A stretch of DNA of 64,000 bases, taken from positions 62,001-126,000 of the forward strand of contig JAUNJF010000006.1 in assembly GCA_030533405.1 (NCBI GenBank). The letters are read 5' to 3'. The notes beneath the pieces are model-generated. The model worked only from the letters and a program-made list of their open reading frames with translations. It ran no database searches and had not been told where the DNA came from. The position numbers were made by a program, and so were the translations under genes. Positions within the stretch are counted from its first letter, which is position 1; each line of letters starts with the position of its first letter. Positions 1-64,000 of the stretch are shown here, piece by piece. The DNA comes from Eubacteriales bacterium. GTDB taxonomy: Bacteria > Bacillota > Clostridia > Lachnospirales > Lachnospiraceae.

Positions 1-1
1 G

Positions 2-748
2 GATATAGAGAATCCGGCAGGTTCAGTATTTTGTTCTCATGGGGCGGGATTCATTATTCCGTGGAATCAGGTAAAGCAGTATATGCATATGCCAAGTGTT
101 TTGGAGGACGAACACACAGAACAATCAGAAGAGGAGTGGATGGAGTCTGTGATGACGCTTGAGGAGCGAAAAGCGAGTCTCATGGATTACTCGATTGACG
201 AAGAACAGATTCAGGCTATTTTGAATAAAACGTTTCATGCAAATGAAAATGCAAAAAAACACTGGAAAAAGACGAAAAATAAATTACCTGATATACATTA
301 TAAAGGACAACCGAAGCCAAAAAATTCACAAAAGTATTTGATTGTGGATGGTTATAATATTGTACATGCATGGGAGGAATTAAAATGCCTGGTAAATGAT
401 AATTTAGAAGGCGCAAGAATGCGATTGTTAGATGTGCTATCGAATTATCAGGCATTTATAAAATTCGAAACGATTGTAGTATTTGATGCATATAAGGTTA
501 AGGGTAATTTGGGCGAAATGTTCGATTATCAAAATATTCATGTGGTATATACAAAAGAAGCAGAGACTGCTGATAGTTATATTGAGAAATTAACACACCG
601 GATTTCGAAGGATTACCAGGTGACAGTAGCGACCTCTGACGGTCTGGTACAATTGATTACCAGAGGCAATCATTGTACCGTTTGGTCAGCAAATGATCTC
701 CGTGAGGAAATCGAGCGCGTGAATTCGCAGATTAGAGAATTTTTATAG
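2..748 (+). CDS. EF-G/TetM-like translation GTPase fused to a YacP/Rae1-type NYN nuclease (3' part only)
   Basis: The gene enters from the left edge; the reading frame is open from base 2. The first ~28 codons, including a SVFCSHGAGF-like stretch and a PW motif, look like the C-terminal elongation-factor-G domain of TetM-like ribosomal protection GTPases. A charged linker follows. From about base 333 to the end there is a NYN/PIN-type nuclease domain resembling Bacillus YacP (Rae1). Its acidic positions are kept in VDGYN, VVFDAY, ETADSY and ATSDG. Rae1 is known to cleave mRNA in the ribosomal A site, and the GTPase half would also bind near the A site, so a ribosome-directed nuclease is an inference. 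The GTP-binding domain is outside the window. An ATG at base 83 is internal and not the true start. Confidence 0.8.
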   Translation, partial: DIENPAGSVFCSHGAGFIIPWNQVKQYMHMPSVLEDEHTEQSEEEWMESVMTLEERKASLMDYSIDEEQIQAILNKTFHANENAKKHWKKTKNKLPDIHYKGQPKPKNSQKYLIVDGYNIVHAWEELKCLVNDNLEGARMRLLDVLSNYQAFIKFETIVVFDAYKVKGNLGEMFDYQNIHVVYTKEAETADSYIEKLTHRISKDYQVTVATSDGLVQLITRGNHCTVWSANDLREEIERVNSQIREFL

Positions 749-752
749 GGAT

Positions 753-1343
753 TTAATCACATAGGGCGTGGTAGAGCTTTGCAATCGGCAAACCTACCAC
801 GTTATTATAATCACCATGTATTTCTTTGATATGAATTGCGAATGGTCCCTGAATTCCGTAAGCACCAGCTTTATCAAGGGGATCGCCAGTTGCAATGTAA
901 TCTTTGATTTCCTGGTCAGAAATCGGATAGAAGGTGACATCCGTTTTTTCATGTAAAAGAAAAGACTGTTTTTCACCGTTTTGTCGTTTGATGATTGCAA
1001 TGCCAGTGTATACCTGATGGGTTCGGTCGGAAAGCATTTTGATTATATCATATGCTTCGTGGGAATCGGCTGGTTTTCCGAGTACGTCGTTGTCGTAGTA
1101 AACGATGGTATCCGCACCAATTACAATAAAGTCTTTGCCGGTGTAATCTTTTTTGATTCGGTTATACACTTCATTTGCTTTCAGGAAAGCAAGTTCTTCT
1201 ACGATTTTTTGAGGTGCGGTTTCTGTGATTTGTTCTTCTGCTTTAGATGGGATGACTTCAAATGAGAATCCTGCCTGGTTCATCAGTTCCGTTCGTCTTG
1301 GCGAAGCAGAAGCAAGAATGATAGGGATATCTTTTTGTAACAT
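753..1343 (-). CDS. maf: Maf-family nucleoside triphosphate pyrophosphatase
   Basis: The 196-residue product matches the Maf/HAM1-like fold that hydrolyses non-canonical or modified NTPs to NMPs and has been linked to septum formation. The family motif SASPRR is at residues 12-17, and the IGADTIV segment with its catalytic Asp follows in the middle. The start chosen is the ATG at 1343, because AGGAGG sits about 8 bases upstream on the minus strand; an in-frame ATG at 1370 lies before that ribosome binding site. The gene converges with the GTPase-nuclease gene (4 bases apart) and is divergent from the transglutaminase gene. Confidence 0.92.
   Translation of the reverse strand: MLQKDIPIILASASPRRTELMNQAGFSFEVIPSKAEEQITETAPQKIVEELAFLKANEVYNRIKKDYTGKDFIVIGADTIVYYDNDVLGKPADSHEAYDIIKMLSDRTHQVYTGIAIIKRQNGEKQSFLLHEKTDVTFYPISDQEIKDYIATGDPLDKAGAYGIQGPFAIHIKEIHGDYNNVVGLPIAKLYHALCD
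767..801 (+). terminator. Hairpin inside the 3' end of maf, possible terminator of the GTPase-nuclease gene
   Basis: An 8-bp perfect stem (CGTGGTAG at 767-774 with CTACCACG at 794-801) encloses a smaller TTGC/GCAA stem and is followed by an A/T run (TTATTATAA). It starts 18 bases after the + strand stop codon and lies inside the opposing maf coding region. The U-tract is weak. Confidence 0.35.
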
Positions 1344-1416
1344 AAGTTGTTCCTCCTTATGGTTTAGCATAATCTATTTTATTTCTGAAAAATATTTTAA
1401 TGGAATGAAATAAGGT

Positions 1417-1445
1417 TTGCAAGGTTATCTTAACAATGGTAAAAT
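1417..1445 (+). promoter_or_regulatory. Candidate sigma-A promoter for the transglutaminase gene
   Basis: TTGCAA and TAAAAT are separated by 17 bases, upstream of the + strand gene beginning at 1503. The -10 is a 5/6 match to consensus. Confidence 0.5.
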
Positions 1446-1502
1446 AAATGTTCAGTGATGAAATCATATATGACGGAAGAAGAAAGTGTCGAGGATAGCG
1501 TG

Positions 1503-2612
1503 ATGAAAAGATTAACAACCGCTTTTCTTTTGTTTTTCATTTTTGCATGTATCATGATTGTGGCATATTTATATGTGCCAGATGTACAGGAGAAATTTGC
1601 ATACATTACAGAAGAAAACTTTGTAGAAGAAAACATATATAGCAATTTAGATGGTATTTCTGAACGATTGGATGAAGAGATTATGAAGGGTTCTGAATCA
1701 TTTATCATATACTTAAAGGATATGGATGTGAATGAAATTAATCAGATTAATGCATCTATGGATGGTGTTTTTGGTAGTGGTAAAAGTTATCAGCAATTGG
1801 GAATGATTGGAACCACTTATAAAAAGATTGAGATTACAGTGAAAAAGTCAACCAATTATTATGTATATGCAGCTTATCGGAATCGTGTTCCAATACCAGA
1901 AGATGAGAGAGATGCAAAGAAATTATATGCAACAGTGAAGAATATCATGGATACACAAATTACAGATGAGATGAGTGATTATGAAAAGGAACTTGCATTG
2001 CATGATTATTTAACCACACATTGTGTATATAGTGAAGATGCAAATCAGGGACCAGATAGTGATATTTATCGTGCATATGGTGCGCTTGTCAATGGAAATG
2101 CTGTATGTAATGGTTATGCAGAGGCAATGCAAATTTTATTAATGTGTGCTGGCGTGAATACCAAATTTGTAACAGGTAAAGCAGGAAATGTTGATCATGC
2201 ATGGAATTTGGTGGAATTAGATGGGCAATGGTATCATATGGATGCTACATGGGATGATCCAAAGCCTGATCAGGGACAGCGATTATTGCATCCATATTTT
2301 AATGTTACAGATGAGATTATGGGAGAGAGTCATATCTGGAATCGGGAGAGATATCCGAATGCTGATAGTATGACATATAATTACTATAAACAGTCTAATG
2401 CATATTTTATTAATTTTGCGGATTATAAAAATGTTGCTGCAACACAATTAGCAAATAATCCTTATAAACGATATGAAGCAGTAATCGAAAATTATGAGGT
2501 AAAGGATGAAGATATGCGATTCGTATTCGATCAGAATAGAGGATTTAGAAGTATCAGTTGGCAAAATTTTAATGCGGGTGATTATAACGTATTAGTTTTG
2601 AGTGGGGAATAA
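1503..2612 (+). CDS. Membrane-anchored transglutaminase-like protein
   Basis: The 369-residue protein starts with a short basic segment and a hydrophobic helix (about residues 3-22), so it is probably a membrane-anchored extracellular protein. The middle holds a transglutaminase/protease core with the expected triad: Cys202 in a VCNGYAEA segment, His232 in DHAWN and Asp247 in MDATWDD. Bacterial members of this superfamily are usually cysteine peptidases or unknown. The ATG at 1503 was preferred because GAGG lies 8 bases upstream; in-frame ATGs at 1455, 1458 and 1470 lack a clear ribosome binding site. The last ~90 residues contain no domain I recognise. A DUF1700 gene follows 55 bases later. 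Confidence 0.85.
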   Translation: MKRLTTAFLLFFIFACIMIVAYLYVPDVQEKFAYITEENFVEENIYSNLDGISERLDEEIMKGSESFIIYLKDMDVNEINQINASMDGVFGSGKSYQQLGMIGTTYKKIEITVKKSTNYYVYAAYRNRVPIPEDERDAKKLYATVKNIMDTQITDEMSDYEKELALHDYLTTHCVYSEDANQGPDSDIYRAYGALVNGNAVCNGYAEAMQILLMCAGVNTKFVTGKAGNVDHAWNLVELDGQWYHMDATWDDPKPDQGQRLLHPYFNVTDEIMGESHIWNRERYPNADSMTYNYYKQSNAYFINFADYKNVAATQLANNPYKRYEAVIENYEVKDEDMRFVFDQNRGFRSISWQNFNAGDYNVLVLSGE

Positions 2613-2667
2613 TTAGAAGCTTTTGGTTAGAAACTGTCAAAAACAAGACAAAGAAATGGAGCGTATT

Positions 2668-3183
2668 ATGACAAAACAGGAATTTTTACAGGAATTAAAA
2701 CAGTGTTTGTCCGGTGAGGTTTCGCCTGAATCTTTAATGGATTCCTATCGGTATTACGATAATTATATTGATGATTGTGTCAGAGGTGGAAAATCAGAAG
2801 AAGCAGTCGTTGAAGAGCTTGGTAAACCAAATTTGATTGCAAGATCGATTATTGCTGCACAGTCAGGGGAACGAGCAGCAGATATTGAATACACTGAGGA
2901 TGGAAAAACCAAAAAAGTAAAGCGAAGAGAAAATACCCAAAAGCAGAGTGGGCAGTGGGAAGAAAAGGAACAGAAAATAAAAAAAGAAAAAAAGCCATTT
3001 GTATTTAATCCATTTGCGTGGTATGCAAAGGTTTTATATGTTTTGATTTTTATATTAGCCATTGTGCTAGTGTTCTTTTTGTTACAGGGACTTATTTGGG
3101 TAGTTGTAACATTTGCGGTTCCGATTTTATTAATTTTAGGAATTATTTATCTGGTTATGTACTTTAGTAATCGACCGAAATAA
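2668..3183 (+). CDS. DUF1700 (HAAS-type) membrane protein
   Basis: The 171-residue product has an N-terminal helical domain in which residues ~1-65 match DUF1700 (MTKQEFLQELKQCL.., ..YYDNYIDDCVRGGKSEEAVVEELGKP). A charged Lys/Glu-rich linker (~70-110) and two closely spaced hydrophobic helices (~115-165) follow. DUF1700 proteins are often encoded with PadR-type regulators and are thought to be signalling or regulatory membrane proteins; no PadR gene is seen here. The ATG at 2668 was chosen because GGAG lies 6 bases upstream; an upstream TTG and ATG are possible alternatives. Confidence 0.8.
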   Translation: MTKQEFLQELKQCLSGEVSPESLMDSYRYYDNYIDDCVRGGKSEEAVVEELGKPNLIARSIIAAQSGERAADIEYTEDGKTKKVKRRENTQKQSGQWEEKEQKIKKEKKPFVFNPFAWYAKVLYVLIFILAIVLVFFLLQGLIWVVVTFAVPILLILGIIYLVMYFSNRPK

Positions 3184-3211
3184 AAAAATTAAAAAAATTG
3201 AAAAAAAGTAC

Positions 3212-3240
3212 TTGACATATGATGGTAAATTTAATATACT
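3212..3240 (+). promoter_or_regulatory. Strong sigma-A promoter for the tRNA pair
   Basis: A perfect TTGACA and a TATACT hexamer are separated by exactly 17 bases. The -10 ends 22 bases before tRNA-Val, consistent with a stable RNA promoter. Confidence 0.88.
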
Positions 3241-3262
3241 AACATTCGTGTCAAGCACACAT

Positions 3263-3335
3263 GGAATCTTAGCTCAGCTGGGAGAGCATCTGCCTTACAA
3301 GCAGAGGGTCACAGGTTCGAGCCCTGTAGGTTCCA
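3263..3335 (+). tRNA. tRNA-Val (anticodon TAC)
   Basis: A full 73-nt cloverleaf is present. The acceptor GGAATCT pairs with AGGTTCC with one G-T pair. The anticodon stem TCTGC/GCAGA encloses the loop CTTACAA with anticodon TAC. The T arm has GGTTCGAGCC. The 3' CCA is not encoded. Confidence 0.97.
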
Positions 3336-3339
3336 TTTT

Positions 3340-3413
3340 GGCGGAATAGCTCAGTTGGCTAGAGCATACGGTTCATACCCGTAGTGTCGAGAGTTCGAAT
3401 CTCCCTTCCGCTA
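3340..3413 (+). tRNA. Elongator tRNA-Met (anticodon CAT)
   Basis: A 74-nt cloverleaf starts 4 bases after tRNA-Val. The acceptor GGCGGAA pairs with TTCCGCT, with the G1-T72 wobble seen in Bacillus elongator tRNA-Met. The anticodon stem TACGG/CCGTA encloses a loop with CAT. It could be confused with a CAT tRNA-Ile (lysidine type), but the acceptor and anticodon arms match elongator Met. CCA is not encoded. Confidence 0.92.
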
Positions 3414-3416
3414 CTG

Positions 3417-3448
3417 AAACCATCAAGGATTTCCTTGGTGGTTTTTTT
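3417..3448 (+). terminator. Intrinsic terminator after the tRNA pair
   Basis: ACCATCAAGG pairs with CCTTGGTGGT (one G-T pair) around a short loop, followed by a run of seven T. Confidence 0.9.
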
Positions 3449-3543
3449 GTTTTGTTCATGACAAAATCTGTGCGGAATGATATACTGATTTTTGGAAATA
3501 AATAGAAGTAAGAAGGAATTCATAATAGATTAGGAGGACGAAA

Positions 3544-6453
3544 ATGCAGATTCAAAATTATACGGTATTAAAGGAAGAGTTTATTGAAGAAGTAAATGGA
3601 ACCGCTTATTTACTTTCACATGATAAAACAAAAGCGAAAGTCATGCTGGTGAAAAATGATGATAACAACAAGGTGTTTACAATTGGATTTCGAACACCTC
3701 CTGCAGATGATACAGGTGTGCCACATATTATTGAGCATTCTGTTCTTTGTGGTTCTAGAAAATTCCCAGTCAAAGATCCATTTGTAGAATTGGCAAAAGG
3801 TTCGTTGAATACATTTTTAAATGCAATGACATATCCAGATAAGACGGTATATCCTATTGCATCTGTAAATGATAAGGATTTTCATAATTTAATGGATGTA
3901 TACTTGGATGCTGTATTTTATCCGAATATTTATTCCAATGATAAAATTTTAAAGCAGGAAGGCTGGCATTATGATTTAGAGAGTGCTGAGGATGCGCTCA
4001 CGTATAATGGTGTGGTATATAATGAAATGAAGGGTGTGTATTCATCAGCAGATTCACAGCTGGTGCAGGCTGTTCAGCAGGCATTGTATCCAGATACCAC
4101 ATATGGATGTGACTCTGGTGGAGATCCAGTGCATATTCCAGAGTTATCTTATGAGAATTTTTTGGCATTTCACAAAAAATATTATCATCCATCGAATAGT
4201 TATATCTATCTTTATGGTGATATTGATATGGAAAAAGAGCTTTCATTTATAGATGAGTCATATTTGAAGGATTTTGATTTCTTGCAGGTGGATTCAGAGA
4301 TTCGTTTACAGAAAGGATTTGAAAAAGCGAAGGAAGTAACAGTTTCTTATCCGATGACAGATGCAGAAGAGGAAGAAAATAATACGTATTTAAGCTATAA
4401 TGCTGTAATTGGTAATAGTTTGGATCGTACATTGAATCTTGCGTTTTCTATTTTGGATTATGCGATGATTGATGTGCCAGGAGCACCTGTTAAGAAAGCA
4501 TTGGTAGATGCAGGAATTAGTAATGATGTATACAGTTCGTATGATGATAGTATGTATCAGCCATTTTATACCATTACAGCAAAGGGATGTAAGACAGAGG
4601 ATAAAGATCGTTTTGTTTCTGTATTGGAAGATGTACTCAAAGAAATTATTGAGCAGGGCATAGAAGAAAAGGTATTACTTGCTGCGATTAATCATTTTGA
4701 ATTCAAGTTGCGTGAGGCGAATTATGGAAGATATCCAAAGGGATTGATGTATGGATTGCATGCATTTGATAGTTGGTTATATGATGAGAATGAACCTTTT
4801 ATGTATTTCAAATATATTGATGCCCTTGAATTTTTGAAGAAACAGGTGGGAACATCTTATTTTACAGATATATTAAATGAATATTTGTTGTGTAATCAAC
4901 ATAAAGCAATTGTAGTTGCAGTTCCTAAGAAGGGAATGAATAAGGAAAATGAAAAGAAAATGTCTGAGGCGTTAGAGGCCTATAAAGCATCTTTGTCTGA
5001 TGATGAAATTGCGCGGATTGTGCAACAGACAAAGGAGCTTGCGGATTATCAGTCTGAACCAACACCAGAGGAAGATTTATTATCTATTCCATTGTTAGAA
5101 CTATCTGATATTGGAAAGAAAGCTTATCAGTTAAAAAACAGAGAAGTTGAAATTGCTGGAGTAAAAACGCTTTGTCATGACATTGTGACGAATGGTATTG
5201 ATTATGTCACTTACCATTTTGATTTGAAAAAAGTACCTATGGAGTTATTACCATATGTGTCCTTATTGGTTGCACTTTACAAAGAGGTTGATACAGATCA
5301 AAGAAGTTATCAGAGTTTGTCAAATGAGATTGACTTGGTAACAGGTGGCGTAGGTTCTGGATTATTTATTATGGGTGTCAAGGAAGAACGCGGTGATTAT
5401 ATTGCAGATCTTGAATTTAAAACCAAAGTTTTGCATGAGCATTTATCGGAAGCATTAGCATTGATTGAGGAGATTGCATTTACCTCACACATTACGGATA
5501 AAAAGCGAATGAAAGAAGTGATTGCTGAAATATATTCTCAGTTAAAAGAAAGCATTCAGGATAGTGGTCATGTAGCAATGGCAACACGCGCCTCTTCTTA
5601 TTTTTCAAAGTCAGCGTACTTGAAGGAATTGATGGAGGGCATCGGTTTTTATGAGTTTATTACAGATTTATATAAGAATTTTGAGGAACGTTATGATAGG
5701 ATATGTGATTGCTTAAATCGTGCGATTCATGCATTTGCAAAGAAAGAGAATCTTTCGATTTCTTATACTGGAAAAGATGATATCGAAGAATCATTTGCAA
5801 AAGCAATTTCATCTATGGAAACTTATTTGAACCAGGATCAGTCAGATGTGGAAAAGCAGCATTTTGATTTGAAAGCTAGAAATGAAGGCTTTAAAACATC
5901 AAGTAAGGTTCAGTATGCGGCAGCTGCAGGAAACTTTGTGAAAAAAGGACTTCCTTATACAGGTGCATTACATGTATTACAGGTTATTTTCTCGTATGAC
6001 TATCTATGGATTAATGTTCGAGTAAAAGGTGGTGCATATGGTGCAATGTGCGCATTTTCTCAAACAGGAGATTCATATTTTACGTCTTATAGAGATCCGA
6101 ATCTGGTAAAAACCTATGAGGTTTATGAACACGCAGCAGAGTATGTAAAGAATTTCCAGGTTTCTGACCGAGACATGGTGAAGTATATTATTGGTACAAT
6201 TGCAAAATTAGACACACCACTGACTCCAGCCGCTGATGGTAAGCAAAGTGATGTTATGTATCGAGCAGGCGTGTCTCAGGAACAAATGCAAAAAATTCGT
6301 GACGAAGTTCTTTCTTGTAATCAGGAGGCGATTCAGAGATTGGCACCGTATATGGAAGCTATTTTTGAGACAGAGTATCGCAGTGCATTAGGTGATGAGG
6401 ATGTTATTGAACGTGACAAGAAATTATTTAAAGAAATTAAAACTTTAGCATAA
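3544..6453 (+). CDS. M16C (presequence protease/falcilysin-like) zinc metallopeptidase
   Basis: The 969-residue length and sequence match M16C insulinase-like peptidases: a single chain of two halves, each with an active or inactive M16 domain. The inverted zinc motif HxxEH is intact at His61, Glu64 and His65 (HIIEHSVLCGS), followed by the family segment KDPFVELAKGSLNTF. A more distal NEMKGVYSS segment probably carries the third zinc ligand (Glu). The middle M16C-associated domain and the C-terminal half follow. No signal peptide is seen, so it probably acts in the cytoplasm on short peptides. The start ATG follows AGGAGG by 7 bases. The gene stands alone after the tRNA terminator. Confidence 0.93.
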   Translation: MQIQNYTVLKEEFIEEVNGTAYLLSHDKTKAKVMLVKNDDNNKVFTIGFRTPPADDTGVPHIIEHSVLCGSRKFPVKDPFVELAKGSLNTFLNAMTYPDKTVYPIASVNDKDFHNLMDVYLDAVFYPNIYSNDKILKQEGWHYDLESAEDALTYNGVVYNEMKGVYSSADSQLVQAVQQALYPDTTYGCDSGGDPVHIPELSYENFLAFHKKYYHPSNSYIYLYGDIDMEKELSFIDESYLKDFDFLQVDSEIRLQKGFEKAKEVTVSYPMTDAEEEENNTYLSYNAVIGNSLDRTLNLAFSILDYAMIDVPGAPVKKALVDAGISNDVYSSYDDSMYQPFYTITAKGCKTEDKDRFVSVLEDVLKEIIEQGIEEKVLLAAINHFEFKLREANYGRYPKGLMYGLHAFDSWLYDENEPFMYFKYIDALEFLKKQVGTSYFTDILNEYLLCNQHKAIVVAVPKKGMNKENEKKMSEALEAYKASLSDDEIARIVQQTKELADYQSEPTPEEDLLSIPLLELSDIGKKAYQLKNREVEIAGVKTLCHDIVTNGIDYVTYHFDLKKVPMELLPYVSLLVALYKEVDTDQRSYQSLSNEIDLVTGGVGSGLFIMGVKEERGDYIADLEFKTKVLHEHLSEALALIEEIAFTSHITDKKRMKEVIAEIYSQLKESIQDSGHVAMATRASSYFSKSAYLKELMEGIGFYEFITDLYKNFEERYDRICDCLNRAIHAFAKKENLSISYTGKDDIEESFAKAISSMETYLNQDQSDVEKQHFDLKARNEGFKTSSKVQYAAAAGNFVKKGLPYTGALHVLQVIFSYDYLWINVRVKGGAYGAMCAFSQTGDSYFTSYRDPNLVKTYEVYEHAAEYVKNFQVSDRDMVKYIIGTIAKLDTPLTPAADGKQSDVMYRAGVSQEQMQKIRDEVLSCNQEAIQRLAPYMEAIFETEYRSALGDEDVIERDKKLFKEIKTLA

Positions 6454-6537
6454 ATTACTTGCAACACTTTCCTTGTTTTGTATCACTAATAAGACAAAGA
6501 TATAAATACAATACGGTTGTGAGTAGGAGGATATGTT

Positions 6538-7665
6538 ATGGTACGAAATGAAAAAGGTAGAATGAAGAAAATGAGTAAGAGATTTGTTGCATGTATTATC
6601 GCCTCGTTGATTTGTGTAGGGGCAACAGGGTGTGGCAGTAGTAGCACATATAAGAACGAAGCAGCTTACGAAAGCTATGATAGTGGTGCTACAAGTGATG
6701 TCGCATATAACGCCATGGGCATGAGTGGTATTGAAGCAGCTGAAGTTACGGATAGTAAGTCTGTGGACGATAGTTATGCAGAGGATAGCTATACAGATGA
6801 TTACACAGAAGATGTCGCAGAAAGCGGTTCGTCAGATCATAATCAGAATAGTAACTATGTTAAGCAAAATGATAAAAAGAAGATTATTAAACGATATAAT
6901 TATTCTTATGAGACAGAAAAATTTGATGATGCATATGCTTTTTTAAAGCAACAAATTGATTCGTATCAAGGGTATATTTCAGCTTCTGAAGTACGAGGAA
7001 AAGAGTGTCGTTCGCTTTATTTGACAGCAAGAATACCGGCAGATGTGAGTGATTCGTTTGTGAGTACCCTTGGTAATTTGGGAACACTTGAAAGTCAGAC
7101 AGAGTCGGCAGAAGATATCACTTTACAGTATGCAGATACAGAAAGTAGAATTGCCTCGATTAAAACGGAACAGGAGCGACTGCTCGTTTTGTTAGATAAA
7201 GCGGATACGCTTGAAACGATTATTGAATTAGAAAAACGATTGACGGATGTTCGTTATGAGTTGGAAAACTATGAGTCGCAGAGAAAATTATATGACGATT
7301 TAGTGAGTTATAGTACAGTTACAATTCAGTTACAGGAAGTGGTTTATACTGTCGAAGTAGATGACAGCACGTTTATAAGTAGAATCAAGACAGGATTGGA
7401 ACGTTCATTGAGAGATGTTCGCTATGGCTTTACTGATTTTATTGTATTTATTATTATCAATATTCCATATTTTATTGTTTGGGGTATTATCATTTTTGTT
7501 CTTGTTTTGGTTGTTCGTAAAATCATAAAGGTAAATCGAAAGAGAAAAGAAAAAAGAGCACAAAAAAAAGCAGAAAAAAAGGCAAAGCAAGAGAAAAAAG
7601 AAGAAAAAAGGGAAGAGATTCTTTTAGCAGAGGAAAGTACAAATAATAGGGAAGAAGAAAAGTAG
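6538..7665 (+). CDS. DUF4349 lipoprotein with C-terminal membrane helix
   Basis: The 375-residue product has an N-terminal signal sequence ending in a lipobox-like ATGC (Cys about residue 32). An acidic, Ser/Tyr/Asp-rich linker follows, then a DUF4349 domain (about residues 110-275) with a coiled-coil segment (IASIKTEQERLLVLLDKA..). A transmembrane helix lies near 300-325, and the tail is very Lys/Glu-rich. DUF4349 proteins are envelope proteins of unknown function. The ATG at 6538 has AGGAGG 7 bases upstream. The stop codon overlaps the ribosome binding site of era, so the two are probably co-transcribed. Confidence 0.85.
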   Translation: MVRNEKGRMKKMSKRFVACIIASLICVGATGCGSSSTYKNEAAYESYDSGATSDVAYNAMGMSGIEAAEVTDSKSVDDSYAEDSYTDDYTEDVAESGSSDHNQNSNYVKQNDKKKIIKRYNYSYETEKFDDAYAFLKQQIDSYQGYISASEVRGKECRSLYLTARIPADVSDSFVSTLGNLGTLESQTESAEDITLQYADTESRIASIKTEQERLLVLLDKADTLETIIELEKRLTDVRYELENYESQRKLYDDLVSYSTVTIQLQEVVYTVEVDDSTFISRIKTGLERSLRDVRYGFTDFIVFIIINIPYFIVWGIIIFVLVLVVRKIIKVNRKRKEKRAQKKAEKKAKQEKKEEKREEILLAEESTNNREEEK

Positions 7666-7676
7666 GAGGAGCATTT

Positions 7677-8573
7677 GTGTTTAAATCAGGATTTGTAACT
7701 ATTATTGGAAGACCAAATGTAGGAAAATCAACTTTGATGAATCATTTGATTGGGCAAAAAATTGCAATTACAAGTAATAAAGCGCAGACGACAAGAAATC
7801 GCATTCAGACCGTTTATACGGGTGAAGAAGGTCAGATTGTTTTTTTGGATACACCAGGTATTAATCGTGCAAAAAACAAGCTTGGTGAATATATGTTAAG
7901 TGCTGCTGAAAATACATTAAAGGAAGTTGATGTCATTTTATGGTTAGTTGAGCCAACAACCTTTATTGGTGCAGGTGAACAGTATATTGTTGAAAAACTG
8001 CAGAAAATTCACACACCGATTATTTTAGTAATTAATAAAATAGATACGGTGGAAGAAGAGGCAGTGTTCAAAGCAATTGAAACCTACAAGGAGGTATGTG
8101 ATTTTAAAGCGATTGTTCCAGTTGCTGCACTGAAAGATAAAAACACAGATGAATTGATTCGGACGATTTTTTCTTGTTTAGAAGAAGGTCCGCAGTATTA
8201 TGATGCAGATACGATTACAGATCAGCCAGAGCGTGCGATTGTAGCAGAAATGATACGTGAAAAGGCATTGCGGAGCCTTGATAAAGAGGTTCCGCATGGT
8301 ATCGCTGTGGTTATTGATCGTATGAAGGATCGTGAAGGTGGTAATATCGTAGATATTGATGCAACCATTATTTGTGAACGTGATTCTCACAAAGGAATCA
8401 TCATTGGCAAACAGGGTAGCATGTTAAAAAAGATTGGAACACAAGCGAGAAAAGATATGGAAAATCTTTTGGATACCAAGGTGAATCTAAAGCTTTGGGT
8501 GAAGGTGAAGAAGGATTGGCGTGATAGTGACTTCTTATTGAAGAATTACGGCTATAAGGATACAGATTATTAA
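7677..8573 (+). CDS. era: GTPase Era
   Basis: The 298-residue protein has the expected Era layout. The N-terminal G domain carries G1 GRPNVGKS, the switch region with AQTTRNR, G3 DTPG and G4 NKID. A C-terminal KH domain with GKQGSMLKKIG binds the 3' end of 16S rRNA. Era is essential for 30S subunit maturation. It starts with GTG at 7677, 7 bases after AGGAGG. The order era-recO is the usual one in Firmicutes. Confidence 0.97.
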   Translation: MFKSGFVTIIGRPNVGKSTLMNHLIGQKIAITSNKAQTTRNRIQTVYTGEEGQIVFLDTPGINRAKNKLGEYMLSAAENTLKEVDVILWLVEPTTFIGAGEQYIVEKLQKIHTPIILVINKIDTVEEEAVFKAIETYKEVCDFKAIVPVAALKDKNTDELIRTIFSCLEEGPQYYDADTITDQPERAIVAEMIREKALRSLDKEVPHGIAVVIDRMKDREGGNIVDIDATIICERDSHKGIIIGKQGSMLKKIGTQARKDMENLLDTKVNLKLWVKVKKDWRDSDFLLKNYGYKDTDY

Positions 8574-8606
8574 GAAGAGTTTGGCGATGGTTGGAGGCAA
8601 ATGGAG

Positions 8607-9347
8607 ATGCGTGATAAAATCGAATTGACAGGAATGGTGTTATCGAGCACTATGGTGGGCGATTACGATAAACGGTTGGTATTACTCACGAAGGAACGTG
8701 GGAAAATTACTGCGTTTGCGCGCGGTGCAAGAAAGCCCAATAGTCCATTGTTAGGAATTAGTGAACCATTTAATTTTGGAACCTTTACTTTGATGGAAGG
8801 TTTTGATGCGTATCGTTTATTAGGCGCGGATGTAAAAGAATACTTTCTGGATATTAAAAATGATATTGAAGGTATTTGCTATGCTACATATTTTTGTGAT
8901 GTGTTAGAGCATTTGTGTGTGGAAGGGATGGGAGATATTAATATGCTGAATCTGCTCTATGTTACATTGAAAACGCTGGCAAAAAAAGAAATCCCAAATC
9001 CTTTGATTCGCAGAATATTTGAATTAAAAGTATTAGTGTTTGACGGAGAGGCCATGGCGGCCTTTTCTTGTGTACAATGTGGAACAGAAGAACTTTCTGT
9101 CTTTTATGAACCAGTAAATGGTTTGCTGTGTGAATCTTGTCGAAAAAAAGCGGGAAATGTTATTGCATTGTCTCAGACAACAATTTATACGTTGCAGTAT
9201 GTCATTTCAACGCCACTTAATAAATTATATCATTTTAGACTTTCAGAGGAAGCATGGAAAGAGTTTGATCAGGTTGTCGGATGTTATTTCCCGCATCATG
9301 TGACAAAAAAATTTAAGTCTTTGGAAATTCTTTCTTCTTTATCTTGA
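8607..9347 (+). CDS. recO: DNA repair protein RecO
   Basis: The 246-residue product has the RecO N-terminal OB fold (GMVLSSTMVGDYDKRLVLLTKERGK region), a helical middle and a C-terminal zinc-finger segment with CVQCG..CESC. RecO loads RecA onto SSB-coated DNA with RecR in gap repair. The ATG at 8607 was chosen because GGAGG lies 9 bases upstream; the ATG at 8601 is only 3 bases from it. It lies 33 bases after era, a common pairing. Confidence 0.95.
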   Translation: MRDKIELTGMVLSSTMVGDYDKRLVLLTKERGKITAFARGARKPNSPLLGISEPFNFGTFTLMEGFDAYRLLGADVKEYFLDIKNDIEGICYATYFCDVLEHLCVEGMGDINMLNLLYVTLKTLAKKEIPNPLIRRIFELKVLVFDGEAMAAFSCVQCGTEELSVFYEPVNGLLCESCRKKAGNVIALSQTTIYTLQYVISTPLNKLYHFRLSEEAWKEFDQVVGCYFPHHVTKKFKSLEILSSLS

Positions 9348-9455
9348 AATATTGAAAGAATGTGTGTAAAATGTATTCGTTCTATGTCTTTTTGGCAAGA
9401 AAAGGTACTATGTCAGATAGAACAGAATGTAGATGAAGTGATTAGAGGTGTAAAG

Positions 9456-10028
9456 ATGAGAAAGTATCGAATGATCGTAGCGCTTTCAATGATGGTATGC
9501 CTGATGACTGGTTGTAGTGGACAGGCTAAAAAGTATGATACTAATACATTGGTCGTCAAAGGAAATGGTTCTTTGGAAGAGGTTGCTATTGAGGACTTTT
9601 CTGAGATAGCGGTTCAGGCAGAGGAGCTGGAAAATTATATTGATGCGCAAATTGATCAATATAATGATGAGAACGGAAAACAAATTAAAAGAACTTATAT
9701 GAATACAAAGGATATGAACAATGTGAAGCTTGCAATAAAGTATAAGAATATTGATAGCTTCAATGGATTTAATTTGTTGGAATGTCAATATGCTGATTTT
9801 GCTGAAATAGAAGAATCCGCCATCAGAGGAACTTACACCTCCGTTGATGGAGAACAGGTTAAGCATACGGATTTCGTGAATGTAGAAAAAGCAAAGGTTC
9901 TTGTGTTGCCGGAAGCAACAAATGTTGTGGTGAAGGGTGATATTTTATATTACAATGATCAGGTAACATATGCGGATGGAGTTGCGACTACAAGTGGCGA
10001 GGAGAATGCAGTTATTATTTTTAAGTAA
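9456..10028 (+). CDS. Small lipoprotein of unknown function
   Basis: The 190-residue product begins with a typical lipoprotein signal (MRKYRMIVALSMMVCLMTGC), with the lipidated Cys at residue 20. The mature part is acidic and contains a short repeated theme (LVVKGNGSLEEVAIEDF near the start and VVKGDILYY near the end). I recognise no domain. The start was placed at 9456 by the GAGGTG ribosome binding site and the signal peptide; an in-frame ATG at 9360 would bury the signal. It lies between recO and glyS. Confidence 0.8.
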   Translation: MRKYRMIVALSMMVCLMTGCSGQAKKYDTNTLVVKGNGSLEEVAIEDFSEIAVQAEELENYIDAQIDQYNDENGKQIKRTYMNTKDMNNVKLAIKYKNIDSFNGFNLLECQYADFAEIEESAIRGTYTSVDGEQVKHTDFVNVEKAKVLVLPEATNVVVKGDILYYNDQVTYADGVATTSGEENAVIIFK

Positions 10029-10101
10029 AAAATGAAATGTTATATTGTGTGATATATAAGAACATAACGTTTCAATCAATATATAAGAAAAAGGTAGGTT
10101 T

Positions 10102-11505
10102 ATGATTATGGAAAAGACAATGGATAAGATTGTAGCATTGGCAAAAGCAAGAGGATTTGTTTACCCAGGTTCAGAGATTTATGGTGGTTTGGCAAATACA
10201 TGGGATTACGGTAATTTGGGTGTTGAATTAAAGAATAATGTAAAAAAAGCATGGTGGAAGAAGTTTATTCAGGAAAATCCATATAATGTAGGTGTGGATT
10301 GTGCGATTTTGATGAACCCTCAGACATGGGTTGCATCAGGACATTTGGGAGGATTTTCAGATCCTTTGATGGATTGTAAGGAATGTCATGAGCGTTTTAG
10401 AGCAGACAAGTTAATCGAGGATTACATGGAAGAAAAAGGAATCCAGGTGGAAGGCTCTATTGATGCATGGAGTGATGAAGAGATGATGAACTACATTGAG
10501 GAGCAGCAGATTGTGTGTCCTACATGTGGTAAGCATAATTTTACAGATATTCGTAAGTTTAACTTGATGTTTAAGACTTTCCAGGGTGTTACAGAGGATG
10601 CAAAGAATACAGTATATTTAAGACCAGAGACTGCACAGGGTATTTTCGTTAACTTTAAGAATGTACAGAGAACATCAAGAAAGAAAGTACCATTTGGTAT
10701 TGGTCAGATTGGTAAATCATTCCGTAATGAAATCACACCAGGTAATTTTACATTCCGTACAAGAGAGTTTGAGCAGATGGAGTTAGAGTTCTTCTGCAAG
10801 CCAGGAACAGACCTTGAGTGGTTCCAGTATTGGAGAGAATTCTGTATCAATTGGTTAAAATCTTTGGGTATCAAGGATGATGAGATGAGAGCAAGAGATC
10901 ATTCTCCAGAAGAACTTTGCTTCTATAGTAAAGGAACAACGGATATTGAGTTCTTATTCCCATTCGGTTGGGGTGAACTTTGGGGTATTGCAGATCGTAC
11001 AGATTATGATTTGACACAGCATCAGAATACATCTGGTGAGCCAATGGATTACTTTGATGATGAAATGAATGAAAAATATGTTCCATATGTTATTGAGCCA
11101 TCACTTGGTGCAGATCGTGTAACACTTGCATTCCTTTGCGCAGCGTATGATGAGGAGAATATTGGAACAGAAGAAAAGCCGGATATGCGTACAGTATTGC
11201 ATTTCCATCCAGCATTGGCGCCAGTTAAGGTTGGTGTGCTTCCACTTTCTAAGAAATTAAATGAGGGTGCTGAGAAAATCTTTGCTGAGTTATCAAAGAC
11301 ATATAACTGTGAGTTTGATGACCGTGGAAATATTGGTAAGAGATATCGTAGACAGGATGAGATTGGTACACCATTCTGCGTAACTTATGATTTCGAATCA
11401 GAAGAGGATGGAGCAGTAACCGTTCGTGATCGCGACACCATGGAACAAGAGCGTGTTAAGATTGCAGATTTGAAAGAATATTTTGAGAAAAAGTTTGAAT
11501 TTTAA
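10102..11505 (+). CDS. glyS: Glycyl-tRNA synthetase (single-chain class II)
   Basis: The 467-residue enzyme belongs to the homodimeric class II GlyRS type rather than the alpha2-beta2 type. It carries the N-terminal LARARGF-like region and [11 protein letters not shown], a Cys-rich insertion ([15 protein letters not shown]), motif 2 around [24 protein letters not shown] (10722-10793), and a C-terminal anticodon-binding domain. It charges tRNA-Gly with glycine. The 73-base gap to the preceding lipoprotein gene is too short for a T-box leader, and no T-box features are visible. An alternative start is the ATG at 10108. Confidence 0.96.
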
Positions 11506-11536
11506 TTGAAATCGGTGGAAAACAAATAAAATACGG

Positions 11537-11565
11537 TTGACATAATTGAGTTACTTTGTTATTAT
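11537..11565 (+). promoter_or_regulatory. Sigma-A promoter for the SH3b-NlpC/P60 gene
   Basis: A perfect TTGACA is followed after 17 bases by TATTAT. A WalR-like direct repeat begins 17 bases downstream of the -10. Confidence 0.7.
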
Positions 11566-11582
11566 AACTGTGTCAGTGGTTT

Positions 11583-11599
11583 TGTAACAATTTTTTAAC
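11583..11599 (+). promoter_or_regulatory. WalR-like direct repeat
   Basis: TGTAAC-N5-TTTAAC is one mismatch from the WalR (YycF) consensus TGTWAH-N5-TGTWAH. It lies downstream of the promoter and 33 bases before a cell-wall hydrolase gene. A nearly identical element, including flanking bases, precedes the SH3b-3D gene at 54834. Confidence 0.5.
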
Positions 11600-11632
11600 A
11601 ATTTGAAATGACGATTGAAAAAGATGTATATT

Positions 11633-12964
11633 ATGAAGAAAAATATAGTAAGATGTTCTATGTTAACTGTAGCTGCTTTCTCACTTTTATTAGGTGGCAT
11701 ATCAAATGTAAGCGTGAAGGAACAAGTAGGACAGACTCCAATTATTGTCGGAAAAGCAATTGAGAATCATGCAACAGATGCAGATGCGTTTGTAAAGGGA
11801 ACAATTGTTAAAAACGAAAATAAGAAGGATTATGCAGATGCTAAGACAGGTGATGCAGTTGAAGATACAGCTGCTACACAGGAAGAAGCAGTTGCAGATG
11901 ATTCAACAGGTGTTGAAGTTGAAGAAAAGGCTGCTAAGGTAGAGAGTAATCAGGTAGTAGCCAATATTGATAGTTATTTAAATATTCGTGAGAGCGCATC
12001 AGAAGATGCAGATGTTGTTGGTAAGTTCTTTACTGGTAACGTTGGAACAATTGTTGAAAAAGGTGATGAGTGGTCATTGGTTTCATCAGGTAATGCTTAC
12101 GGATATGTAAACAATGATTATTTGTTATTTGGTGATGATGCGGAAGCATACATAGAAAACAATTGTGATCAGGTTGCGAAAGTAACAGCGGAAACATTGA
12201 ATGTTCGTGCTGAGGATTCAACAGATAGTGATGTTGTAAATCAGATTGATGAAGGTGCTAAGCTTACAATTCTTGATAAAGAAGGTGAGTGGATTAAAGT
12301 AGCAACTTCAGATGATAATGTGGGATATGTGTCAAAAGATTTTGTATATATTGATTATGTATACGAGACTGCTATTACTGTAGAAGAGGAGCAGGCGATT
12401 ATTGAGGCACAGGAAGCTGAGATTCGCGCACAGGAGGAAGCTGAACGTCAGCAGGCACAGGAAGAGGCTGCACAGAATACACAGACACAGAGTGCTGAAC
12501 CTGCACCACAGCAGGCACCTGCTAAGCAGGAGACAGCAACATCAACAGATGTAAGTGTATCAGATAGTGGTTCATCTTCAGAGACTGTTCAGTCAGAATC
12601 TGGTAGTGGAACAGGACAGGAAGTTGTAAATTATGCTGTTCAGTTTGTAGGTAATCCTTATGTATGGGGTGGTACAAGCTTGACAAATGGAGCAGATTGT
12701 TCGGGATTTGTTCAGTCAGTATATAAGCATTTTGGATATTCATTACCAAGAGTTGCAGCAAGTCAGGCAACAGTTGGTAAACAGGTTAGTTTAGATAGCT
12801 TACAGCCAGGAGACTTATTATTCTATGGTGGAAGCAATATTGGACATGTTGCCATTTATATGGGTGGTGGACAGATTGTTCATGCAAGCAATTCAAGAAC
12901 AGGAATTACAATTTCAAACTACAATTATAGAACCGTGACAAAAGCAGTTCGAATTATATATTAA
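11633..12964 (+). CDS. Secreted SH3b-SH3b-NlpC/P60 peptidoglycan hydrolase
   Basis: The 443-residue protein has a signal peptide (residues ~1-28), an acidic spacer, two bacterial SH3 domains (about 108-160 and 185-240, both with the LNIR/LNVR start and GYV end), an Ala/Glu/Gln-rich helical linker and a C-terminal NlpC/P60 domain. Catalytic Cys356 lies in GADCSGF, and the two His are in GHVAIY and IVHAS. These enzymes cut the D-Glu to diamino-acid bond in stem peptides. The start is uncertain: 11633 fits the signal peptide, with only a weak purine run (GAAAAAG) upstream; 11624 is possible. Confidence 0.93.
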   Translation: MKKNIVRCSMLTVAAFSLLLGGISNVSVKEQVGQTPIIVGKAIENHATDADAFVKGTIVKNENKKDYADAKTGDAVEDTAATQEEAVADDSTGVEVEEKAAKVESNQVVANIDSYLNIRESASEDADVVGKFFTGNVGTIVEKGDEWSLVSSGNAYGYVNNDYLLFGDDAEAYIENNCDQVAKVTAETLNVRAEDSTDSDVVNQIDEGAKLTILDKEGEWIKVATSDDNVGYVSKDFVYIDYVYETAITVEEEQAIIEAQEAEIRAQEEAERQQAQEEAAQNTQTQSAEPAPQQAPAKQETATSTDVSVSDSGSSSETVQSESGSGTGQEVVNYAVQFVGNPYVWGGTSLTNGADCSGFVQSVYKHFGYSLPRVAASQATVGKQVSLDSLQPGDLLFYGGSNIGHVAIYMGGGQIVHASNSRTGITISNYNYRTVTKAVRIIY

Positions 12965-12975
12965 TTTGACTAAGA

Positions 12976-13003
12976 AAAACCATCTTCGGATGGTTTTTTC
13001 TTT
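12976..13003 (+). terminator. Intrinsic terminator
   Basis: AAAACCATC pairs with GATGGTTTT around a TTCG tetraloop and is followed by a T-rich tail, 11 bases after the hydrolase stop codon. Confidence 0.92.
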
Positions 13004-13046
13004 TGCGAATAAAAGTAAAAAACCTCTTTTTAATTTAGAAAGAGTA

Positions 13047-13055
13047 TGTTATAAT
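13047..13055 (+). promoter_or_regulatory. Extended -10 promoter of ppdK
   Basis: TGTTATAAT fits the extended -10 pattern TGnTATAAT with a perfect -10. No good -35 is seen. It lies 66 bases before the ppdK start codon. Confidence 0.65.
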
Positions 13056-13120
13056 AAAAAACAGACTGTGGACACGTTTGTGTTCAAGTACATTTTACAA
13101 ATTTAGGAGGTAAGAAACAA

Positions 13121-15754
13121 ATGGCAAACAAATGGGTTTATATGTTCAGCGAAGGCGATATGAGCATGAGAAACTTACTTGGTGGTAAGGGTGCCAACCT
13201 TGCTGAGATGACTGATATCGGTCTTCCAGTACCACAGGGATTTACAGTAACAACAGAGGCTTGTACACAGTATTATGAGGATGGACGTAAGATCAATGAT
13301 GAGATTATGGGCCAGATCATGGAAGGTGTTAAGAAGATGGAAGAGATCAACGGAAAGGAATTCGGAAGTCTTACAAATCCTTTATTGGTTTCTGTACGTT
13401 CAGGTGCTAGAGCTTCTATGCCTGGTATGATGGATACAATTCTTAACCTTGGTTTGAATGATGATGTAGTAGCTGCAATGATTAAGGGTAATCCGGATCC
13501 AACATTTGAGCGTTTCGTATATGATTCATATAGACGTTTCATTCAGATGTTCTCAGATGTAGTTATGGAAGTTGGTAAGAAGTATTTCGAGCAGCTTATC
13601 GACAAGATGAAAGAAGAGAAGGGTGTTCAGTATGACGTTGAACTTACAGCTCAGGATCTTAAGACATTGGCTGAGCAGTTCAAGGCTGAGTACAAGAATC
13701 AGTTAGGAACAGATTTCCCTTCAGATCCAGTAGAGCAGATGAAGTTAGCTGTAGAGGCTGTATTCCGTTCATGGGATAACCCACGTGCTAACGTATACCG
13801 TCGTGATAATGATATCCCATATTCATGGGGAACAGCTGTTAACGTAATGCCTATGGTATTCGGTAACTTAAATAATGAGTCTGGTACAGGTGTTGCATTT
13901 ACTCGTGACCCTGCAACAGGTGAGAACAAGTTGATGGGTGAGTTCCTTATCAACGCACAGGGCGAGGACGTAGTAGCTGGTGTTCGTACACCAATGCCAA
14001 TTGCTCAGATGGAGAAAGAGTTCCCAGAAGCATATGCTGAGTTCATTAAGGTTTGTGATACTCTTGAGAATCACTACCATGATATGCAGGATATGGAGTT
14101 TACAGTAGAGAATAAGAAGCTTTATATGTTACAGTGTCGTAATGGTAAGAGAACAGCTCCAGCTGCACTTAAGATTGCTTGTGACCTTGTTGATGAAGGA
14201 CATAAGACAGAGGCAGAAGCTGTTGCTATGATCGATCCTCGTAACTTAGATACACTTCTTCACCCACAGTTTGACGCTGCTGCATTAAAGGCTGCTACAC
14301 CTCTTGGTAAGGGTCTTGGTGCTTCTCCAGGTGCTGCTTGTGGTAAGTGTGTATTTACAGCTGATGACGCAGTTGAATGGAAAGCTAAGGGAGAGAGAGT
14401 CGTATTAGTACGTCTTGAGACATCTCCAGAAGATATTACAGGTATGAAGGCTGCTGAGGGTATCTTAACAGTTCGTGGTGGTATGACATCACATGCTGCT
14501 GTAGTTGCTCGTGGTATGGGTACTTGTTGTGTATCTGGTTGTGGTGACATCAACATGGATGAGGAGAACAAGCAGTTCACATTAGCAGGTAAGACATTCA
14601 AAGAGGGAGATTATATCTCAATTGATGGTACTACAGGTAACATCTATGAGGGAGATATCCCAACTGTTGATGCTCAGATCGCTGGTGAGTTCGGTCGTGT
14701 TATGGCTTGGGCTGACAAGTTCAGAAAGTTAAAAGTTCGTACAAACGCAGATACTCCTGCTGATACAGCTAAGGCTGTTGAGTTAGGTGCTGAGGGTATC
14801 GGTCTTTGCCGTACAGAGCATATGTTCTTTGGTGAGGATAGAATTCCTAAGTTCCGTCGTATGATTCTTTCTGATACAGTAGAGCAGAGAGAAGAGGCAC
14901 TTAAGGCAATCGGCGAGTTCCAGAAGGCTGACTTCAAGGCTATGTACAAGACTCTTGATGGTATGCCAATGGTAGTTCGTTTCTTGGATCCACCTCTTCA
15001 TGAGTTCGTTCCAACTGAGGAGGACGATATCAAGGCATTAGCTGCAGATATGGGAATCACAGTTGAGGATGTTAAGGCTAAATGTGATGCACTTCACGAG
15101 TTCAACCCAATGATGGGTCACCGTGGATGTCGTCTTGCTGTAACATATCCAGAAATCGCTAAGATGCAGACAAGAGCCGTTATGGAAGCTGCTATCGAAG
15201 TTGCTGAAGAGACAGGTAAGAACATCGTTCCTGAAATCATGATCCCACTTGTAGGTGAGGAGAAAGAGCTTAAGTTCGTTAAGGACGTAGTTGTTGAGAC
15301 TGCTGATTTAGTTAAGTCTGAGAAGAATTCTGATATCACATATCAGGTAGGTACTATGATTGAGATTCCTAGAGCTGCTCTTACAGCTGATCAGATTGCT
15401 AAGCATGCTGAGTTCTTCTGCTTCGGTACAAACGATTTAACTCAGATGACATTTGGTTTCTCTCGTGATGATGCTGGTAAGTTCTTAGATTCTTACTATG
15501 AGACAAAGATTTACGAGAATGATCCATTTGCTAAGTTAGACCAGACTGGTGTTGGTATGTTGATTCAGACAGCAGTTGAGAAGGGTCGTTCAGTTCGTCC
15601 AGAGCTTGAGTTAGGTATCTGTGGTGAGCACGGTGGAGATCCATCTTCAATTGAGTTCTGCCATAAGGTAGGTTTGGATTACGTTTCATGTTCTCCATTC
15701 CGTGTACCAGTTGCACGTTTGGCTGCTGCTCAGGCTGCAATCGCTGAAATGTAA
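13121..15754 (+). CDS. ppdK: Pyruvate, phosphate dikinase
   Basis: The 877-residue enzyme interconverts pyruvate + ATP + Pi with PEP + AMP + PPi. The order is an N-terminal ATP-grasp nucleotide-binding domain (GGKGANLAEM at the start), a central phosphohistidine domain with His458 in GGMTSHAAVVARG, and a C-terminal PEP/pyruvate TIM barrel with Cys834 in GICGEHGGDP. Length is standard. Unlike its neighbours it strongly prefers AAC, TTC, ATC, AAG and CGT codons, as expected for a very abundant glycolytic or gluconeogenic enzyme. AGGAGG precedes the ATG by 10 bases. The gene is monocistronic, with its own promoter and terminator. Confidence 0.98.
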   Translation: MANKWVYMFSEGDMSMRNLLGGKGANLAEMTDIGLPVPQGFTVTTEACTQYYEDGRKINDEIMGQIMEGVKKMEEINGKEFGSLTNPLLVSVRSGARASMPGMMDTILNLGLNDDVVAAMIKGNPDPTFERFVYDSYRRFIQMFSDVVMEVGKKYFEQLIDKMKEEKGVQYDVELTAQDLKTLAEQFKAEYKNQLGTDFPSDPVEQMKLAVEAVFRSWDNPRANVYRRDNDIPYSWGTAVNVMPMVFGNLNNESGTGVAFTRDPATGENKLMGEFLINAQGEDVVAGVRTPMPIAQMEKEFPEAYAEFIKVCDTLENHYHDMQDMEFTVENKKLYMLQCRNGKRTAPAALKIACDLVDEGHKTEAEAVAMIDPRNLDTLLHPQFDAAALKAATPLGKGLGASPGAACGKCVFTADDAVEWKAKGERVVLVRLETSPEDITGMKAAEGILTVRGGMTSHAAVVARGMGTCCVSGCGDINMDEENKQFTLAGKTFKEGDYISIDGTTGNIYEGDIPTVDAQIAGEFGRVMAWADKFRKLKVRTNADTPADTAKAVELGAEGIGLCRTEHMFFGEDRIPKFRRMILSDTVEQREEALKAIGEFQKADFKAMYKTLDGMPMVVRFLDPPLHEFVPTEEDDIKALAADMGITVEDVKAKCDALHEFNPMMGHRGCRLAVTYPEIAKMQTRAVMEAAIEVAEETGKNIVPEIMIPLVGEEKELKFVKDVVVETADLVKSEKNSDITYQVGTMIEIPRAALTADQIAKHAEFFCFGTNDLTQMTFGFSRDDAGKFLDSYYETKIYENDPFAKLDQTGVGMLIQTAVEKGRSVRPELELGICGEHGGDPSSIEFCHKVGLDYVSCSPFRVPVARLAAAQAAIAEM

Positions 15755-15794
15755 ATCAAATAGTCTTTGACTATATTATTTAAGAGACTTTGCA

Positions 15795-15838
15795 AGAACC
15801 CTATATCTCTGATAAAGAGGTATAGGGTTCTTTTTTTA
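15795..15838 (+). terminator. Intrinsic terminator of ppdK
   Basis: A 16-bp stem (AGAACCCTATATCTCT with AGAGGTATAGGGTTCT, one G-T pair) with a 5-base loop is followed by a run of T. Confidence 0.95.
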
Positions 15839-15962
15839 TTGATTTATATAAAGAAACTGTGATGATAAATGTGTGATAGAAATGTTTTTTGTGGTGTCAA
15901 ATAATGGTATGTGATATAATTATATTGTATTTTATTGTTGTTTTTTTTATTGGGGTGAGTAT

Positions 15963-18227
15963 ATGTTAATTGGAGTTGTTGTTTGTGGAATAGTAGAGGA
16001 ATATTCGATAAATCTAATCCAGAGTATTGAACATATGTCTGAAAAAAATGATGTAAAATGTGTTATTATTCCAATTAAATTTTTAGGATTAGATTATGAG
16101 AAGGAATTGAATAACAAATATGGATATTGTTATAATGCAATTGCCTCATACGGATTGTTATCATGTTTTGATGGATTGATCATCGAGACAGCATCTGTAT
16201 TGATGTATGCGGATGATGAAACCAGGAAAAAATATATTGCTATGTATCAGAATATTCCACATGTATTTATTGCATTTAATGAGGACGATTCGTCGAGTGT
16301 TTCGATTGATAATCAGGCGGGATTGGAAGAAGCATTAGAATATATGTATCAAAATGGTGCAAGGAAGTATGCTATGTTTGGTGGTACACCGAATAATATA
16401 GATTCGATTGTGAGAAAAGAGTGTTTTGAGCAATTTGTAAAGAATCATAATCTTCCATATAGTAGCAAATCCTACCAGGATGGTAATTTTTTCTTACCGT
16501 GTGAGGATGAAGCTGAGCAATTGGTATGTGATAATATGGACGCTGATGTATTTGTTTGTGCAAATGATTTTTTGGCAAGACATATTTATAGGGCGTTACG
16601 TAAAAATGGGAAAAGACCGGGACAGGATGTATCTGTGATTGGCTTTGATGATAGTCAGATTTGTACAGCGACTTATCCTGCAATTTCGTCAATACGTACA
16701 GATATTGTCGAAGTTGGTAAGGTGAGTTATCAGTTGTTGATGGATGCTATTGATAAAAAACCGGCAAAAAAGGTTGTTGTGCCATCAAAATTTATATTAA
16801 GGGATTCTATTTATCATAGAGTATATGAAAAAGAAGAACGACATGAGAACTATCAATTTAAAGATTTTCTTATGCCCAATGTTATGTATGAAAATAATCA
16901 GTATATAGAAAAAATTAGAACTGTCATATCGGAAATAACAAAAATGCTCGACAATCAAAAGTCCGTTTCATTAGATAATCTTTTGAATGATATTTATTTG
17001 AAATTAGATGAATTGTTTTCGTGTGATGGGCTTGATTTGATTGATTGGGAACGGTTTGCGAATGCTACTAATGAAAAGTATAGACAGTGGATTATGTCAT
17101 TATCAAATCCGAGCGATCAACAAAAAATCACAGATTTTTTTATCAAATTTCATGAGATGGTGATGACTGTAAATCATTATGTATCTCCGGAAAAAAACTA
17201 TGTTGATTTTATACAGAACATAGGAATGGAGCGTTTTTTTCGAGAAACAATGCAATTTGTTCGAAATGCAGAGGCTAACTATACACGTTTTATAAAAAGT
17301 GTAGGCTTTTTAGGAATACAAAATGCGTATTTATATATATATGATGAACCTCAATACTATATGCAAGGTGAACAATTTGAAGTACCTGAATTTGTGAATT
17401 TAAAAGCGGTATTAAAAGATGGTGAAGTGATGGCGATTTCTCATAATCAGCAGAGGATGAAAAGTCAGTTTGTGTTTGATAATGCGTATGTAGATTGGAA
17501 GGGCTATTCTAGACTTATGTTATTTCCGGTGTATTCAGATAATATCATATATGGCATTTTGGTATGTGATATTAAGCGAAAAGGTTTTGAACAAGCTGAC
17601 TTATTTATCAACCAGTTAGGCGCTGGCATTCGGATGATGAATTTACGAATTGAGAATAGGCGTATTGTTGATAATTATGAGGAATCCGTTCGCAAACTTA
17701 GAGAGTATAATATTACATTGGATAATATGAGTAAAACAGATTCGTTGACAGGACTGAATAATCGACGTGGTTTTTATATGCGTACGCATAAGTTACTTGA
17801 ATTGTTTCCAAATGATAGCTTGTCAGTGGTTATTGGTTATGCAGATATGAATGATCTAAAAGTTGTAAATGACAGATTTGGACATGATGATGGAGATTTT
17901 GCATTAAAATCTATAGGAGAATTACTTACAGATTATGTCACGATGCATAATGGTTTTGGCGCCAGAATTGGTGGAGATGAGTTTGCATTTGTTATTATTG
18001 TTCCTAAGGGTTCTGAACTGGAAACTTATAGGAAAGAATTGTATGATTTGTTTGATGTGTTCAATCAAAAGTGTATAAAGCCTTATAGAATCGATATTTC
18101 TATAGGTGATTATTTGTATGAAAAAGGTGATATGCTAACGCTTGATGATGCATTGCATCAAGCTGATGAACGTTTGTATTATGAGAAGAATATTCGAAAA
18201 CAAAAAAGCATATTGAAGGAACTATGA
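15963..18227 (+). CDS. Soluble sugar-sensor (LacI-type)/GGDEF diguanylate cyclase
   Basis: The 754-residue protein starts directly with a periplasmic-binding-protein-like domain of the LacI/GalR type (about residues 1-285: GVVVCGIVEEYSI.., FVCANDFLARHIY, VIGFDDSQ) but has no helix-turn-helix and no signal peptide or membrane helix. A middle region (~300-570) may be GAF-like. The C-terminal GGDEF domain (~590-750) carries TDSLTGLNNRRGF, metal-binding YADMND and an intact RIGGDEF at about 668-674. No RxxD inhibitory site lies upstream. It is probably a cytoplasmic cyclase that responds to an intracellular sugar. A TATAAT at 15915 is a candidate -10. An HD-GYP gene follows after 62 bases. A paralogue lies at 32576. 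Confidence 0.9.
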   Translation: MLIGVVVCGIVEEYSINLIQSIEHMSEKNDVKCVIIPIKFLGLDYEKELNNKYGYCYNAIASYGLLSCFDGLIIETASVLMYADDETRKKYIAMYQNIPHVFIAFNEDDSSSVSIDNQAGLEEALEYMYQNGARKYAMFGGTPNNIDSIVRKECFEQFVKNHNLPYSSKSYQDGNFFLPCEDEAEQLVCDNMDADVFVCANDFLARHIYRALRKNGKRPGQDVSVIGFDDSQICTATYPAISSIRTDIVEVGKVSYQLLMDAIDKKPAKKVVVPSKFILRDSIYHRVYEKEERHENYQFKDFLMPNVMYENNQYIEKIRTVISEITKMLDNQKSVSLDNLLNDIYLKLDELFSCDGLDLIDWERFANATNEKYRQWIMSLSNPSDQQKITDFFIKFHEMVMTVNHYVSPEKNYVDFIQNIGMERFFRETMQFVRNAEANYTRFIKSVGFLGIQNAYLYIYDEPQYYMQGEQFEVPEFVNLKAVLKDGEVMAISHNQQRMKSQFVFDNAYVDWKGYSRLMLFPVYSDNIIYGILVCDIKRKGFEQADLFINQLGAGIRMMNLRIENRRIVDNYEESVRKLREYNITLDNMSKTDSLTGLNNRRGFYMRTHKLLELFPNDSLSVVIGYADMNDLKVVNDRFGHDDGDFALKSIGELLTDYVTMHNGFGARIGGDEFAFVIIVPKGSELETYRKELYDLFDVFNQKCIKPYRIDISIGDYLYEKGDMLTLDDALHQADERLYYEKNIRKQKSILKEL

Positions 18228-18289
18228 CGATTGTTTTTATATTAAGTTTTGCATTTGGAAAACACACATAAGAAAATGGGGGCGTTTGT

Positions 18290-19930
18290 GTGAATAAAAA
18301 TGGATATGAAATTAATTATGACAAGTGGGGACATGTAACGCTTGTTAGTCAGTTATTGATTGCTGGTTTTGTGTTTCTTACAGAGGTTTTGAATAATGCG
18401 CTTTTATATGTAACAAGGTCACAGGGATATGGACCAGAGACCATTGTAGGGAAGTTGATTCGATATTTGTTTTTGACGACATTGATTAATTTTGGGTTGA
18501 TTTTAATCAGTCAGTTTATCGTTCGAAAAACGAAAGATAATATGAAAAGACGTTTGATATTGATGATTGCGACAATTTTAATCTGTACGGATGTTGCATT
18601 TTCACATTATCAGTTTGCGGTTACACTGGTTATTTTTGTGATTCCAGTTATGATAAGTATTTTATATGAGGATTTTCAATTTTTGAAACAAGCATTATTT
18701 ATGAGTTTGATTGGACAAACGATTGCGGTCATAGCAAGAGCATCCGATTCTTTGTATAACAAAGATATTGGTCCAGAGGCAGCAATTGCTTATACATTTA
18801 CGATTAGCATTTTCATTTTTGCACGAATCATATTAAATACTTTGTTGGTAAGACGAGAAGAACTTGGTGAAGCTTTGGTTTCAGCCGAAAAAATGAATGC
18901 GGCAGAAGAGCGTGTGCAGTTATCTTTAAAGATGCTTGAAACTTTGGCAAGAGCATTGGATGCAAAGGATAAGTATACCAATGGTCATTCTGCTCGTGTT
19001 GCGGTGTATTCTACAAAATTAGCGAAAGAACTGAGATGGGATGATGCAGCAATTGAGAATTTGAAATTTGAGGCGTTATTACATGATATTGGTAAGATTG
19101 GGGTGCCAGATTCTATCTTAAACAAACCAGATCGATTATCTGAGACAGAGTTTAATTTAATCAAATCCCATTCCTTGATTGGTGCAGATATATTAAAGGA
19201 TATGGCTGCGCTTCCAAATTCAAAATATGTGGCAAAATATCATCATGAACGTTACGATGGAACAGGATATCCGAGTGGAATTGGTGGAGTGGATATTCCG
19301 TTGAATGCAAGGATTGTGTGTATTGCAGATGCATATGATGCAATGAGTTCGGACCGTATTTATAGAAAAGCATTGCCAAATGAGGTGATTCGTGAGGAAC
19401 TTGTGAAAGGTAGAGGTACACAGTTTGATCCAGAATTACTGGATATATTTTTAAAACTTTTTGATGAGCAGAAATTATCAGTTAGAGTGAATACCTCGCA
19501 TATGACAGAAAATAACAGTGAGCATAGATATGTGATGGATGATATTGATCATGTAATTCATAATATCACGCAGTTGGAACAAAAAAGCGATTCTGTAAAA
19601 TATTTTGATAAATTTTATATTTATATGCGAAATATTGGAATGCGTTATAATCGTTCTATTGAAGTAATGTCAATTATTTTGAAGACAAAACAAAATGATA
19701 AAACCGAGGTCGAAGAAGATGCAGCACAAGCTATGGAAACTGCAATTAAGAAAAATATTAGAGCAGTAGATGTTTATTTTAGACATTCTGTGTCTGAGCA
19801 TCTGATTATTTTTTTAGATGCAGGTGTAGAAAATATAGATGTGATAGCACAAAGAATTATGTTTGAGTTTCAAGCAACAAAATATAAAGATCAATATGAG
19901 ATATTATATAAGTTAAATGAAGATGTATAA
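18290..19930 (+). CDS. Membrane HD-GYP domain protein (c-di-GMP phosphodiesterase)
   Basis: The 546-residue protein has about six hydrophobic helices in its first ~190 residues, then a coiled linker and an HD-GYP domain. The HD part has GHSARV (~232) and LHDIGKIG (~264); the GYP part has HHERYDGTGYPSG (~317). HD-GYP enzymes hydrolyse c-di-GMP to GMP. A C-terminal region of ~140 residues is unassigned. The start is GTG at 18290, 7 bases after a GGGGG ribosome binding site. Together with the upstream GGDEF gene it forms a matched c-di-GMP synthesis/degradation pair. Confidence 0.92.
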   Translation: MNKNGYEINYDKWGHVTLVSQLLIAGFVFLTEVLNNALLYVTRSQGYGPETIVGKLIRYLFLTTLINFGLILISQFIVRKTKDNMKRRLILMIATILICTDVAFSHYQFAVTLVIFVIPVMISILYEDFQFLKQALFMSLIGQTIAVIARASDSLYNKDIGPEAAIAYTFTISIFIFARIILNTLLVRREELGEALVSAEKMNAAEERVQLSLKMLETLARALDAKDKYTNGHSARVAVYSTKLAKELRWDDAAIENLKFEALLHDIGKIGVPDSILNKPDRLSETEFNLIKSHSLIGADILKDMAALPNSKYVAKYHHERYDGTGYPSGIGGVDIPLNARIVCIADAYDAMSSDRIYRKALPNEVIREELVKGRGTQFDPELLDIFLKLFDEQKLSVRVNTSHMTENNSEHRYVMDDIDHVIHNITQLEQKSDSVKYFDKFYIYMRNIGMRYNRSIEVMSIILKTKQNDKTEVEEDAAQAMETAIKKNIRAVDVYFRHSVSEHLIIFLDAGVENIDVIAQRIMFEFQATKYKDQYEILYKLNEDV

Positions 19931-19953
19931 GAAAATTTAATCAAAAAAATATG

Positions 19954-19993
19954 AAAAAACTAATAGATAGCTCATATGTCTATTGGTTTTTTT
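19954..19993 (+). terminator. Intrinsic terminator after the HD-GYP gene
   Basis: AAAAACTAATAGATA pairs with TGTCTATTGGTTTTT (two G-T pairs) and runs into seven T. Confidence 0.85.
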
Positions 19994-20037
19994 ATTAATA
20001 AAAATGTCTGCTAAGCTGGTGATTCATATTATGATTT

Positions 20038-20074
20038 AAATGTCAACCATATATATGGTACATGGTTGACATTT
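20038..20074 (+). promoter_or_regulatory. BirA-type biotin operator of the bioWF-bioD-bioA operon
   Basis: A perfect inverted repeat, AAATGTCAACCAT and ATGGTTGACATTT, gives half-sites TGTCAACC (20041-20048) and GGTTGACA (20064-20071) separated by 15 bases. This matches the known BirA operator form, RTTAACC-like half-sites with a 14-16-base spacer. The right half-site contains the TTGACA -35 box, so binding would block RNA polymerase. A sister site precedes bioB. Confidence 0.88.
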
Positions 20075-20094
20075 GGAGGCGCTTATGTTATTTT
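20066..20094 (+). promoter_or_regulatory. Promoter of the first biotin operon
   Basis: A perfect TTGACA within the BirA operator is followed after 17 bases by TATTTT. The predicted start near 20101 leaves a leader of about 60 bases that includes a small AATTGG/CCAATT hairpin. Confidence 0.65.
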
Positions 20095-20162
20095 GAGTTG
20101 TGTTTATAGCAATTGGAGAAGGGGCCAATTGAGATAATGTTTTTGATGGATGTGAATAATGG

Positions 20163-22124
20163 ATGAATGTGAGTGTGTATACTATGCAGGATTTATATAG
20201 TGTGAAAATGAGAGCTTCTCGTATGGTTTGTGATAAAAATGAGCATATTTCAGGTGCTGAAAAAATAATTCATGAAAATCAAATGAACAGATGTGTAGAT
20301 AATTTGATTTTCCGTGGATTTCACCACGAGAAAGGGAAAGCCGATTTTATTAATATCAAATTGCAGAAGGTGAATACGGATGAAATCGTTTATTTTGATG
20401 CGCTTCCAGTAACAAATGTGGAGGTTTCAAATTGGCAGGAAGGGTATGAGACTATTAAGCAATTTCTAAAGAAAAGTGGCGTGGTAAAATATAATGAAAT
20501 AATGGATTTTCTTCCACAGACAATGGCTATGCGTGGTGCAATGCTTCTGGATGTGAATTCTTTGATGCGATTAGAACCTGATTTGAATAGAGGAATACGA
20601 GCTACCAATATGGATCAGGAAAGAAATTCGGATTATGTAGTTTCGAATAGCAAAAATCATTATGAGGAAGCGATTGTTTTGGCTACAAAGGTTGCCAATT
20701 GTCCGGGTATAGTGGGAGAAATATGTATATCGGATGATCCCAATTATATTACTGGATATTTTGCTTCAAAGGAATTGGGGTATATTCGAATAAGTAAGTT
20801 AAAGGAGATGGGTAGTGAATTTGGTGGTAGAATCTTTCTGTTTGATGGATCTCAGTATGATTATAATGAGGCAATTAATTACTTACAGAATACATATGTA
20901 ATTGTTAAAAATATGAAACAATTTGATGCGGTGGAAAACACGAAAAGCAAGGTAGATAAGTGGAAACATTTACAAGAGCAGTTAGAGGATTTAAAGACAA
21001 ATAATCTATATAGAACAATGAAGCAATTTGAGTCTTCTCAGGGAGCTCATGTATGTTATAACGGAAGAGATATTGTTCTTATGGCTTCTAACAGTTATCT
21101 TGATATAACAGCACATGCGCACATTAAAAAGTATACAAAAGAAATAATTGATCGATATGGTTATGGAAGTGGTGGTTCAAGACTTACTACTGGAAATACT
21201 GATATACATGAATTGTTGGAAAAGAAGATTGCTGATTTTAAAAAGTGTGAATCAGCTCTTGTTTTTTCTTCAGGATATGTAGCGAATGTAGCAACTATTT
21301 CAGCACTAGTATCTGAGGGGGATGTTATTTTTAGTGATGTATTGAATCATGCCAGCATAATAGATGGATGCAGATTATCAAAAGCAAAAGTAGTATTGTA
21401 TAAGCATAATGATATGGAAGATTTTGAAAAGAAAATAAAAGAAACCTCGTTTCATCATGCTTTGGCTGTAAGTGATGCGGTGTTTAGTATGGACGGAGAT
21501 ATACTTAAGCTAAATGAGTTTGTTGAGATTTGTGAACGCTACAATATTTATTCAATGATTGACGAGGCACATGCAACGGGCGTTATCGGTCAGACTGGAC
21601 ATGGTATTGTGGAGCACTATAATACAGATAAAATGCCAGATATTATGATGGGAACCTTGAGTAAGGCGATAGGTGGCGAAGGTGGTTATGTGACTGGCAA
21701 CAGAATATTAATCGAATATTTAAAAAATAAGGCAAGAGGATTTATTTTTTCAACTTCGCTTTCGCAAGCTTCCATGGCATGCGGTATTGCGGGAATTGAG
21801 ATAATTGAGCAGGAACCTGAACGAGTTAAAAAGCTTCAACAAAATGTGAAATATTTCTGTGCATGTTTACGTCATAATGGACTCAATGTAGATTCCGAAA
21901 CAGCAATAGTGCCTATTTTGGTACATGATGAGAAAAAGGCGTTGAAACTTTCTGAATACTTGTTAGAAAAAGGATACTATATTTCTGCAATTAGATATCC
22001 CACTGTAGCTAAGAATAGTGCAAGGCTTAGAGTGGCAATTATGTCTACACATAGCAAAAAAGAACTTAAGGAAGTAGCAGGATATATATGTGAATTCCTC
22101 GGAATAGGAGAGAAAAATGGCTAA
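20163..22124 (+). CDS. bioWF: Fused 6-carboxyhexanoate-CoA ligase / 8-amino-7-oxononanoate synthase (BioW-BioF)
   Basis: The 653-residue product is the sum of two full-length enzymes. Residues ~1-255 are BioW (pimeloyl-CoA synthetase), with YSVKMRAS and HISGAEKI at the start, MRGAMLLDVNSLMRLEPD and GGRIFLFDG. Residues ~270-653 are BioF, a PLP enzyme that condenses pimeloyl-CoA with L-alanine, with SNSYLDI, GYGSGGSRLTTGN, DEAHATGV and Lys501 in GTLSKAIGG. One chain would therefore make pimeloyl-CoA and use it at once. The start is uncertain: no strong ribosome binding site is seen, and the ATG seven codons later is an alternative. It overlaps bioD by 8 bases. Confidence 0.92.
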   Translation: MNVSVYTMQDLYSVKMRASRMVCDKNEHISGAEKIIHENQMNRCVDNLIFRGFHHEKGKADFINIKLQKVNTDEIVYFDALPVTNVEVSNWQEGYETIKQFLKKSGVVKYNEIMDFLPQTMAMRGAMLLDVNSLMRLEPDLNRGIRATNMDQERNSDYVVSNSKNHYEEAIVLATKVANCPGIVGEICISDDPNYITGYFASKELGYIRISKLKEMGSEFGGRIFLFDGSQYDYNEAINYLQNTYVIVKNMKQFDAVENTKSKVDKWKHLQEQLEDLKTNNLYRTMKQFESSQGAHVCYNGRDIVLMASNSYLDITAHAHIKKYTKEIIDRYGYGSGGSRLTTGNTDIHELLEKKIADFKKCESALVFSSGYVANVATISALVSEGDVIFSDVLNHASIIDGCRLSKAKVVLYKHNDMEDFEKKIKETSFHHALAVSDAVFSMDGDILKLNEFVEICERYNIYSMIDEAHATGVIGQTGHGIVEHYNTDKMPDIMMGTLSKAIGGEGGYVTGNRILIEYLKNKARGFIFSTSLSQASMACGIAGIEIIEQEPERVKKLQQNVKYFCACLRHNGLNVDSETAIVPILVHDEKKALKLSEYLLEKGYYISAIRYPTVAKNSARLRVAIMSTHSKKELKEVAGYICEFLGIGEKNG

Positions 22125-22800
22125 GAGTATATTTATTACTGGAACAGGAACAGATGTCGGTAAGACTTATGTTACAGCACTTATTATAAAAAAATTACAT
22201 GATGCAGGATTAAAGGCTGCATATTATAAAGCAGCAATGAGCGGTAATGTGAGAGATGAGAAAGGAGCTTTAATACCTGGTGATGCAAAATGGGTAAAAG
22301 ATATTTCTCTCATTGAGCAAACTTTAGAGGAAACATGTCCATATGTATATGAAACAGCGGTTTCGCCACATCTTGCATCAAGATTAGAAGGAAATCCTGT
22401 CAAAATGAAGAAGGTTTTAGAGTGTTACGAAGCGTTATGTGCTAAGTACGATTATATAACAGTAGAGGGTAGCGGTGGAATTCTTTGTCCGATTGATTTT
22501 GATAATGAAAGGATACAATTAGAGGATATTATAAAAGAATTAAAATTATCTAGTTTGATTATAGCTGATGCTGGTCTTGGGACGATTAATAGTGTTGTTC
22601 TTACTGTGGAATATATGAAAAAAAGGGGAATGGATGTAAAAGGTATTATATTCAATAATTGGTGTGCGAGTAATATGATGCATGAGGATAACAAATTTAT
22701 GTGTGAATTGATGACTGGATTGCCTGTGCTTGCAATGGTTGAAAAGAACGCAAAAAAGATAAATATAGATATTGAGCAATTGATATCACTTTATGATTAG
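22117..22800 (+). CDS. bioD: Dethiobiotin synthetase
   Basis: The 227-residue enzyme closes the ureido ring of dethiobiotin from diaminopelargonate, CO2 and ATP. The P-loop is TGTGTDVGKT near the start, followed by the substrate Lys region (YYKAAMSG) and the VEGSGGILCPID segment. Length is normal. It overlaps the end of bioWF by 8 bases (ATGGCTAA), which suggests translational coupling; AGGAG lies 7 bases upstream inside bioWF. Confidence 0.97.
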   Translation: MAKSIFITGTGTDVGKTYVTALIIKKLHDAGLKAAYYKAAMSGNVRDEKGALIPGDAKWVKDISLIEQTLEETCPYVYETAVSPHLASRLEGNPVKMKKVLECYEALCAKYDYITVEGSGGILCPIDFDNERIQLEDIIKELKLSSLIIADAGLGTINSVVLTVEYMKKRGMDVKGIIFNNWCASNMMHEDNKFMCELMTGLPVLAMVEKNAKKINIDIEQLISLYD

Positions 22801-22866
22801 GATAATAAAATGAAGAGGATAAAGATTTAAGAAAGGAAATTCTATTTTATACTTGACGTATATAAA

Positions 22867-24084
22867 ATGGAAATAGAGAATGTAATGATTTGGTATCCAT
22901 ATGAGCAAATGAAAACAATGAAAGAACCATATAAAATTATCGACGCAGAAGGAGTATATATTTATACAGAAAATCAAAAGCTTATTGATTCTGTTTCTTC
23001 GTGGTGGAGTGTGATTCATGGATATAAAAATCCAAAGATAACTAATGCAATCAAAAATCAGGCTGATAAATTTTCACATGTTATGTTAGGTGGACTTACA
23101 CATGAACCAGTACAAAAATTGGAACAGAAATTAAGAGAATTTTTGCCAGGGGATTTGGATTATTGTTTCTTTTCTGATTCTGGTTCTGTTGCTGTTGAGG
23201 TAGCGTTGAAAATGGCATTGCAATATTATGTTAACAAAGGTGAAAAAAAACGAATTAAAATAATGGGTCTTACCCATGCTTACCATGGTGATACATTTAA
23301 AACTATGGAGGCAGGAGATGATGAAGATTATCATTTTATCTTAGAGGCATATGGCGAGAATGTAAATGCTATACATATTCCAACAAATATTGAAGCTTTA
23401 GAGAATGCATTTTCTATGTATCATGAGGAATTGAATTGTTTTATTGTAGAACCGTTATTACAAGGCGCTGGTGGAATGAGAATGTATGACATAGCATTTT
23501 TGAAGCGTGCAAGGGAGTTATGTGATAAATATGGCGTGCTTCTTATATTTGATGAGGTTGCTACTGGATTTGGAAGAACAGGATATCGATTCGTATCAGA
23601 TCTAGTTCTTCCGGATATTATTGTGCTAGGAAAGGCTTTAACTGGTGGGCATATTGGTCATGCAGTGACAGTAGCGAATAAAAAAGTATATGATGGATTT
23701 TTAAGTGATAGTTCTGAAAAAGCATTGATGCATGGACCGACTTTTATGGGAAATGCTTTAGCATGTAGTGCGGCGCTTGCATCTATAGAATTGTTTGAAG
23801 AGGGGAACTATTTAGAGAAAATAAAAAAGATTGAAGCAATTACCAGAAGAGAATTTGAGAATTTTAGTGATGAAAGAATTAAGGAAATTAGAATAATGGG
23901 TGGATGTGCATGTTTAGAAGTGTATGATTCATCTACGTTAAAAGGGTTTCAGGAGTTTGCATACGAGAAAGGTGTCTTTTCTAGACCATTTCTTAAGTAT
24001 TTATATTCGATGGTTCCATATATTATATCTGAGGAGGAGTTGGTAAAGGTATTTACTACCATGAAAGAATGGTTTAGAAGATGA
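22867..24084 (+). CDS. bioA: Adenosylmethionine-8-amino-7-oxononanoate aminotransferase
   Basis: This class III PLP aminotransferase of 405 residues makes diaminopelargonate using SAM as amino donor. It has the BioA features WYPYEQM near the N-terminus, SSWWSVIHGY, HAYHGDT, FDEVATGFGRTG and PLP Lys256 in GKALTGGHIG. The 66-base gap after bioD holds no clear terminator. The ATG at 22867 has no good ribosome binding site; the ATG at 22885, which directly precedes IWYPYEQ, has AGAG upstream and is a possible true start. It is the last gene of the operon. Confidence 0.93.
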   Translation: MEIENVMIWYPYEQMKTMKEPYKIIDAEGVYIYTENQKLIDSVSSWWSVIHGYKNPKITNAIKNQADKFSHVMLGGLTHEPVQKLEQKLREFLPGDLDYCFFSDSGSVAVEVALKMALQYYVNKGEKKRIKIMGLTHAYHGDTFKTMEAGDDEDYHFILEAYGENVNAIHIPTNIEALENAFSMYHEELNCFIVEPLLQGAGGMRMYDIAFLKRARELCDKYGVLLIFDEVATGFGRTGYRFVSDLVLPDIIVLGKALTGGHIGHAVTVANKKVYDGFLSDSSEKALMHGPTFMGNALACSAALASIELFEEGNYLEKIKKIEAITRREFENFSDERIKEIRIMGGCACLEVYDSSTLKGFQEFAYEKGVFSRPFLKYLYSMVPYIISEEELVKVFTTMKEWFRR

Positions 24085-24160
24085 TTTTTGTGTTATCAAC
24101 GCAGTGTTTTTCTACAATCCATACAAAGCATGATAATTCTATATTGTATCTATGTGCCTA

Positions 24161-24196
24161 AAAAGCCATTAGACAGTAAAATGTCTGATGGCTTTT
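24161..24196. terminator. Bidirectional intrinsic terminator
   Basis: AAAAGCCATTAGACA pairs with TGTCTGATGGCTTTT (one G-T pair) around a 6-base loop. It lies between the convergent bioA and DUF1836 genes, and both arms end in A/T runs that can serve either strand. Confidence 0.88.
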
Positions 24197-24199
24197 GGT

Positions 24200-24676
24200 T
24201 TATTTCATATTTTTCATCTGTTCAAAACAATAATTAAGATAAATTGTGTGAGAGATTGCAATCACAACACTGAAAAGAGTTTTTTTGGCAAAAGGCATGT
24301 CTGTTAATTCTGTGTTAGGGCGATTTTCAAATACTTTTTGTAATTCGTTTTCAAGTTCTGTACAAAAGTAATCATATGCAGTTGGTGCATCATATGTTTT
24401 TTCCTGCAGTTGAAACAAGTCAACAATGTTTTGCATGGATAACGTTTGTTTGACAATCGCAATAAACATTAAATGTGCAATTTGATCTGCATTGTATTGT
24501 TTTTTGATTGGTCGACTGACAAATCCGTTTTTTACATAATTGCTTAACATAGAAGCGGTAATGGAAATATGTAGAGGCTCAATATATTGATTAATATATT
24601 GGACAGTCTGTTCTAAATATAGTCCGACATTCGGTATTTCATGGTATCTTGGCATTTTAAAATCTATTGTATTCAT
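24200..24676 (-). CDS. DUF1836 protein
   Basis: The 158-residue product matches DUF1836, a helical family common in Firmicutes, with MPRYHEIPNVGLYLEQTVQYIN near the start and SMLSNYVKNGFVSRPIKKQY, which looks like the winged or helix-turn-helix part of a MerR-like DNA-binding fold. A regulatory role is inferred only. The gene is divergent from the FabK-like/FabF operon, so it could control that promoter region. No enzyme motifs are seen. Confidence 0.85.
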   Translation of the reverse strand: MNTIDFKMPRYHEIPNVGLYLEQTVQYINQYIEPLHISITASMLSNYVKNGFVSRPIKKQYNADQIAHLMFIAIVKQTLSMQNIVDLFQLQEKTYDAPTAYDYFCTELENELQKVFENRPNTELTDMPFAKKTLFSVVIAISHTIYLNYCFEQMKNMK

Positions 24677-24761
24677 ATTGTATCTTCCCTACTTTTTTAT
24701 TTTGAACTTTCTTTTTATAAGAATACAATATCTTATCAAATCCTGCAAATATTTTGTTTTC

Positions 24762-24790
24762 TTGACAGAATAGTGGATAAGTAGTAGTAT
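24762..24790 (+). promoter_or_regulatory. Promoter of the FabK-like/FabF operon
   Basis: A perfect TTGACA is followed after 17 bases by TAGTAT, 81 bases before the start codon. Several GATAAG/CTTATC hexamers surround it (near 24733, 24775 and 24798), possibly operator parts. Confidence 0.6.
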
Positions 24791-24870
24791 ACCCTATGAT
24801 AAGTTTTTTAAAAGCTGATGAAGTGGAAGATAAAACTGTATAATATAGAAATGAATGTTTGGAGGCTTAT

Positions 24871-25959
24871 ATGAAGATAAGAAAAATGACGTTATCCATT
24901 CCGTTGATTCAAGGTGGAATGGGTGTTGGTGTTTCGTTAGGAAAATTAGCAGGAGCTGTTGCATATGAAGGGGCAATGGGTGTAATTAGTTCTGTAAATG
25001 CGGGATATAGAGAACCAGATTTTAAAATGAATCCCAAAGAAGCGAACGCGAGAGCGCTAACCAAAGAAATTCAATATGCCCGTTCCAAAGCAGATGGTAA
25101 TGGAATTGTTGCGATGAATATTATGGTTGCTGTGAATTTTTACGAAGAGACGGTAAAAACTGCGGTTGCGGCAGGAATTCAGGCGATTATTTCAGGTGCA
25201 GGGTTGCCAATGGATTTACCCCAATATGTGGAAGGAACAGAAGTTGCCATTGCACCAATTGTGTCGAGCGGAAAGGCTGCAAAAGTGATTTGTAAGCAAT
25301 GGGATAAAAAGTATGGAAGAATTCCTGATTTTATTGTTATTGAAGGTCCAGGTGCAGGTGGACATCTTGGATTTAAAAGAGATGAAGTTATAGATGGAAC
25401 TGCAAAAACTGTGGAGGAGATATTGCCAGAAGTACAGTCTGCGATAGAGGAATATGAGGAAAAGTATGGATGCAGTATTCCAGTGTTTGTGGCAGGTGGT
25501 ATATATAACGGAGCAGATATGGCGAAGATTGTTCAATTTGGTGCCGCAGGGGTACAGATTGGTACGAGATTTATTGCAACGAAAGAATGCGATGCAAGCG
25601 ATCAATATAAGCAGGTAATGGTAGATGCAAAAGAAGAGGATATTGTGATTATACAAAGTCCAGTTGGAATGCCTGGAAGAGCGTTGAATACGAAGCTGAT
25701 TCGCAATCTTGCCACAGGAACAAAACTTATGCCTGATGTGTGCAATAATTGTTTGAAGGCGTGTCCACGAGGAAATGATATCTCATATTGTATTAGTCGA
25801 GCATTGATAGCTGCTGTGTCGGGGGATTTAGAACATGGTTTATTCTTCTGTGGTGAGAATGTTGGAAGAATACAAAGCATTGTGTCTGTTCATGATCTGG
25901 TTAGTGAGATATGGGAGGAGTATAGGGAAAATATTGAAAAAAAAGGAGCAATTGCATGA
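24871..25959 (+). CDS. FabK-like / nitronate monooxygenase-family flavoprotein
   Basis: The 362-residue TIM-barrel flavoprotein has an N-terminal PLIQGGMGVGVS, a central EGPGAGGHLG and AGGIYNGADM, and the FMN-phosphate site GAAGVQIGTRF. This pattern is shared by FabK enoyl-ACP reductases and nitronate monooxygenases. A Cys-rich C-terminal segment (CNNCLKACPRGNDISYC) is seen in a clostridial subgroup. FabK is plausible because a FabF-type synthase overlaps its end by 4 bases. The ATG at 24871 follows GGAGG by 5 bases; the upstream TTG is part of the ribosome binding site. Confidence 0.88.
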   Translation: MKIRKMTLSIPLIQGGMGVGVSLGKLAGAVAYEGAMGVISSVNAGYREPDFKMNPKEANARALTKEIQYARSKADGNGIVAMNIMVAVNFYEETVKTAVAAGIQAIISGAGLPMDLPQYVEGTEVAIAPIVSSGKAAKVICKQWDKKYGRIPDFIVIEGPGAGGHLGFKRDEVIDGTAKTVEEILPEVQSAIEEYEEKYGCSIPVFVAGGIYNGADMAKIVQFGAAGVQIGTRFIATKECDASDQYKQVMVDAKEEDIVIIQSPVGMPGRALNTKLIRNLATGTKLMPDVCNNCLKACPRGNDISYCISRALIAAVSGDLEHGLFFCGENVGRIQSIVSVHDLVSEIWEEYRENIEKKGAIA

Positions 25960-27191
25960 GACGAGTTGTAATAAGTGGAATGGGGATATTATCTCCAATT
26001 GGGAATTCTTTGAAAGAGAATTGGGAATCGATTAAAAATGGTGTTTGTGGAATTGCACCGATTACATGTTTTGATACACAAAATTCAAAAGTTAAGGTTG
26101 CTGGTGAATTGAAGAACTGTGAACTGACAGACTATTTACCAGCAAAAGAAGTGAAAAGACAAGATCGATTTGTCTGTTTAGCGATGATTGCTGCAAAAGA
26201 GGCAATGCAGGATTCTAATTTAGAAGCATGCGAGGATTGGGATAAAAATAGAACGGGAACCATGATAGCAACAGGAATCGGAGGCTTGGTTTCCATTGAA
26301 GAGCAGCATGCTAGGTTAATGGAAAAAGGAATGAAAGGGATTACACCTTTTTTTGTACCAGGAGCGATTTCGAATATTGCTGCAGCAAAAATATCGATAG
26401 AATATGGTTTGTTAGGACCGAGTAGTTGTATCGTAACCGCATGTGCAAGTGGAACCAATGCAGTTGGTGAGTCATTTAGAATGATACGTGATGGGTATCA
26501 GGATGTTATGGTATGCGGTGGTTCGGAAAGTTGTATTTCAGAATTAGGTATTGGTGGTTTTTCTGCGTTAAATGCGTTGTCAACACATGAGAATCCAGCT
26601 AGAGCATCTATTCCTTTTGATAAAGAGCGAAACGGATTTGTTATGGGAGAAGGTGCAGCTGTTTTGGTTTTAGAAGAGTTAGAACATGCAAGAAAAAGAG
26701 GTGCTAAAATATATGCAGAGGTTGTTGGGTATGCAACAAATAGTGATGCATATCATGTGACAGCACCATCACCAGATGGAAAGGGTGCAGCAACATGTAT
26801 GAAGCTTGCTATGCAGGACGCAGGAATAGAGCCAGCTGATATTGCATATATCAATGCACATGGAACATCGACAAAAATGAATGATAGTTGCGAGACGTTG
26901 GCTGTTAAGGCAGCTTTTGGAGAAAGTGCACATCAATTATCAATGAGTTCTACTAAATCTATGACGGGTCATTTGCTTGGTGCAAGTGGTGCAGTAGAGG
27001 CAGTATACACTGCTTTAGCGGTTTATCATGATTTTTTGCCGCCTACAGTTAATTATGAAATCAAAGATGAAAATTGTGATTTGGATATCGTGCCAAACAT
27101 GGGTAGGAAGCAGGAAATTACATATGCAATGACCAATTCGTTAGGATTCGGTGGGCATAATGCAAGTCTGATTATAAAAAAATGGTCATGA
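25956..27191 (+). CDS. fabF: Beta-ketoacyl-ACP synthase II (FabF-type)
   Basis: The 411-residue thiolase-fold condensing enzyme has the Cys-His-His triad: Cys163 in VTACASGTN, His in NAHGTSTKMND and His in KSMTGHLLGASG. It elongates acyl-ACP with malonyl-ACP. The start ATG overlaps the previous stop (ATGA), so the two are translationally coupled. Other fab genes (acpP, fabD, fabG, fabZ, acc) are not in the window, so this is a stand-alone reductase/synthase pair rather than the main fatty-acid cluster. Confidence 0.94.
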   Translation: MRRVVISGMGILSPIGNSLKENWESIKNGVCGIAPITCFDTQNSKVKVAGELKNCELTDYLPAKEVKRQDRFVCLAMIAAKEAMQDSNLEACEDWDKNRTGTMIATGIGGLVSIEEQHARLMEKGMKGITPFFVPGAISNIAAAKISIEYGLLGPSSCIVTACASGTNAVGESFRMIRDGYQDVMVCGGSESCISELGIGGFSALNALSTHENPARASIPFDKERNGFVMGEGAAVLVLEELEHARKRGAKIYAEVVGYATNSDAYHVTAPSPDGKGAATCMKLAMQDAGIEPADIAYINAHGTSTKMNDSCETLAVKAAFGESAHQLSMSSTKSMTGHLLGASGAVEAVYTALAVYHDFLPPTVNYEIKDENCDLDIVPNMGRKQEITYAMTNSLGFGGHNASLIIKKWS

Positions 27192-27285
27192 AATACAGAG
27201 GCATTTGTTTTCTTCTGAGATGTGATTTTTTATAACTTCGTATTCTAGAGAGGGCATGATTTTTATTGTGGTGATAAATAAATAA

Positions 27286-27294
27286 TGCTATAAT
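27286..27294 (+). promoter_or_regulatory. Extended -10 promoter of the zinc-ribbon/TPM operon
   Basis: TGCTATAAT fits TGnTATAAT, with a weak TTGTGG 17 bases upstream of the -10. It lies 51 bases before the start codon at 27346. Confidence 0.6.
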
Positions 27295-27345
27295 TATTTT
27301 GTTTTTTGTTTATAAAGAATACAAATGATTGATAGGAGATAAGAT

Positions 27346-29217
27346 ATGTATGAATGCCCGAATTGTAGCGGTAATTTGGTGTTTGATATCGTATCACAGA
27401 GGATAAAGTGTCCGAATTGCGATTCTAAGTTTGATCCATATGAAGTTACAAATCAAAAAGAATTAGAACATCAGGATTCTATGGATATGAATGTTTTTAT
27501 GTGTACACAGTGTTCTGGTGTTATTTATAGTACAGATGATGCTGCAACTGCTTTTTGTAGTTATTGTGGAGCGACATCAGTGTTGACAAGCAGGCTGGTT
27601 CAAAAGAAGCGTCCGCGTTATATTATCCCATTTAAAAAAACAAAAAAGGATTGTAAGGATGCCTATATAAGTCTGATGAAAAAGGCGTGGTATGCACCAA
27701 GAGAGTTGCGAAATCCAAAGTATATCAAAGAATTCCGTGGTATTTATATGCCATATTGGATTTATGATGTTACTCAAAAGGGATATGTGCAAATTGAGGG
27801 AAAGACCGTTAGATATAAAGGAGATTATAAGTATACCGACCATTATCAGTTGGGGTTTGATTTGGATAATGAGTATGATGGAATTGCTTATGATGCATCA
27901 CCATCTTTTGCAGATTCAATTAGTGAAAAGGTTGCGCCATTTGAGATGCGATGGTTGAAAGAGTTTACGCCTTCGTTTTTGAGTGGGTTTTATGCAGATA
28001 TGGCAGATGTTGATGAGGATGTCTATGGACAGGATGCTAAGATTATTGCTGCGCAGGGTACAAAAAGACAACTGCAGCATTATAAAGAAATTCAAAAATA
28101 TGATACAAAGATTACGATTCCAATGGTAATAAACAAGTGTCATACAAATCTGGAAAAGATTGATTCTGCGATGTTGCCTGTTTGGTTCATGTCATATCGT
28201 AATCATGATCGAATTGCTTATGCAATTGTAAATGGACAGACTGGAAAAGTAGTGGCAGATATTCCGGTAGATTTGAAACGATATTATATGGGAAGTGCTT
28301 TTTTAGCTGTGCCGATTTTTATAATATTGAATTTGTTTTTAACATTGACACCGAAGACGTTGCTTTTGGTTATTTGCTTTATCTCATTATTTGCAATTAT
28401 GTTACATGATAATGAAATGAAACAAATCTCTATCCGCGAAAGCAATTCTGATGATAAGGGATTGTTGGCATATAAGGATAAAAAAAGACGTGAAAAGCGT
28501 CGAAAACAGGAAGAAGCACTGCGATTGGCAGAAGAACGTATTCGTCAAGCGGAGGAAATGGAGCGAGCGGAAAGAGAAAGAAAAGAAGAAACTGCTGTTA
28601 CGCAGGAAAGGGTAACTTACAAATCGTCATTAAAGTTGGCAGATACGCCAGAAACAGAAGAGGTGTTACGTTTTGTTGAAAATGAAGATACCCCTTTTTC
28701 AAATCCTGATTTTGTTGCAAAAGAGAGAAATATTAAACCAGATTTGATTACAATTGATGATGTGAATGAAGATGATGAGGCACAATATGAGCCGATTGAA
28801 AAGAATGTGGCCAAGACCAGCTTTGTATTACAATCTGTAGTTTTGGTTGTTCTTATGGCAGCAGCTGTTGCAATTCATATATTTGCTCCAGAAATCGGAG
28901 TCAGTGGTTATTTCTTTAGTATACCGATTGTAACATTTGTGGCAATTCTTTATGGATGCTTTAGCATGAAACATGGTAGTGAAGTTGCGGCGAAAAAAGG
29001 AAAGGGCGCAATTGGCGCGATTCTTTCTTGCGTACTTGCTTCAGGAATTTGTATATGGAATCCTGTACAGGATATTTTTTATTATGGTGCAGTTGTGGTG
29101 GCAGTTGTAATGATGATTATTACATTAGCTGATTTGATTGCAAGTTACAATTTGTTGGCAATGAGAAAATTGCCTCAGTTTGAACGTACAGGAGGTGATG
29201 ATCGTGCAGACATTTAG
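27346..29217 (+). CDS. Double zinc-ribbon membrane protein of unknown function
   Basis: The 623-residue protein opens with a zinc ribbon (CPNC at residues 4-7 and CPNC ~25) and has a second one at ~53-75 (CTQC..CSYC). A soluble domain (~85-315) follows, containing RGIYMPYWIYD and a PVWFMSYR segment. Then come two hydrophobic helices, a long charged Arg/Glu-rich coiled coil (~380-425), an acidic region and three or four C-terminal helices. Proteins like this occur beside TPM-domain proteins in Clostridia; the function is unknown. It overlaps the TPM gene by 14 bases. Confidence 0.85.
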   Translation: MYECPNCSGNLVFDIVSQRIKCPNCDSKFDPYEVTNQKELEHQDSMDMNVFMCTQCSGVIYSTDDAATAFCSYCGATSVLTSRLVQKKRPRYIIPFKKTKKDCKDAYISLMKKAWYAPRELRNPKYIKEFRGIYMPYWIYDVTQKGYVQIEGKTVRYKGDYKYTDHYQLGFDLDNEYDGIAYDASPSFADSISEKVAPFEMRWLKEFTPSFLSGFYADMADVDEDVYGQDAKIIAAQGTKRQLQHYKEIQKYDTKITIPMVINKCHTNLEKIDSAMLPVWFMSYRNHDRIAYAIVNGQTGKVVADIPVDLKRYYMGSAFLAVPIFIILNLFLTLTPKTLLLVICFISLFAIMLHDNEMKQISIRESNSDDKGLLAYKDKKRREKRRKQEEALRLAEERIRQAEEMERAERERKEETAVTQERVTYKSSLKLADTPETEEVLRFVENEDTPFSNPDFVAKERNIKPDLITIDDVNEDDEAQYEPIEKNVAKTSFVLQSVVLVVLMAAAVAIHIFAPEIGVSGYFFSIPIVTFVAILYGCFSMKHGSEVAAKKGKGAIGAILSCVLASGICIWNPVQDIFYYGAVVVAVVMMIITLADLIASYNLLAMRKLPQFERTGGDDRADI

Positions 29218-30010
29218 TGGAAACAAAAGAAATATATTTGCAATTTTGTTTTTGGTATTGTTTGTGTTGGGAAATAGTTTATTGCCTGGTTGGATGACTT
29301 ACGCAAGTGAAGCTGCAACGACATATCAGAATGCAGATACAAAATATCAGGCAATTTGTAAGGATGATGCAGATTTATTATCAGCTGCTGAAGAAAAATC
29401 AATGTTGGAAGCAATGCAGCCAATCACGCAATATGGAAACGTTGCGTTTGTTTCGACAAATCATGCTTCGGCTGGTACAAGTGCTTATGCACAATCTGAG
29501 TATAGTCAATTGTTTGGGACATCTGCAGCGACCATGTTTGTGATTGATATGGATAATCGACAGATTTATATTTATTCTGGGCAAGAAATGTATAAAGAAC
29601 TTACGAAAAGTTATGCCAATACAATTACTGATAATGTATATAAGTATGCATCCAGCGGGGATTATTATACATGCGCGAGTGAAGCATTTGCGCAGATGTA
29701 TGCTGTGATTGATGGTCAAAGAATTGCGAAACCGATGAAAAATATAAGTAATGTGATGTTGGCAATTGCTTTGGCAATCTTAATCAATTATTTTGTGGTT
29801 CGTTTTGTTTCAGATGCCAGAAAACCAAAAGAAAATGCTTTGTTTGATGCAATGAAAGTGACGCAGTCTATTAAAAATTTTGATGCAGACTTGCGTTATA
29901 CCGATAAAAAGTATTGTCCTCAAAGTAGTAGCAGTTCTTCTGGTGGTGGTTTTTCCGGCGGAGGCGGCGGTGGAGGCTTCTCTGGTGGAGGCGGCGGTCA
30001 CAGCTTTTAA
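29204..30010 (+). CDS. TPM-domain protein with glycine-rich tail
   Basis: The 268-residue protein has a signal peptide (to about residue 35), a TPM domain (~50-175: DDADLLSAAEEKSMLEAMQ.., MFVIDMDNRQIYIYSGQE), a membrane helix (~182-203) and a Gly/Ser-rich C-terminus ending GGGGHSF. TPM domains of the YgcG/TLP18.3 type are membrane-associated and implicated in phosphatase or photosystem repair roles in other organisms; the role here is unknown. A GTG start at 29204 fits best, 8 bases after GGAGG; the ATG at 29198 is too close to it. It overlaps the zinc-ribbon gene, so the two are probably partners. Confidence 0.85.
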   Translation: MQTFSGNKRNIFAILFLVLFVLGNSLLPGWMTYASEAATTYQNADTKYQAICKDDADLLSAAEEKSMLEAMQPITQYGNVAFVSTNHASAGTSAYAQSEYSQLFGTSAATMFVIDMDNRQIYIYSGQEMYKELTKSYANTITDNVYKYASSGDYYTCASEAFAQMYAVIDGQRIAKPMKNISNVMLAIALAILINYFVVRFVSDARKPKENALFDAMKVTQSIKNFDADLRYTDKKYCPQSSSSSSGGGFSGGGGGGGFSGGGGGHSF

Positions 30011-30083
30011 TGATACAAAAGTTGCATCCAAGAATACAGATAGTGTTCTTGGATGTTGTTGGATATAGAAAAATGGAGTGAAT

Positions 30084-30680
30084 ATGGATAAACAACGATT
30101 AGATCAGCAGTTTTCATTTATACGAGAAATAGACAAAGAAAAGTTTATTGGAAGACAAACTTATTTGACAGATGCTGTGCGTAAGGAAAATGATGCAGAG
30201 CATGCATGGCATATGGCAATTATGGTATTATTATTAAATGAGTATGCGAATGAGGATATTGATAAGCTTCGAACGATGAGTATGCTATTAATTCATGATT
30301 TGGTTGAAATATATGCTGGAGACACTTATGCATATGATGAGGAAGGAAAAAAGACACAGGAAATTCGTGAACAAGAGGCGGCAAAGCGTTTGTTTGGAAT
30401 GCTTCCAGAAGATCAAAGAGATGAGATGAAAGCGTTGTGGGAAGAGTTTGAAGACAGACAAACAAAAGAAGCAAAGTTTGCAAGAACATTGGATAATATA
30501 CAGCCAATGATGTTAAATGCTGCAACCGATGGAAAAGCTTGGGAGGAGCATGGTGTTCATTTAAGCCAGATTTTGAAACGAAATGAAAAAACTGCAGAAG
30601 GCTCTGCAGTTTTGTGGGAATATGCAAAGGAGAATTTTATACAACCAAATATCGAAAAGAATCGAATTCAAACAGATTAA
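30084..30680 (+). CDS. HD-domain hydrolase (YfbR-like)
   Basis: The 198-residue protein is an HD_3-type metal-dependent phosphohydrolase. The first His is in AEHAWHMA, the HD doublet in LLIHDLVEIYAGD and a later Asp in RTLDNIQPMMLN. Relatives such as YfbR are 5'-deoxynucleotidases, so a nucleotide substrate is likely but not proven. The ATG at 30084 follows GGAG by 5 bases. The 3' end overlaps the convergent AraC-type gene by 4 bases and contains that gene's terminator hairpin. Confidence 0.88.
   Translation: MDKQRLDQQFSFIREIDKEKFIGRQTYLTDAVRKENDAEHAWHMAIMVLLLNEYANEDIDKLRTMSMLLIHDLVEIYAGDTYAYDEEGKKTQEIREQEAAKRLFGMLPEDQRDEMKALWEEFEDRQTKEAKFARTLDNIQPMMLNAATDGKAWEEHGVHLSQILKRNEKTAEGSAVLWEYAKENFIQPNIEKNRIQTD
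30582..30613 (-). terminator. Terminator of the AraC-type gene, embedded in the HD-hydrolase gene
   Basis: On the minus strand AAAACTGCAGA pairs with TCTGCAGTTTT (11 bp, 4-base loop) and runs into six T. It lies 64-95 bases beyond the AraC-type stop codon, entirely inside the 3' end of the opposing coding sequence. Confidence 0.8.
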
Positions 30681-31432
30681 CTCTCTTCTTCTGATAATTC
30701 TGTATCACGGAAATGCAAGGCGCGATATTTGGTAGGTGTTAATCCAGTTCGTTTTTTAAAAATTTCGGTGAAATAGCTTTGGCTTGGGAATGCAAGCGTA
30801 GAAGCGATTTGTGCTGGACTATATTCGGAATAAAGCAACATATTTTGGGCAGTTTCTATTTTGCGAGATTGAATGTACTCGCTGACGGAGCTGCCCGTTT
30901 CCTGTTTAAAAAGACGGGAAAGATAGGCGTTGCTTAACCCGGTATGCTCTGCTAATAAATCTATGGTGATTCTGGTGTGTAAATGATCGTATATATAATC
31001 AATACAGCGTGCAATATGCTTAGAGCAGACTTTTTTCTTTCGCAGTTTTTTCATTCGATTTGTATAATCCTCGCACATCGAAACATGTAGTTTTGATATT
31101 TCGGTATCTGTTTTTGCTTTGTCAACTTTTTGGATATAAAAATCGCTGAGACTGTAGGCAGTAGCAACTTCCATGCCACCTTCAATGCAATATCGTGCAA
31201 CGAGAGCTGTTGTGATAACAAAGTGATATTTCAGACTTTGTAATGGGTTGTTGGAAAGGGTGCCTAACCCTTCTTTTTTGGCCAAAGGGATTTCACAAAG
31301 TTCACGAATACGGCTAAGATTACCTGATTTGATGACAGAATAAAATTCTAATTCTGGATTATATGGTGCACGTAAAATATCATTTTCTCTTTGGATAAAT
31401 TCCTGATAAAACAATTCCTTTTGAAGGCTCAT
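30677..31432 (-). CDS. AraC-family transcriptional regulator
   Basis: The 251-residue protein has a C-terminal AraC/XylS DNA-binding domain (~145-245) with two helix-turn-helix units: ITIDLLAEHTGLSNAYLSRLFKQ and PAQIASTLAFPSQSYFTEIFKKRTG, the latter holding the family signature. The N-terminal ~140 residues are helical and are not a cupin, so the ligand is unknown. AAAGGGG lies 9 bases upstream of the ATG. It is divergent from the DegV gene, a possible target. Confidence 0.93.
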   Translation of the reverse strand: MSLQKELFYQEFIQRENDILRAPYNPELEFYSVIKSGNLSRIRELCEIPLAKKEGLGTLSNNPLQSLKYHFVITTALVARYCIEGGMEVATAYSLSDFYIQKVDKAKTDTEISKLHVSMCEDYTNRMKKLRKKKVCSKHIARCIDYIYDHLHTRITIDLLAEHTGLSNAYLSRLFKQETGSSVSEYIQSRKIETAQNMLLYSEYSPAQIASTLAFPSQSYFTEIFKKRTGLTPTKYRALHFRDTELSEEES

Positions 31433-31530
31433 ATGGATGCCCCTTTCTTTTATCTATATGTTCTTACTGAATTATATCATATATTTATTAAAATTAATAA
31501 TTGAGTCAGTTTTTATTGAAATTTGAGTTG

Positions 31531-31559
31531 TTGACAGTGCAACAATTATACTCTATACT
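31531..31559 (+). promoter_or_regulatory. Sigma-A promoter of the first degV-family gene
   Basis: A perfect TTGACA and TATACT are separated by 17 bases, 36 bases before the start codon at 31596. Confidence 0.85.
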
Positions 31560-31595
31560 TTTTAGGCTATGAATATGAAGAAATGGAGAAGAAAA

Positions 31596-32438
31596 ATGGC
31601 AATACATGTAATAACAGATTCTGCATCAGATATTTTGGAAAATGAATATGAGAATTTACAAATTTTACCAATGACAGTAACATTTGGTGAGTATGAATAT
31701 CAGGATGGATTAACACTTGGAAAAAAAGAATTTTATGAGAAATTGATTGAAAGTGATACATTGCCAATTACAAGCCAAATTACACCGTTTGGTTTTGAAG
31801 AGGCTATTTTACCTTATGTGGAGGCGGGAGAACAGGTTTTATTGATTACATTGTCTGGAAAGTTATCTGGTACATGGCAAAATGCGGCAGTGATAGCAGA
31901 AGATTATCCGAATCAGGTGTATGTCGTAGATAGTGAAAATGCAAGTATTGGACAGCGCATTTTGATAGAATGTGCCTTACGCATGATAAAAGAAGAAAAA
32001 ACAATAGATGAGATTGTAACAGAATTAAATGTAATAAAGAAAAAGATTCATTTTGTTGCATTGCTTGATACCTTGGAATATTTGAAAAAAGGTGGACGTA
32101 TTTCAAAAGCGGCTGCGATTGCAGGTGGATTATTATCTATTAAGCCTGTGATTGCTATAGAAAATGGGGAAGTAAATGTATTAGGAAAAGCAAGAGGATC
32201 AAAGCAGGGTAATAATTTGATTACTGAACAGATTAAAAAATATGGAGAGATTGATTTTTCCATGCCATATTATCTTGCATATACAGGTTTAAGTGATGAA
32301 ATGATTAAAAAGTATCAAAAAGATAATGCACATTTGTGGGAAAATGAAGCAGACGAATTACCAATTTCAATTGTAGGATGTGCAATTGGTACGCATATTG
32401 GACCAGGTGCAATTGGGGTTGCATGGATTGAAAAATAG
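31596..32438 (+). CDS. DegV-family fatty-acid-binding protein
   Basis: The 280-residue protein begins IHVITDSASDI and has SQITPFGFEEA, a SGKLSGTWQNA loop and LEYLKKGGRISKAAA, all typical of DegV/FakB proteins. FakB proteins bind a fatty acid for phosphorylation by FakA. The ATG at 31596 follows GGAG by 8 bases; the earlier in-frame ATG at 31569 lacks a ribosome binding site. A second member of the family lies at 47928; no fakA kinase gene is in the window. Confidence 0.93.
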   Translation: MAIHVITDSASDILENEYENLQILPMTVTFGEYEYQDGLTLGKKEFYEKLIESDTLPITSQITPFGFEEAILPYVEAGEQVLLITLSGKLSGTWQNAAVIAEDYPNQVYVVDSENASIGQRILIECALRMIKEEKTIDEIVTELNVIKKKIHFVALLDTLEYLKKGGRISKAAAIAGGLLSIKPVIAIENGEVNVLGKARGSKQGNNLITEQIKKYGEIDFSMPYYLAYTGLSDEMIKKYQKDNAHLWENEADELPISIVGCAIGTHIGPGAIGVAWIEK

Positions 32439-32575
32439 AGCGCAAAGATTCGGTAAAATCATTGATGTTTCGCTTACTATGTTGTATAATTTATATAATT
32501 AGTATTATATCATAAGATGATTGTGTTTACTGACAATAGATGAGTTCAGCTAGTGGAGAAGGTTCGGTGATGTGA

Positions 32576-34495
32576 ATGGCAAAAAAGAGGGTTGCAGTTT
32601 TTGGAAATGCATGGGGATATGAATTTTTTCAGCTGATTATGCGAGGTGTTCAAAAATACGCCAAAGAACATACAGTAGATGTGGATTTTTTTGTAAATTA
32701 TTCTTCAGAGCATGTATCAGAAAGTATCAAAATTGGAGAAATGAATCTGTATCGATTGCCAGACTTGAATTGTTATGATGGTGTAATCGTAATGGCGAAT
32801 TCTATTAATGTGCAAGCTGAAAGGGATTTTTTACAAGAAGAATTGCGTAAGGCAAAGATTCCGTGTGTTTGTTTGGAATATGAGCTTGAAGGATTGAATT
32901 TTATGGGCTCGGATAATTATTCAGGTATGTATGAACTTGCACAACATGTTTTTGATGTACATGGCGCTAGAAATATTTTGTATATTGGAGGTCCAAAGGA
33001 TAATACAGAAGCACAACAGAGACGGCAAGCAGTTATAGATGTTGCAAAAGAATACGGAGTTCCTGTTACAGATGAGAATTTTATTTATGGTGATTGGTCG
33101 TTTTATTTTGGCGGTGCTTATGTAATACAATACCTTGAAAAAAATGGCAAATTGCCCGATGCAATTATTTGTGCCAATGATGTTATGGCAATTGGTATTT
33201 GTGAAATGTTACCAACAATCGGATATAAGGCAGGAATAGATGTTGCTGTGACCGGATTTGACGGATTGCGTCAAGGTGCGATGTATTATCCATCTATCAC
33301 ATCTGTTGGACGCAATTGGAATTCTATGGGTTATGTTGCAATGCAACAGATTCTCGAGGAAAAACCTGCTAAAACGCCGAAGCGAATTGAACTAAAATCC
33401 AGTCTTTCACTTGGAGAAAGTTGTGGATGCGAATTATGTAAAGAGAAGTTAGAATTACGACGCTTAGGTGATAAGGAACAGGGAAAAAAGTATGTAGGGA
33501 ATGTGGAATTAGATATTCACATGCGAATGATGTATGGTGTGATGCATAATTGCTCTGAATTGCATGAATTGCATGAAAAGTTGTCTCCGTTTATTCGAAA
33601 TGAGGGACATTATTATGAATCGGATGCATTTTTCTTATGCTTGGATCCGAAATTTTTCTTACCCCAAATGGAAGATGAAGAGTTATTAAAAACAGTTGGA
33701 TATCCTGAAAAAATGGTAGTTGCAACAGGGGTGTATGAAGGTAATATAATGCCAGTTGAAGAAATAAGTTCAGTAGATATAGTACCCAGCTATGTAAGAC
33801 AATCAGAAAAGGAAAATATTATGTTAGTTGTTTCCTTATTCTTGGAGGAAAAGACGATAGGATATGTTGCAATGAGAGCAGATGAGATGCAATTTCAGGA
33901 GATGGCATTGTATTTGTGGTCTAGACATATCACACAGAATTTGGAGCAAATACGTCAAAATATTCAGATTAATGCTTTGACAGCGCAGTTAATGCTTCTT
34001 TCTACAACAGATGGAATGACGGGTCTTTATAATCGACGTGGATATACAAAGATTGTACAACCGTATTATGAACAAAATATCGAGCAGGATAATAATATGG
34101 CGTTTATCATGTGTGATATCGATGATATGAAGACAATAAATGATGAGCATGGTCATTTATTTGGCGATTTGGCTATCTGTACATTGGCAAATGCAATTAA
34201 GGAAAGTATTCCAGCGCAATGGTATGGTTGTCGATATGGTGGGGATGAATTTTTGATTATTGGTACGTGTAATCAGGAAGATGAGATACAACATATTGTT
34301 ACGTTGATTGAGGAGAATATAAAGAAACAGGTTGCAGTCTCTAAAATGCCAGTTGAACTTGTAGCAAGTATCGGTGGTATTATGATTGATGCGAATAAGA
34401 AGTTTTCGTTAGAAGCTGCTGTGAAGTATGCAGATGATAGAATGTATGAAATAAAAAGTGCACATAAAGCACGATATGGTGGGCAGATTCGATAG
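32576..34495 (+). CDS. Soluble sugar-sensor (LacI-type)/GGDEF diguanylate cyclase, second copy
   Basis: The 639-residue protein is built like the one at 15963. A LacI/GalR-type ligand-binding domain (~1-285: VAVFGNAWGYEFF, ICANDVMAIG, AVTGFDG, SITSVG) has no helix-turn-helix or membrane segment. A short Cys-containing junction (ESCGCELC) follows, then a middle region and a GGDEF domain (~477-639) with TDGMTGLYNRRGY, CDIDDMK and CRYGGDEF (~552-559). No RxxD I-site is seen. It is probably a cytoplasmic cyclase sensing a sugar or related ligand. The VirD4-like gene follows after 33 bases and may be co-transcribed. Confidence 0.9.
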   Translation: MAKKRVAVFGNAWGYEFFQLIMRGVQKYAKEHTVDVDFFVNYSSEHVSESIKIGEMNLYRLPDLNCYDGVIVMANSINVQAERDFLQEELRKAKIPCVCLEYELEGLNFMGSDNYSGMYELAQHVFDVHGARNILYIGGPKDNTEAQQRRQAVIDVAKEYGVPVTDENFIYGDWSFYFGGAYVIQYLEKNGKLPDAIICANDVMAIGICEMLPTIGYKAGIDVAVTGFDGLRQGAMYYPSITSVGRNWNSMGYVAMQQILEEKPAKTPKRIELKSSLSLGESCGCELCKEKLELRRLGDKEQGKKYVGNVELDIHMRMMYGVMHNCSELHELHEKLSPFIRNEGHYYESDAFFLCLDPKFFLPQMEDEELLKTVGYPEKMVVATGVYEGNIMPVEEISSVDIVPSYVRQSEKENIMLVVSLFLEEKTIGYVAMRADEMQFQEMALYLWSRHITQNLEQIRQNIQINALTAQLMLLSTTDGMTGLYNRRGYTKIVQPYYEQNIEQDNNMAFIMCDIDDMKTINDEHGHLFGDLAICTLANAIKESIPAQWYGCRYGGDEFLIIGTCNQEDEIQHIVTLIEENIKKQVAVSKMPVELVASIGGIMIDANKKFSLEAAVKYADDRMYEIKSAHKARYGGQIR

Positions 34496-34528
34496 ATGCT
34501 CTGAAGTTAAAACGATGGAGGATTAACA

Positions 34529-35851
34529 ATGGGTATAATAGATCATTTTAAAGGAATGGACATGGACTTTTCGAGTAAATGTCGTCAAGTGGATGAGTTA
34601 AAGATGGAATGTGCTAGAAGTAATCGTGGAACAACCGCATTTTCCAGTCTTTTATCTATGAGTAGAGATTTTGATCAGACAAGACGTAATAATAATATGT
34701 TGGTGTTTGATGAAAAGGAAAGTAATTTTGATTTGGTATTGGATAATTTAAAGGACGATAACTGTAATTATGTTGTTGTTGATTTTGATGGCGCGTATTA
34801 TCAGGAAATGGCAAATGATTTTGCTATGAGAGGATTTGCTGTCAAAAAAATTAATTTGATGGATGTTGAAAACAGTGATGGATACAATCCGTTTTCTTAT
34901 ACGCAGGATGAAATTGATGTTGATATTTTAGTGCAGTGTATTGTTGCGAATACCAATTCCAGTTATTATATGCGTGCATCCATAGGGGAACGTATTATCA
35001 TCAATAATTTAGAAAAGACATTTTTAAAGATATTGATTTCCTGTTATATGAAATATGGAACCTCTAAGACTATGAATGCGGCAGTGAATTTATTGAGTGG
35101 AGAGGATAGAGAGGTTAAATTAGATCGTTTGTTTTCCGGTATGTTCCCGCAGGGACCGAATGAGATGGAGTGCAATCGTTATAAGGTGTTTAAACAGGAA
35201 GCAGGGGATCGTTTTTCTGATATTGTAAGTTCCTGCGCAGATCGTATTGAGATATTCAAAGAAGATCGTATGATTGCATTGGCAAAGAAAGAACCATTAC
35301 AGTTTGAACATTTATATCTTGGAAAGCAGGTATTATTTATTATGATACCATCTAACATGAGGCAAGCAGAGTTATTAACTTCTGTAATTTTGTCACAAAT
35401 TTGTAATATGTTATGTAATGAGTCTCGTCGTAATAACAAAGATCGTACGGTGATGATGTACTTTAATTACTTTGCTGATTTGGGTATGGTTGTAGACTTA
35501 GAACGTTTGATATCACAATTTCCACATTTTAACCTGGGATGTATGCTTCATGTGAATAGTTTTGCGAAACTCGGTCAAATCTATAAAGATTGGGAAGTGA
35601 TATTGGAAGCCTGTGATTCCATGGTGTATTTGGGATTGAATGATGATCCAACACATCAGTATGTATTAGAACATGCAGATTCTGTTATGATTCGTAAAAA
35701 GAGAATGATGGGGAAAGAGATGTATGTTTCTGCTCAATTAAAAATAGATGAGATTAGAGATATGGATGCAAATGATTGTATTGCGGTTGTAAAAGGAATA
35801 GGAACATTCTTGACACCGAGATGTGGAAGATGGATTGATTTAGATAATTGA
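34529..35851 (+). CDS. VirD4/TraG-like protein with degenerate nucleotide-binding motifs
   Basis: The 440-residue protein lines up with the ATPase domain of type IV coupling proteins. NNNMLVFD..CNYVVVDFDGAYYQ matches the strand-P-loop-strand and DPKG region, and INLMDVENSDGYNPFSY matches the usual GY.V..NL..P..S..YNPF segment. The later FNYFADLGMVVDLERLISQ, the Q-loop region and YLGLNDDPTHQYV match the DEFANIG motif and what follows it. The Walker A GxGKT is replaced by EKESN, DPKG by DFDG and the Walker B DE by NY, so ATP hydrolysis looks lost. No N-terminal membrane helices and no conjugation genes are present. A GGAGG ribosome binding site lies 8 bases upstream. Function unknown; a structural or regulatory role is inferred. 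Confidence 0.7.
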   Translation: MGIIDHFKGMDMDFSSKCRQVDELKMECARSNRGTTAFSSLLSMSRDFDQTRRNNNMLVFDEKESNFDLVLDNLKDDNCNYVVVDFDGAYYQEMANDFAMRGFAVKKINLMDVENSDGYNPFSYTQDEIDVDILVQCIVANTNSSYYMRASIGERIIINNLEKTFLKILISCYMKYGTSKTMNAAVNLLSGEDREVKLDRLFSGMFPQGPNEMECNRYKVFKQEAGDRFSDIVSSCADRIEIFKEDRMIALAKKEPLQFEHLYLGKQVLFIMIPSNMRQAELLTSVILSQICNMLCNESRRNNKDRTVMMYFNYFADLGMVVDLERLISQFPHFNLGCMLHVNSFAKLGQIYKDWEVILEACDSMVYLGLNDDPTHQYVLEHADSVMIRKKRMMGKEMYVSAQLKIDEIRDMDANDCIAVVKGIGTFLTPRCGRWIDLDN

Positions 35852-35854
35852 TAA

Positions 35855-35910
35855 CAAATAAAGCGAGCTATTCAACTGGGATTAACCAGTGGATAAGCTC
35901 GCTTTATTTG
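35855..35910 (+). terminator. Hairpin terminator overlapping the end of the opposing small gene
   Basis: A perfect 15-bp stem (CAAATAAAGCGAGCT with AGCTCGCTTTATTTG) encloses a smaller ACTGG/CCAGT hairpin. It begins 4 bases after the VirD4-like stop codon and overlaps the last codons of the minus-strand 65-residue gene. T runs are interrupted (TTTATTTG), so its strength is uncertain; it could act on either strand. Confidence 0.65.
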
Positions 35911-36079
35911 TGTCAATGGCTTCTACAAAACGATCCCAAGCATCTTCGCCGTCAAACCAGATCATTTTGCCGCCACTTTTGATGACAATGTCCGCACCAT
36001 GTTCGCCAATAGAGATGTATTTATCATTGGTGATGATTAGGTCCGTGCCTTTCTGGTTATCAATTTCTTGTCTTGCCAT
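35882..36079 (-). CDS. Small protein of unknown function (65 aa)
   Basis: This short minus-strand gene has a good ribosome binding site (AGGGTGG 4 bases before the ATG) and a soluble, acidic product with alternating hydrophobic residues (DLIITNDKYISIGEHGADIVIKS), suggesting a small beta-rich fold. No family is recognised. Its C-terminal codons lie inside the terminator hairpin at 35855-35910. The spacing and ribosome binding site make it more likely real than chance. Confidence 0.6.
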   Translation of the reverse strand: MARQEIDNQKGTDLIITNDKYISIGEHGADIVIKSGGKMIWFDGEDAWDRFVEAIDTNKASLSTG

Positions 36080-36330
36080 ATGTCCACCCTCTTAAATAAT
36101 TTGGAAAATAACACCAAGTTATTTCTTAATATATTATAGCGAAAAAATGAAGAATATAAAACATAAAATATATAAAAAAATGTGAATTTTTTTTGAACAA
36201 AATTATCAAATTCCCAAAGTAACAATATGACGGTGGATTGACTCTTGTAACTGCTGAGAAATTGAGGTAAAATAAAATAAGTATGTTTACACATGGATGA
36301 TGTGAATAAGGATAAAGTGAGGATAAAAAT

Positions 36331-37713
36331 ATGGCACAACTTTGGGGCGGTCGTTTCACAAAAGAGACAGACCAGTTAGTATATAATTTTAATGCTTCGA
36401 TTTCGTTTGATCAGAAGTTTTATAGAGAAGATATGGAAGGTAGTATGGCACATGTTAAGATGCTTGCTGCTACAGGAATATTAACAGAGGATGAAAGAGA
36501 TCAGATTTTAAAAGGGTTAGAAGGTATTCTAGCGGATGTAGAAAGTGGTGTGCTTCCGATCACATCAGAATATGAGGATATACACAGCTTTGTGGAGGCT
36601 AACTTGATTGATCGAATTGGTGATGCTGGTAAGAAATTACATACAGGTAGATCACGTAATGATCAGGTTGCTTTGGATATGAAGTTATTTACTCGTAAAG
36701 AGATTGTTGCATTAAAAGAGCTTGTAAAAGAATTGATTTTGGTGTTACATAATTTGATGAAAGAACACACAGATACCTATATGCCTGGATTTACACATTT
36801 ACAAAAGGCACAGCCAATCACGTTAGCGCATCATCTGGGTGCATATATGGAAATGTTTAAAAGAGACTATGGTCGGTTAGATGATATTTTTGAAAGAATG
36901 AATTATTGTCCGATTGGTTCTGGTGCACTTGCTGGAACAACGTATCCATTGGATCGTAATATGACAGCACAATTATTAGGGTTTAAAGGACCAACATTAA
37001 ATAGTATGGATTCTGTATCAGACCGAGATTATGTAATTGAGTTGCTAAGTGCGATGTCTACTATTATGATGCATCTAAGTCGATTCTCGGAGGAAATCAT
37101 TATTTGGAATTCGAATGAGTATCAGTTTGTAGAGTTGGATGATGCATACAGTACAGGAAGCTCTATTATGCCACAGAAGAAGAATCCAGATATTGCAGAA
37201 CTTGTACGTGGTAAGACTGGACGTGTATATGGTGCATTGATGCAGATTCTTACAACAATGAAGGGAATTCCGCTTGCCTATAATAAGGATATGCAAGAGG
37301 ATAAAGAGATGACATTTGATGCAATTGATACCGTTAAGGGTTGTTTGGCATTATTTACTGGCATGGTGAAGACTATGACTGTGAATAAGGACAAGATGGA
37401 AAGCAGTGCGAAGAATGGATTTACGAATGCAACAGATGCAGCAGATTATTTGGTAAATCATGGTGTGCCATTTAGAGATGCGCATGGTATTGTAGGACAA
37501 TTGGTTTTATATTGTATTGATAAAAATATCTCGTTAGATGACATGTCGTTAGAGGAATATAAGAAGATTTCTCCGGTGTTTGAGGAAGATATTTATGATG
37601 CAATTAGTTTACAAACTTGTGTTGAAAAACGTACTACAATTGGAGCACCGGGAAAGGTTGCTATGGAAAATGTGATTGCATTAAATGAGGATTGGATTTC
37701 CAAGTTAAATTAG
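36331..37713 (+). CDS. argH: Argininosuccinate lyase
   Basis: The 460-residue fumarase/aspartase-superfamily enzyme cleaves argininosuccinate to arginine and fumarate. The N-terminal LWGGRF, HTGRSRNDQ, the TTYPLDR region and the signature GSSIMPQKKNP are all present. argG is not nearby, so the gene stands alone. The preceding ~250 bases are very AT-rich with no strong promoter; a TGTGAATAAGG near 36300 resembles half an ARG box, which is only suggestive. Confidence 0.97.
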   Translation: MAQLWGGRFTKETDQLVYNFNASISFDQKFYREDMEGSMAHVKMLAATGILTEDERDQILKGLEGILADVESGVLPITSEYEDIHSFVEANLIDRIGDAGKKLHTGRSRNDQVALDMKLFTRKEIVALKELVKELILVLHNLMKEHTDTYMPGFTHLQKAQPITLAHHLGAYMEMFKRDYGRLDDIFERMNYCPIGSGALAGTTYPLDRNMTAQLLGFKGPTLNSMDSVSDRDYVIELLSAMSTIMMHLSRFSEEIIIWNSNEYQFVELDDAYSTGSSIMPQKKNPDIAELVRGKTGRVYGALMQILTTMKGIPLAYNKDMQEDKEMTFDAIDTVKGCLALFTGMVKTMTVNKDKMESSAKNGFTNATDAADYLVNHGVPFRDAHGIVGQLVLYCIDKNISLDDMSLEEYKKISPVFEEDIYDAISLQTCVEKRTTIGAPGKVAMENVIALNEDWISKLN

Positions 37714-37734
37714 ATGAAATGAGGCGACGTGAAA

Positions 37735-37989
37735 ATGAATAATACAGACAAGGCAAAGATGGAAGCAGCGAAGAGAATGTTGCTTGGTCGTATTGATATA
37801 GAAGAAGTTGCAATGCTACTTGATATGTCTATGGAGCAGTTGATGCCGTTGAAAGAGGAATTGGAAGACAAAATTCGAGAGACATATGGAGATGTCGATA
37901 TCAATGACATTCAAAATGGTACTGTAATTTTTGATAATTATGATGATTTTGGGGCGAATGAAGATTTACCACAAGACAATAAAGAGTAG
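37735..37989 (+). CDS. Small conserved-looking protein (84 aa), possible helix-turn-helix
   Basis: The product is helical and acidic. The stretch RIDIEEVAMLLDMSMEQLMPLKEEL resembles a short helix-turn-helix, such as those at the ends of transposase-like or Rpn proteins, but no full domain is present. It sits 21 bases after argH and 66 bases before nadB, so it is probably co-transcribed. The start is either GTG 37729 or ATG 37735; GAGG spacing favours the ATG. Confidence 0.65.
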   Translation: MNNTDKAKMEAAKRMLLGRIDIEEVAMLLDMSMEQLMPLKEELEDKIRETYGDVDINDIQNGTVIFDNYDDFGANEDLPQDNKE

Positions 37990-38055
37990 GAAGTTTACCT
38001 GTTTGGAGTGGACAAGGACTTTGCGAAGGTAAAGGACCTGGTCATGGAGAATACG

Positions 38056-39387
38056 ATGGAAAAAGAATATGACATCATAATAGTTGGTAACGGTGTTGCG
38101 GGGTTGTTTGCGGCGCTTCATTTACCGGAAGATAAGAAAATTGCCATAATAACAAAGGGCGATATGGAAGAAAGTGATTCTTTTCTTGCACAGGGTGGTA
38201 TTTGTGTGTTGAAAAATGAGGACGATTATGCTCCATATTTTGAGGATACTATGCGTGCAGGACATTATGAAAATGATAAGCAGTCTGTGGATAAGATGAT
38301 AAGAGATTCACAAGATATTGTGAAAGAATTGGTAGATTTTGGTGTTGAATTTGAACGTCAAAATGGCGAGTTTTGTTTCACAAGGGAAGGTGCACATTCT
38401 GCATCTAGAATTCTTTATCATGATGATGTAACAGGAAAAGAAATTACATCAAAACTTTTGAACTGTGTAATGGAGAGAACAAATATTTCTATTTTTACTC
38501 ATACAACGATGTTAGATATCATAGAAAAGGATAACGTTTGCTACGGTGTGGTTGTTCAATTAGAAAATGGTGAAAAACAATGTGTGTGCGCGGATTATAC
38601 AATTTGGGCATGTGGAGGAATTGGTGGTTTGTATGAACATTCTACCAATTTTAGACAATTGACAGGAGATGCATTGGCGATTGCAATGCAACATCGTATT
38701 GCATTAGAGAATGTTGATTATGTACAGATTCATCCTACCACATTGTATTCCAATCGGCCGGGAAGAAGATTTTTAATTTCTGAATCTGTTCGTGGTGAGG
38801 GCGCTGTTTTATACGATCGGAATCGAGAGCGATTCACAGATGAATTACAGCCAAGAGATGTTGTTGCAAAGGCAATTTATCGACAAATGGAGATAGATAA
38901 GACGAATTATGTATTGTTATCACTTGAAAAAATGAGTCCGGAAGATATTGTGAAGAGATTTCCAAACATTTATAAAAGATGTTTAGAGGAAGGATATGAT
39001 ATTACAAAAGAGTGTATACCTGTCGTACCTGCACAACACTATTTTATGGGTGGTGTGAAAGTGGATTTAGATAGTAAAACATCTATGGAGCGATTGTATG
39101 CTGCTGGCGAGACGGCATGTAATGGTGTACATGGTGCGAATCGTTTGGCAAGTAATTCTTTATTGGAAAGTCTTGTTTGGGCAAAGGCTGCAGCACTGGA
39201 TATCGTGAAAAATTATAGCAAAGTACGAGTGGAAACAGAATTTGTATTAAAACAAGAGGAAATATGGAATCATAAAAATACAGATGAAGTTTTTTCAGCA
39301 TATCATACTATGGTAAAAAACAAAATAAAAGAAGAGGGAAAGAAGCGAGAAGGAAAGAAGAATACAGATTTATGGAAAAGATCCTAA
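38056..39387 (+). CDS. nadB: L-aspartate oxidase
   Basis: The 443-residue FAD enzyme oxidises L-aspartate to iminoaspartate, the first step of de novo NAD synthesis. It has DIIIVGNGVAGLFAAL, SFLAQGGICV, an Arg-rich HIHPT-like segment (VQIHPTTLY), RGEGAVL and the C-terminal GANRLASNSLLE. The ATG at 38056 was chosen because GGAG lies 6 bases upstream; in-frame starts at 38008 (GTG) and 38044 (ATG) are possible. nadC follows after 19 bases. nadA is not in the window. Confidence 0.94.
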   Translation: MEKEYDIIIVGNGVAGLFAALHLPEDKKIAIITKGDMEESDSFLAQGGICVLKNEDDYAPYFEDTMRAGHYENDKQSVDKMIRDSQDIVKELVDFGVEFERQNGEFCFTREGAHSASRILYHDDVTGKEITSKLLNCVMERTNISIFTHTTMLDIIEKDNVCYGVVVQLENGEKQCVCADYTIWACGGIGGLYEHSTNFRQLTGDALAIAMQHRIALENVDYVQIHPTTLYSNRPGRRFLISESVRGEGAVLYDRNRERFTDELQPRDVVAKAIYRQMEIDKTNYVLLSLEKMSPEDIVKRFPNIYKRCLEEGYDITKECIPVVPAQHYFMGGVKVDLDSKTSMERLYAAGETACNGVHGANRLASNSLLESLVWAKAAALDIVKNYSKVRVETEFVLKQEEIWNHKNTDEVFSAYHTMVKNKIKEEGKKREGKKNTDLWKRS

Positions 39388-39406
39388 TGTATAAAAGGAG
39401 AAGATG

Positions 39407-40255
39407 ATGAGAGAGTTAATGAATTTAAATGTGGATAATTTAATTTTGCAAGCATTAAGAGAAGATATTACAAGTGAAGATATTACAACAAACTCGGTTA
39501 TGCCAGAGTACAAATTGGGTAGTGTGGAATTGATTTGTAAGCAGGATGGAGTCATTGCAGGGCTTCCCATTTTTATGCGTGTATTTCAGTTGTTAGATGA
39601 TACTGTAACATTTGATATGAAAGCAAAAGATGGTGATCTTGTAAAGAACGGTCAATTGATTGGTACTGTAACAGGCGATATTCGTGTTTTATTAGAGGGA
39701 GAGCGTACTGCACTAAATTATTTGCAAAGAATGAGTGGTATTGCAACGTATACACATTCTATCGCTGTATTATTTGAGGGTAGCAAAACAAAATTGTTAG
39801 ATACCAGAAAAACGACACCTAATATGCGTGTGTTTGAAAAATATGCTGTGAAAGTCGGTGGTGGATATAACCACAGATTTAATTTATCTGATGGAATATT
39901 ATTGAAAGACAATCATATTGGTGCAGCTGGTAGCGTGGCGAAGGCAGTACATATGGCACAGGAATATGCACCGTTTGTGCGTAAGATTGAAGTTGAATGT
40001 GAGACACTTGACATGGTGAAAGAAGCTGTTGAAGCAGGTGCGGATATCATTATGTTGGATAATATGGATAAAGAAACAATGAAACAGGCGATTACCATTA
40101 TAGACGGAAGAGCGAAGACAGAATGTTCAGGTAATGTAACAAAAGAAAATGTTGCAAACTTGATTGATATCGGAGTGGATTATATTTCGTCTGGTGCGTT
40201 GACACATTCCGCTCCAATTATGGATTTATCGCTTAAAAATTTACATGCAATTTAG
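39407..40255 (+). CDS. nadC: Nicotinate-nucleotide pyrophosphorylase (quinolinate phosphoribosyltransferase)
   Basis: The 282-residue enzyme turns quinolinate and PRPP into nicotinate mononucleotide. It shows EDITSEDITT at the N-terminus, GERTALNYLQRMSGIAT, LDTRKTTPNMR, GGGYNHRFNLSDGILLKDNHI and a C-terminal VDYISSGALTHS, all family hallmarks. It forms an operon with nadB. The ATG at 39407 has GGAG 6 bases upstream; an ATG three bases earlier is equivalent. Confidence 0.97.
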   Translation: MRELMNLNVDNLILQALREDITSEDITTNSVMPEYKLGSVELICKQDGVIAGLPIFMRVFQLLDDTVTFDMKAKDGDLVKNGQLIGTVTGDIRVLLEGERTALNYLQRMSGIATYTHSIAVLFEGSKTKLLDTRKTTPNMRVFEKYAVKVGGGYNHRFNLSDGILLKDNHIGAAGSVAKAVHMAQEYAPFVRKIEVECETLDMVKEAVEAGADIIMLDNMDKETMKQAITIIDGRAKTECSGNVTKENVANLIDIGVDYISSGALTHSAPIMDLSLKNLHAI

Positions 40256-40267
40256 TTTCATCAAAAT

Positions 40268-40325
40268 AAGGAGTCCGTACTGCCCCTAAGGTATATATGT
40301 TGGCAGGCAGACTCCTTTTTTAATA
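40268..40325 (+). terminator. Intrinsic terminator after nadC
   Basis: AAGGAGTC pairs with GACTCCTT, with an inner TGCC/GGCA stem, and is followed by six T. Confidence 0.8.
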
Positions 40326-40330
40326 AAATA

Positions 40331-40396
40331 TATAATTCCTATTGACTTTGTATGAAATACGATGTATATTTTGTTACAGAGTGAATAGGAATTATA
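40331..40396 (+). promoter_or_regulatory. Promoter of cysK flanked by a 13-bp inverted repeat
   Basis: TTGACT (40342-40347) and TATATT (40365-40370) are 17 bases apart. The perfect inverted repeat TATAATTCCTATT (40331-40343) and AATAGGAATTATA (40384-40396) brackets the promoter, the left arm touching the -35 and the right arm lying downstream of the start point. The layout suggests a repressor site; the AATTCC/GGAATT core recalls Rrf2-type (CymR) sulfur regulators, which is inference only. Confidence 0.65.
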
Positions 40397-40412
40397 TTAG
40401 GAGGATGTAGAT

Positions 40413-41345
40413 ATGGCAAAGATAGCAAAACAGTTAACGGAATTAGTAGGACATACACCATTACTTGAAGTGAGTAATTATGAAAAGCAAAATGATTTAC
40501 ACGCAAAGGTAATTGCCAAGGTAGAGTATTTTAATCCACTTGGAAGTGTCAAGGATCGTGTTGCGGTGGCTATGATTGAGCAGGCGCAACAGGATGGAAA
40601 GATTAATAAAGATACTGTAATTATTGAACCAACATCAGGAAATACAGGTATTGGTTTGGCTTTTGTTGCAGCATCTAAGGGACTTCGTTTGATTCTTACA
40701 ATGCCAGATACTATGAGTGTAGAAAGAAGAAAGATTGTAGCAGCATTAGGTGCAGAAATTGTTTTGACACCAGGACGTGAAGGCATGAAGGGTGCAATTG
40801 CAAAGGCAAATGCATTAAAGGAAGAATATGGAAATGCATTTATTCCACAACAGTTTGAAAATGAAGCGAACCCTGCAATTCATAAGGTTACAACAGCAGA
40901 GGAAATCTGGGAAGATACAGATGGTAAGGTAGACATTTTTGTTTCTGCGGTTGGAACAGGTGGTACTGTTACTGGTACAGCACAGGGTCTTAAGAGTAAG
41001 AATCCGAATATTCAGGTTGTTGCTGTAGAGCCAGCTGATTCAGCGGTTCTTTCAGGAAAAGAGCCTGGACCTCATAAGATTCAGGGTATTGGTGCAGGAT
41101 TTGTACCTGCTATTTTACAAAGAGATTTGATTGATGAGATTATTCCTGTAGAAAATGATCAGGCATTTGAAACATCAAGAGCTGTTGCGAAGTCAGATGG
41201 ATTATTAGTTGGTATTTCTTCTGGTGCTGCATTATATGCCGCAACGGTTCTTGCAAAAAGACCAGAGAATGCTGGTAAGAATATTGTTGTGTTATTGCCA
41301 GATACAGGAGAGCGTTATTTGTCAACTTCATTATTTGAGTTATAA
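40413..41345 (+). CDS. cysK: Cysteine synthase A (O-acetylserine sulfhydrylase)
   Basis: The 310-residue PLP enzyme makes cysteine from O-acetylserine and sulfide. PLP Lys47 lies in [11 protein letters not shown], the substrate loop is [12 protein letters not shown], and the PLP-phosphate loop is [11 protein letters not shown]. The C-terminal [13 protein letters not shown] is typical of CysK. AGGAGG precedes the ATG by 8 bases. It is a single-gene unit with its own promoter. Confidence 0.97.
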
Positions 41346-41449
41346 ATGTTAATTAGTTGACCCGAATTGTGCATCTGTTATCCAAGAGTGTTGAATTAAA
41401 TACTTTATGATAGAGTCTGACATAACGTCATATAATAGGAGTTTGAATT

Positions 41450-41722
41450 ATGATATATGTTTATTTACTTGTGATAAATTTGATAGCATTTATTGTTTAT
41501 GGTGTGGATAAACAGAAAGCGAAAAAGGGAAAATGGCGTATATCAGAAAAGACACTGATTGGATTGGCTATCATAGGTGGAAGTGTTGGAGCATTTGTTG
41601 GAATGCAGGTGTTTCATCATAAAACAAAACATGCATTGTTTGTTGTGGGGGTGCCACTCATATTTTTTCTACAGGTAGCAGTGGTTGTTTATCTCGTTCG
41701 GATAGGACTCTTATTTCAATAA
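41450..41722 (+). CDS. DUF1294 small membrane protein
   Basis: The 90-residue protein has three hydrophobic helices and the DUF1294 pattern: VYGVDKQKAKKGKWRISEKTLI, IGGSVGAFVGM and FHHKTKHALF. The function of the family is unknown. AGGAG precedes the ATG by 8 bases, and a strong terminator follows. Confidence 0.9.
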   Translation: MIYVYLLVINLIAFIVYGVDKQKAKKGKWRISEKTLIGLAIIGGSVGAFVGMQVFHHKTKHALFVVGVPLIFFLQVAVVVYLVRIGLLFQ

Positions 41723-41732
41723 TGGATTCGTT

Positions 41733-41768
41733 AAAAACTTTCGTACATATTTGTGCGAAAGTTTTTTT
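41733..41768 (+). terminator. Intrinsic terminator after the DUF1294 gene
   Basis: AAAAACTTTCG pairs with CGAAAGTTTTT and runs into a T run. Confidence 0.9.
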
Positions 41769-41775
41769 ATTGTTT

Positions 41776-41811
41776 AAATGTTAACCTTTGATAAAATTAT
41801 GGTTGACATTT
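41776..41811 (+). promoter_or_regulatory. BirA-type biotin operator of bioB-bioY
   Basis: TGTTAACC (41779-41786) and GGTTGACA (41801-41808) form an inverted repeat with a 14-base spacer, flanked by AAA and TTT. As in the bioWF operon, the right half-site contains the TTGACA -35 box. Confidence 0.88.
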
Positions 41812-41831
41812 TGAAGCTGTGGAATTATAGT
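41803..41831 (+). promoter_or_regulatory. Promoter of bioB-bioY
   Basis: A perfect TTGACA inside the BirA operator is followed after 17 bases by TATAGT. Transcription would begin about 28 bases before bioB. Confidence 0.8.
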
Positions 41832-41865
41832 AGTATAGAAATATGTGTTTAGAGAGGAAAAACAG

Positions 41866-42831
41866 ATGGATATTCAACAATTAACAAAGGATATTATTGC
41901 TGGAAAACGTTTAGGAAGAGAGGATGACCTGTCATTCTTCATGGATGTGGATTTAGAATTGTTGGCAATGTGTGCAAATGAAATTCGAGAAGCGTTATGT
42001 GGGAATCATGTAGATTTGTGTACGATTATAAATGGTAGAGCAGGAAAATGTAGCGAGGATTGTAAGTTTTGTGCACAATCTGCACATAATCATACAGGAT
42101 GTGAGGCACATGGTGTACTAGAACCAGAAGCTGTGTTAGAAGATTGCAAGGCAAGAGAGGCTGTAGGAGTCAATGCATATTCCATTGTAACGGCAGGTAG
42201 AGCCGTTGAAGGTAATGATTTAGATACACTGGTTGATACATATGCATTGTTGCATGAAGAATGTGATGTTATTCTATGTGCGTCGCATGGTTTAATTAGT
42301 GAAGAGGCGTTTGCGAGATTGAAAAAGGCAGGTGTGACAAGATACCATGCTAATATTGAGACGTCAAAGCGAAATTTTCCCAATATTTGTACAACACATA
42401 CATATGAGGATAAATTAACGGAGATTCGTATGGCAAAGGAAGCTGGTCTGATGGTTTGTTCTGGTGGAATTATTGGAATGGGAGAAAGCTTTGAAGATCG
42501 TTTGGATATGGCAATTTCTTTAGCTGAATTAGAGATTACCTCTATTCCGATTAATGCGTTGATTCCTGTTGAGGGAACTCCGTTTGCAACATTAGAACCA
42601 TTAACAGAAGATGAAATTATACGTACAGTTGCAATGTTTCGTTTTGTGAACCCTACCGCATATATTCGTATGGCGGCGGGAAGAAATTATTTTAAAGATG
42701 GTGGCAGAAGATTGTTTGCGTCAGGTGCGAATGCTACGATAACAGGTGATATGTTAACAACGATTGGAAATAACACAAAGCAGGATATGGAAATGTTACA
42801 GGATATGGGATTTTGTTGGAAAGAGGAGTAG
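41866..42831 (+). CDS. bioB: Biotin synthase
   Basis: The 321-residue radical SAM enzyme inserts sulfur into dethiobiotin. The 4Fe-4S cluster motif CxxxCxxC is at Cys62, Cys66 and Cys69 (CSEDCKFCAQS); the YHANIETSK-type segment and the RMAAGR motif for the second cluster follow. The ATG at 41866 lies 8 bases after GAGG; an in-frame GTG at 41845 contains the ribosome binding site and is unlikely. bioY follows after 10 bases. Confidence 0.96.
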   Translation: MDIQQLTKDIIAGKRLGREDDLSFFMDVDLELLAMCANEIREALCGNHVDLCTIINGRAGKCSEDCKFCAQSAHNHTGCEAHGVLEPEAVLEDCKAREAVGVNAYSIVTAGRAVEGNDLDTLVDTYALLHEECDVILCASHGLISEEAFARLKKAGVTRYHANIETSKRNFPNICTTHTYEDKLTEIRMAKEAGLMVCSGGIIGMGESFEDRLDMAISLAELEITSIPINALIPVEGTPFATLEPLTEDEIIRTVAMFRFVNPTAYIRMAAGRNYFKDGGRRLFASGANATITGDMLTTIGNNTKQDMEMLQDMGFCWKEE

Positions 42832-42841
42832 GAGAAAAGAA

Positions 42842-43426
42842 ATGAAGAAAGTAAATGAAACAGTAAGCGTGAAGGAAAGAGAACATATGGGAACATCAAA
42901 AATACAAATAAAGGATATGGCGTTGATCGCTGTAATGACAGCGGTAACATGTGTGCTGGCTCCATTGTCGATACCAATTGGTCCGGTTCCGATTTCATTA
43001 ACCAATTTAGCAATTTACTTTGGATTATATTTGATTGGAACGAAAAAGGAAGTCATTAGCTATATTGTGTATATGATAATTGGATTGGTAGGTATTCCAG
43101 TGTTTTCTGGATTTACTGGTGGACCAGCAAAACTGATTGGACCAACTGGTGGATATATTATTGGATTTGTACCAATGGCAATTGTTGCTGGATTGGTGAT
43201 TGATCGTTTTAGAGATAAAATAGTTCCTTGTTTTTTAGGAATGGTGGTTGGAACCATTATTTGTTATGCATTAGGAACAGCATGGCTTGCTTATCAGGGT
43301 CAAATGGAATTAAAAGCAGCATTGTTTGCAGGTGTCATTCCATTTATTCCAGGGGACTTGATCAAAATGGGAATTGCAGCATTTTTTGGCAGAGTAATTC
43401 GAAAAAGAGTAGACCGAGCGGTTTAA
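42842..43426 (+). CDS. bioY: Biotin ECF transporter S component BioY
   Basis: The 194-residue protein has about six membrane helices after a polar N-terminus of ~25 residues. It shows the BioY pattern IPIGPVPISLTNLAIYFGLYLIG and GFTGGPAKLIGPTGGYIIGF. It binds biotin and works with a shared EcfA/A'/T energising module, which must be encoded elsewhere. AGGAG lies 8 bases upstream of the ATG; MGTSKIQ (16 codons in) is a possible internal start. Confidence 0.95.
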   Translation: MKKVNETVSVKEREHMGTSKIQIKDMALIAVMTAVTCVLAPLSIPIGPVPISLTNLAIYFGLYLIGTKKEVISYIVYMIIGLVGIPVFSGFTGGPAKLIGPTGGYIIGFVPMAIVAGLVIDRFRDKIVPCFLGMVVGTIICYALGTAWLAYQGQMELKAALFAGVIPFIPGDLIKMGIAAFFGRVIRKRVDRAV

Positions 43427-43464
43427 ACAATGGATGGTAGAAAAATCATATATTTGAGATGGAA

Positions 43465-43501
43465 AACAGTCGGATTTTCATGGTCCGGCTGTTGTTTTTT
43501 T
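43465..43501 (+). terminator. Intrinsic terminator after bioY
   Basis: AACAGTCGGA pairs with TCCGGCTGTT (one G-T pair) around a 9-base loop and is followed by GTTTTTTT. Confidence 0.88.
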
Positions 43502-43520
43502 GTCTATGAAAGGGTATACT
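43492..43520 (+). promoter_or_regulatory. Candidate promoter of the thioredoxin-reductase-like gene
   Basis: TTGTTT at the foot of the bioY terminator is followed after 17 bases by TATACT, 33 bases before the start codon. Confidence 0.6.
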
Positions 43521-43552
43521 AAAAATAAATTTAAAAATAGGAGAATCGTTAT

Positions 43553-44464
43553 ATGTATGATGTGATAATTATCGGAAGTGGTCCGGCAGGATTATCTGCT
43601 TCGGTATATGCAAAAAGGGCAAAAATGGATGTTATGGTTATAGAAAAAGAACCATTTAGTGGAGGACAAATTGTAAATACAGAATGCGTAGATAATTATC
43701 TGGGATTAAATGGGACAAGTGGGTATGAATTGGCAACCAAATTTCGGGAGCACGCAGATTCTTTAGAGGTTCCTTTTGTGACGGGTGAAGTGATTCGTCT
43801 TTCAAAACAGGAAAGTTCGTGGATTTGTAATATGAAAAATGGCGATGCGTTTGAAACGAAGAATGTTGTGATTGCGACCGGCGCAAGATATCGACATTTG
43901 AATGTTTCTGGGGAAGAGGAATTAAAAGGAGCCGGTGTTTCTTACTGTGCAACCTGTGATGGTGCTTTTTTTAGAAATAAAGATGTCGTTGTTGTTGGTG
44001 GTGGAGATGTTGCAATCGGTGATGCATTATATCTTGCCAATTTGTGTAATAAAGTTTATTTGGTACATCGAAGAGATACATTTCGTGCTGCAAATGTGCT
44101 TGTGGAGCGTATGAAGGAGACAGGAAATATTGAATTTTTGCCGTTTCATGAAGTAAGAGAGATTCAGGGGAGTGGAATGGTACAATCTGTTCATATCGTA
44201 AATAATCAAACACAAGAGGAAAATGACTTGATTGTATCAGGCGTATTTGTTGCGGTAGGAATGGAACCAGAGACTTCTTTTGTGAATGGAATGGTCAAAT
44301 TGGATGATGCGGGTTATATTGTTGCAGATGAAACAGGTGTGACAAGTGAAAATGGTATTTATGTCGCTGGTGATGTGAGAACGAAAGTCCTTCGTCAGGT
44401 TTCTACAGCTGTGTCAGATGGTGCGAATGTAATAGCATCGATAGAAAGAAATATGAGTAATTGA
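43553..44464 (+). CDS. trxB: Thioredoxin reductase-like flavoprotein
   Basis: The 303-residue FAD/NAD(P)H enzyme has GSGPAGLSAS at the N-terminus, redox pair Cys132/Cys135 in CATCDGAFF, the nucleotide-binding GGGDVAIGDA and a C-terminal YVAGDVRTK. The NADPH-binding His-Arg-Arg (HRRD) is kept. It reduces thioredoxin or a related partner; no trxA lies next to it. AGGAG precedes the ATG by 8 bases. Confidence 0.93.
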   Translation: MYDVIIIGSGPAGLSASVYAKRAKMDVMVIEKEPFSGGQIVNTECVDNYLGLNGTSGYELATKFREHADSLEVPFVTGEVIRLSKQESSWICNMKNGDAFETKNVVIATGARYRHLNVSGEEELKGAGVSYCATCDGAFFRNKDVVVVGGGDVAIGDALYLANLCNKVYLVHRRDTFRAANVLVERMKETGNIEFLPFHEVREIQGSGMVQSVHIVNNQTQEENDLIVSGVFVAVGMEPETSFVNGMVKLDDAGYIVADETGVTSENGIYVAGDVRTKVLRQVSTAVSDGANVIASIERNMSN

Positions 44465-44489
44465 AAAAAAGACAGATGTATGCTAGTAT
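44461..44489 (+). promoter_or_regulatory. Candidate promoter of pyrE
   Basis: TTGAAA, which overlaps the trxB stop codon, is followed after 17 bases by TAGTAT; a TATAAA lies three bases further on. Confidence 0.5.
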
Positions 44490-44548
44490 AAATATATGTG
44501 TTGATAAAAAAGAAGAAATTATCTACGAGAATACGGAGGTTTAAACAT

Positions 44549-45229
44549 ATGGAACAGTACAAACAGGAATTTATTGAGTTTATGGTGGAAAGTGATGTGT
44601 TGAAGTTTGGAGATTTTACTTTGAAAAGTGGTAGAAAATCCCCTTTCTTTATGAATGCAGGAGCATATGTGACAGGTTCGCAGTTAATGAGACTTGGTGA
44701 GTATTATGCGAAAGCGATTCATGATAATTATGGTGATGATTTTGATGTTTTATTTGGACCAGCATATAAGGGAATTCCAATTAGTGTAGTAACTGCAGTT
44801 GCATATGCAAAGCTTTATGGTAAAGAGATTCGCTACTGCTCAGATCGTAAAGAAGAAAAAGATCATGGTGCTGATAAGGGAAGCTTTTTGGGTAGTAGTT
44901 TAAAAGATGGTGATCGTGTTGTTATGATTGAGGATGTTACAACTTCTGGCAAGTCAATGGAAGAGACAGTTCCAAAGGTAAAAGGTGCTGCAGATGTTGA
45001 GATTATTGGTTTAATGGTATCGCTGAATCGTATGGAAGTAGGACTTGGTGGAGAAAAGAGCGCACTTGATGAGATAAAAGAAACATATGGTTTTGATGCG
45101 CGTGCAATTGTAACAATGGATGAAGTGACAGAGCATTTGTATAATAAACCATGTAATGGTAAGATTGTAATTGATGATACGATAAAGTCTGCAATTGATG
45201 CGTACTATGAGCAGTATGGTGCGAAATAA
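44549..45229 (+). CDS. pyrE: Orotate phosphoribosyltransferase
   Basis: The 226-residue enzyme makes OMP from orotate and PRPP. It has FTLKSGRKSPFFMNAG, FGPAYKGIPI, the flexible-loop DRKEEKDHGADKG and the PRPP motif VVMIEDVTTSGKS. The ATG at 44549 lies 9 bases after GGAGG; an in-frame TTG/ATG region from 44498 is upstream of the ribosome binding site. Other pyr genes are not in the window. Confidence 0.96.
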   Translation: MEQYKQEFIEFMVESDVLKFGDFTLKSGRKSPFFMNAGAYVTGSQLMRLGEYYAKAIHDNYGDDFDVLFGPAYKGIPISVVTAVAYAKLYGKEIRYCSDRKEEKDHGADKGSFLGSSLKDGDRVVMIEDVTTSGKSMEETVPKVKGAADVEIIGLMVSLNRMEVGLGGEKSALDEIKETYGFDARAIVTMDEVTEHLYNKPCNGKIVIDDTIKSAIDAYYEQYGAK

Positions 45230-45262
45230 TATTGGTAATAAATGTAAAATGGAGGACGTAGT

Positions 45263-45415
45263 ATGGGTGAAAAATTATATAAAACAATGAAGTCTGTTGG
45301 AGCATGGAATATTGCACTTGGTATTCTTGTAATTGTATTTGGTGTTGCAGTTGGTGTGTTTCAGTTGATTAATGGTGGCAGATTGTTAAAAGAAAAAAAG
45401 GATATTACTTTTTAG
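45263..45415 (+). CDS. Small single-helix membrane protein (50 aa)
   Basis: An ATG with a strong GGAGG 7 bases upstream opens a 51-codon frame. The product has a polar N-terminus, one hydrophobic helix (about residues 14-36: ALGILVIVFGVAVGVF) and a basic tail. It starts 33 bases after pyrE and is followed by a terminator, so it is probably the last gene of the pyrE unit. Function unknown. Confidence 0.75.
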   Translation: MGEKLYKTMKSVGAWNIALGILVIVFGVAVGVFQLINGGRLLKEKKDITF

Positions 45416-45430
45416 AGTTGAGTGATTTAG

Positions 45431-45482
45431 AAAAGGAGTGACACGCTAGATTTGCACTTTCTAGTGTGGCAGTCCTTTTTAG
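45431..45482 (+). terminator. Terminator-like hairpin between pyrE unit and ABC transporter
   Basis: AAAAGGA..CACGCTAGA pairs with TCTAGTGTG..TCCTTTT, with two internal mismatches, and ends in five T. Only 42 bases separate it from the next gene, so it may instead act as an attenuator for the transporter. Confidence 0.75.
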
Positions 45483-45524
45483 TTTATAGGAAGATGATTG
45501 AATAAGAAGGGTGAGGAGAGTAGG

Positions 45525-47054
45525 ATGAAACAAAAGAAAAAAATAGCATGGCTTATGATAATGGCACTTTTGTTGATTAGTGTTGTTCCAACTACAGTGC
45601 ATGCAAAAAAAGAAAATGATGATGAAACTTTAATTGTTGGATTTGATGCAGAATTTCCACCATATGGATATAAGGATGAAAGCGGTGAGTATGTTGGATT
45701 TGACTTGGATTTAGCACAGGAGGTATGCAATCGTAAGGGGTGGACATTAGTAAAACAACCAATTGACTGGGATTCGAAGGATATGGAGTTGAAGTCTGGT
45801 GCAATTGATTGTATATGGAATGGATTTACCATGAATGGTAGAGAGGATGACTATACATGGTCTGTTCCTTATGTTGATAATTCGCAGGTTGTTATTGTCA
45901 GAAAAGGTTCGGGAATTGAGAAGTTAACAGACTTAGAAGCAAAGACTGTGGTTGTTCAGGCAGATTCTTCTGCATTGGCTGCTTTTACGGGGGAAGATGC
46001 CACGGAAGAGAATAAAGCACTTTGTGAAAGTTTTGCACAGTTACAACAGGTATCTGATTACAATAGTGCTTTTATGAATTTGGAAACAGGTATGGTAGAT
46101 GCAATCTGTTTAGATGTTGGTGTTGCAAATTATCAGGTTGAATCGCGTGGCGATAAGTTTGAAGTATTAGAGGAACAGGTTTCTTCAGAAGCTTATGGAA
46201 TCGGATTCAAATTAGGAAATGATGAGCTTCGAGATCAGGTAGAGGAAGTTCTTGCACAGATGGAGCAGGATGGAACCTTTCTTCAGATTGCTGAAAAGTG
46301 GGGACTTGAAGATTGTATTTGTTTAAAAGCTTCTTTGGAAATAAAGGAAAGTGCTAAGGATAATACGACACTTGAAGCAGACGAAGGAACTTCAAAAAAG
46401 ACAATTGATTTTGGGTTAATCATTAAACAACTTTCACAGGGAATGATAGCTACCATTGCAATTTTTATACTTACACTTTTATTTGCAATGCCATTAGGCT
46501 TATTGATTATGTTTGCACGTATGTGTAAATGGAATCCGGTACAATGGATTGCAAAAATTTATATTTCAATTATGCGTGGTACACCGTTGATGCTTCAATT
46601 GTTGGTAGTGTTTTTTGGACCTGCATTTTTATTTGGAGTAAGTGGTTCGAATCAGTATCGATTTTATGCAGTTATTATAGGTTTTTCTTTGAATTATGCT
46701 GCTTATTTTGCTGAAATCTATCGTTCGGGTATACAGAGCATTCCAAATGGACAAAGAGAAGCTGCAATGGTATTAGGCTATAATCGAGTACAAACATTTG
46801 GAAAAATTATCTTTCCGCAGATGGTAAAACGTGTGTTGCCTGCGGTGACAAATGAAATTATTACATTGGTAAAAGATACCTCGTTGGCGTTTGCATTATC
46901 GTATACAGAAATGTTCACACTCGCAAAACAAATTGCAGCAGCCCAAACAAGCGTAATGCCATTGTTCGTTGCAGGTGTATTTTACTACATTTTTAATTTT
47001 GTAGTTGCATTTGTAATGGAACGTGTTGAAAAACGATTGGATTACTATCGATAG
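45525..47054 (+). CDS. Polar amino-acid ABC transporter: substrate-binding protein fused to permease
   Basis: The 509-residue protein has a signal peptide (residues 1-28, ending VHA), a family 3 solute-binding domain (~32-265: [24 protein letters not shown]) and a C-terminal permease of the His/Glu/Gln/Arg type (~295-505) with the EAA loop [21 protein letters not shown]. Such fused binding-protein/permeases resemble GlnP. The ligand is probably a polar amino acid; the identity is not evident. The ATG at 45525 follows GAGGAG by 6 bases. The ATPase gene follows. Confidence 0.94.
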
Positions 47055-47067
47055 GGAGGGTATGGAT

Positions 47068-47826
47068 ATGAATGTTATAGAAATAAAAAATATGAAAAAA
47101 AACTTTGGGGATAAAGAAGTATTAAAAAATATTAGTTTTTCTGTAAAAGAAGGTGAGGTAGTTTCGATTTTAGGACCGTCTGGCTCAGGAAAATCTACAA
47201 TGCTTCGGTGTGCTACTTTTTTAGAAAAGATGGATGCTGGTAGTTTGTCATATATGGAAAAAGAAGTTGTGTATGAAAAAAATGGTGTTTTTTGTTATCC
47301 GACTAAAAAGATGATTCGAGAAGTATGCGGAAATTTTGGATTGGTATTTCAGAATTTCAATTTGTTTCCGCATTATAGTGTAATGAAAAATATTGCAGAT
47401 GCTCCCATTAGTATTCAAAAAAGAGATAAAGCTGAAGTGGAACAGGAAGTAAGAGTTTTGCTAGAAAAGGTTGGATTGGCGGAAAAGGAGAACGCATATC
47501 CCTGTGAATTGTCTGGCGGTCAGCAACAACGTGTTGCAATTGCAAGAGCTTTAGCATTACAACCTAAAATGTTATATTTTGATGAGCCTACATCAGCATT
47601 GGACCCTGAGATTACAGCAGGAATATTAAAGATTATGAAAGAGTTAGCTGCTGAAAAAATGACAATGGTGATTGTGACACATGAAATTGATTTTGCAAGA
47701 GCTGTATCGGATCGTGTCATTTTTATGGATGAAGGTGTGATTGTAGAGCAGGGAAAACCAGAAGATGTTATAGATCATCCTAAGAATGAGCGAACGAAAG
47801 CATTTTTGAAAAAATTATCGTATTAA
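47068..47826 (+). CDS. Polar amino-acid ABC transporter ATP-binding protein
   Basis: The 252-residue ATPase has Walker [11 protein letters not shown]-loop [10 protein letters not shown], signature LSGGQQQR, Walker [14 protein letters not shown] and the switch His in VTHEIDF. It belongs to the GlnQ/HisP group and pairs with the fused binding-protein/permease 13 bases upstream. The ATG at 47068 lies 8 bases after GGAGG. Compared with GlnQ it has a short insertion ([20 protein letters not shown]) before the Q-loop. Confidence 0.95.
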
Positions 47827-47927
47827 ACCTCTTTTATAGAAGAAGAAAATGTGGTATAGTACATACAGACTGTGAATTGTAGTATTTAATACTATGTGAT
47901 GTAATGACGATATTAGGAGAAAAGAAA

Positions 47928-48821
47928 ATGGCATACCAGATTATTTCGGATGGATCTTGTGATTTGGATCCTAAAATTGTAAAAGAGAAACGTTTAGAGG
48001 TGGTTCCGTTTTATGTTTCGTTTGATGGACAAAACTACCAAAAGGAGATTGAAGAAGTTGAAATCCGTTCTTTTTATCAAAAAATGGTAGACAATGAAGG
48101 TGTATTTCCTAAAACATCATTGCCATCTATTGATGATTATGTAAATGTATTTACAACATATGCGAAACAAGCTGTAGATATGATTTGTATCTGTATTTCT
48201 ACGAAGTTCAGTGGATCTTATAATTCGGCATCAACAGCAAAAGATATTGTGATAGAGGATTATCCAGATGCAAGGATTACGGTAATAGATGCAACTGTTA
48301 ATACCGTTTTGCAGGGAATTATGGTATTAGAAGCGGTTAGAATGCAGGAAGACGGATTAGAATACGACGAAGTAATTGAGCATTTAGAGCGAATAAAAGA
48401 GACTGGAAGAATCATTTTTACGGTAGGCAGTATGGATTATCTGATTCAAGGTGGTCGAGTGGGAAAAGTATTGAAGGTTGCTGTGAATGCGTTAAAGATT
48501 CGTCCAATGATTGTTTTAAAAGAAGGTGAGATTTTTCCGTTTGGAGTGGCAAGAAGTCGACAAAAATCTATGCAGAAAATTGTGGATAAGGTAAAATCTC
48601 ATTTTGAGGATATTGGAGAACATGCGGATGATTATCGTATCGTAATTGGCTATGGATTTGATTATGAAGAAGCGGTAGGATTTAGAACACGTTTATTAGA
48701 ATCTATGGCTAGTTATTCTGACGTGAAAGATATTGATTTATTCCAGATTGGAGCTACGATAGGTGTGCATACAGGACCGTATCCGTTAGGTGTAGCACTG
48801 ATTCGAAAATATGATAGATAG
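47928..48821 (+). CDS. DegV-family fatty-acid-binding protein, second copy
   Basis: The 297-residue product has the DegV pattern: YQIISDGSCDL at the start, KTSLPSIDDY, STKFSGSYNSA, YLIQGGRVGKV and IGVHTGPYPLGVA. It is only distantly similar to the copy at 31596, suggesting different lipid preference. The ATG at 47928 lies 8 bases after AGGAG. It is followed by a terminator. Confidence 0.93.
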   Translation: MAYQIISDGSCDLDPKIVKEKRLEVVPFYVSFDGQNYQKEIEEVEIRSFYQKMVDNEGVFPKTSLPSIDDYVNVFTTYAKQAVDMICICISTKFSGSYNSASTAKDIVIEDYPDARITVIDATVNTVLQGIMVLEAVRMQEDGLEYDEVIEHLERIKETGRIIFTVGSMDYLIQGGRVGKVLKVAVNALKIRPMIVLKEGEIFPFGVARSRQKSMQKIVDKVKSHFEDIGEHADDYRIVIGYGFDYEEAVGFRTRLLESMASYSDVKDIDLFQIGATIGVHTGPYPLGVALIRKYDR

Positions 48822-48866
48822 TTTATTGTATAAAATGTGTAAATAAGTGGAAACATAATAACAGGT

Positions 48867-48917
48867 GGAGAATATCACGAAAGGTAAATGTATACAAGAA
48901 GGTGGTATTCTCCTTTT
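48867..48917 (+). terminator. Terminator after the second degV-family gene
   Basis: GGAGAATATCAC pairs with GTGGTATTCTCC (one G-T pair) with a 23-base loop and is followed by TTTT. Confidence 0.7.
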
Positions 48918-49065
48918 GTTATTTTTGCACAAACGAAAAATACAATCGGTGTGAAAAACGCAGAAAATGAATTTCGGCAAAAAAAACACTTACGAAAAAA
49001 GTCTAAATTTGATATTATTTTTAATACAGTAGTTGTTAACCAAAATTTAGAAAGAGAGGAGAAGA

Positions 49066-49587
49066 ATGTTTAGTATTGGTGACTATGTTGTTTATGGTAT
49101 GAGTGGTGTATGTAAGGTAGAGGATATCGGCACGATGAATTTGAGCGGAATTGATGGTGACAAATTATATTACACCTTATTACCATTGTACACAAAAGGA
49201 AGCAGGGTGTTTACACCTGTGGATAATCAGAAAGTCGTAATGCGACAGATACTATCAAAACAAGAAGTATGCGATTTGATTGATGATTTTATGAACGTAC
49301 AGACTATTGATGAAGAACAGGATAAGAACAGGGAACTCGCATACAAAGAGGCGCTTCGCAGTTGTGATTGTAGAGAATGGATTCGTATTATGAATACCGC
49401 AGTTAAGAGAAGAGAAGAACGTTTGGCACAGGGTAAGAAAATGGCAGCGAATGACGAGCGGTACTTAAAGCAGGCGCAGGATTATTTGTACGGAGAATTT
49501 GCAGCTAGTTTACAGATTGAGAAGAAGGAAGTTGAAGATTATATTGAACATCGGCTTTCTATGAAAGAAATGGCATCAGCTTGTTAG
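49066..49587 (+). CDS. CarD-family transcriptional regulator
   Basis: The 173-residue protein has an N-terminal CarD/TRCF RNA-polymerase-interacting domain (FSIGDYVVYGMSGVCKVEDI.., residues ~1-65) and a helical C-terminal domain. CarD/CdnL proteins stabilise open promoter complexes through the RNA polymerase beta subunit. AGAGGAG lies 4-8 bases before the ATG. A weak promoter (TTACGA, 17 bases, TATTAT at 49013) precedes it. Confidence 0.92.
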   Translation: MFSIGDYVVYGMSGVCKVEDIGTMNLSGIDGDKLYYTLLPLYTKGSRVFTPVDNQKVVMRQILSKQEVCDLIDDFMNVQTIDEEQDKNRELAYKEALRSCDCREWIRIMNTAVKRREERLAQGKKMAANDERYLKQAQDYLYGEFAASLQIEKKEVEDYIEHRLSMKEMASAC

Positions 49588-49616
49588 TTGAACAGAAAAT
49601 TTAAGAACCATTTTTT

Positions 49617-49660
49617 AAAAGAACCATATTTTATCATAACAGATAAGATATGGTTCTTTT
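49617..49660 (+). terminator. Strong hairpin terminator after carD, abutting the subtilase start
   Basis: A 19-bp stem (49617-49635 with 49642-49660, one G-T pair) has a 6-base loop and ends TTTT. A second copy of the AGAACCAT arm lies just upstream near 49603 and could pair alternatively with the right arm. The subtilase ATG is only 3 bases downstream. Confidence 0.85.
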
Positions 49661-49662
49661 AT

Positions 49663-51369
49663 ATGGATACAAAAAAATTGAGCCCAGAATTAAATATTGC
49701 AATTGGTATCAGTGAGGATGAGCGCGAGAAAAGTTTGGATTTAAATGTTGGATACAGTCAAATGTTTGATGAATGGGAATTAATAATTCGTTATACAGGA
49801 AATTTGGATTCTATAAGAGAGGAGTTACCCGTTTCTGTTATAGAGCTGTTGGGAGGATACGCTATTCTTCGAATACCAGAATACTTAATTGGGAGCTTAT
49901 CAGATTATCCTCAGATCGATTATATCGAAAAACCAAAGAATCTATTAATAGAACAAAATGAATCGTTAGCCAGTTCCTGTATAAATCGTGTGAGGCTTCC
50001 TGATTATAATTTGTTTGGCGATGGAATACTCATTGCTTGTTTGGATTCGGGGGTTGATATATACCATGAGGCATTTAGAAAAAAAAATGGAACGACAAAA
50101 ATTGCGATTCTATGGGATCAGACAATACCAGGCAATCCACCGCAGGGACAGACTACAGGAAGTGTTTATACAAAAGATGTCATTAATCAGGCAATACAAA
50201 ATAAAGGAAGTGGCATCAGCAATCAAATCGTACCACAATTTGACAGTTCGGGGCATGGAACGGCTGTAATGGGGATTTTAGAAGCTGTGGCACCGAATGC
50301 AGAATTTATCGTAGTAAAAATGGGGAATCCGATTCAAACGGGATTTCCTCGTACCACACAATTGATGATGGCAATTGATTTTAGTGTGCGGTTTGCAATA
50401 CAAGAGCAAAAGCCATTAGCAATCAATATTAGTTATGGTAATAATTATGGCTCTCACGATGGGAACTCAGTTGTGGAACAATATATTGATACAATATCGA
50501 ATTTATATCGAAATACAATTGTTGCAGGAACAGGAAATGATGGATTAAGTCGTAGACATTATTCGGGACGTATGATGCAGGGAAAGCAGGAAAAAGTGGA
50601 AATCAATGTTTCAGATTATGTAAAAGCGTTTAATTTGCAATTATGGAAGTCGTATCAGGATGATTTTGCAATCTATGTGCAAACACCTACTGGTCAAAAA
50701 ATTGGACCGCTTTCTCCATTAGCGAGTGTACAGCGCTATTCATTTTCGCAGGAAGATTTAGTGATATATTTTAGCGAGCCAACACCATATAATAGAAGAC
50801 AGGAAATTTATTTTTCGTGGATTCCCAGAAATAATGATATTACCTCAGGGATTTGGTCTATTGTAGTAGAAGGGAATCGTATTGTAAACGGTGTATATGA
50901 TATGTGGTTGCCGGTTGAGGGGAGTACATCAGCAGATGTTTCGTTTGTGGTTGCACAAAGACAAAACACGCTTGTGATTCCCTCAACGGCACAAAATGTG
51001 GTTTCTGTATCAGCCTATGATTCGCAAAATGATACATTTGCTGCATTTTCTGGTTTGGGAAGTTTCATTTATGATGTGGGTAATGCAAAACCTGATTTGG
51101 CTGCTCCAGGAGTAAATGTTCAATCTGCAAGAGTGGGAGGGGGATATGGGTTGTTTACAGGCACTTCGTTTGCAGCACCATTTGTGACAGGTGCATCTGC
51201 ACTTTTGATGCAATGGGGGATTGTCAATGGAAATGATCCATATATGTTTGGAGAAAAAGTCAGAGCTAGTTTGATTCGGGGGGCAAGAAGATTGCCCTTT
51301 CAAGAAAAAGTGCCATCTCCTGAAGTGGGATGGGGAGCCCTTTGTGTATCGGACAGCATTCCACTTTAA
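49663..51369 (+). CDS. S8 family (subtilisin-like) serine protease
   Basis: The 568-residue protein resembles the Csp-type subtilases of Clostridia. The N-terminal ~105 residues look like a prodomain (DEREKSLDLNVGYS.., ELLGGYAILRIPE). The catalytic triad is intact: Asp128 in ACLDSGV, His198 in SSGHGTAVMG and Ser502 in TGTSFAAPF. A jelly-roll-like insertion lies between His and Ser (~310-440). No signal peptide is seen. The start is odd: the ATG follows the carD terminator directly and has no ribosome binding site; the frame is open upstream to a TTG at the carD stop codon. Confidence 0.9.
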   Translation: MDTKKLSPELNIAIGISEDEREKSLDLNVGYSQMFDEWELIIRYTGNLDSIREELPVSVIELLGGYAILRIPEYLIGSLSDYPQIDYIEKPKNLLIEQNESLASSCINRVRLPDYNLFGDGILIACLDSGVDIYHEAFRKKNGTTKIAILWDQTIPGNPPQGQTTGSVYTKDVINQAIQNKGSGISNQIVPQFDSSGHGTAVMGILEAVAPNAEFIVVKMGNPIQTGFPRTTQLMMAIDFSVRFAIQEQKPLAINISYGNNYGSHDGNSVVEQYIDTISNLYRNTIVAGTGNDGLSRRHYSGRMMQGKQEKVEINVSDYVKAFNLQLWKSYQDDFAIYVQTPTGQKIGPLSPLASVQRYSFSQEDLVIYFSEPTPYNRRQEIYFSWIPRNNDITSGIWSIVVEGNRIVNGVYDMWLPVEGSTSADVSFVVAQRQNTLVIPSTAQNVVSVSAYDSQNDTFAAFSGLGSFIYDVGNAKPDLAAPGVNVQSARVGGGYGLFTGTSFAAPFVTGASALLMQWGIVNGNDPYMFGEKVRASLIRGARRLPFQEKVPSPEVGWGALCVSDSIPL

Positions 51370-51378
51370 AGATGGCAC
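51310..51378 (-). terminator. Candidate terminator of the minus-strand aroA operon inside the subtilase gene
   Basis: On the minus strand GTGCCATCT (complement of 51370-51378) can pair with AGATGGCAC (complement of 51310-51318), which is followed by TTTTTC. The 51-base loop makes the hairpin weaker than the others. Confidence 0.4.
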
Positions 51379-51385
51379 ATGTGTT

Positions 51386-52669
51386 TTATTTTGAAAGCTT
51401 TTCTAAATCAGAGAAGAAGTTTGGATAAGAGATGTTGACTACATCTGCATCCATGATTTCTGTTGCACCAATAGCAATGCCACCAGCGATAGCAAAACTC
51501 ATTGCGATGCGGTGATCCATTTTGGAATCAATGACGGTTCCGTAGACATCTTTGCCGCCACGAATAATCATACCGTCCTCTGTTCCTTCAATATCTACGC
51601 CCATTGCAGTGAGATGGTCAACCATAACATCGATACGATTTGATTCTTTCACTTTTAATTCAGCGGCATCGCGGATGATTGTGGTTCCTGATGCAAATGC
51701 TGCCATGATTGCAATGATTGGGATTTCATCGATTAATTTTGGAATTAAGTCTCCTTCGATGACACATCCGTGTAGTGAACTTGTTGAAACTGTGATATCA
51801 GCAACAGGTTCGCCAGAGGCTTCGCGAATGTTAGAAAGCGTTATGTTTGCCCCCATATCTTTGCATACAGTAATGATTCCGTCACGAGTAGGATTGATTC
51901 CTACATTTTTTATGGTAATCTCAGAATTTGGTGTAAGTAATCCGGCTGCAATAAAGTATGCAGCAGAGGAAATGTCTCCTGGAACCTCTATTTTTTGAGC
52001 CTGAAGCTCTTCAGCAGGAAGAACGGTTGCTGTTGTACCTTCTGTTTTGATGTCTGCACCAAATGAAGATAACATTAATTCTGTATGGTTGCGAGATAAA
52101 TAAGGTTCTGTAACGCTTGTTGGACCATCTGCATAAAGACCTGCTAAAAGGATAGCAGATTTGATTTGTGCAGAAGCTACAGGTGTGTTGTAGTCAATGC
52201 CTTTTAAATTGCCACCAGTAATTTTAAAAGGAGCGCAATGTATGTTTTCTAATGATTCAAATTTTGCACCCATTTGGGAAAGTGGAGTCATAATTCTAGC
52301 CATCGGACGTTTTCTGATGGAAGCGTCACCGTCTATAATGCAGGAAAAAGGTTGGGCTGCTAAGATACCAGACATTAATCTTGTGGTTGTGCCGCTATTT
52401 CCTACGTCTAAAATTCCAAATGGAGACTCGAGTCCACGAAGTCCCTTGCCATGAATCTTAACAGTGTTTGTATTTGCGTCGTTCTCAATAGAAATTCCCA
52501 TTTTGTGAAAGCATGAAATAGAAGAAAGACAATCTGCACCTTGTAAAAAACCTGTAACTTCCGTTGTTCCTTTGGCGAGAGAGCCTAGCATGATGCTTCT
52601 GTGAGAAATGGATTTATCTCCTGGAACGGTGATTTCTCCTTTTAAATGCGAAAAATTCTTGATAATCAT
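51386..52669 (-). CDS. aroA: 3-phosphoshikimate 1-carboxyvinyltransferase (EPSP synthase)
   Basis: The 427-residue enzyme joins PEP and shikimate 3-phosphate in chorismate synthesis. Family motifs are present: GDKSISHRSIML near the N-terminus, the LDVGNSGTTTRLMSG region, SAQIKSAILLAGL, and KESNRIDVM in the C-terminal domain. The GNSGTTTRL loop with Gly suggests a normal class II type enzyme. AGGAGG lies 6 bases before the ATG. It is the last gene of a minus-strand run rsuA-tyrA-aroA. Confidence 0.97.
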   Translation of the reverse strand: MIIKNFSHLKGEITVPGDKSISHRSIMLGSLAKGTTEVTGFLQGADCLSSISCFHKMGISIENDANTNTVKIHGKGLRGLESPFGILDVGNSGTTTRLMSGILAAQPFSCIIDGDASIRKRPMARIMTPLSQMGAKFESLENIHCAPFKITGGNLKGIDYNTPVASAQIKSAILLAGLYADGPTSVTEPYLSRNHTELMLSSFGADIKTEGTTATVLPAEELQAQKIEVPGDISSAAYFIAAGLLTPNSEITIKNVGINPTRDGIITVCKDMGANITLSNIREASGEPVADITVSTSSLHGCVIEGDLIPKLIDEIPIIAIMAAFASGTTIIRDAAELKVKESNRIDVMVDHLTAMGVDIEGTEDGMIIRGGKDVYGTVIDSKMDHRIAMSFAIAGGIAIGATEIMDADVVNISYPNFFSDLEKLSK

Positions 52670-52682
52670 AATTTCCTCCTTG

Positions 52683-53798
52683 TTAGCGTTCGTAGATTCT
52701 ATATTGTTGTTCCATTAATCGTTCTGTGGCAGTGACTGCGTCTTCATTTGTATAAAAACAAAGTCTTAATACACCTTCATTATCTTCACGATTGTGTGTG
52801 ATTCCCATGTTCTTCAAATTGATTTGATGTTCTGCTAAAATATTTGTGACTTTAGCAACAGCACCAGGTTCATCAGGGATATCAACGTAAACTTCGTAGT
52901 TCATTCGAATTACACCAGTTGCGTGTTCTGGTATGGAATTTCGATAATCCTTCGCGGTATCAAAAAACGAATAAATTTGTCGTGCTTCATTCTTTTCGAT
53001 GGCAGCTGTCATGTCTTCTAATTCCTGAATAAATGTGCGTAATCCTGTCGCAATATGATGTGGGTTGCTTAGCAAAATATGCTCCCAAACTACTGGATTA
53101 GAGGAGGCGATTCGTGTAATGTCTTTAAAACCACCTGCAGCAAGCTGACGAAGCATACCATTTTCATCTTCTTTAGAAGCGACTAAATTTACAAGTGCGG
53201 AAGCAATGACATGAGGTATGTGACTGATGTATGCCGTGATTTCGTCATGTTCGCTAGGACTATATATAATTGGAATGGCACCTAAGTCTTCTAAAAATGT
53301 ACGATATTCCTCGACCTTTTCCTGCTTGACACTAGAGGAAGGGGTTATGAAATAGTATGCGTTTTCAATTAATCGATCACTGGCTGCATCGTAACCACTA
53401 CGTTCAGAACCTACCATTGGATGACCGCCAATAAAGTATTCATCTAAATGATTCTGATGAATTGCATCGTAGATATCATTTTTTACACTTCCAACATCTG
53501 TTAAAATGCAGGATTCTTTTATAATAGATTTTAAAATCGGCAGGTACGCAATGTTATAGTGAACAGGTGCACATAAAAATATGTAGTCGCAATGATTCAT
53601 TGCTTCTATAGAAGTAACCGATTTGTTGAGGGTTCCTTCCTGTAGTGCTGTATTGAGTGCAACCTGATCTACATCAAAACCAAGAATTTCTGTATTGGGG
53701 TAAACTCTTCGAATGGATTTTGCAATGGAACCACCTATTAGTCCGAGTCCGATAAATCCAACGCAAAAAGAATTGTTTGTTGAGTTTTGTTGTTTCAT
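52683..53798 (-). CDS. tyrA: Prephenate dehydrogenase with ACT domain
   Basis: The 371-residue enzyme oxidatively decarboxylates prephenate toward tyrosine. The N-terminal NAD-binding motif is GFIGLGLIGGSIAKS, HPMVGSERSGYDAA is the central signature, and HIPHVIASALVNL follows. The C-terminal ~75 residues form an ACT domain (YEVYVDIPDEPGAVAKVTNIL), the likely tyrosine feedback site. The ATG at 53798 lies 5 bases after AGGAAA; the earlier ATG at 53870 gives an unlikely hydrophobic extension. aroA follows after 13 bases. Confidence 0.96.
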   Translation of the reverse strand: MKQQNSTNNSFCVGFIGLGLIGGSIAKSIRRVYPNTEILGFDVDQVALNTALQEGTLNKSVTSIEAMNHCDYIFLCAPVHYNIAYLPILKSIIKESCILTDVGSVKNDIYDAIHQNHLDEYFIGGHPMVGSERSGYDAASDRLIENAYYFITPSSSVKQEKVEEYRTFLEDLGAIPIIYSPSEHDEITAYISHIPHVIASALVNLVASKEDENGMLRQLAAGGFKDITRIASSNPVVWEHILLSNPHHIATGLRTFIQELEDMTAAIEKNEARQIYSFFDTAKDYRNSIPEHATGVIRMNYEVYVDIPDEPGAVAKVTNILAEHQINLKNMGITHNREDNEGVLRLCFYTNEDAVTATERLMEQQYRIYER

Positions 53799-53902
53799 AT
53801 AGTTTCCTTTCATGTGTTCTCTATATTTATATAAGTATATTAAAATAGAAATTGAAAATATTTTATACATTTATTGATTGTCTGTCAAATCGAATGCATA
53901 TG

Positions 53903-54634
53903 TTAGTGTTGTTGTAAAATAAGGAGTTCCTGTTTGGTTAATTCGCGATAATGTCCTAGTTCTAAATCATCTGGTAAAACTAAATCTCCGAAAGAGATTC
54001 TCTTTAGATAGATTACCTTTTTGTTAACGGCTTGAAACATGCGTTTTATCTGATGAAATTTACCTTCCTGAATAGTGATTTGAACATAGGATACATTTTC
54101 GTTCTTATTATATGGTTTGTCAATTGTAAGCTGAGCAGGAAGGGCATCTGTGAAATCATCATCTCCGATATGAAGACCTTCAGAAAAAAGACGGATATCT
54201 TCCTGTGTAACTTCTCCTTCAACAATTGCAAAATATGTTTTGTCAACATGATGACGAGGGGATAGGAGACGATGAGAAAGTGCACCATCGTTTGTGATTA
54301 ACAATAGCCCTTCGGTATCCTTATCAAGTCTGCCAACTGGAAAGAGGTCATTTCTTTTGCTGTTAATTAGGGACAACACGGTCGGTGCAGTATTATCTTT
54401 TGTAGCACTTACATATCCGGCGGGCTTGTTTAAGATATAATATACCAATGTGTCCATTTGAATGACTTGATCTCCGAGTCGAACAATATCTATTGCAGGA
54501 TCGATATGTGTATCTGATTTTGTTACACGAATATCATTTAAATAAACAAAGCCTTTTTTGATATGGTTTTTTATTTCTGAACGAGTTCCCAATCCAGCAT
54601 TTGCCAAAAATTTGTCGATGCGTATTTGTGCCAT
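53903..54634 (-). CDS. rsuA: RsuA/RluB-family rRNA pseudouridine synthase
   Basis: The 243-residue enzyme has an N-terminal S4 RNA-binding domain (RIDKFLANAGLGTRSEIKNHI) and a catalytic domain with Asp in GRLDKDTEGLLLITNDG. The SPRHHVDKTY and GKFHQIKRMFQ segments are closest to RsuA, which modifies 16S U516; RluB (23S) is an alternative. A GGGGG run lies 10 bases before the ATG. It lies upstream of tyrA and aroA. Confidence 0.88.
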   Translation of the reverse strand: MAQIRIDKFLANAGLGTRSEIKNHIKKGFVYLNDIRVTKSDTHIDPAIDIVRLGDQVIQMDTLVYYILNKPAGYVSATKDNTAPTVLSLINSKRNDLFPVGRLDKDTEGLLLITNDGALSHRLLSPRHHVDKTYFAIVEGEVTQEDIRLFSEGLHIGDDDFTDALPAQLTIDKPYNKNENVSYVQITIQEGKFHQIKRMFQAVNKKVIYLKRISFGDLVLPDDLELGHYRELTKQELLILQQH

Positions 54635-54798
54635 AATGAAGGCGCCCCCCTTTTATTGTTTATGAATATTTAATATTTGTAACAAACAGTATAAAACTGT
54701 ATTGTTAATCTTCAATATTTTACCATATTTTAATAAAGAATTCACTATAATGTTACTTTATATAAAAACAAGACCTATTATTAGTGATTTTGACAGAC

Positions 54799-54827
54799 TT
54801 GACATTTTTTTTGTTAAATGTTATATT
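54799..54827 (+). promoter_or_regulatory. Sigma-A promoter of the SH3b-3D gene
   Basis: A perfect TTGACA (a second TTGACA lies 9 bases upstream) is followed after 17 bases by TATATT. This sits in a 307-base stretch without genes (54635-54941) that otherwise holds AT-rich DNA divergent from rsuA, the WalR-like site and a leader of about 90 bases. I recognise no riboswitch in it. Confidence 0.75.
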
Positions 54828-54833
54828 ACAGCT

Positions 54834-54850
54834 TGTAACAAGTTTGTAAC
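54834..54850 (+). promoter_or_regulatory. WalR-like direct repeat
   Basis: TGTAAC-N5-TGTAAC is an exact match to the WalR consensus TGTWAH-N5-TGTWAH. It lies at or just after the predicted transcription start, where binding would be expected to affect initiation. The same element with flanks (TTGTAACAA..AACAATTTG) precedes the NlpC/P60 gene at 11583. Confidence 0.65.
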
Positions 54851-54941
54851 AATTTGGACGCGAGGTTTGCTACTGGCGCGATGAAGCTTTTGATGACTGA
54901 GATGGGAAGCCCATTTTTAAGTCGTTATGGAGGAACTAGTC

Positions 54942-56315
54942 ATGAGACATAGTAGAAAAGCTGTAATGAAAGAACGCTATACACTATATTTAAGAAAACA
55001 TATTTTTAATGGTAAATATTTTGTTCGAAACGTACAGATTGGAGTCGGTCTTGTTTTAGTTTTCGCATTATTGGTTGGAATAACCGCAATGTGTTTCGCA
55101 ACAAAGAATACATCGGTATCTGCTAAGAAAGATGTGGATGTAAAATCGGCATTGTTTGGTGAATGTGTGAGTGAGACAAAGATTGCTGAGCAGGAAAAAG
55201 TGGATGATACATCTGAAGAGATGACAACACAGGCTGAGAGTGTTCTTGCACAAGTTACGGAAGCGGCTACAACTGAAGAACAGATACAGGAAAAGCAAAG
55301 CATTTCGGAAGAAGTAATAGAAGAGCCAAGCTTATTTGATGACCGTTGCATTGCAAATGTAGAAGAATCATTGAATGTTAGAATGGAACCGGATGCTGAA
55401 TCGGAATTTGTTGGTCAAATGAATACAGGCGCTATTGCGATGGTATTAGGAGAAGAAGGAGAATGGACGAAGATTAAGTCCGGAGATGTATATGGATATG
55501 TTTTATCTGCATATATCTTAACAGGGGAAGCAGCAGAAACGTTTTCTGCTGATTATGTTACACTTGAGGGAACTGTATTAGAAGACGGTGTGAACATAAG
55601 AGATGATAAGTCAACAGAGGCAGAGATTTTGCAGGTGTTAGACAAAGGGGATACAATTTCTGTAGTAGAGATTCCAGAAGAAGGGAATGAAATGACAGAA
55701 GTTGAAAGTGAAGAAGCAAAAGCGGATGATACAATTACTTGGGTAACTGTGTGCATGGAAGATGGGACAATTGGTTATGTATCTGCAGATTATATTGATG
55801 TAGATGAATTATATGAATTAGCTGTGTCAGCAGAAGAGTTGCAACGAATTGCACAAGAGGAAGAAGCTGCTAGAATTGCAGCAGAAGAAGCGCAAAGACA
55901 ACAAGCTATGGCACAGGCACAGGAGACAGCTACTGAAAGTAGTACCAATGCAAGTAGTTCTAATGGTTCCAATGAGAATCATCAAGAGTATCATGGAGCA
56001 ACAACAAAACCTCAGACTACAACAACATCGGGTGAGTGTATTGGAACATTTACGATTACAGCATATTGTGGTTGTAGCAAATGTAGTTCTGGAAATAATA
56101 GAACTGCATCAGGTACAGTGCCTACAGAGGGAAGAACGATAGCAGCAGATACAAGTGTATTGCCATATGGAACAAAAGTTGTAATTGATGGTGTTGTATA
56201 TACAGTAGAAGATTGTGGAAGTGGAATTTGCGGCAATCATATTGATATTTTCTTTGCAACACATGAGCAGGCTTTAGCATATGGGCGAAGAACAGTAAAA
56301 GTATATATGTATTAG
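54942..56315 (+). CDS. Membrane-anchored/secreted SH3b-SH3b-3D domain cell-wall protein
   Basis: The 457-residue protein has a basic N-terminus and a membrane helix or uncleaved signal (~27-48), an acidic Thr/Glu-rich spacer, two SH3b domains (~130-185 and ~205-285, beginning SLNVR and GVNIR and ending GYV), an Ala/Glu/Gln helical linker and a C-terminal 3D domain (~365-457). The 3D domain resembles RpfB/YocH lytic transglycosylases, with ITAYCGCSKC, the Asp in ADTSVLPYG, VEDCGSG and HIDIFF. The start was set by GGAGG 8 bases upstream of the ATG at 54942; the earlier ATG overlaps it. Confidence 0.92.
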   Translation: MRHSRKAVMKERYTLYLRKHIFNGKYFVRNVQIGVGLVLVFALLVGITAMCFATKNTSVSAKKDVDVKSALFGECVSETKIAEQEKVDDTSEEMTTQAESVLAQVTEAATTEEQIQEKQSISEEVIEEPSLFDDRCIANVEESLNVRMEPDAESEFVGQMNTGAIAMVLGEEGEWTKIKSGDVYGYVLSAYILTGEAAETFSADYVTLEGTVLEDGVNIRDDKSTEAEILQVLDKGDTISVVEIPEEGNEMTEVESEEAKADDTITWVTVCMEDGTIGYVSADYIDVDELYELAVSAEELQRIAQEEEAARIAAEEAQRQQAMAQAQETATESSTNASSSNGSNENHQEYHGATTKPQTTTTSGECIGTFTITAYCGCSKCSSGNNRTASGTVPTEGRTIAADTSVLPYGTKVVIDGVVYTVEDCGSGICGNHIDIFFATHEQALAYGRRTVKVYMY

Positions 56316-56323
56316 AAGATTAG

Positions 56324-56356
56324 GAAGTCTTGATGGAATCAGGGCTTCTTTTTTTC
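56324..56356 (+). terminator. Intrinsic terminator after the SH3b-3D gene
   Basis: GAAGTCTTGAT pairs with ATCAGGGCTTC (G-T pairs tolerated) and runs into seven T. Confidence 0.85.
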
Positions 56357-56392
56357 TTTCTGGGAATGTCATTTGTCCATATAAATCTATAC

Positions 56393-56421
56393 TTTACAAA
56401 AAACGGCAATTTTATTATAAT
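56393..56421 (+). promoter_or_regulatory. Promoter of the purM-purN-purD operon
   Basis: TTTACA and a perfect TATAAT are separated by 17 bases; the start would be near 56428, leaving a leader of about 77 bases. No purine riboswitch or clear PurBox pair is visible. Confidence 0.8.
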
Positions 56422-56504
56422 AAATACATATGTGCACATTTGATGTAGGAAATACAATATCATGTATACATAGTTATTTAATATATTTCAGGAGGATAAG
56501 AATA

Positions 56505-57530
56505 ATGGATTACAAGAATGCTGGAGTTGACATTGAAGCAGGTTACAAGTCAGTAGAACTGATGAAGGAATATGTGAAGAGAACCATGCGTGAAGAGGTG
56601 CTTGGCGGTTTAGGTGGTTTTTCTGGTGCATTCTCTCTTAAAAAGATTAAAGAGATGGAAGAACCAGTTCTATTATCCGGAACAGATGGATGTGGTACAA
56701 AGGTTAAGCTTGCAATGATTATGGATCAGCATGATACAATCGGAATTGATGCGGTGGCAATGTGTGTGAATGATATTGCCTGTGCCGGCGGTGAACCATT
56801 ATTTTTCTTAGATTATATAGCTTGCGGAAAAAATTATCCGGAAAAAATTGCTACAATCGTTAGTGGCGTTGCAGAGGGATGTGTACAGTCTGATGCAGCA
56901 TTAATTGGTGGTGAAACAGCAGAGCATCCTGGTCTTATGCCAGAGGATGAGTATGATTTGGCTGGATTTGCAGTAGGTGTGTGTGATCAAAAGGATTTAA
57001 TTACAGGCCAGAACATTAAGCCAGGAGATACTTTGATTGGTATTGGTTCAAGTGGTGTTCATAGTAATGGATTTTCATTGGTTCGTAAAGTGTTTGAGAT
57101 GACAAAGGAATCTCTTGATACATATTATGATGAACTTGGAAAAACACTTGGAGAGGCACTTTTAGCACCAACTCGAATTTATGTAAAGGCACTTCGTAAT
57201 GTAAAAGAAGCAGGTGTTGTGATTAAGGGATGTTCTCACATTACAGGTGGTGGATTTTATGAAAATATTCCAAGAATGCTTCCAGATGGTATCAGAGCGG
57301 TTGTAGATAAGAATTCTTATGATGTACCTGCCATTTTTAAGTTAATGGCAAAGACAGGTAATATTGAAGAGCAAATGATGTACAACACATTCAATATGGG
57401 ACTAGGAATGGTAGTTGCCATTGATCCAAAGGATGAGGAAGCAACATTAAAGGCATTAAAGGCAGCAGGTGAGTCTGCATATGTTGTGGGTCATGTTGAA
57501 GCTGGTGAGAAGGGTGTAACACTTCAGTAG
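56505..57530 (+). CDS. purM: Phosphoribosylformylglycinamidine cyclo-ligase
   Basis: The 341-residue AIR synthetase closes the imidazole ring of AIR using ATP. Seen are DYKNAGVDIEAGYKSVELMK, GGFSGAFSL, SGTDGCGTKVKLA, the VNDIACAGGEPLFFLDY segment and GGETAEHPG. It starts at the ATG at 56505, 9 bases after GGAGG; an in-frame ATG at 56430 coincides with the predicted transcription start and is unlikely. purN follows after 35 bases. Confidence 0.96.
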   Translation: MDYKNAGVDIEAGYKSVELMKEYVKRTMREEVLGGLGGFSGAFSLKKIKEMEEPVLLSGTDGCGTKVKLAMIMDQHDTIGIDAVAMCVNDIACAGGEPLFFLDYIACGKNYPEKIATIVSGVAEGCVQSDAALIGGETAEHPGLMPEDEYDLAGFAVGVCDQKDLITGQNIKPGDTLIGIGSSGVHSNGFSLVRKVFEMTKESLDTYYDELGKTLGEALLAPTRIYVKALRNVKEAGVVIKGCSHITGGGFYENIPRMLPDGIRAVVDKNSYDVPAIFKLMAKTGNIEEQMMYNTFNMGLGMVVAIDPKDEEATLKALKAAGESAYVVGHVEAGEKGVTLQ

Positions 57531-57565
57531 TTATAAGTGGATACATAGAAGGAGGAAACACAGAT

Positions 57566-58192
57566 ATGTTAAAAGTTGCAGTTATGGTATCTGGTGGTGG
57601 AACCAATTTACAGGCAATTATAGATGCGGTTTCGTCACAAAGAATAACGAATACGGAGTTAGTTGCTGTCATTAGCAATAATCAGGGTGCGTATGCATTA
57701 GAAAGAGCAAAAAAGGCAGGAATCAAGGATATTGTCGTTTCTCCAAAGGATTTTGAGTCGAGAGAGGCATTTAATCATGCATTGGTTGAAACGGTTGATA
57801 GTCTTGGTATTGATTTAATCGTGCTCGCAGGATATTTGGTAGTAATTCCGCCAGAAATGATTGAAAAGTATGAAAATAAGATTATCAATATTCACCCATC
57901 TTTGATTCCAGCATTTTGTGGAACTGGATTTTATGGATTGAAAGTTCATGAAGCTGCGTTAGAAAGAGGAGTCAAGGTTGTAGGAGCAACTGTTCACTTT
58001 GTAGATAAAGGAACGGACACTGGTCCGATTTTGTTGCAAAAAGCAGTTGCAGTACAAGAAGGAGATACACCTAAGGTTTTGCAACAGCGTGTTATGGAAC
58101 AGGCAGAGTGGATTTTATTGCCTCAGGCAATTGATATGATTGCGAATGGAAAAGTGGTTGTGGTTGATAATAAAGTTGTGATTAAGAAATAG
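57566..58192 (+). CDS. purN: Phosphoribosylglycinamide formyltransferase
   Basis: The 208-residue enzyme transfers formyl from 10-formyl-THF to GAR. Motifs include VMVSGGGTNLQAIID, the catalytic Asn/His in NIHPSLIPAFCG and the Asp in VDKGTDTGPILLQ. AGGAGG precedes the ATG by 11 bases. It lies between purM and purD, the usual pairing in Firmicutes, though purH is absent here. Confidence 0.97.
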   Translation: MLKVAVMVSGGGTNLQAIIDAVSSQRITNTELVAVISNNQGAYALERAKKAGIKDIVVSPKDFESREAFNHALVETVDSLGIDLIVLAGYLVVIPPEMIEKYENKIINIHPSLIPAFCGTGFYGLKVHEAALERGVKVVGATVHFVDKGTDTGPILLQKAVAVQEGDTPKVLQQRVMEQAEWILLPQAIDMIANGKVVVVDNKVVIKK

Positions 58193-58217
58193 TTTGATGA
58201 TATACAGGAGGAATAGT

Positions 58218-59489
58218 ATGAAAGTATTGATTATAGGAAGTGGTGGTAGAGAGCATGCAATTGCAACTTGTGTAGCAAAGAGTAAGCGTGTTTCTAAAAT
58301 ATATGCTGCTCCTGGTAATGCTGGTATTGCTGAGTTGGCAGAATGTGTAGATATTTCAGTTATGGATTTTCCGAAACTTGTTTCATTTGCTAAGGAGAAT
58401 GAAATTGATTTTACAATAGTTGGTCCGGATGATCCGCTAGTTGCTGGAGCTGTGGATGCATTTGAAGCTGAAGGACTTAAGGTATTTGGACCACGTAAAA
58501 ATGCCGCGATTATTGAAGGATCAAAGGCTTTTTCAAAAGATTTAATGAAAAAATACAATATTCCGACTGCTGCATATGAGAATTTCGATAATCCAGAAGA
58601 TGCAATTGCATATTTGGAAAATGCTGATTTCCCAATTGTGTTAAAAGCTGATGGTCTTGCATTAGGAAAAGGTGTATTGATTTGTAATAATCTTGAAGAA
58701 GCAAAAGCAGGTGTAAAAGAGATTATGATGGATAAACATTTTGGTGATGCAGGAAACAAAATGGTTATCGAAGAGTTTATGACTGGTAGAGAGGTTTCTG
58801 TTTTGGCATTTTGTGATGGAACAACAATCAAAACAATGACTTCTGCTCAGGATCATAAGAGAGCAAAAGATGGAGATCAGGGATTGAATACCGGTGGTAT
58901 GGGTACATTTTCACCAAGTCCATTTTATACAAAAGAAATTGAAGAATTCTGCCAAAAAGAAATTTATGAAAAAACAATGGCAGCTATGAAGAGTGAGGGC
59001 AGAGATTTTGTGGGTGTATTATTCACAGGTCTTATGATTACAGAAAAAGGAACTAAAGTATTAGAGTTTAATGCTCGTTTTGGTGATCCAGAGGCACAGG
59101 TAGTGTTACCAAGAATGAAAAATGATATCATCGACGTAATGGAAGCTTGTGTGGATGGAACATTAGATCAGATCGATTTACAATTTGAAGATAATGCTGC
59201 AGTATGTGTTGTATTAGCTTCTGATGGGTATCCAGTTTCGTATGAAAAAGGATTCGAAATTACAGGATTTGATAATTTCAAAGACAAAGATGATTATTTT
59301 GTATTCCATGCAGGTACGAAGTTTGATAATGGAAAGGTTGTGACCAATGGTGGTCGTGTACTTGGTATTACTGCAAAAGGTGAGGATTTGGTAAAAGCTC
59401 GTGCGAATGCATATGAAGCTACAAAATGGATAGACTTTGAAAATAAGTATATGCGAAACGATATCGGAAAAGCAATCGATCAGATATAA
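58218..59489 (+). CDS. purD: Phosphoribosylamine-glycine ligase
   Basis: The 423-residue ATP-grasp enzyme makes GAR from phosphoribosylamine and glycine. It begins KVLIIGSGGREHAIA, and has VGPDDPLVAG, FPIVLKADGLALGKGV, DHKRAKDGDQGLNTGGMG and FNARFGDPEAQVVLPR. The ATG at 58218 follows AGGAGG by 7 bases. It is 25 bases after purN. Confidence 0.98.
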   Translation: MKVLIIGSGGREHAIATCVAKSKRVSKIYAAPGNAGIAELAECVDISVMDFPKLVSFAKENEIDFTIVGPDDPLVAGAVDAFEAEGLKVFGPRKNAAIIEGSKAFSKDLMKKYNIPTAAYENFDNPEDAIAYLENADFPIVLKADGLALGKGVLICNNLEEAKAGVKEIMMDKHFGDAGNKMVIEEFMTGREVSVLAFCDGTTIKTMTSAQDHKRAKDGDQGLNTGGMGTFSPSPFYTKEIEEFCQKEIYEKTMAAMKSEGRDFVGVLFTGLMITEKGTKVLEFNARFGDPEAQVVLPRMKNDIIDVMEACVDGTLDQIDLQFEDNAAVCVVLASDGYPVSYEKGFEITGFDNFKDKDDYFVFHAGTKFDNGKVVTNGGRVLGITAKGEDLVKARANAYEATKWIDFENKYMRNDIGKAIDQI

Positions 59490-59501
59490 GAATACGAAGG
59501 A

Positions 59502-59531
59502 GGGGGCTGTGATTATATTACAGTCCCTTTA
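59502..59531 (+). terminator. Weak terminator after purD
   Basis: GGGGCTGT pairs with ACAGTCCC (one G-T pair) around a 9-base loop, followed by only TTTAT. Read-through into clpC is possible. Confidence 0.55.
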
Positions 59532-59564
59532 TGACAATAAATGCAGGATTGGAGAGCATGGTGA

Positions 59565-62018
59565 ATGAGTCAGAATTATACAAAAAGTGCAAATAGTGTT
59601 TTGCGATATGCAAAAAAAATTGCATTTCAGATGACACAGGAATACGTAGGTAGTGAACACCTTTTGCTTGGATTAATAAAAGAAAAAAGTGGCATGGCAT
59701 ATGTTGTGTTATCTCAAAATGGTGTAGAAGAAGAGCGTTTGGAAAATTTAACGAGTCATTTAATGATGGAACAGACAAATGTTGCATTGGCAAACAAAGC
59801 TGAATTTTCGAAGCGTTGTCAGGATATTTTGGAATTGGCAGATAAAGAGGCTGCTAGATTTAAATCTGCACAGACTGGAACAGAGCATTTATTAATTGCA
59901 ATTATTAAACATCCAGATAGTGTGGCATTTCGTTTGTTAACAGCCATGAATATTGCCGTAACAAAGCTTTACTCTGATATTTTATCTGCAATGGGATTAG
60001 AACCAGCAATTGCAAAAGCAGAAATTAACAGTCTCAAATCGAAGGAGAAGAAGGGAAAATCATCTACCCCTACGTTAGATCAGTATTCCAGAGATTTTAC
60101 AAAATTGGCGAAAGAAGGAAAACTTGATCCAGTAGTTGGAAGAAATGAAGAAATGCAACGTGTTGTGCAGATTCTAAGTAGAAGAATGAAGAATAATCCT
60201 TGTTTAGTAGGGGAACCTGGTGTTGGTAAAACTGCAATTGTTGAAGGTTTAGCACAATTGATTGTTGCAGGAGAGGTTCCAGAGACGGTTACAGGAAAAA
60301 GATTATTATCACTTGATTTATCAGGTATGGTAGCAGGTTCAAAGTATCGAGGAGAATTTGAAGAAAGAATAAAAAAATTAATCAGTGAAGTGACACAGGT
60401 TGGAAATATTATTCTTTTTGTTGATGAGTTACACACCATAATTGGGGCTGGTGGTGCAGAGGGTGCTATCGATGCGTCTAATATTTTAAAGCCGGCGTTG
60501 TCACGTGGTGAAATTCAAATGATTGGTGCGACAACAACGACGGAATATCGCAAGTATATTGAAAAAGATGCTGCTTTAGAAAGAAGATTTCAGCCAGTAA
60601 CGGTAAACGAGCCAACAGAACAGGAGGCAGTTGCTATTTTATTAGGGTTAAAATCATGTTATGAGTATCATCATGGACTTCGCATAAGTGATGAAGCAGT
60701 GGAGGCTTGCGTGAAACTGTCTGTTCGTTATTTGAATGATAGATTTTTACCAGATAAGGCAATTGATTTAATGGATGAAGCTGCAGCGAAAAAGAAACTA
60801 TATGCGGTTCGTTTGACACCTCAGATGAAGCAAATTGAAAAAGAAATCATGAATTTAAATCATGAATTGGATCAGGCGTTTATGGAAAATGATTTAGAGG
60901 TTGCGCATGAAACAAAGCTTGCCATTAAATTATTAGAAGAGAAATTAGATAAAATGAAAAAACGTCATGAGACAAGTCAAAAAATGCAAAACCTTGTTTT
61001 GGATGATGAAGATATTGCAAATGTAGTAGCAGAATGGACAAAGATTCCGGTGAGTCGTTTGAAGGAACAGGAATCAAAGAGATTATTGAAGCTGGAAGAT
61101 ATTTTGCACAAACGTGTGATTGGTCAAAATGAAGCAGTTTTGGCGGTTGCGAAAGCAATTAAACGTGGTCGTGTTGGATTAAAAGATCCGAAGCGACCAA
61201 TTGGATCATTCTTGTTTTTGGGACCAACTGGTGTCGGTAAAACAGAATTATCAAAGGCTTTAGCCGAGGCTGTATTTGGTGATGAAAAATCTTTGATTCG
61301 AGTAGATATGTCGGAATATATGGAAAAGCATAGTGTTTCTAAGATGATAGGTTCGCCTCCTGGATATGTTGGATTTGAAGAAGGTGGTCAATTAAGTGAT
61401 AAAGTTCGTAGAAATCCATACTCTGTTATTTTGTTTGACGAAATAGAGAAAGCGCATGTAGATATTTTTAATGTGTTATTGCAGATTTTGGATGATGGTC
61501 ATGTTACAGATGCACAGGGTAGAAAAGTTGATTTTAAGAATACAATTATTATCATGACAAGTAATGCGGGTGCTTCTCGCATTATGGAACCTAAAAAATT
61601 GGGATTTTCCAATGATGCATCAGAGGAAAAAGAGCATGAGAATATGAAAAATGGTGTTATGGAAGAAGTGAAGCGTTTGTTTAAACCTGAATTTTTGAAT
61701 CGAATTGATGACACAATCGTATTCCATGCGTTGACAAAAGATGAGATTAAGGAAATTGCGCAATTATTGTTACAAAATTTTGCGGATCGAGTGAAAGAAC
61801 AAATGAATATCCAGATTCGTTTTGGAGAACCAGTAAAAAATTATATTTTTGAAAAGGGATATGATAAAAAGTACGGTGCAAGACCACTTCGTAGAGCAAT
61901 TCAGAATGAAATTGAAGATAAAATGGCGGAAGAGATTTTGGCTGGAAATATTAAATCTGGTGATGTTGTTCGTTTATCAGTTGTAAAATCAGGTGTTAAA
62001 TTTAAAACAATTTTATAA
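59565..62018 (+). CDS. clpC: ATP-dependent Clp protease ATP-binding subunit ClpC
   Basis: The 817-residue Hsp100 unfoldase feeds ClpP. An N-terminal double Clp_N repeat (~1-145) is followed by AAA1 with Walker A GEPGVGKT (~216), an M-domain coiled coil (~415-465), AAA2 with GPTGVGKT (~553) and a C-terminal D2 small domain. The ClpP-binding loop should lie in AAA2 (a Leu/Ile-Gly-Phe-type motif; LGFSND is near). ctsR, mcsA and mcsB, which usually precede clpC in Bacillales, are absent, and no CtsR operator repeat is seen. radA follows after one small gene. Confidence 0.95.
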   Translation: MSQNYTKSANSVLRYAKKIAFQMTQEYVGSEHLLLGLIKEKSGMAYVVLSQNGVEEERLENLTSHLMMEQTNVALANKAEFSKRCQDILELADKEAARFKSAQTGTEHLLIAIIKHPDSVAFRLLTAMNIAVTKLYSDILSAMGLEPAIAKAEINSLKSKEKKGKSSTPTLDQYSRDFTKLAKEGKLDPVVGRNEEMQRVVQILSRRMKNNPCLVGEPGVGKTAIVEGLAQLIVAGEVPETVTGKRLLSLDLSGMVAGSKYRGEFEERIKKLISEVTQVGNIILFVDELHTIIGAGGAEGAIDASNILKPALSRGEIQMIGATTTTEYRKYIEKDAALERRFQPVTVNEPTEQEAVAILLGLKSCYEYHHGLRISDEAVEACVKLSVRYLNDRFLPDKAIDLMDEAAAKKKLYAVRLTPQMKQIEKEIMNLNHELDQAFMENDLEVAHETKLAIKLLEEKLDKMKKRHETSQKMQNLVLDDEDIANVVAEWTKIPVSRLKEQESKRLLKLEDILHKRVIGQNEAVLAVAKAIKRGRVGLKDPKRPIGSFLFLGPTGVGKTELSKALAEAVFGDEKSLIRVDMSEYMEKHSVSKMIGSPPGYVGFEEGGQLSDKVRRNPYSVILFDEIEKAHVDIFNVLLQILDDGHVTDAQGRKVDFKNTIIIMTSNAGASRIMEPKKLGFSNDASEEKEHENMKNGVMEEVKRLFKPEFLNRIDDTIVFHALTKDEIKEIAQLLLQNFADRVKEQMNIQIRFGEPVKNYIFEKGYDKKYGARPLRRAIQNEIEDKMAEEILAGNIKSGDVVRLSVVKSGVKFKTIL

Positions 62019-62096
62019 AGTGTGTGTTTCTTAACCATGCATTATAGAGAAATATGGATATTGAATGAAGTTTTTATTATGAAAAATTACTAAAAT

Positions 62097-62130
62097 TATA
62101 GTGGAAAAATAACACTATATATTGTATACT
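62097..62130 (+). promoter_or_regulatory. Inverted repeat and -10 element before the small unknown gene
   Basis: TATAGTG (62097-62103) and CACTATA (62113-62119) form a 7-bp palindrome with a 9-base spacer, ending 5 bases before a TATACT (62125-62130). It would overlap the -35 region, suggesting an operator. Confidence 0.4.
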
Positions 62131-62227
62131 GATAAGTAAGAAATAGAGTGTATTCTATTTTGATGGGGAGTATAGATGCAGATTTTGGGAAACTGCAATG
62201 ATAATAAAAATACAGGAGGATAAGCAG

Positions 62228-62641
62228 ATGGCGGTAGTTACAGAATTGATTAAAGAGGAAAACGGAACATTAAGCTTTGGTAATTATGAATTGGATTCAA
62301 AGACAAAGTTAGATGGATTTGAATTTAAAGGTGATAAGTATAAGATTAAAACATTTAATGAAATTACAAAATTAGAGAAGAATGGTTCGTTTGTTTATGA
62401 GTCAGTTCCGGGAACGACAGTTCATGGTTTTAAAGCTTCAGAAGATGTTGTGGAATTTGAGGTTGAGGGAACAGAAGATTCTCAAATTACATTGGAGTTG
62501 GAAGCAAGTCAGGAGTATGACGTTGCAATTGAAGAACGTGATTCTGGTATTGTAAAAACAAATCTTGGAGGAAAATTGAATTTGAGCGTTGAATTGAATC
62601 CGGGAGAAGTTTCAAAGATTGTTGTTAAAAAGATTCAGTAA
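62228..62641 (+). CDS. Small soluble protein of unknown function (137 aa)
   Basis: The product begins AVVTELIKEENGTLSFGNYEL and looks entirely beta-rich, with an acidic middle (ASEDVVEFEVEGTEDSQITLEL) and a Ser/Val C-terminus. No signal peptide, membrane helix or enzyme motif is seen. Similar small proteins seem common in Lachnospiraceae from memory, but I assign no function. The ATG at 62228 has AGGAGG 10 bases upstream. It lies between clpC and radA and has its own predicted promoter. Confidence 0.75.
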   Translation: MAVVTELIKEENGTLSFGNYELDSKTKLDGFEFKGDKYKIKTFNEITKLEKNGSFVYESVPGTTVHGFKASEDVVEFEVEGTEDSQITLELEASQEYDVAIEERDSGIVKTNLGGKLNLSVELNPGEVSKIVVKKIQ

Positions 62642-62676
62642 AATGATTGAATATCACATATGGAAGGGAACACAAT

Positions 62677-64000
62677 ATGGCAAAAGCAAAACAAATGTAT
62701 TTTTGCCAGGAGTGTGGATTTGAAACAGTTAAGTGGCAAGGGCAATGTCCGGCATGCAAAAGCTGGAATACTTTTGTTGAAGAAAAATTAGTAGTAGGCG
62801 CTGGTAAGCATTCTGGTAAAACAGAGGCAGCAGCGCCTACTAGTATTTTGGATATTTCAACTGTGGAGGACGCACGAATTGGCACAGGTATGAAGGAATT
62901 AGATCGTGTATTAGGTGGGGGAATTGTTAAAGGTTCGCTTACTCTAGTAGGTGGAGATCCGGGTATTGGTAAGTCAACTATATTATTGCAAGTATGCAGA
63001 AATCTATCAAAAAATGATTGGAAAGTATTATATGCATCTGGTGAGGAATCATTACAACAGATAAAAATGAGAGCAGAACGTATAGGGGATTTTTCAAAAG
63101 ACATGTTGTTGTTGAGTGAAACAAATTGGGATGCAATTGAAGGGGCAATTACAAAAATAATGCCAGATGTTGTGGTGATTGATTCGATTCAAACAGTGTA
63201 TTTAGATGATGTTTCGTCTGGAGCAGGAAGTGTATCGCAGGTTCGGGAAGTAACAGGGCGTCTGATGAGAGTTGCTAAACAATTAGGAATTGCTGTATTT
63301 ATAGTAGGACATGTTACAAAGGAAGGCAGTGTGGCTGGTCCGAGGACATTGGAACATATGGTAGATACTGTTTTATATTTTGAAGGTGAAAAGAATGCAC
63401 TTTTTCGTGTCTTACGCGGCGTAAAAAATCGTTTTGGTTCTACAAATGAAATTGGTGTATTTGAAATGAAAGATACTGGCCTATGCGAAGTGGATAATCC
63501 GTCACAGGTTATGTTGGATGGTCGTCCATTGGATGCATCAGGTTCTGTTGTTATATGTGCAATGGAAGGGACGCGCCCGCTTCTAATAGAAATGCAAGCG
63601 TTGGTATGTCAAACCAATTTTAATTTACCAAGAAGGACATCGGTGGGAATTGATTATAATCGTGTAAATTTATTGATGGCTGTATTGGAAAAAAGAGAAG
63701 GTATGATGTTAGCTGGTAGTGATGCATATGTGAATTTGGCCGGCGGAATGAAGGTGAGTGAACCAGCTTTAGATTTGGGAATCGTTGCTGCGTTAATTTC
63801 AAGTTTTAAAAATATCGCAGTGAATCCACAGTCAGTGTTTTTTGGGGAGGTTGGATTGGCTGGCGAAATTCGCGGTGTTACAATGGCTGAGCAAAGAGTT
63901 AGGGAAGCAGCAAAAATGGGATTTACAACTTGTGTTATTCCAAAGAGTAATGTAGCGACTGTTAAAAACATAGAAGGAATGCGAGTTATTGGTGTAAGTA
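62677..64000 (+). CDS. radA: DNA repair protein RadA/Sms (3' end beyond window)
   Basis: The first 441 residues are present and open at the right edge. An N-terminal zinc finger (CQECG..CPACKSW) is followed by the RecA-like ATPase with Walker A GDPGIGKST, VLYASGEES, VVVIDSIQTVY and the RadA-specific KNRFG motif, then the start of the Lon-like C-terminal domain (GSDAYVNLAGGMKVSEPALDL). RadA is a branch-migration helicase in recombination and transformation. The ATG at 62677 has GGAAGGG 6-9 bases upstream. It lies 35 bases after the small unknown gene. Confidence 0.96.
   Translation, partial: MAKAKQMYFCQECGFETVKWQGQCPACKSWNTFVEEKLVVGAGKHSGKTEAAAPTSILDISTVEDARIGTGMKELDRVLGGGIVKGSLTLVGGDPGIGKSTILLQVCRNLSKNDWKVLYASGEESLQQIKMRAERIGDFSKDMLLLSETNWDAIEGAITKIMPDVVVIDSIQTVYLDDVSSGAGSVSQVREVTGRLMRVAKQLGIAVFIVGHVTKEGSVAGPRTLEHMVDTVLYFEGEKNALFRVLRGVKNRFGSTNEIGVFEMKDTGLCEVDNPSQVMLDGRPLDASGSVVICAMEGTRPLLIEMQALVCQTNFNLPRRTSVGIDYNRVNLLMAVLEKREGMMLAGSDAYVNLAGGMKVSEPALDLGIVAALISSFKNIAVNPQSVFFGEVGLAGEIRGVTMAEQRVREAAKMGFTTCVIPKSNVATVKNIEGMRVIGVS

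Follow-up and report, generated by a model that had tools for sequence, protein, structure and literature searches.

A conserved relative of type IV coupling proteins without ATP-binding motifs or membrane anchor in part of one Lachnospiraceae genus

The gene and its surroundings

The window (the whole stretch of DNA analysed, 64,000 nucleotides of a Lachnospiraceae genome assembly) contains a gene for a 440 aa protein whose reading frame is intact, whose ribosome binding site includes GGAGG, and which begins 33 bases past a LacI-type sensor/GGDEF gene on the same strand, all as the original prediction had described (Table 1). The order of genes in the window is GGDEF, the gene under study, a small convergent gene, argH, nadB and nadC. 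Directly after the gene we noticed by eye an inverted repeat, AATAAAGCGAGCT...AGCTCGCTTTATT, which is possibly a two-way terminator. Its arms covary in a related genome, G016 (GAGTT...AACTC, sequences compared by eye), and it was not listed by a consensus terminator scan. Relaxase family PF03432, the only relaxase family covered, had three matches genome-wide and none on the window's contig, and the window ORFs (at least 100 aa at 20000-50000 and at least 170 aa elsewhere) read as housekeeping genes, in agreement with the earlier statement that no relaxase or conjugation gene lies nearby. Elsewhere in the window, a second LacI-type sensor/GGDEF gene (15963-18227) is followed by a gene which reads as HD-GYP-like (18290-19930), and a 653 aa frame (20163-22124) that looks like a BioW-BioF fusion heads biotin genes.

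Table 1. Features of the gene, its product and its immediate neighbours, with positions in the window.
Feature	Residues	Position	Strand	Basis or remark
LacI-type sensor/GGDEF gene, neighbour only		32576..34495	+	Pairing with the gene under study not conserved
Ribosome binding site ATGGAGG		34515..34521	+	Identical ATGGAGG upstream of both orthologues
Pseudo-coupling-protein gene	440 aa	34529..35851	+	ATG start; family matches and orthologues L004 and L005
FDEKESN, site of lost Walker A P-loop	60-66	34706..34726	+	Alignment
DFDG replacing DPKG	85-88	34781..34792	+	3/3 orthologues alike
SDGYNPF, kept motif	116-122	34874..34894	+	N120 invariant over 27 rows
Equivalent of the all-alpha domain	126-262	34904..35314	+	Helices predicted alike from the three orthologues alone
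NYFADLG replacing DEFANIG (Walker B region)	313-319	35465..35485	+	Alignment
FPHFN replacing RSRE arginine segment	331-335	35519..35533	+	Alignment
Inverted repeat		35857..35908		By eye; possibly two-way terminator
Small convergent gene	65 aa	35882..36079	-	Counterpart read after G016 orthologue too

Kinship with coupling proteins and loss of the ATP site

The 440 aa protein matched PF02534 (E 3.9e-12, 46.2 bits against a cut-off of 20.1) and, over residues 48-424, the CD1115 VirD4-like family NF045973 (E 5.6e-42). For NF045973 the three orthologues known to us scored 144.2 (the window's copy), 139.7 and 136.4 bits, all below the curated cut-off of 250. These matches go far beyond chance and make the protein a genuine though distant relative of the VirD4/TraG coupling proteins, so that the type IV coupling-protein core traced along it in the original prediction is borne out.

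The motifs were compared in an alignment of 33 proteins, 29 rows of which span the P-loop and 31 of which span Walker B (L003 has a gap there, and L042 was set aside, its aligned part being a recombinase). The K-[ST] pair of the P-loop is present in 26/26 ordinary rows, 22 of them reading GxGK[ST] and four being variants (L021, L023, L041 and L042), and in 0/3 orthologues, where the site reads EKES, NKEH or EKKN and carries a two-residue deletion. Similarly, DxK is found in all 26 ordinary rows and DFDG in all three orthologues. At Walker B, D[ED] occurs in 28/28 ordinary rows, and the orthologues have NY, NY and DI, meaning that the aspartate is retained in one of the three and the catalytic acid is gone in all of them. 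A nucleotide-binding domain with Walker A and B, as found in coupling proteins, is therefore absent, Walker A and the catalytic acid each standing at 0/3. The RSRE-like arginine segment is also lost (FPHF, FHHY and FCQY), which goes beyond the earlier reading. The segments kept in the alignment with coupling proteins are NNN, SDGYNPF and a CDxxVYxG-like stretch, and D85 (of DPKG) and N120 are the sole invariant columns over 27 rows. Hydropathy revealed no N-terminal hydrophobic segment, most coupling proteins having a transmembrane domain there; in the copy of G020, one window near the C-terminus scores 1.83, at a place where the model of the window's copy has strands. The changes originally described (GxGKT to EKESN, DPKG to DFDG and DEFANIG to NYFADLG) and the missing membrane helices thus both hold.

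A fold search with a model built from an alignment with 24 other coupling proteins returned coupling proteins, and the predicted fold includes the all-alpha domain; the lack of any P-loop coupling-protein match, which had been named as an argument against the kinship, was not what we found. A single-sequence search of solved structures gave no significant match (best E 1.4). The fold predicted from the three orthologues alone is poor (pLDDT 41.5), so the evidence for the fold comes from the 27-row alignment and from sequence homology. In coupling proteins, the all-alpha domain faces the cytoplasm and helps to dock substrates. In the window's copy this domain is 58-63% identical to those of the orthologues and 14-23% identical to those of other coupling proteins, and the second half of the core is 15-27% identical to the latter (24 rows). 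The all-alpha domain is hence only slightly less alike than the core half, making its divergence a weak sign of a new partner.

Distribution, inheritance and selection

A search of 60 genomes retrieved full-length copies in two genomes of the same genus, G016 (L004, 61% identity) and G020 (L005, 58%), with the next-best matches at 21-29%. A profile of the three orthologues matched 3/26 genus genomes at 1e-40. The search for the same degenerate motifs in relatives that the original prediction had proposed thus yielded two orthologues, both with the same dead motifs, and the intact Walker motifs in orthologues that would have pointed to a decaying copy were not seen. Of 397 sampled family genomes (threshold 1e-50) and 392 order genomes (1e-40), the window's own was the sole match; in some of them scoring was confined to a few top candidates, and a copy may therefore have been missed. 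A scan of contigs found copies in CAMWYJ010000001 (uncultured Clostridium sp. MAG) and JAQXLK010000140 (Clostridiales bacterium MAG), which we take as G016 and G020, so that two of the three carriers are MAGs. Plasmids gave 584 matches and phages 24, all below 60% identity, with the best ten of each at about 23-27%, and two viral contigs matched at 27-28%. When 25 argH loci were searched for remnants of the gene (flanks of at most 1.5 kb, some with almost none upstream), the best E was 0.43 once the two carriers whose copy lies beside argH were set aside. G022 has the LUD gene that neighbours the G016 copy, with another reading frame after it as far as the end of the contig, some 250 bases further.

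The coupling-protein tree and its alignment (A2) comprise 27 of the 33 proteins, the fragmentary, interrupted or fused L002, L003, L006, L013, L029 and L042 being left out. The three orthologues group as one clade (support 100/100), whose branch is 3.4 changes per site long. In a tree of ArgH (25 genomes, ArgH being found in 25/26), support is 97/94 for a clade of G022 with the three carriers and only 67/6 for the three by themselves. The G020 order is argD, LUD gene, LytTR gene, 241 aa ORF without Pfam match, the gene under study, argH, nadB and nadC, and that of G016 is LUD gene, the gene under study, small convergent gene and cysS (LUD and LytTR were named by Pfam, other neighbours by reading of the sequence). 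No neighbour is conserved across all three carriers, and the neighbours read as housekeeping or regulatory genes, with no copy encoded alongside relaxase or secretion genes. The G020 order bridges those of the window and G016, which fits vertical inheritance with rearrangements. The ATP site and the anchor were most simply lost once, before the three species split.

Two candidate sources or intermediates were considered. Origin from the VirD4-like ATPases without membrane segment (TM-less) of the same genus was not supported, as these form a separate clade in the tree. The divergent CD1115 matches of G008 and G017, which might have been bridging forms, have P-loops (GGAGSGKS and GGPGSCKT) and lie near genes reading like mobile-element relaxases.

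We would like to note two further loci in this collection. At L042:4689-7346, on an IMG/VR contig, the beginning of a coupling protein runs on, within one 886 aa frame, into a serine recombinase (Pfam T4SS-DNA_transf, Resolvase and Recombinase), possibly through an element inserted in frame. At L037:5747-10330, on contig C5 of the window's own genome, a group II intron, which carries a reverse transcriptase and two parts of which match Rfam, interrupts the coupling-protein gene of a conjugative-like element.

The dN/dS check that had been proposed for purifying selection indicates such selection: by NG86, the three orthologue pairs have dN 0.20-0.30, dS 1.4-2.0 and dN/dS 0.145-0.151, the ratio being rough because dS is near saturation. 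All three frames are intact at 57-69% identity and without stops, and when the G016 copy was evolved neutrally in simulation (HKY-type, with a chosen kappa of 3) at 1.4 changes/site, at least 22 stops arose in each of 100 runs. The corresponding dN of argH in these species pairs is 0.04-0.07, and between the window's genome and G020 nadB has 0.16 and nadC 0.08 (NG86, some dS values of the three genes being saturated). The dN of the gene is about 4-5 times that of argH, so the constraint is moderate; the gene evolves faster than its argH, nadB and nadC neighbours, yet is clearly constrained. On the strength of the dN/dS and of the stops expected under neutrality, we rejected the idea of a decaying copy.

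Possible roles and relation to known systems

The protein is a conserved pseudo-coupling-protein, so far found in part of one genus: it descends from coupling proteins, shares with its orthologues the loss of the ATP site and membrane anchor, and is under purifying selection. Being soluble and without an ATP site, it can hardly be a transfer motor, and as an intact gene for a dead motor has been kept in three species, selection seems to preserve another job. Pseudo-enzymes often become regulators. We consider it probable that one clade of the genus domesticated a type IV coupling protein, reduced to its cytosolic body, as a soluble protein working by binding. It would bind instead of pumping DNA with ATP; the all-alpha domain, predicted to be folded and 58-63% identical among the copies, is probably the part that holds a particular partner, and the nucleotide-binding core, itself dead, would serve as a rigid platform. 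The domesticated pseudo-ATPase of the original prediction thus stands, given the dead motifs in all orthologues and the coupling-protein fold matches, and its regulatory or scaffold role may be right, but the GGDEF link hinted at is not supported. If confirmed, this would mean that a host can recruit parts of a conjugation machine for binding alone, and the protein would offer a small, testable means of asking what the body of a coupling protein binds without its motor.

The partner could conceivably belong to conjugation itself, with the dead soluble protein binding relaxase complexes or joining the hexamers of resident coupling proteins and so lowering export, although we regard this as unlikely. 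Per the available portions of the sources, coupling proteins are what PifC and Osa target in fertility inhibition (PMC5696584), and negative dominance was seen with a chimeric coupling protein (PMC7431656), but that chimera had a membrane domain. CD1115-type proteins over the cut-off occur in 3/3 carriers and 9/23 other genus genomes (12/26), and G022, which alone in the ArgH clade lacks the gene under study, has no such protein at 1e-30; nevertheless, the association is only suggestive and not significant (Fisher one-sided p 0.085), and among the carriers' CD1115 genes a group II intron interrupts that of the window's genome, and G016 has one of the TM-less short type. The all-alpha domain, at most 23% identical to any of the 24 rows, is also unlike close mimicry. 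The fuller version, a chromosomally domesticated dominant-negative decoy which captures transfer intermediates or coupling-protein subunits, is slightly less likely again; if true, the host lineage would gain control over horizontal DNA export by resident conjugative elements.

Nucleotide binding through a non-standard site is possible, and D85 and N120 as the only invariant columns, together with DFDG in all three orthologues, could be taken as pointing to a nucleotide-binding switch. We think this improbable, since both residues could be structural, and neither the lysine and threonine of the P-loop nor the catalytic acid is present.

That the protein is the regulatory partner of the upstream diguanylate cyclase, as a c-di-GMP effector or scaffold, we find very improbable despite the short same-strand gap and the intact GGDEF motif in the window. 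Neither G016 nor G020 has an orthologue of the GGDEF protein at E<=1e-60 (the window's own genome has five further relatives at that threshold), and in the other carriers the gene follows the LUD-domain gene or the 241 aa ORF, so that the conserved pairing with a GGDEF gene expected of such an effector is absent. Upstream of the start, G016 and G020 share TTGACTTTAT, AATATTGCATAxTAT and ATGGAGG; the window keeps ATGGAGG, and the end of the GGDEF gene replaces the other elements. The missing promoter-like element suggests that a rearrangement placed the gene behind the GGDEF gene, and, as we read the upstream alignment, the breakpoint would lie in the 5' leader of the window's copy, making the pairing lineage-specific. 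We accordingly rejected this pairing as a key to function. Transcription would start from the gene's own promoter in two species and proceed with the GGDEF gene in the window's species. Least probable of all is a decaying functionless relic of a lost conjugative element, which the dead motifs, the lack of conjugation genes nearby and the patchy occurrence (3/26 genomes) would fit, but which is contradicted by the intact, constrained frames and by losses shared by all three orthologues.

In our literature search we found no stand-alone coupling protein retained by selection after loss of its motor in the portions of the papers available, and those of PMC12857230 and PMC4158269 do not name a Walker-less coupling protein; CD1115 occurrence was not found among the best literature matches. 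Known coupling proteins indicate what the losses mean, as the available part of PMC7431656 reports that changing the Walker A lysine abolishes transfer by TrwB and by a chimera, and that several coupling proteins become inactive once their membrane domain is removed, TcpA without it keeping some transfer.

The closest family is CD1115 (NF045973), to which the protein is homologous over residues 48-424, with shared NNN, SDGYNPF and CDxxxYxG segments; in contrast to that family, it lacks the P-loop, DxK, catalytic acid and N-terminal membrane segment and is not in a conjugation locus. Identity to the 24 coupling-protein rows is 16-25%, and that to TrwB of plasmid R388 (1e9s) and to Cag-beta (8dol) is 13%; TrwB, unlike our protein, has Walker motifs and a transfer role (PMC7431656, in the part available). 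The TM-less ATPases of the same genus (L017, L019, L020 and L028) are likewise short (412-436 aa) and without a membrane segment by hydropathy, but they have an intact P-loop and their own clade (100/99), and three of the four lie beside a ClpP-like gene. These loci (L017:846-2688, L019:1420-3453 and L028:847-2697) form an odd two-gene set of their own, and at L020:1441-2751 the 4-kb locus holds no ClpP ORF of at least 150 aa. PifC and Osa resemble our protein only in the proposed decoy outcome, with the coupling protein as the target (PMC5696584, in the part available).
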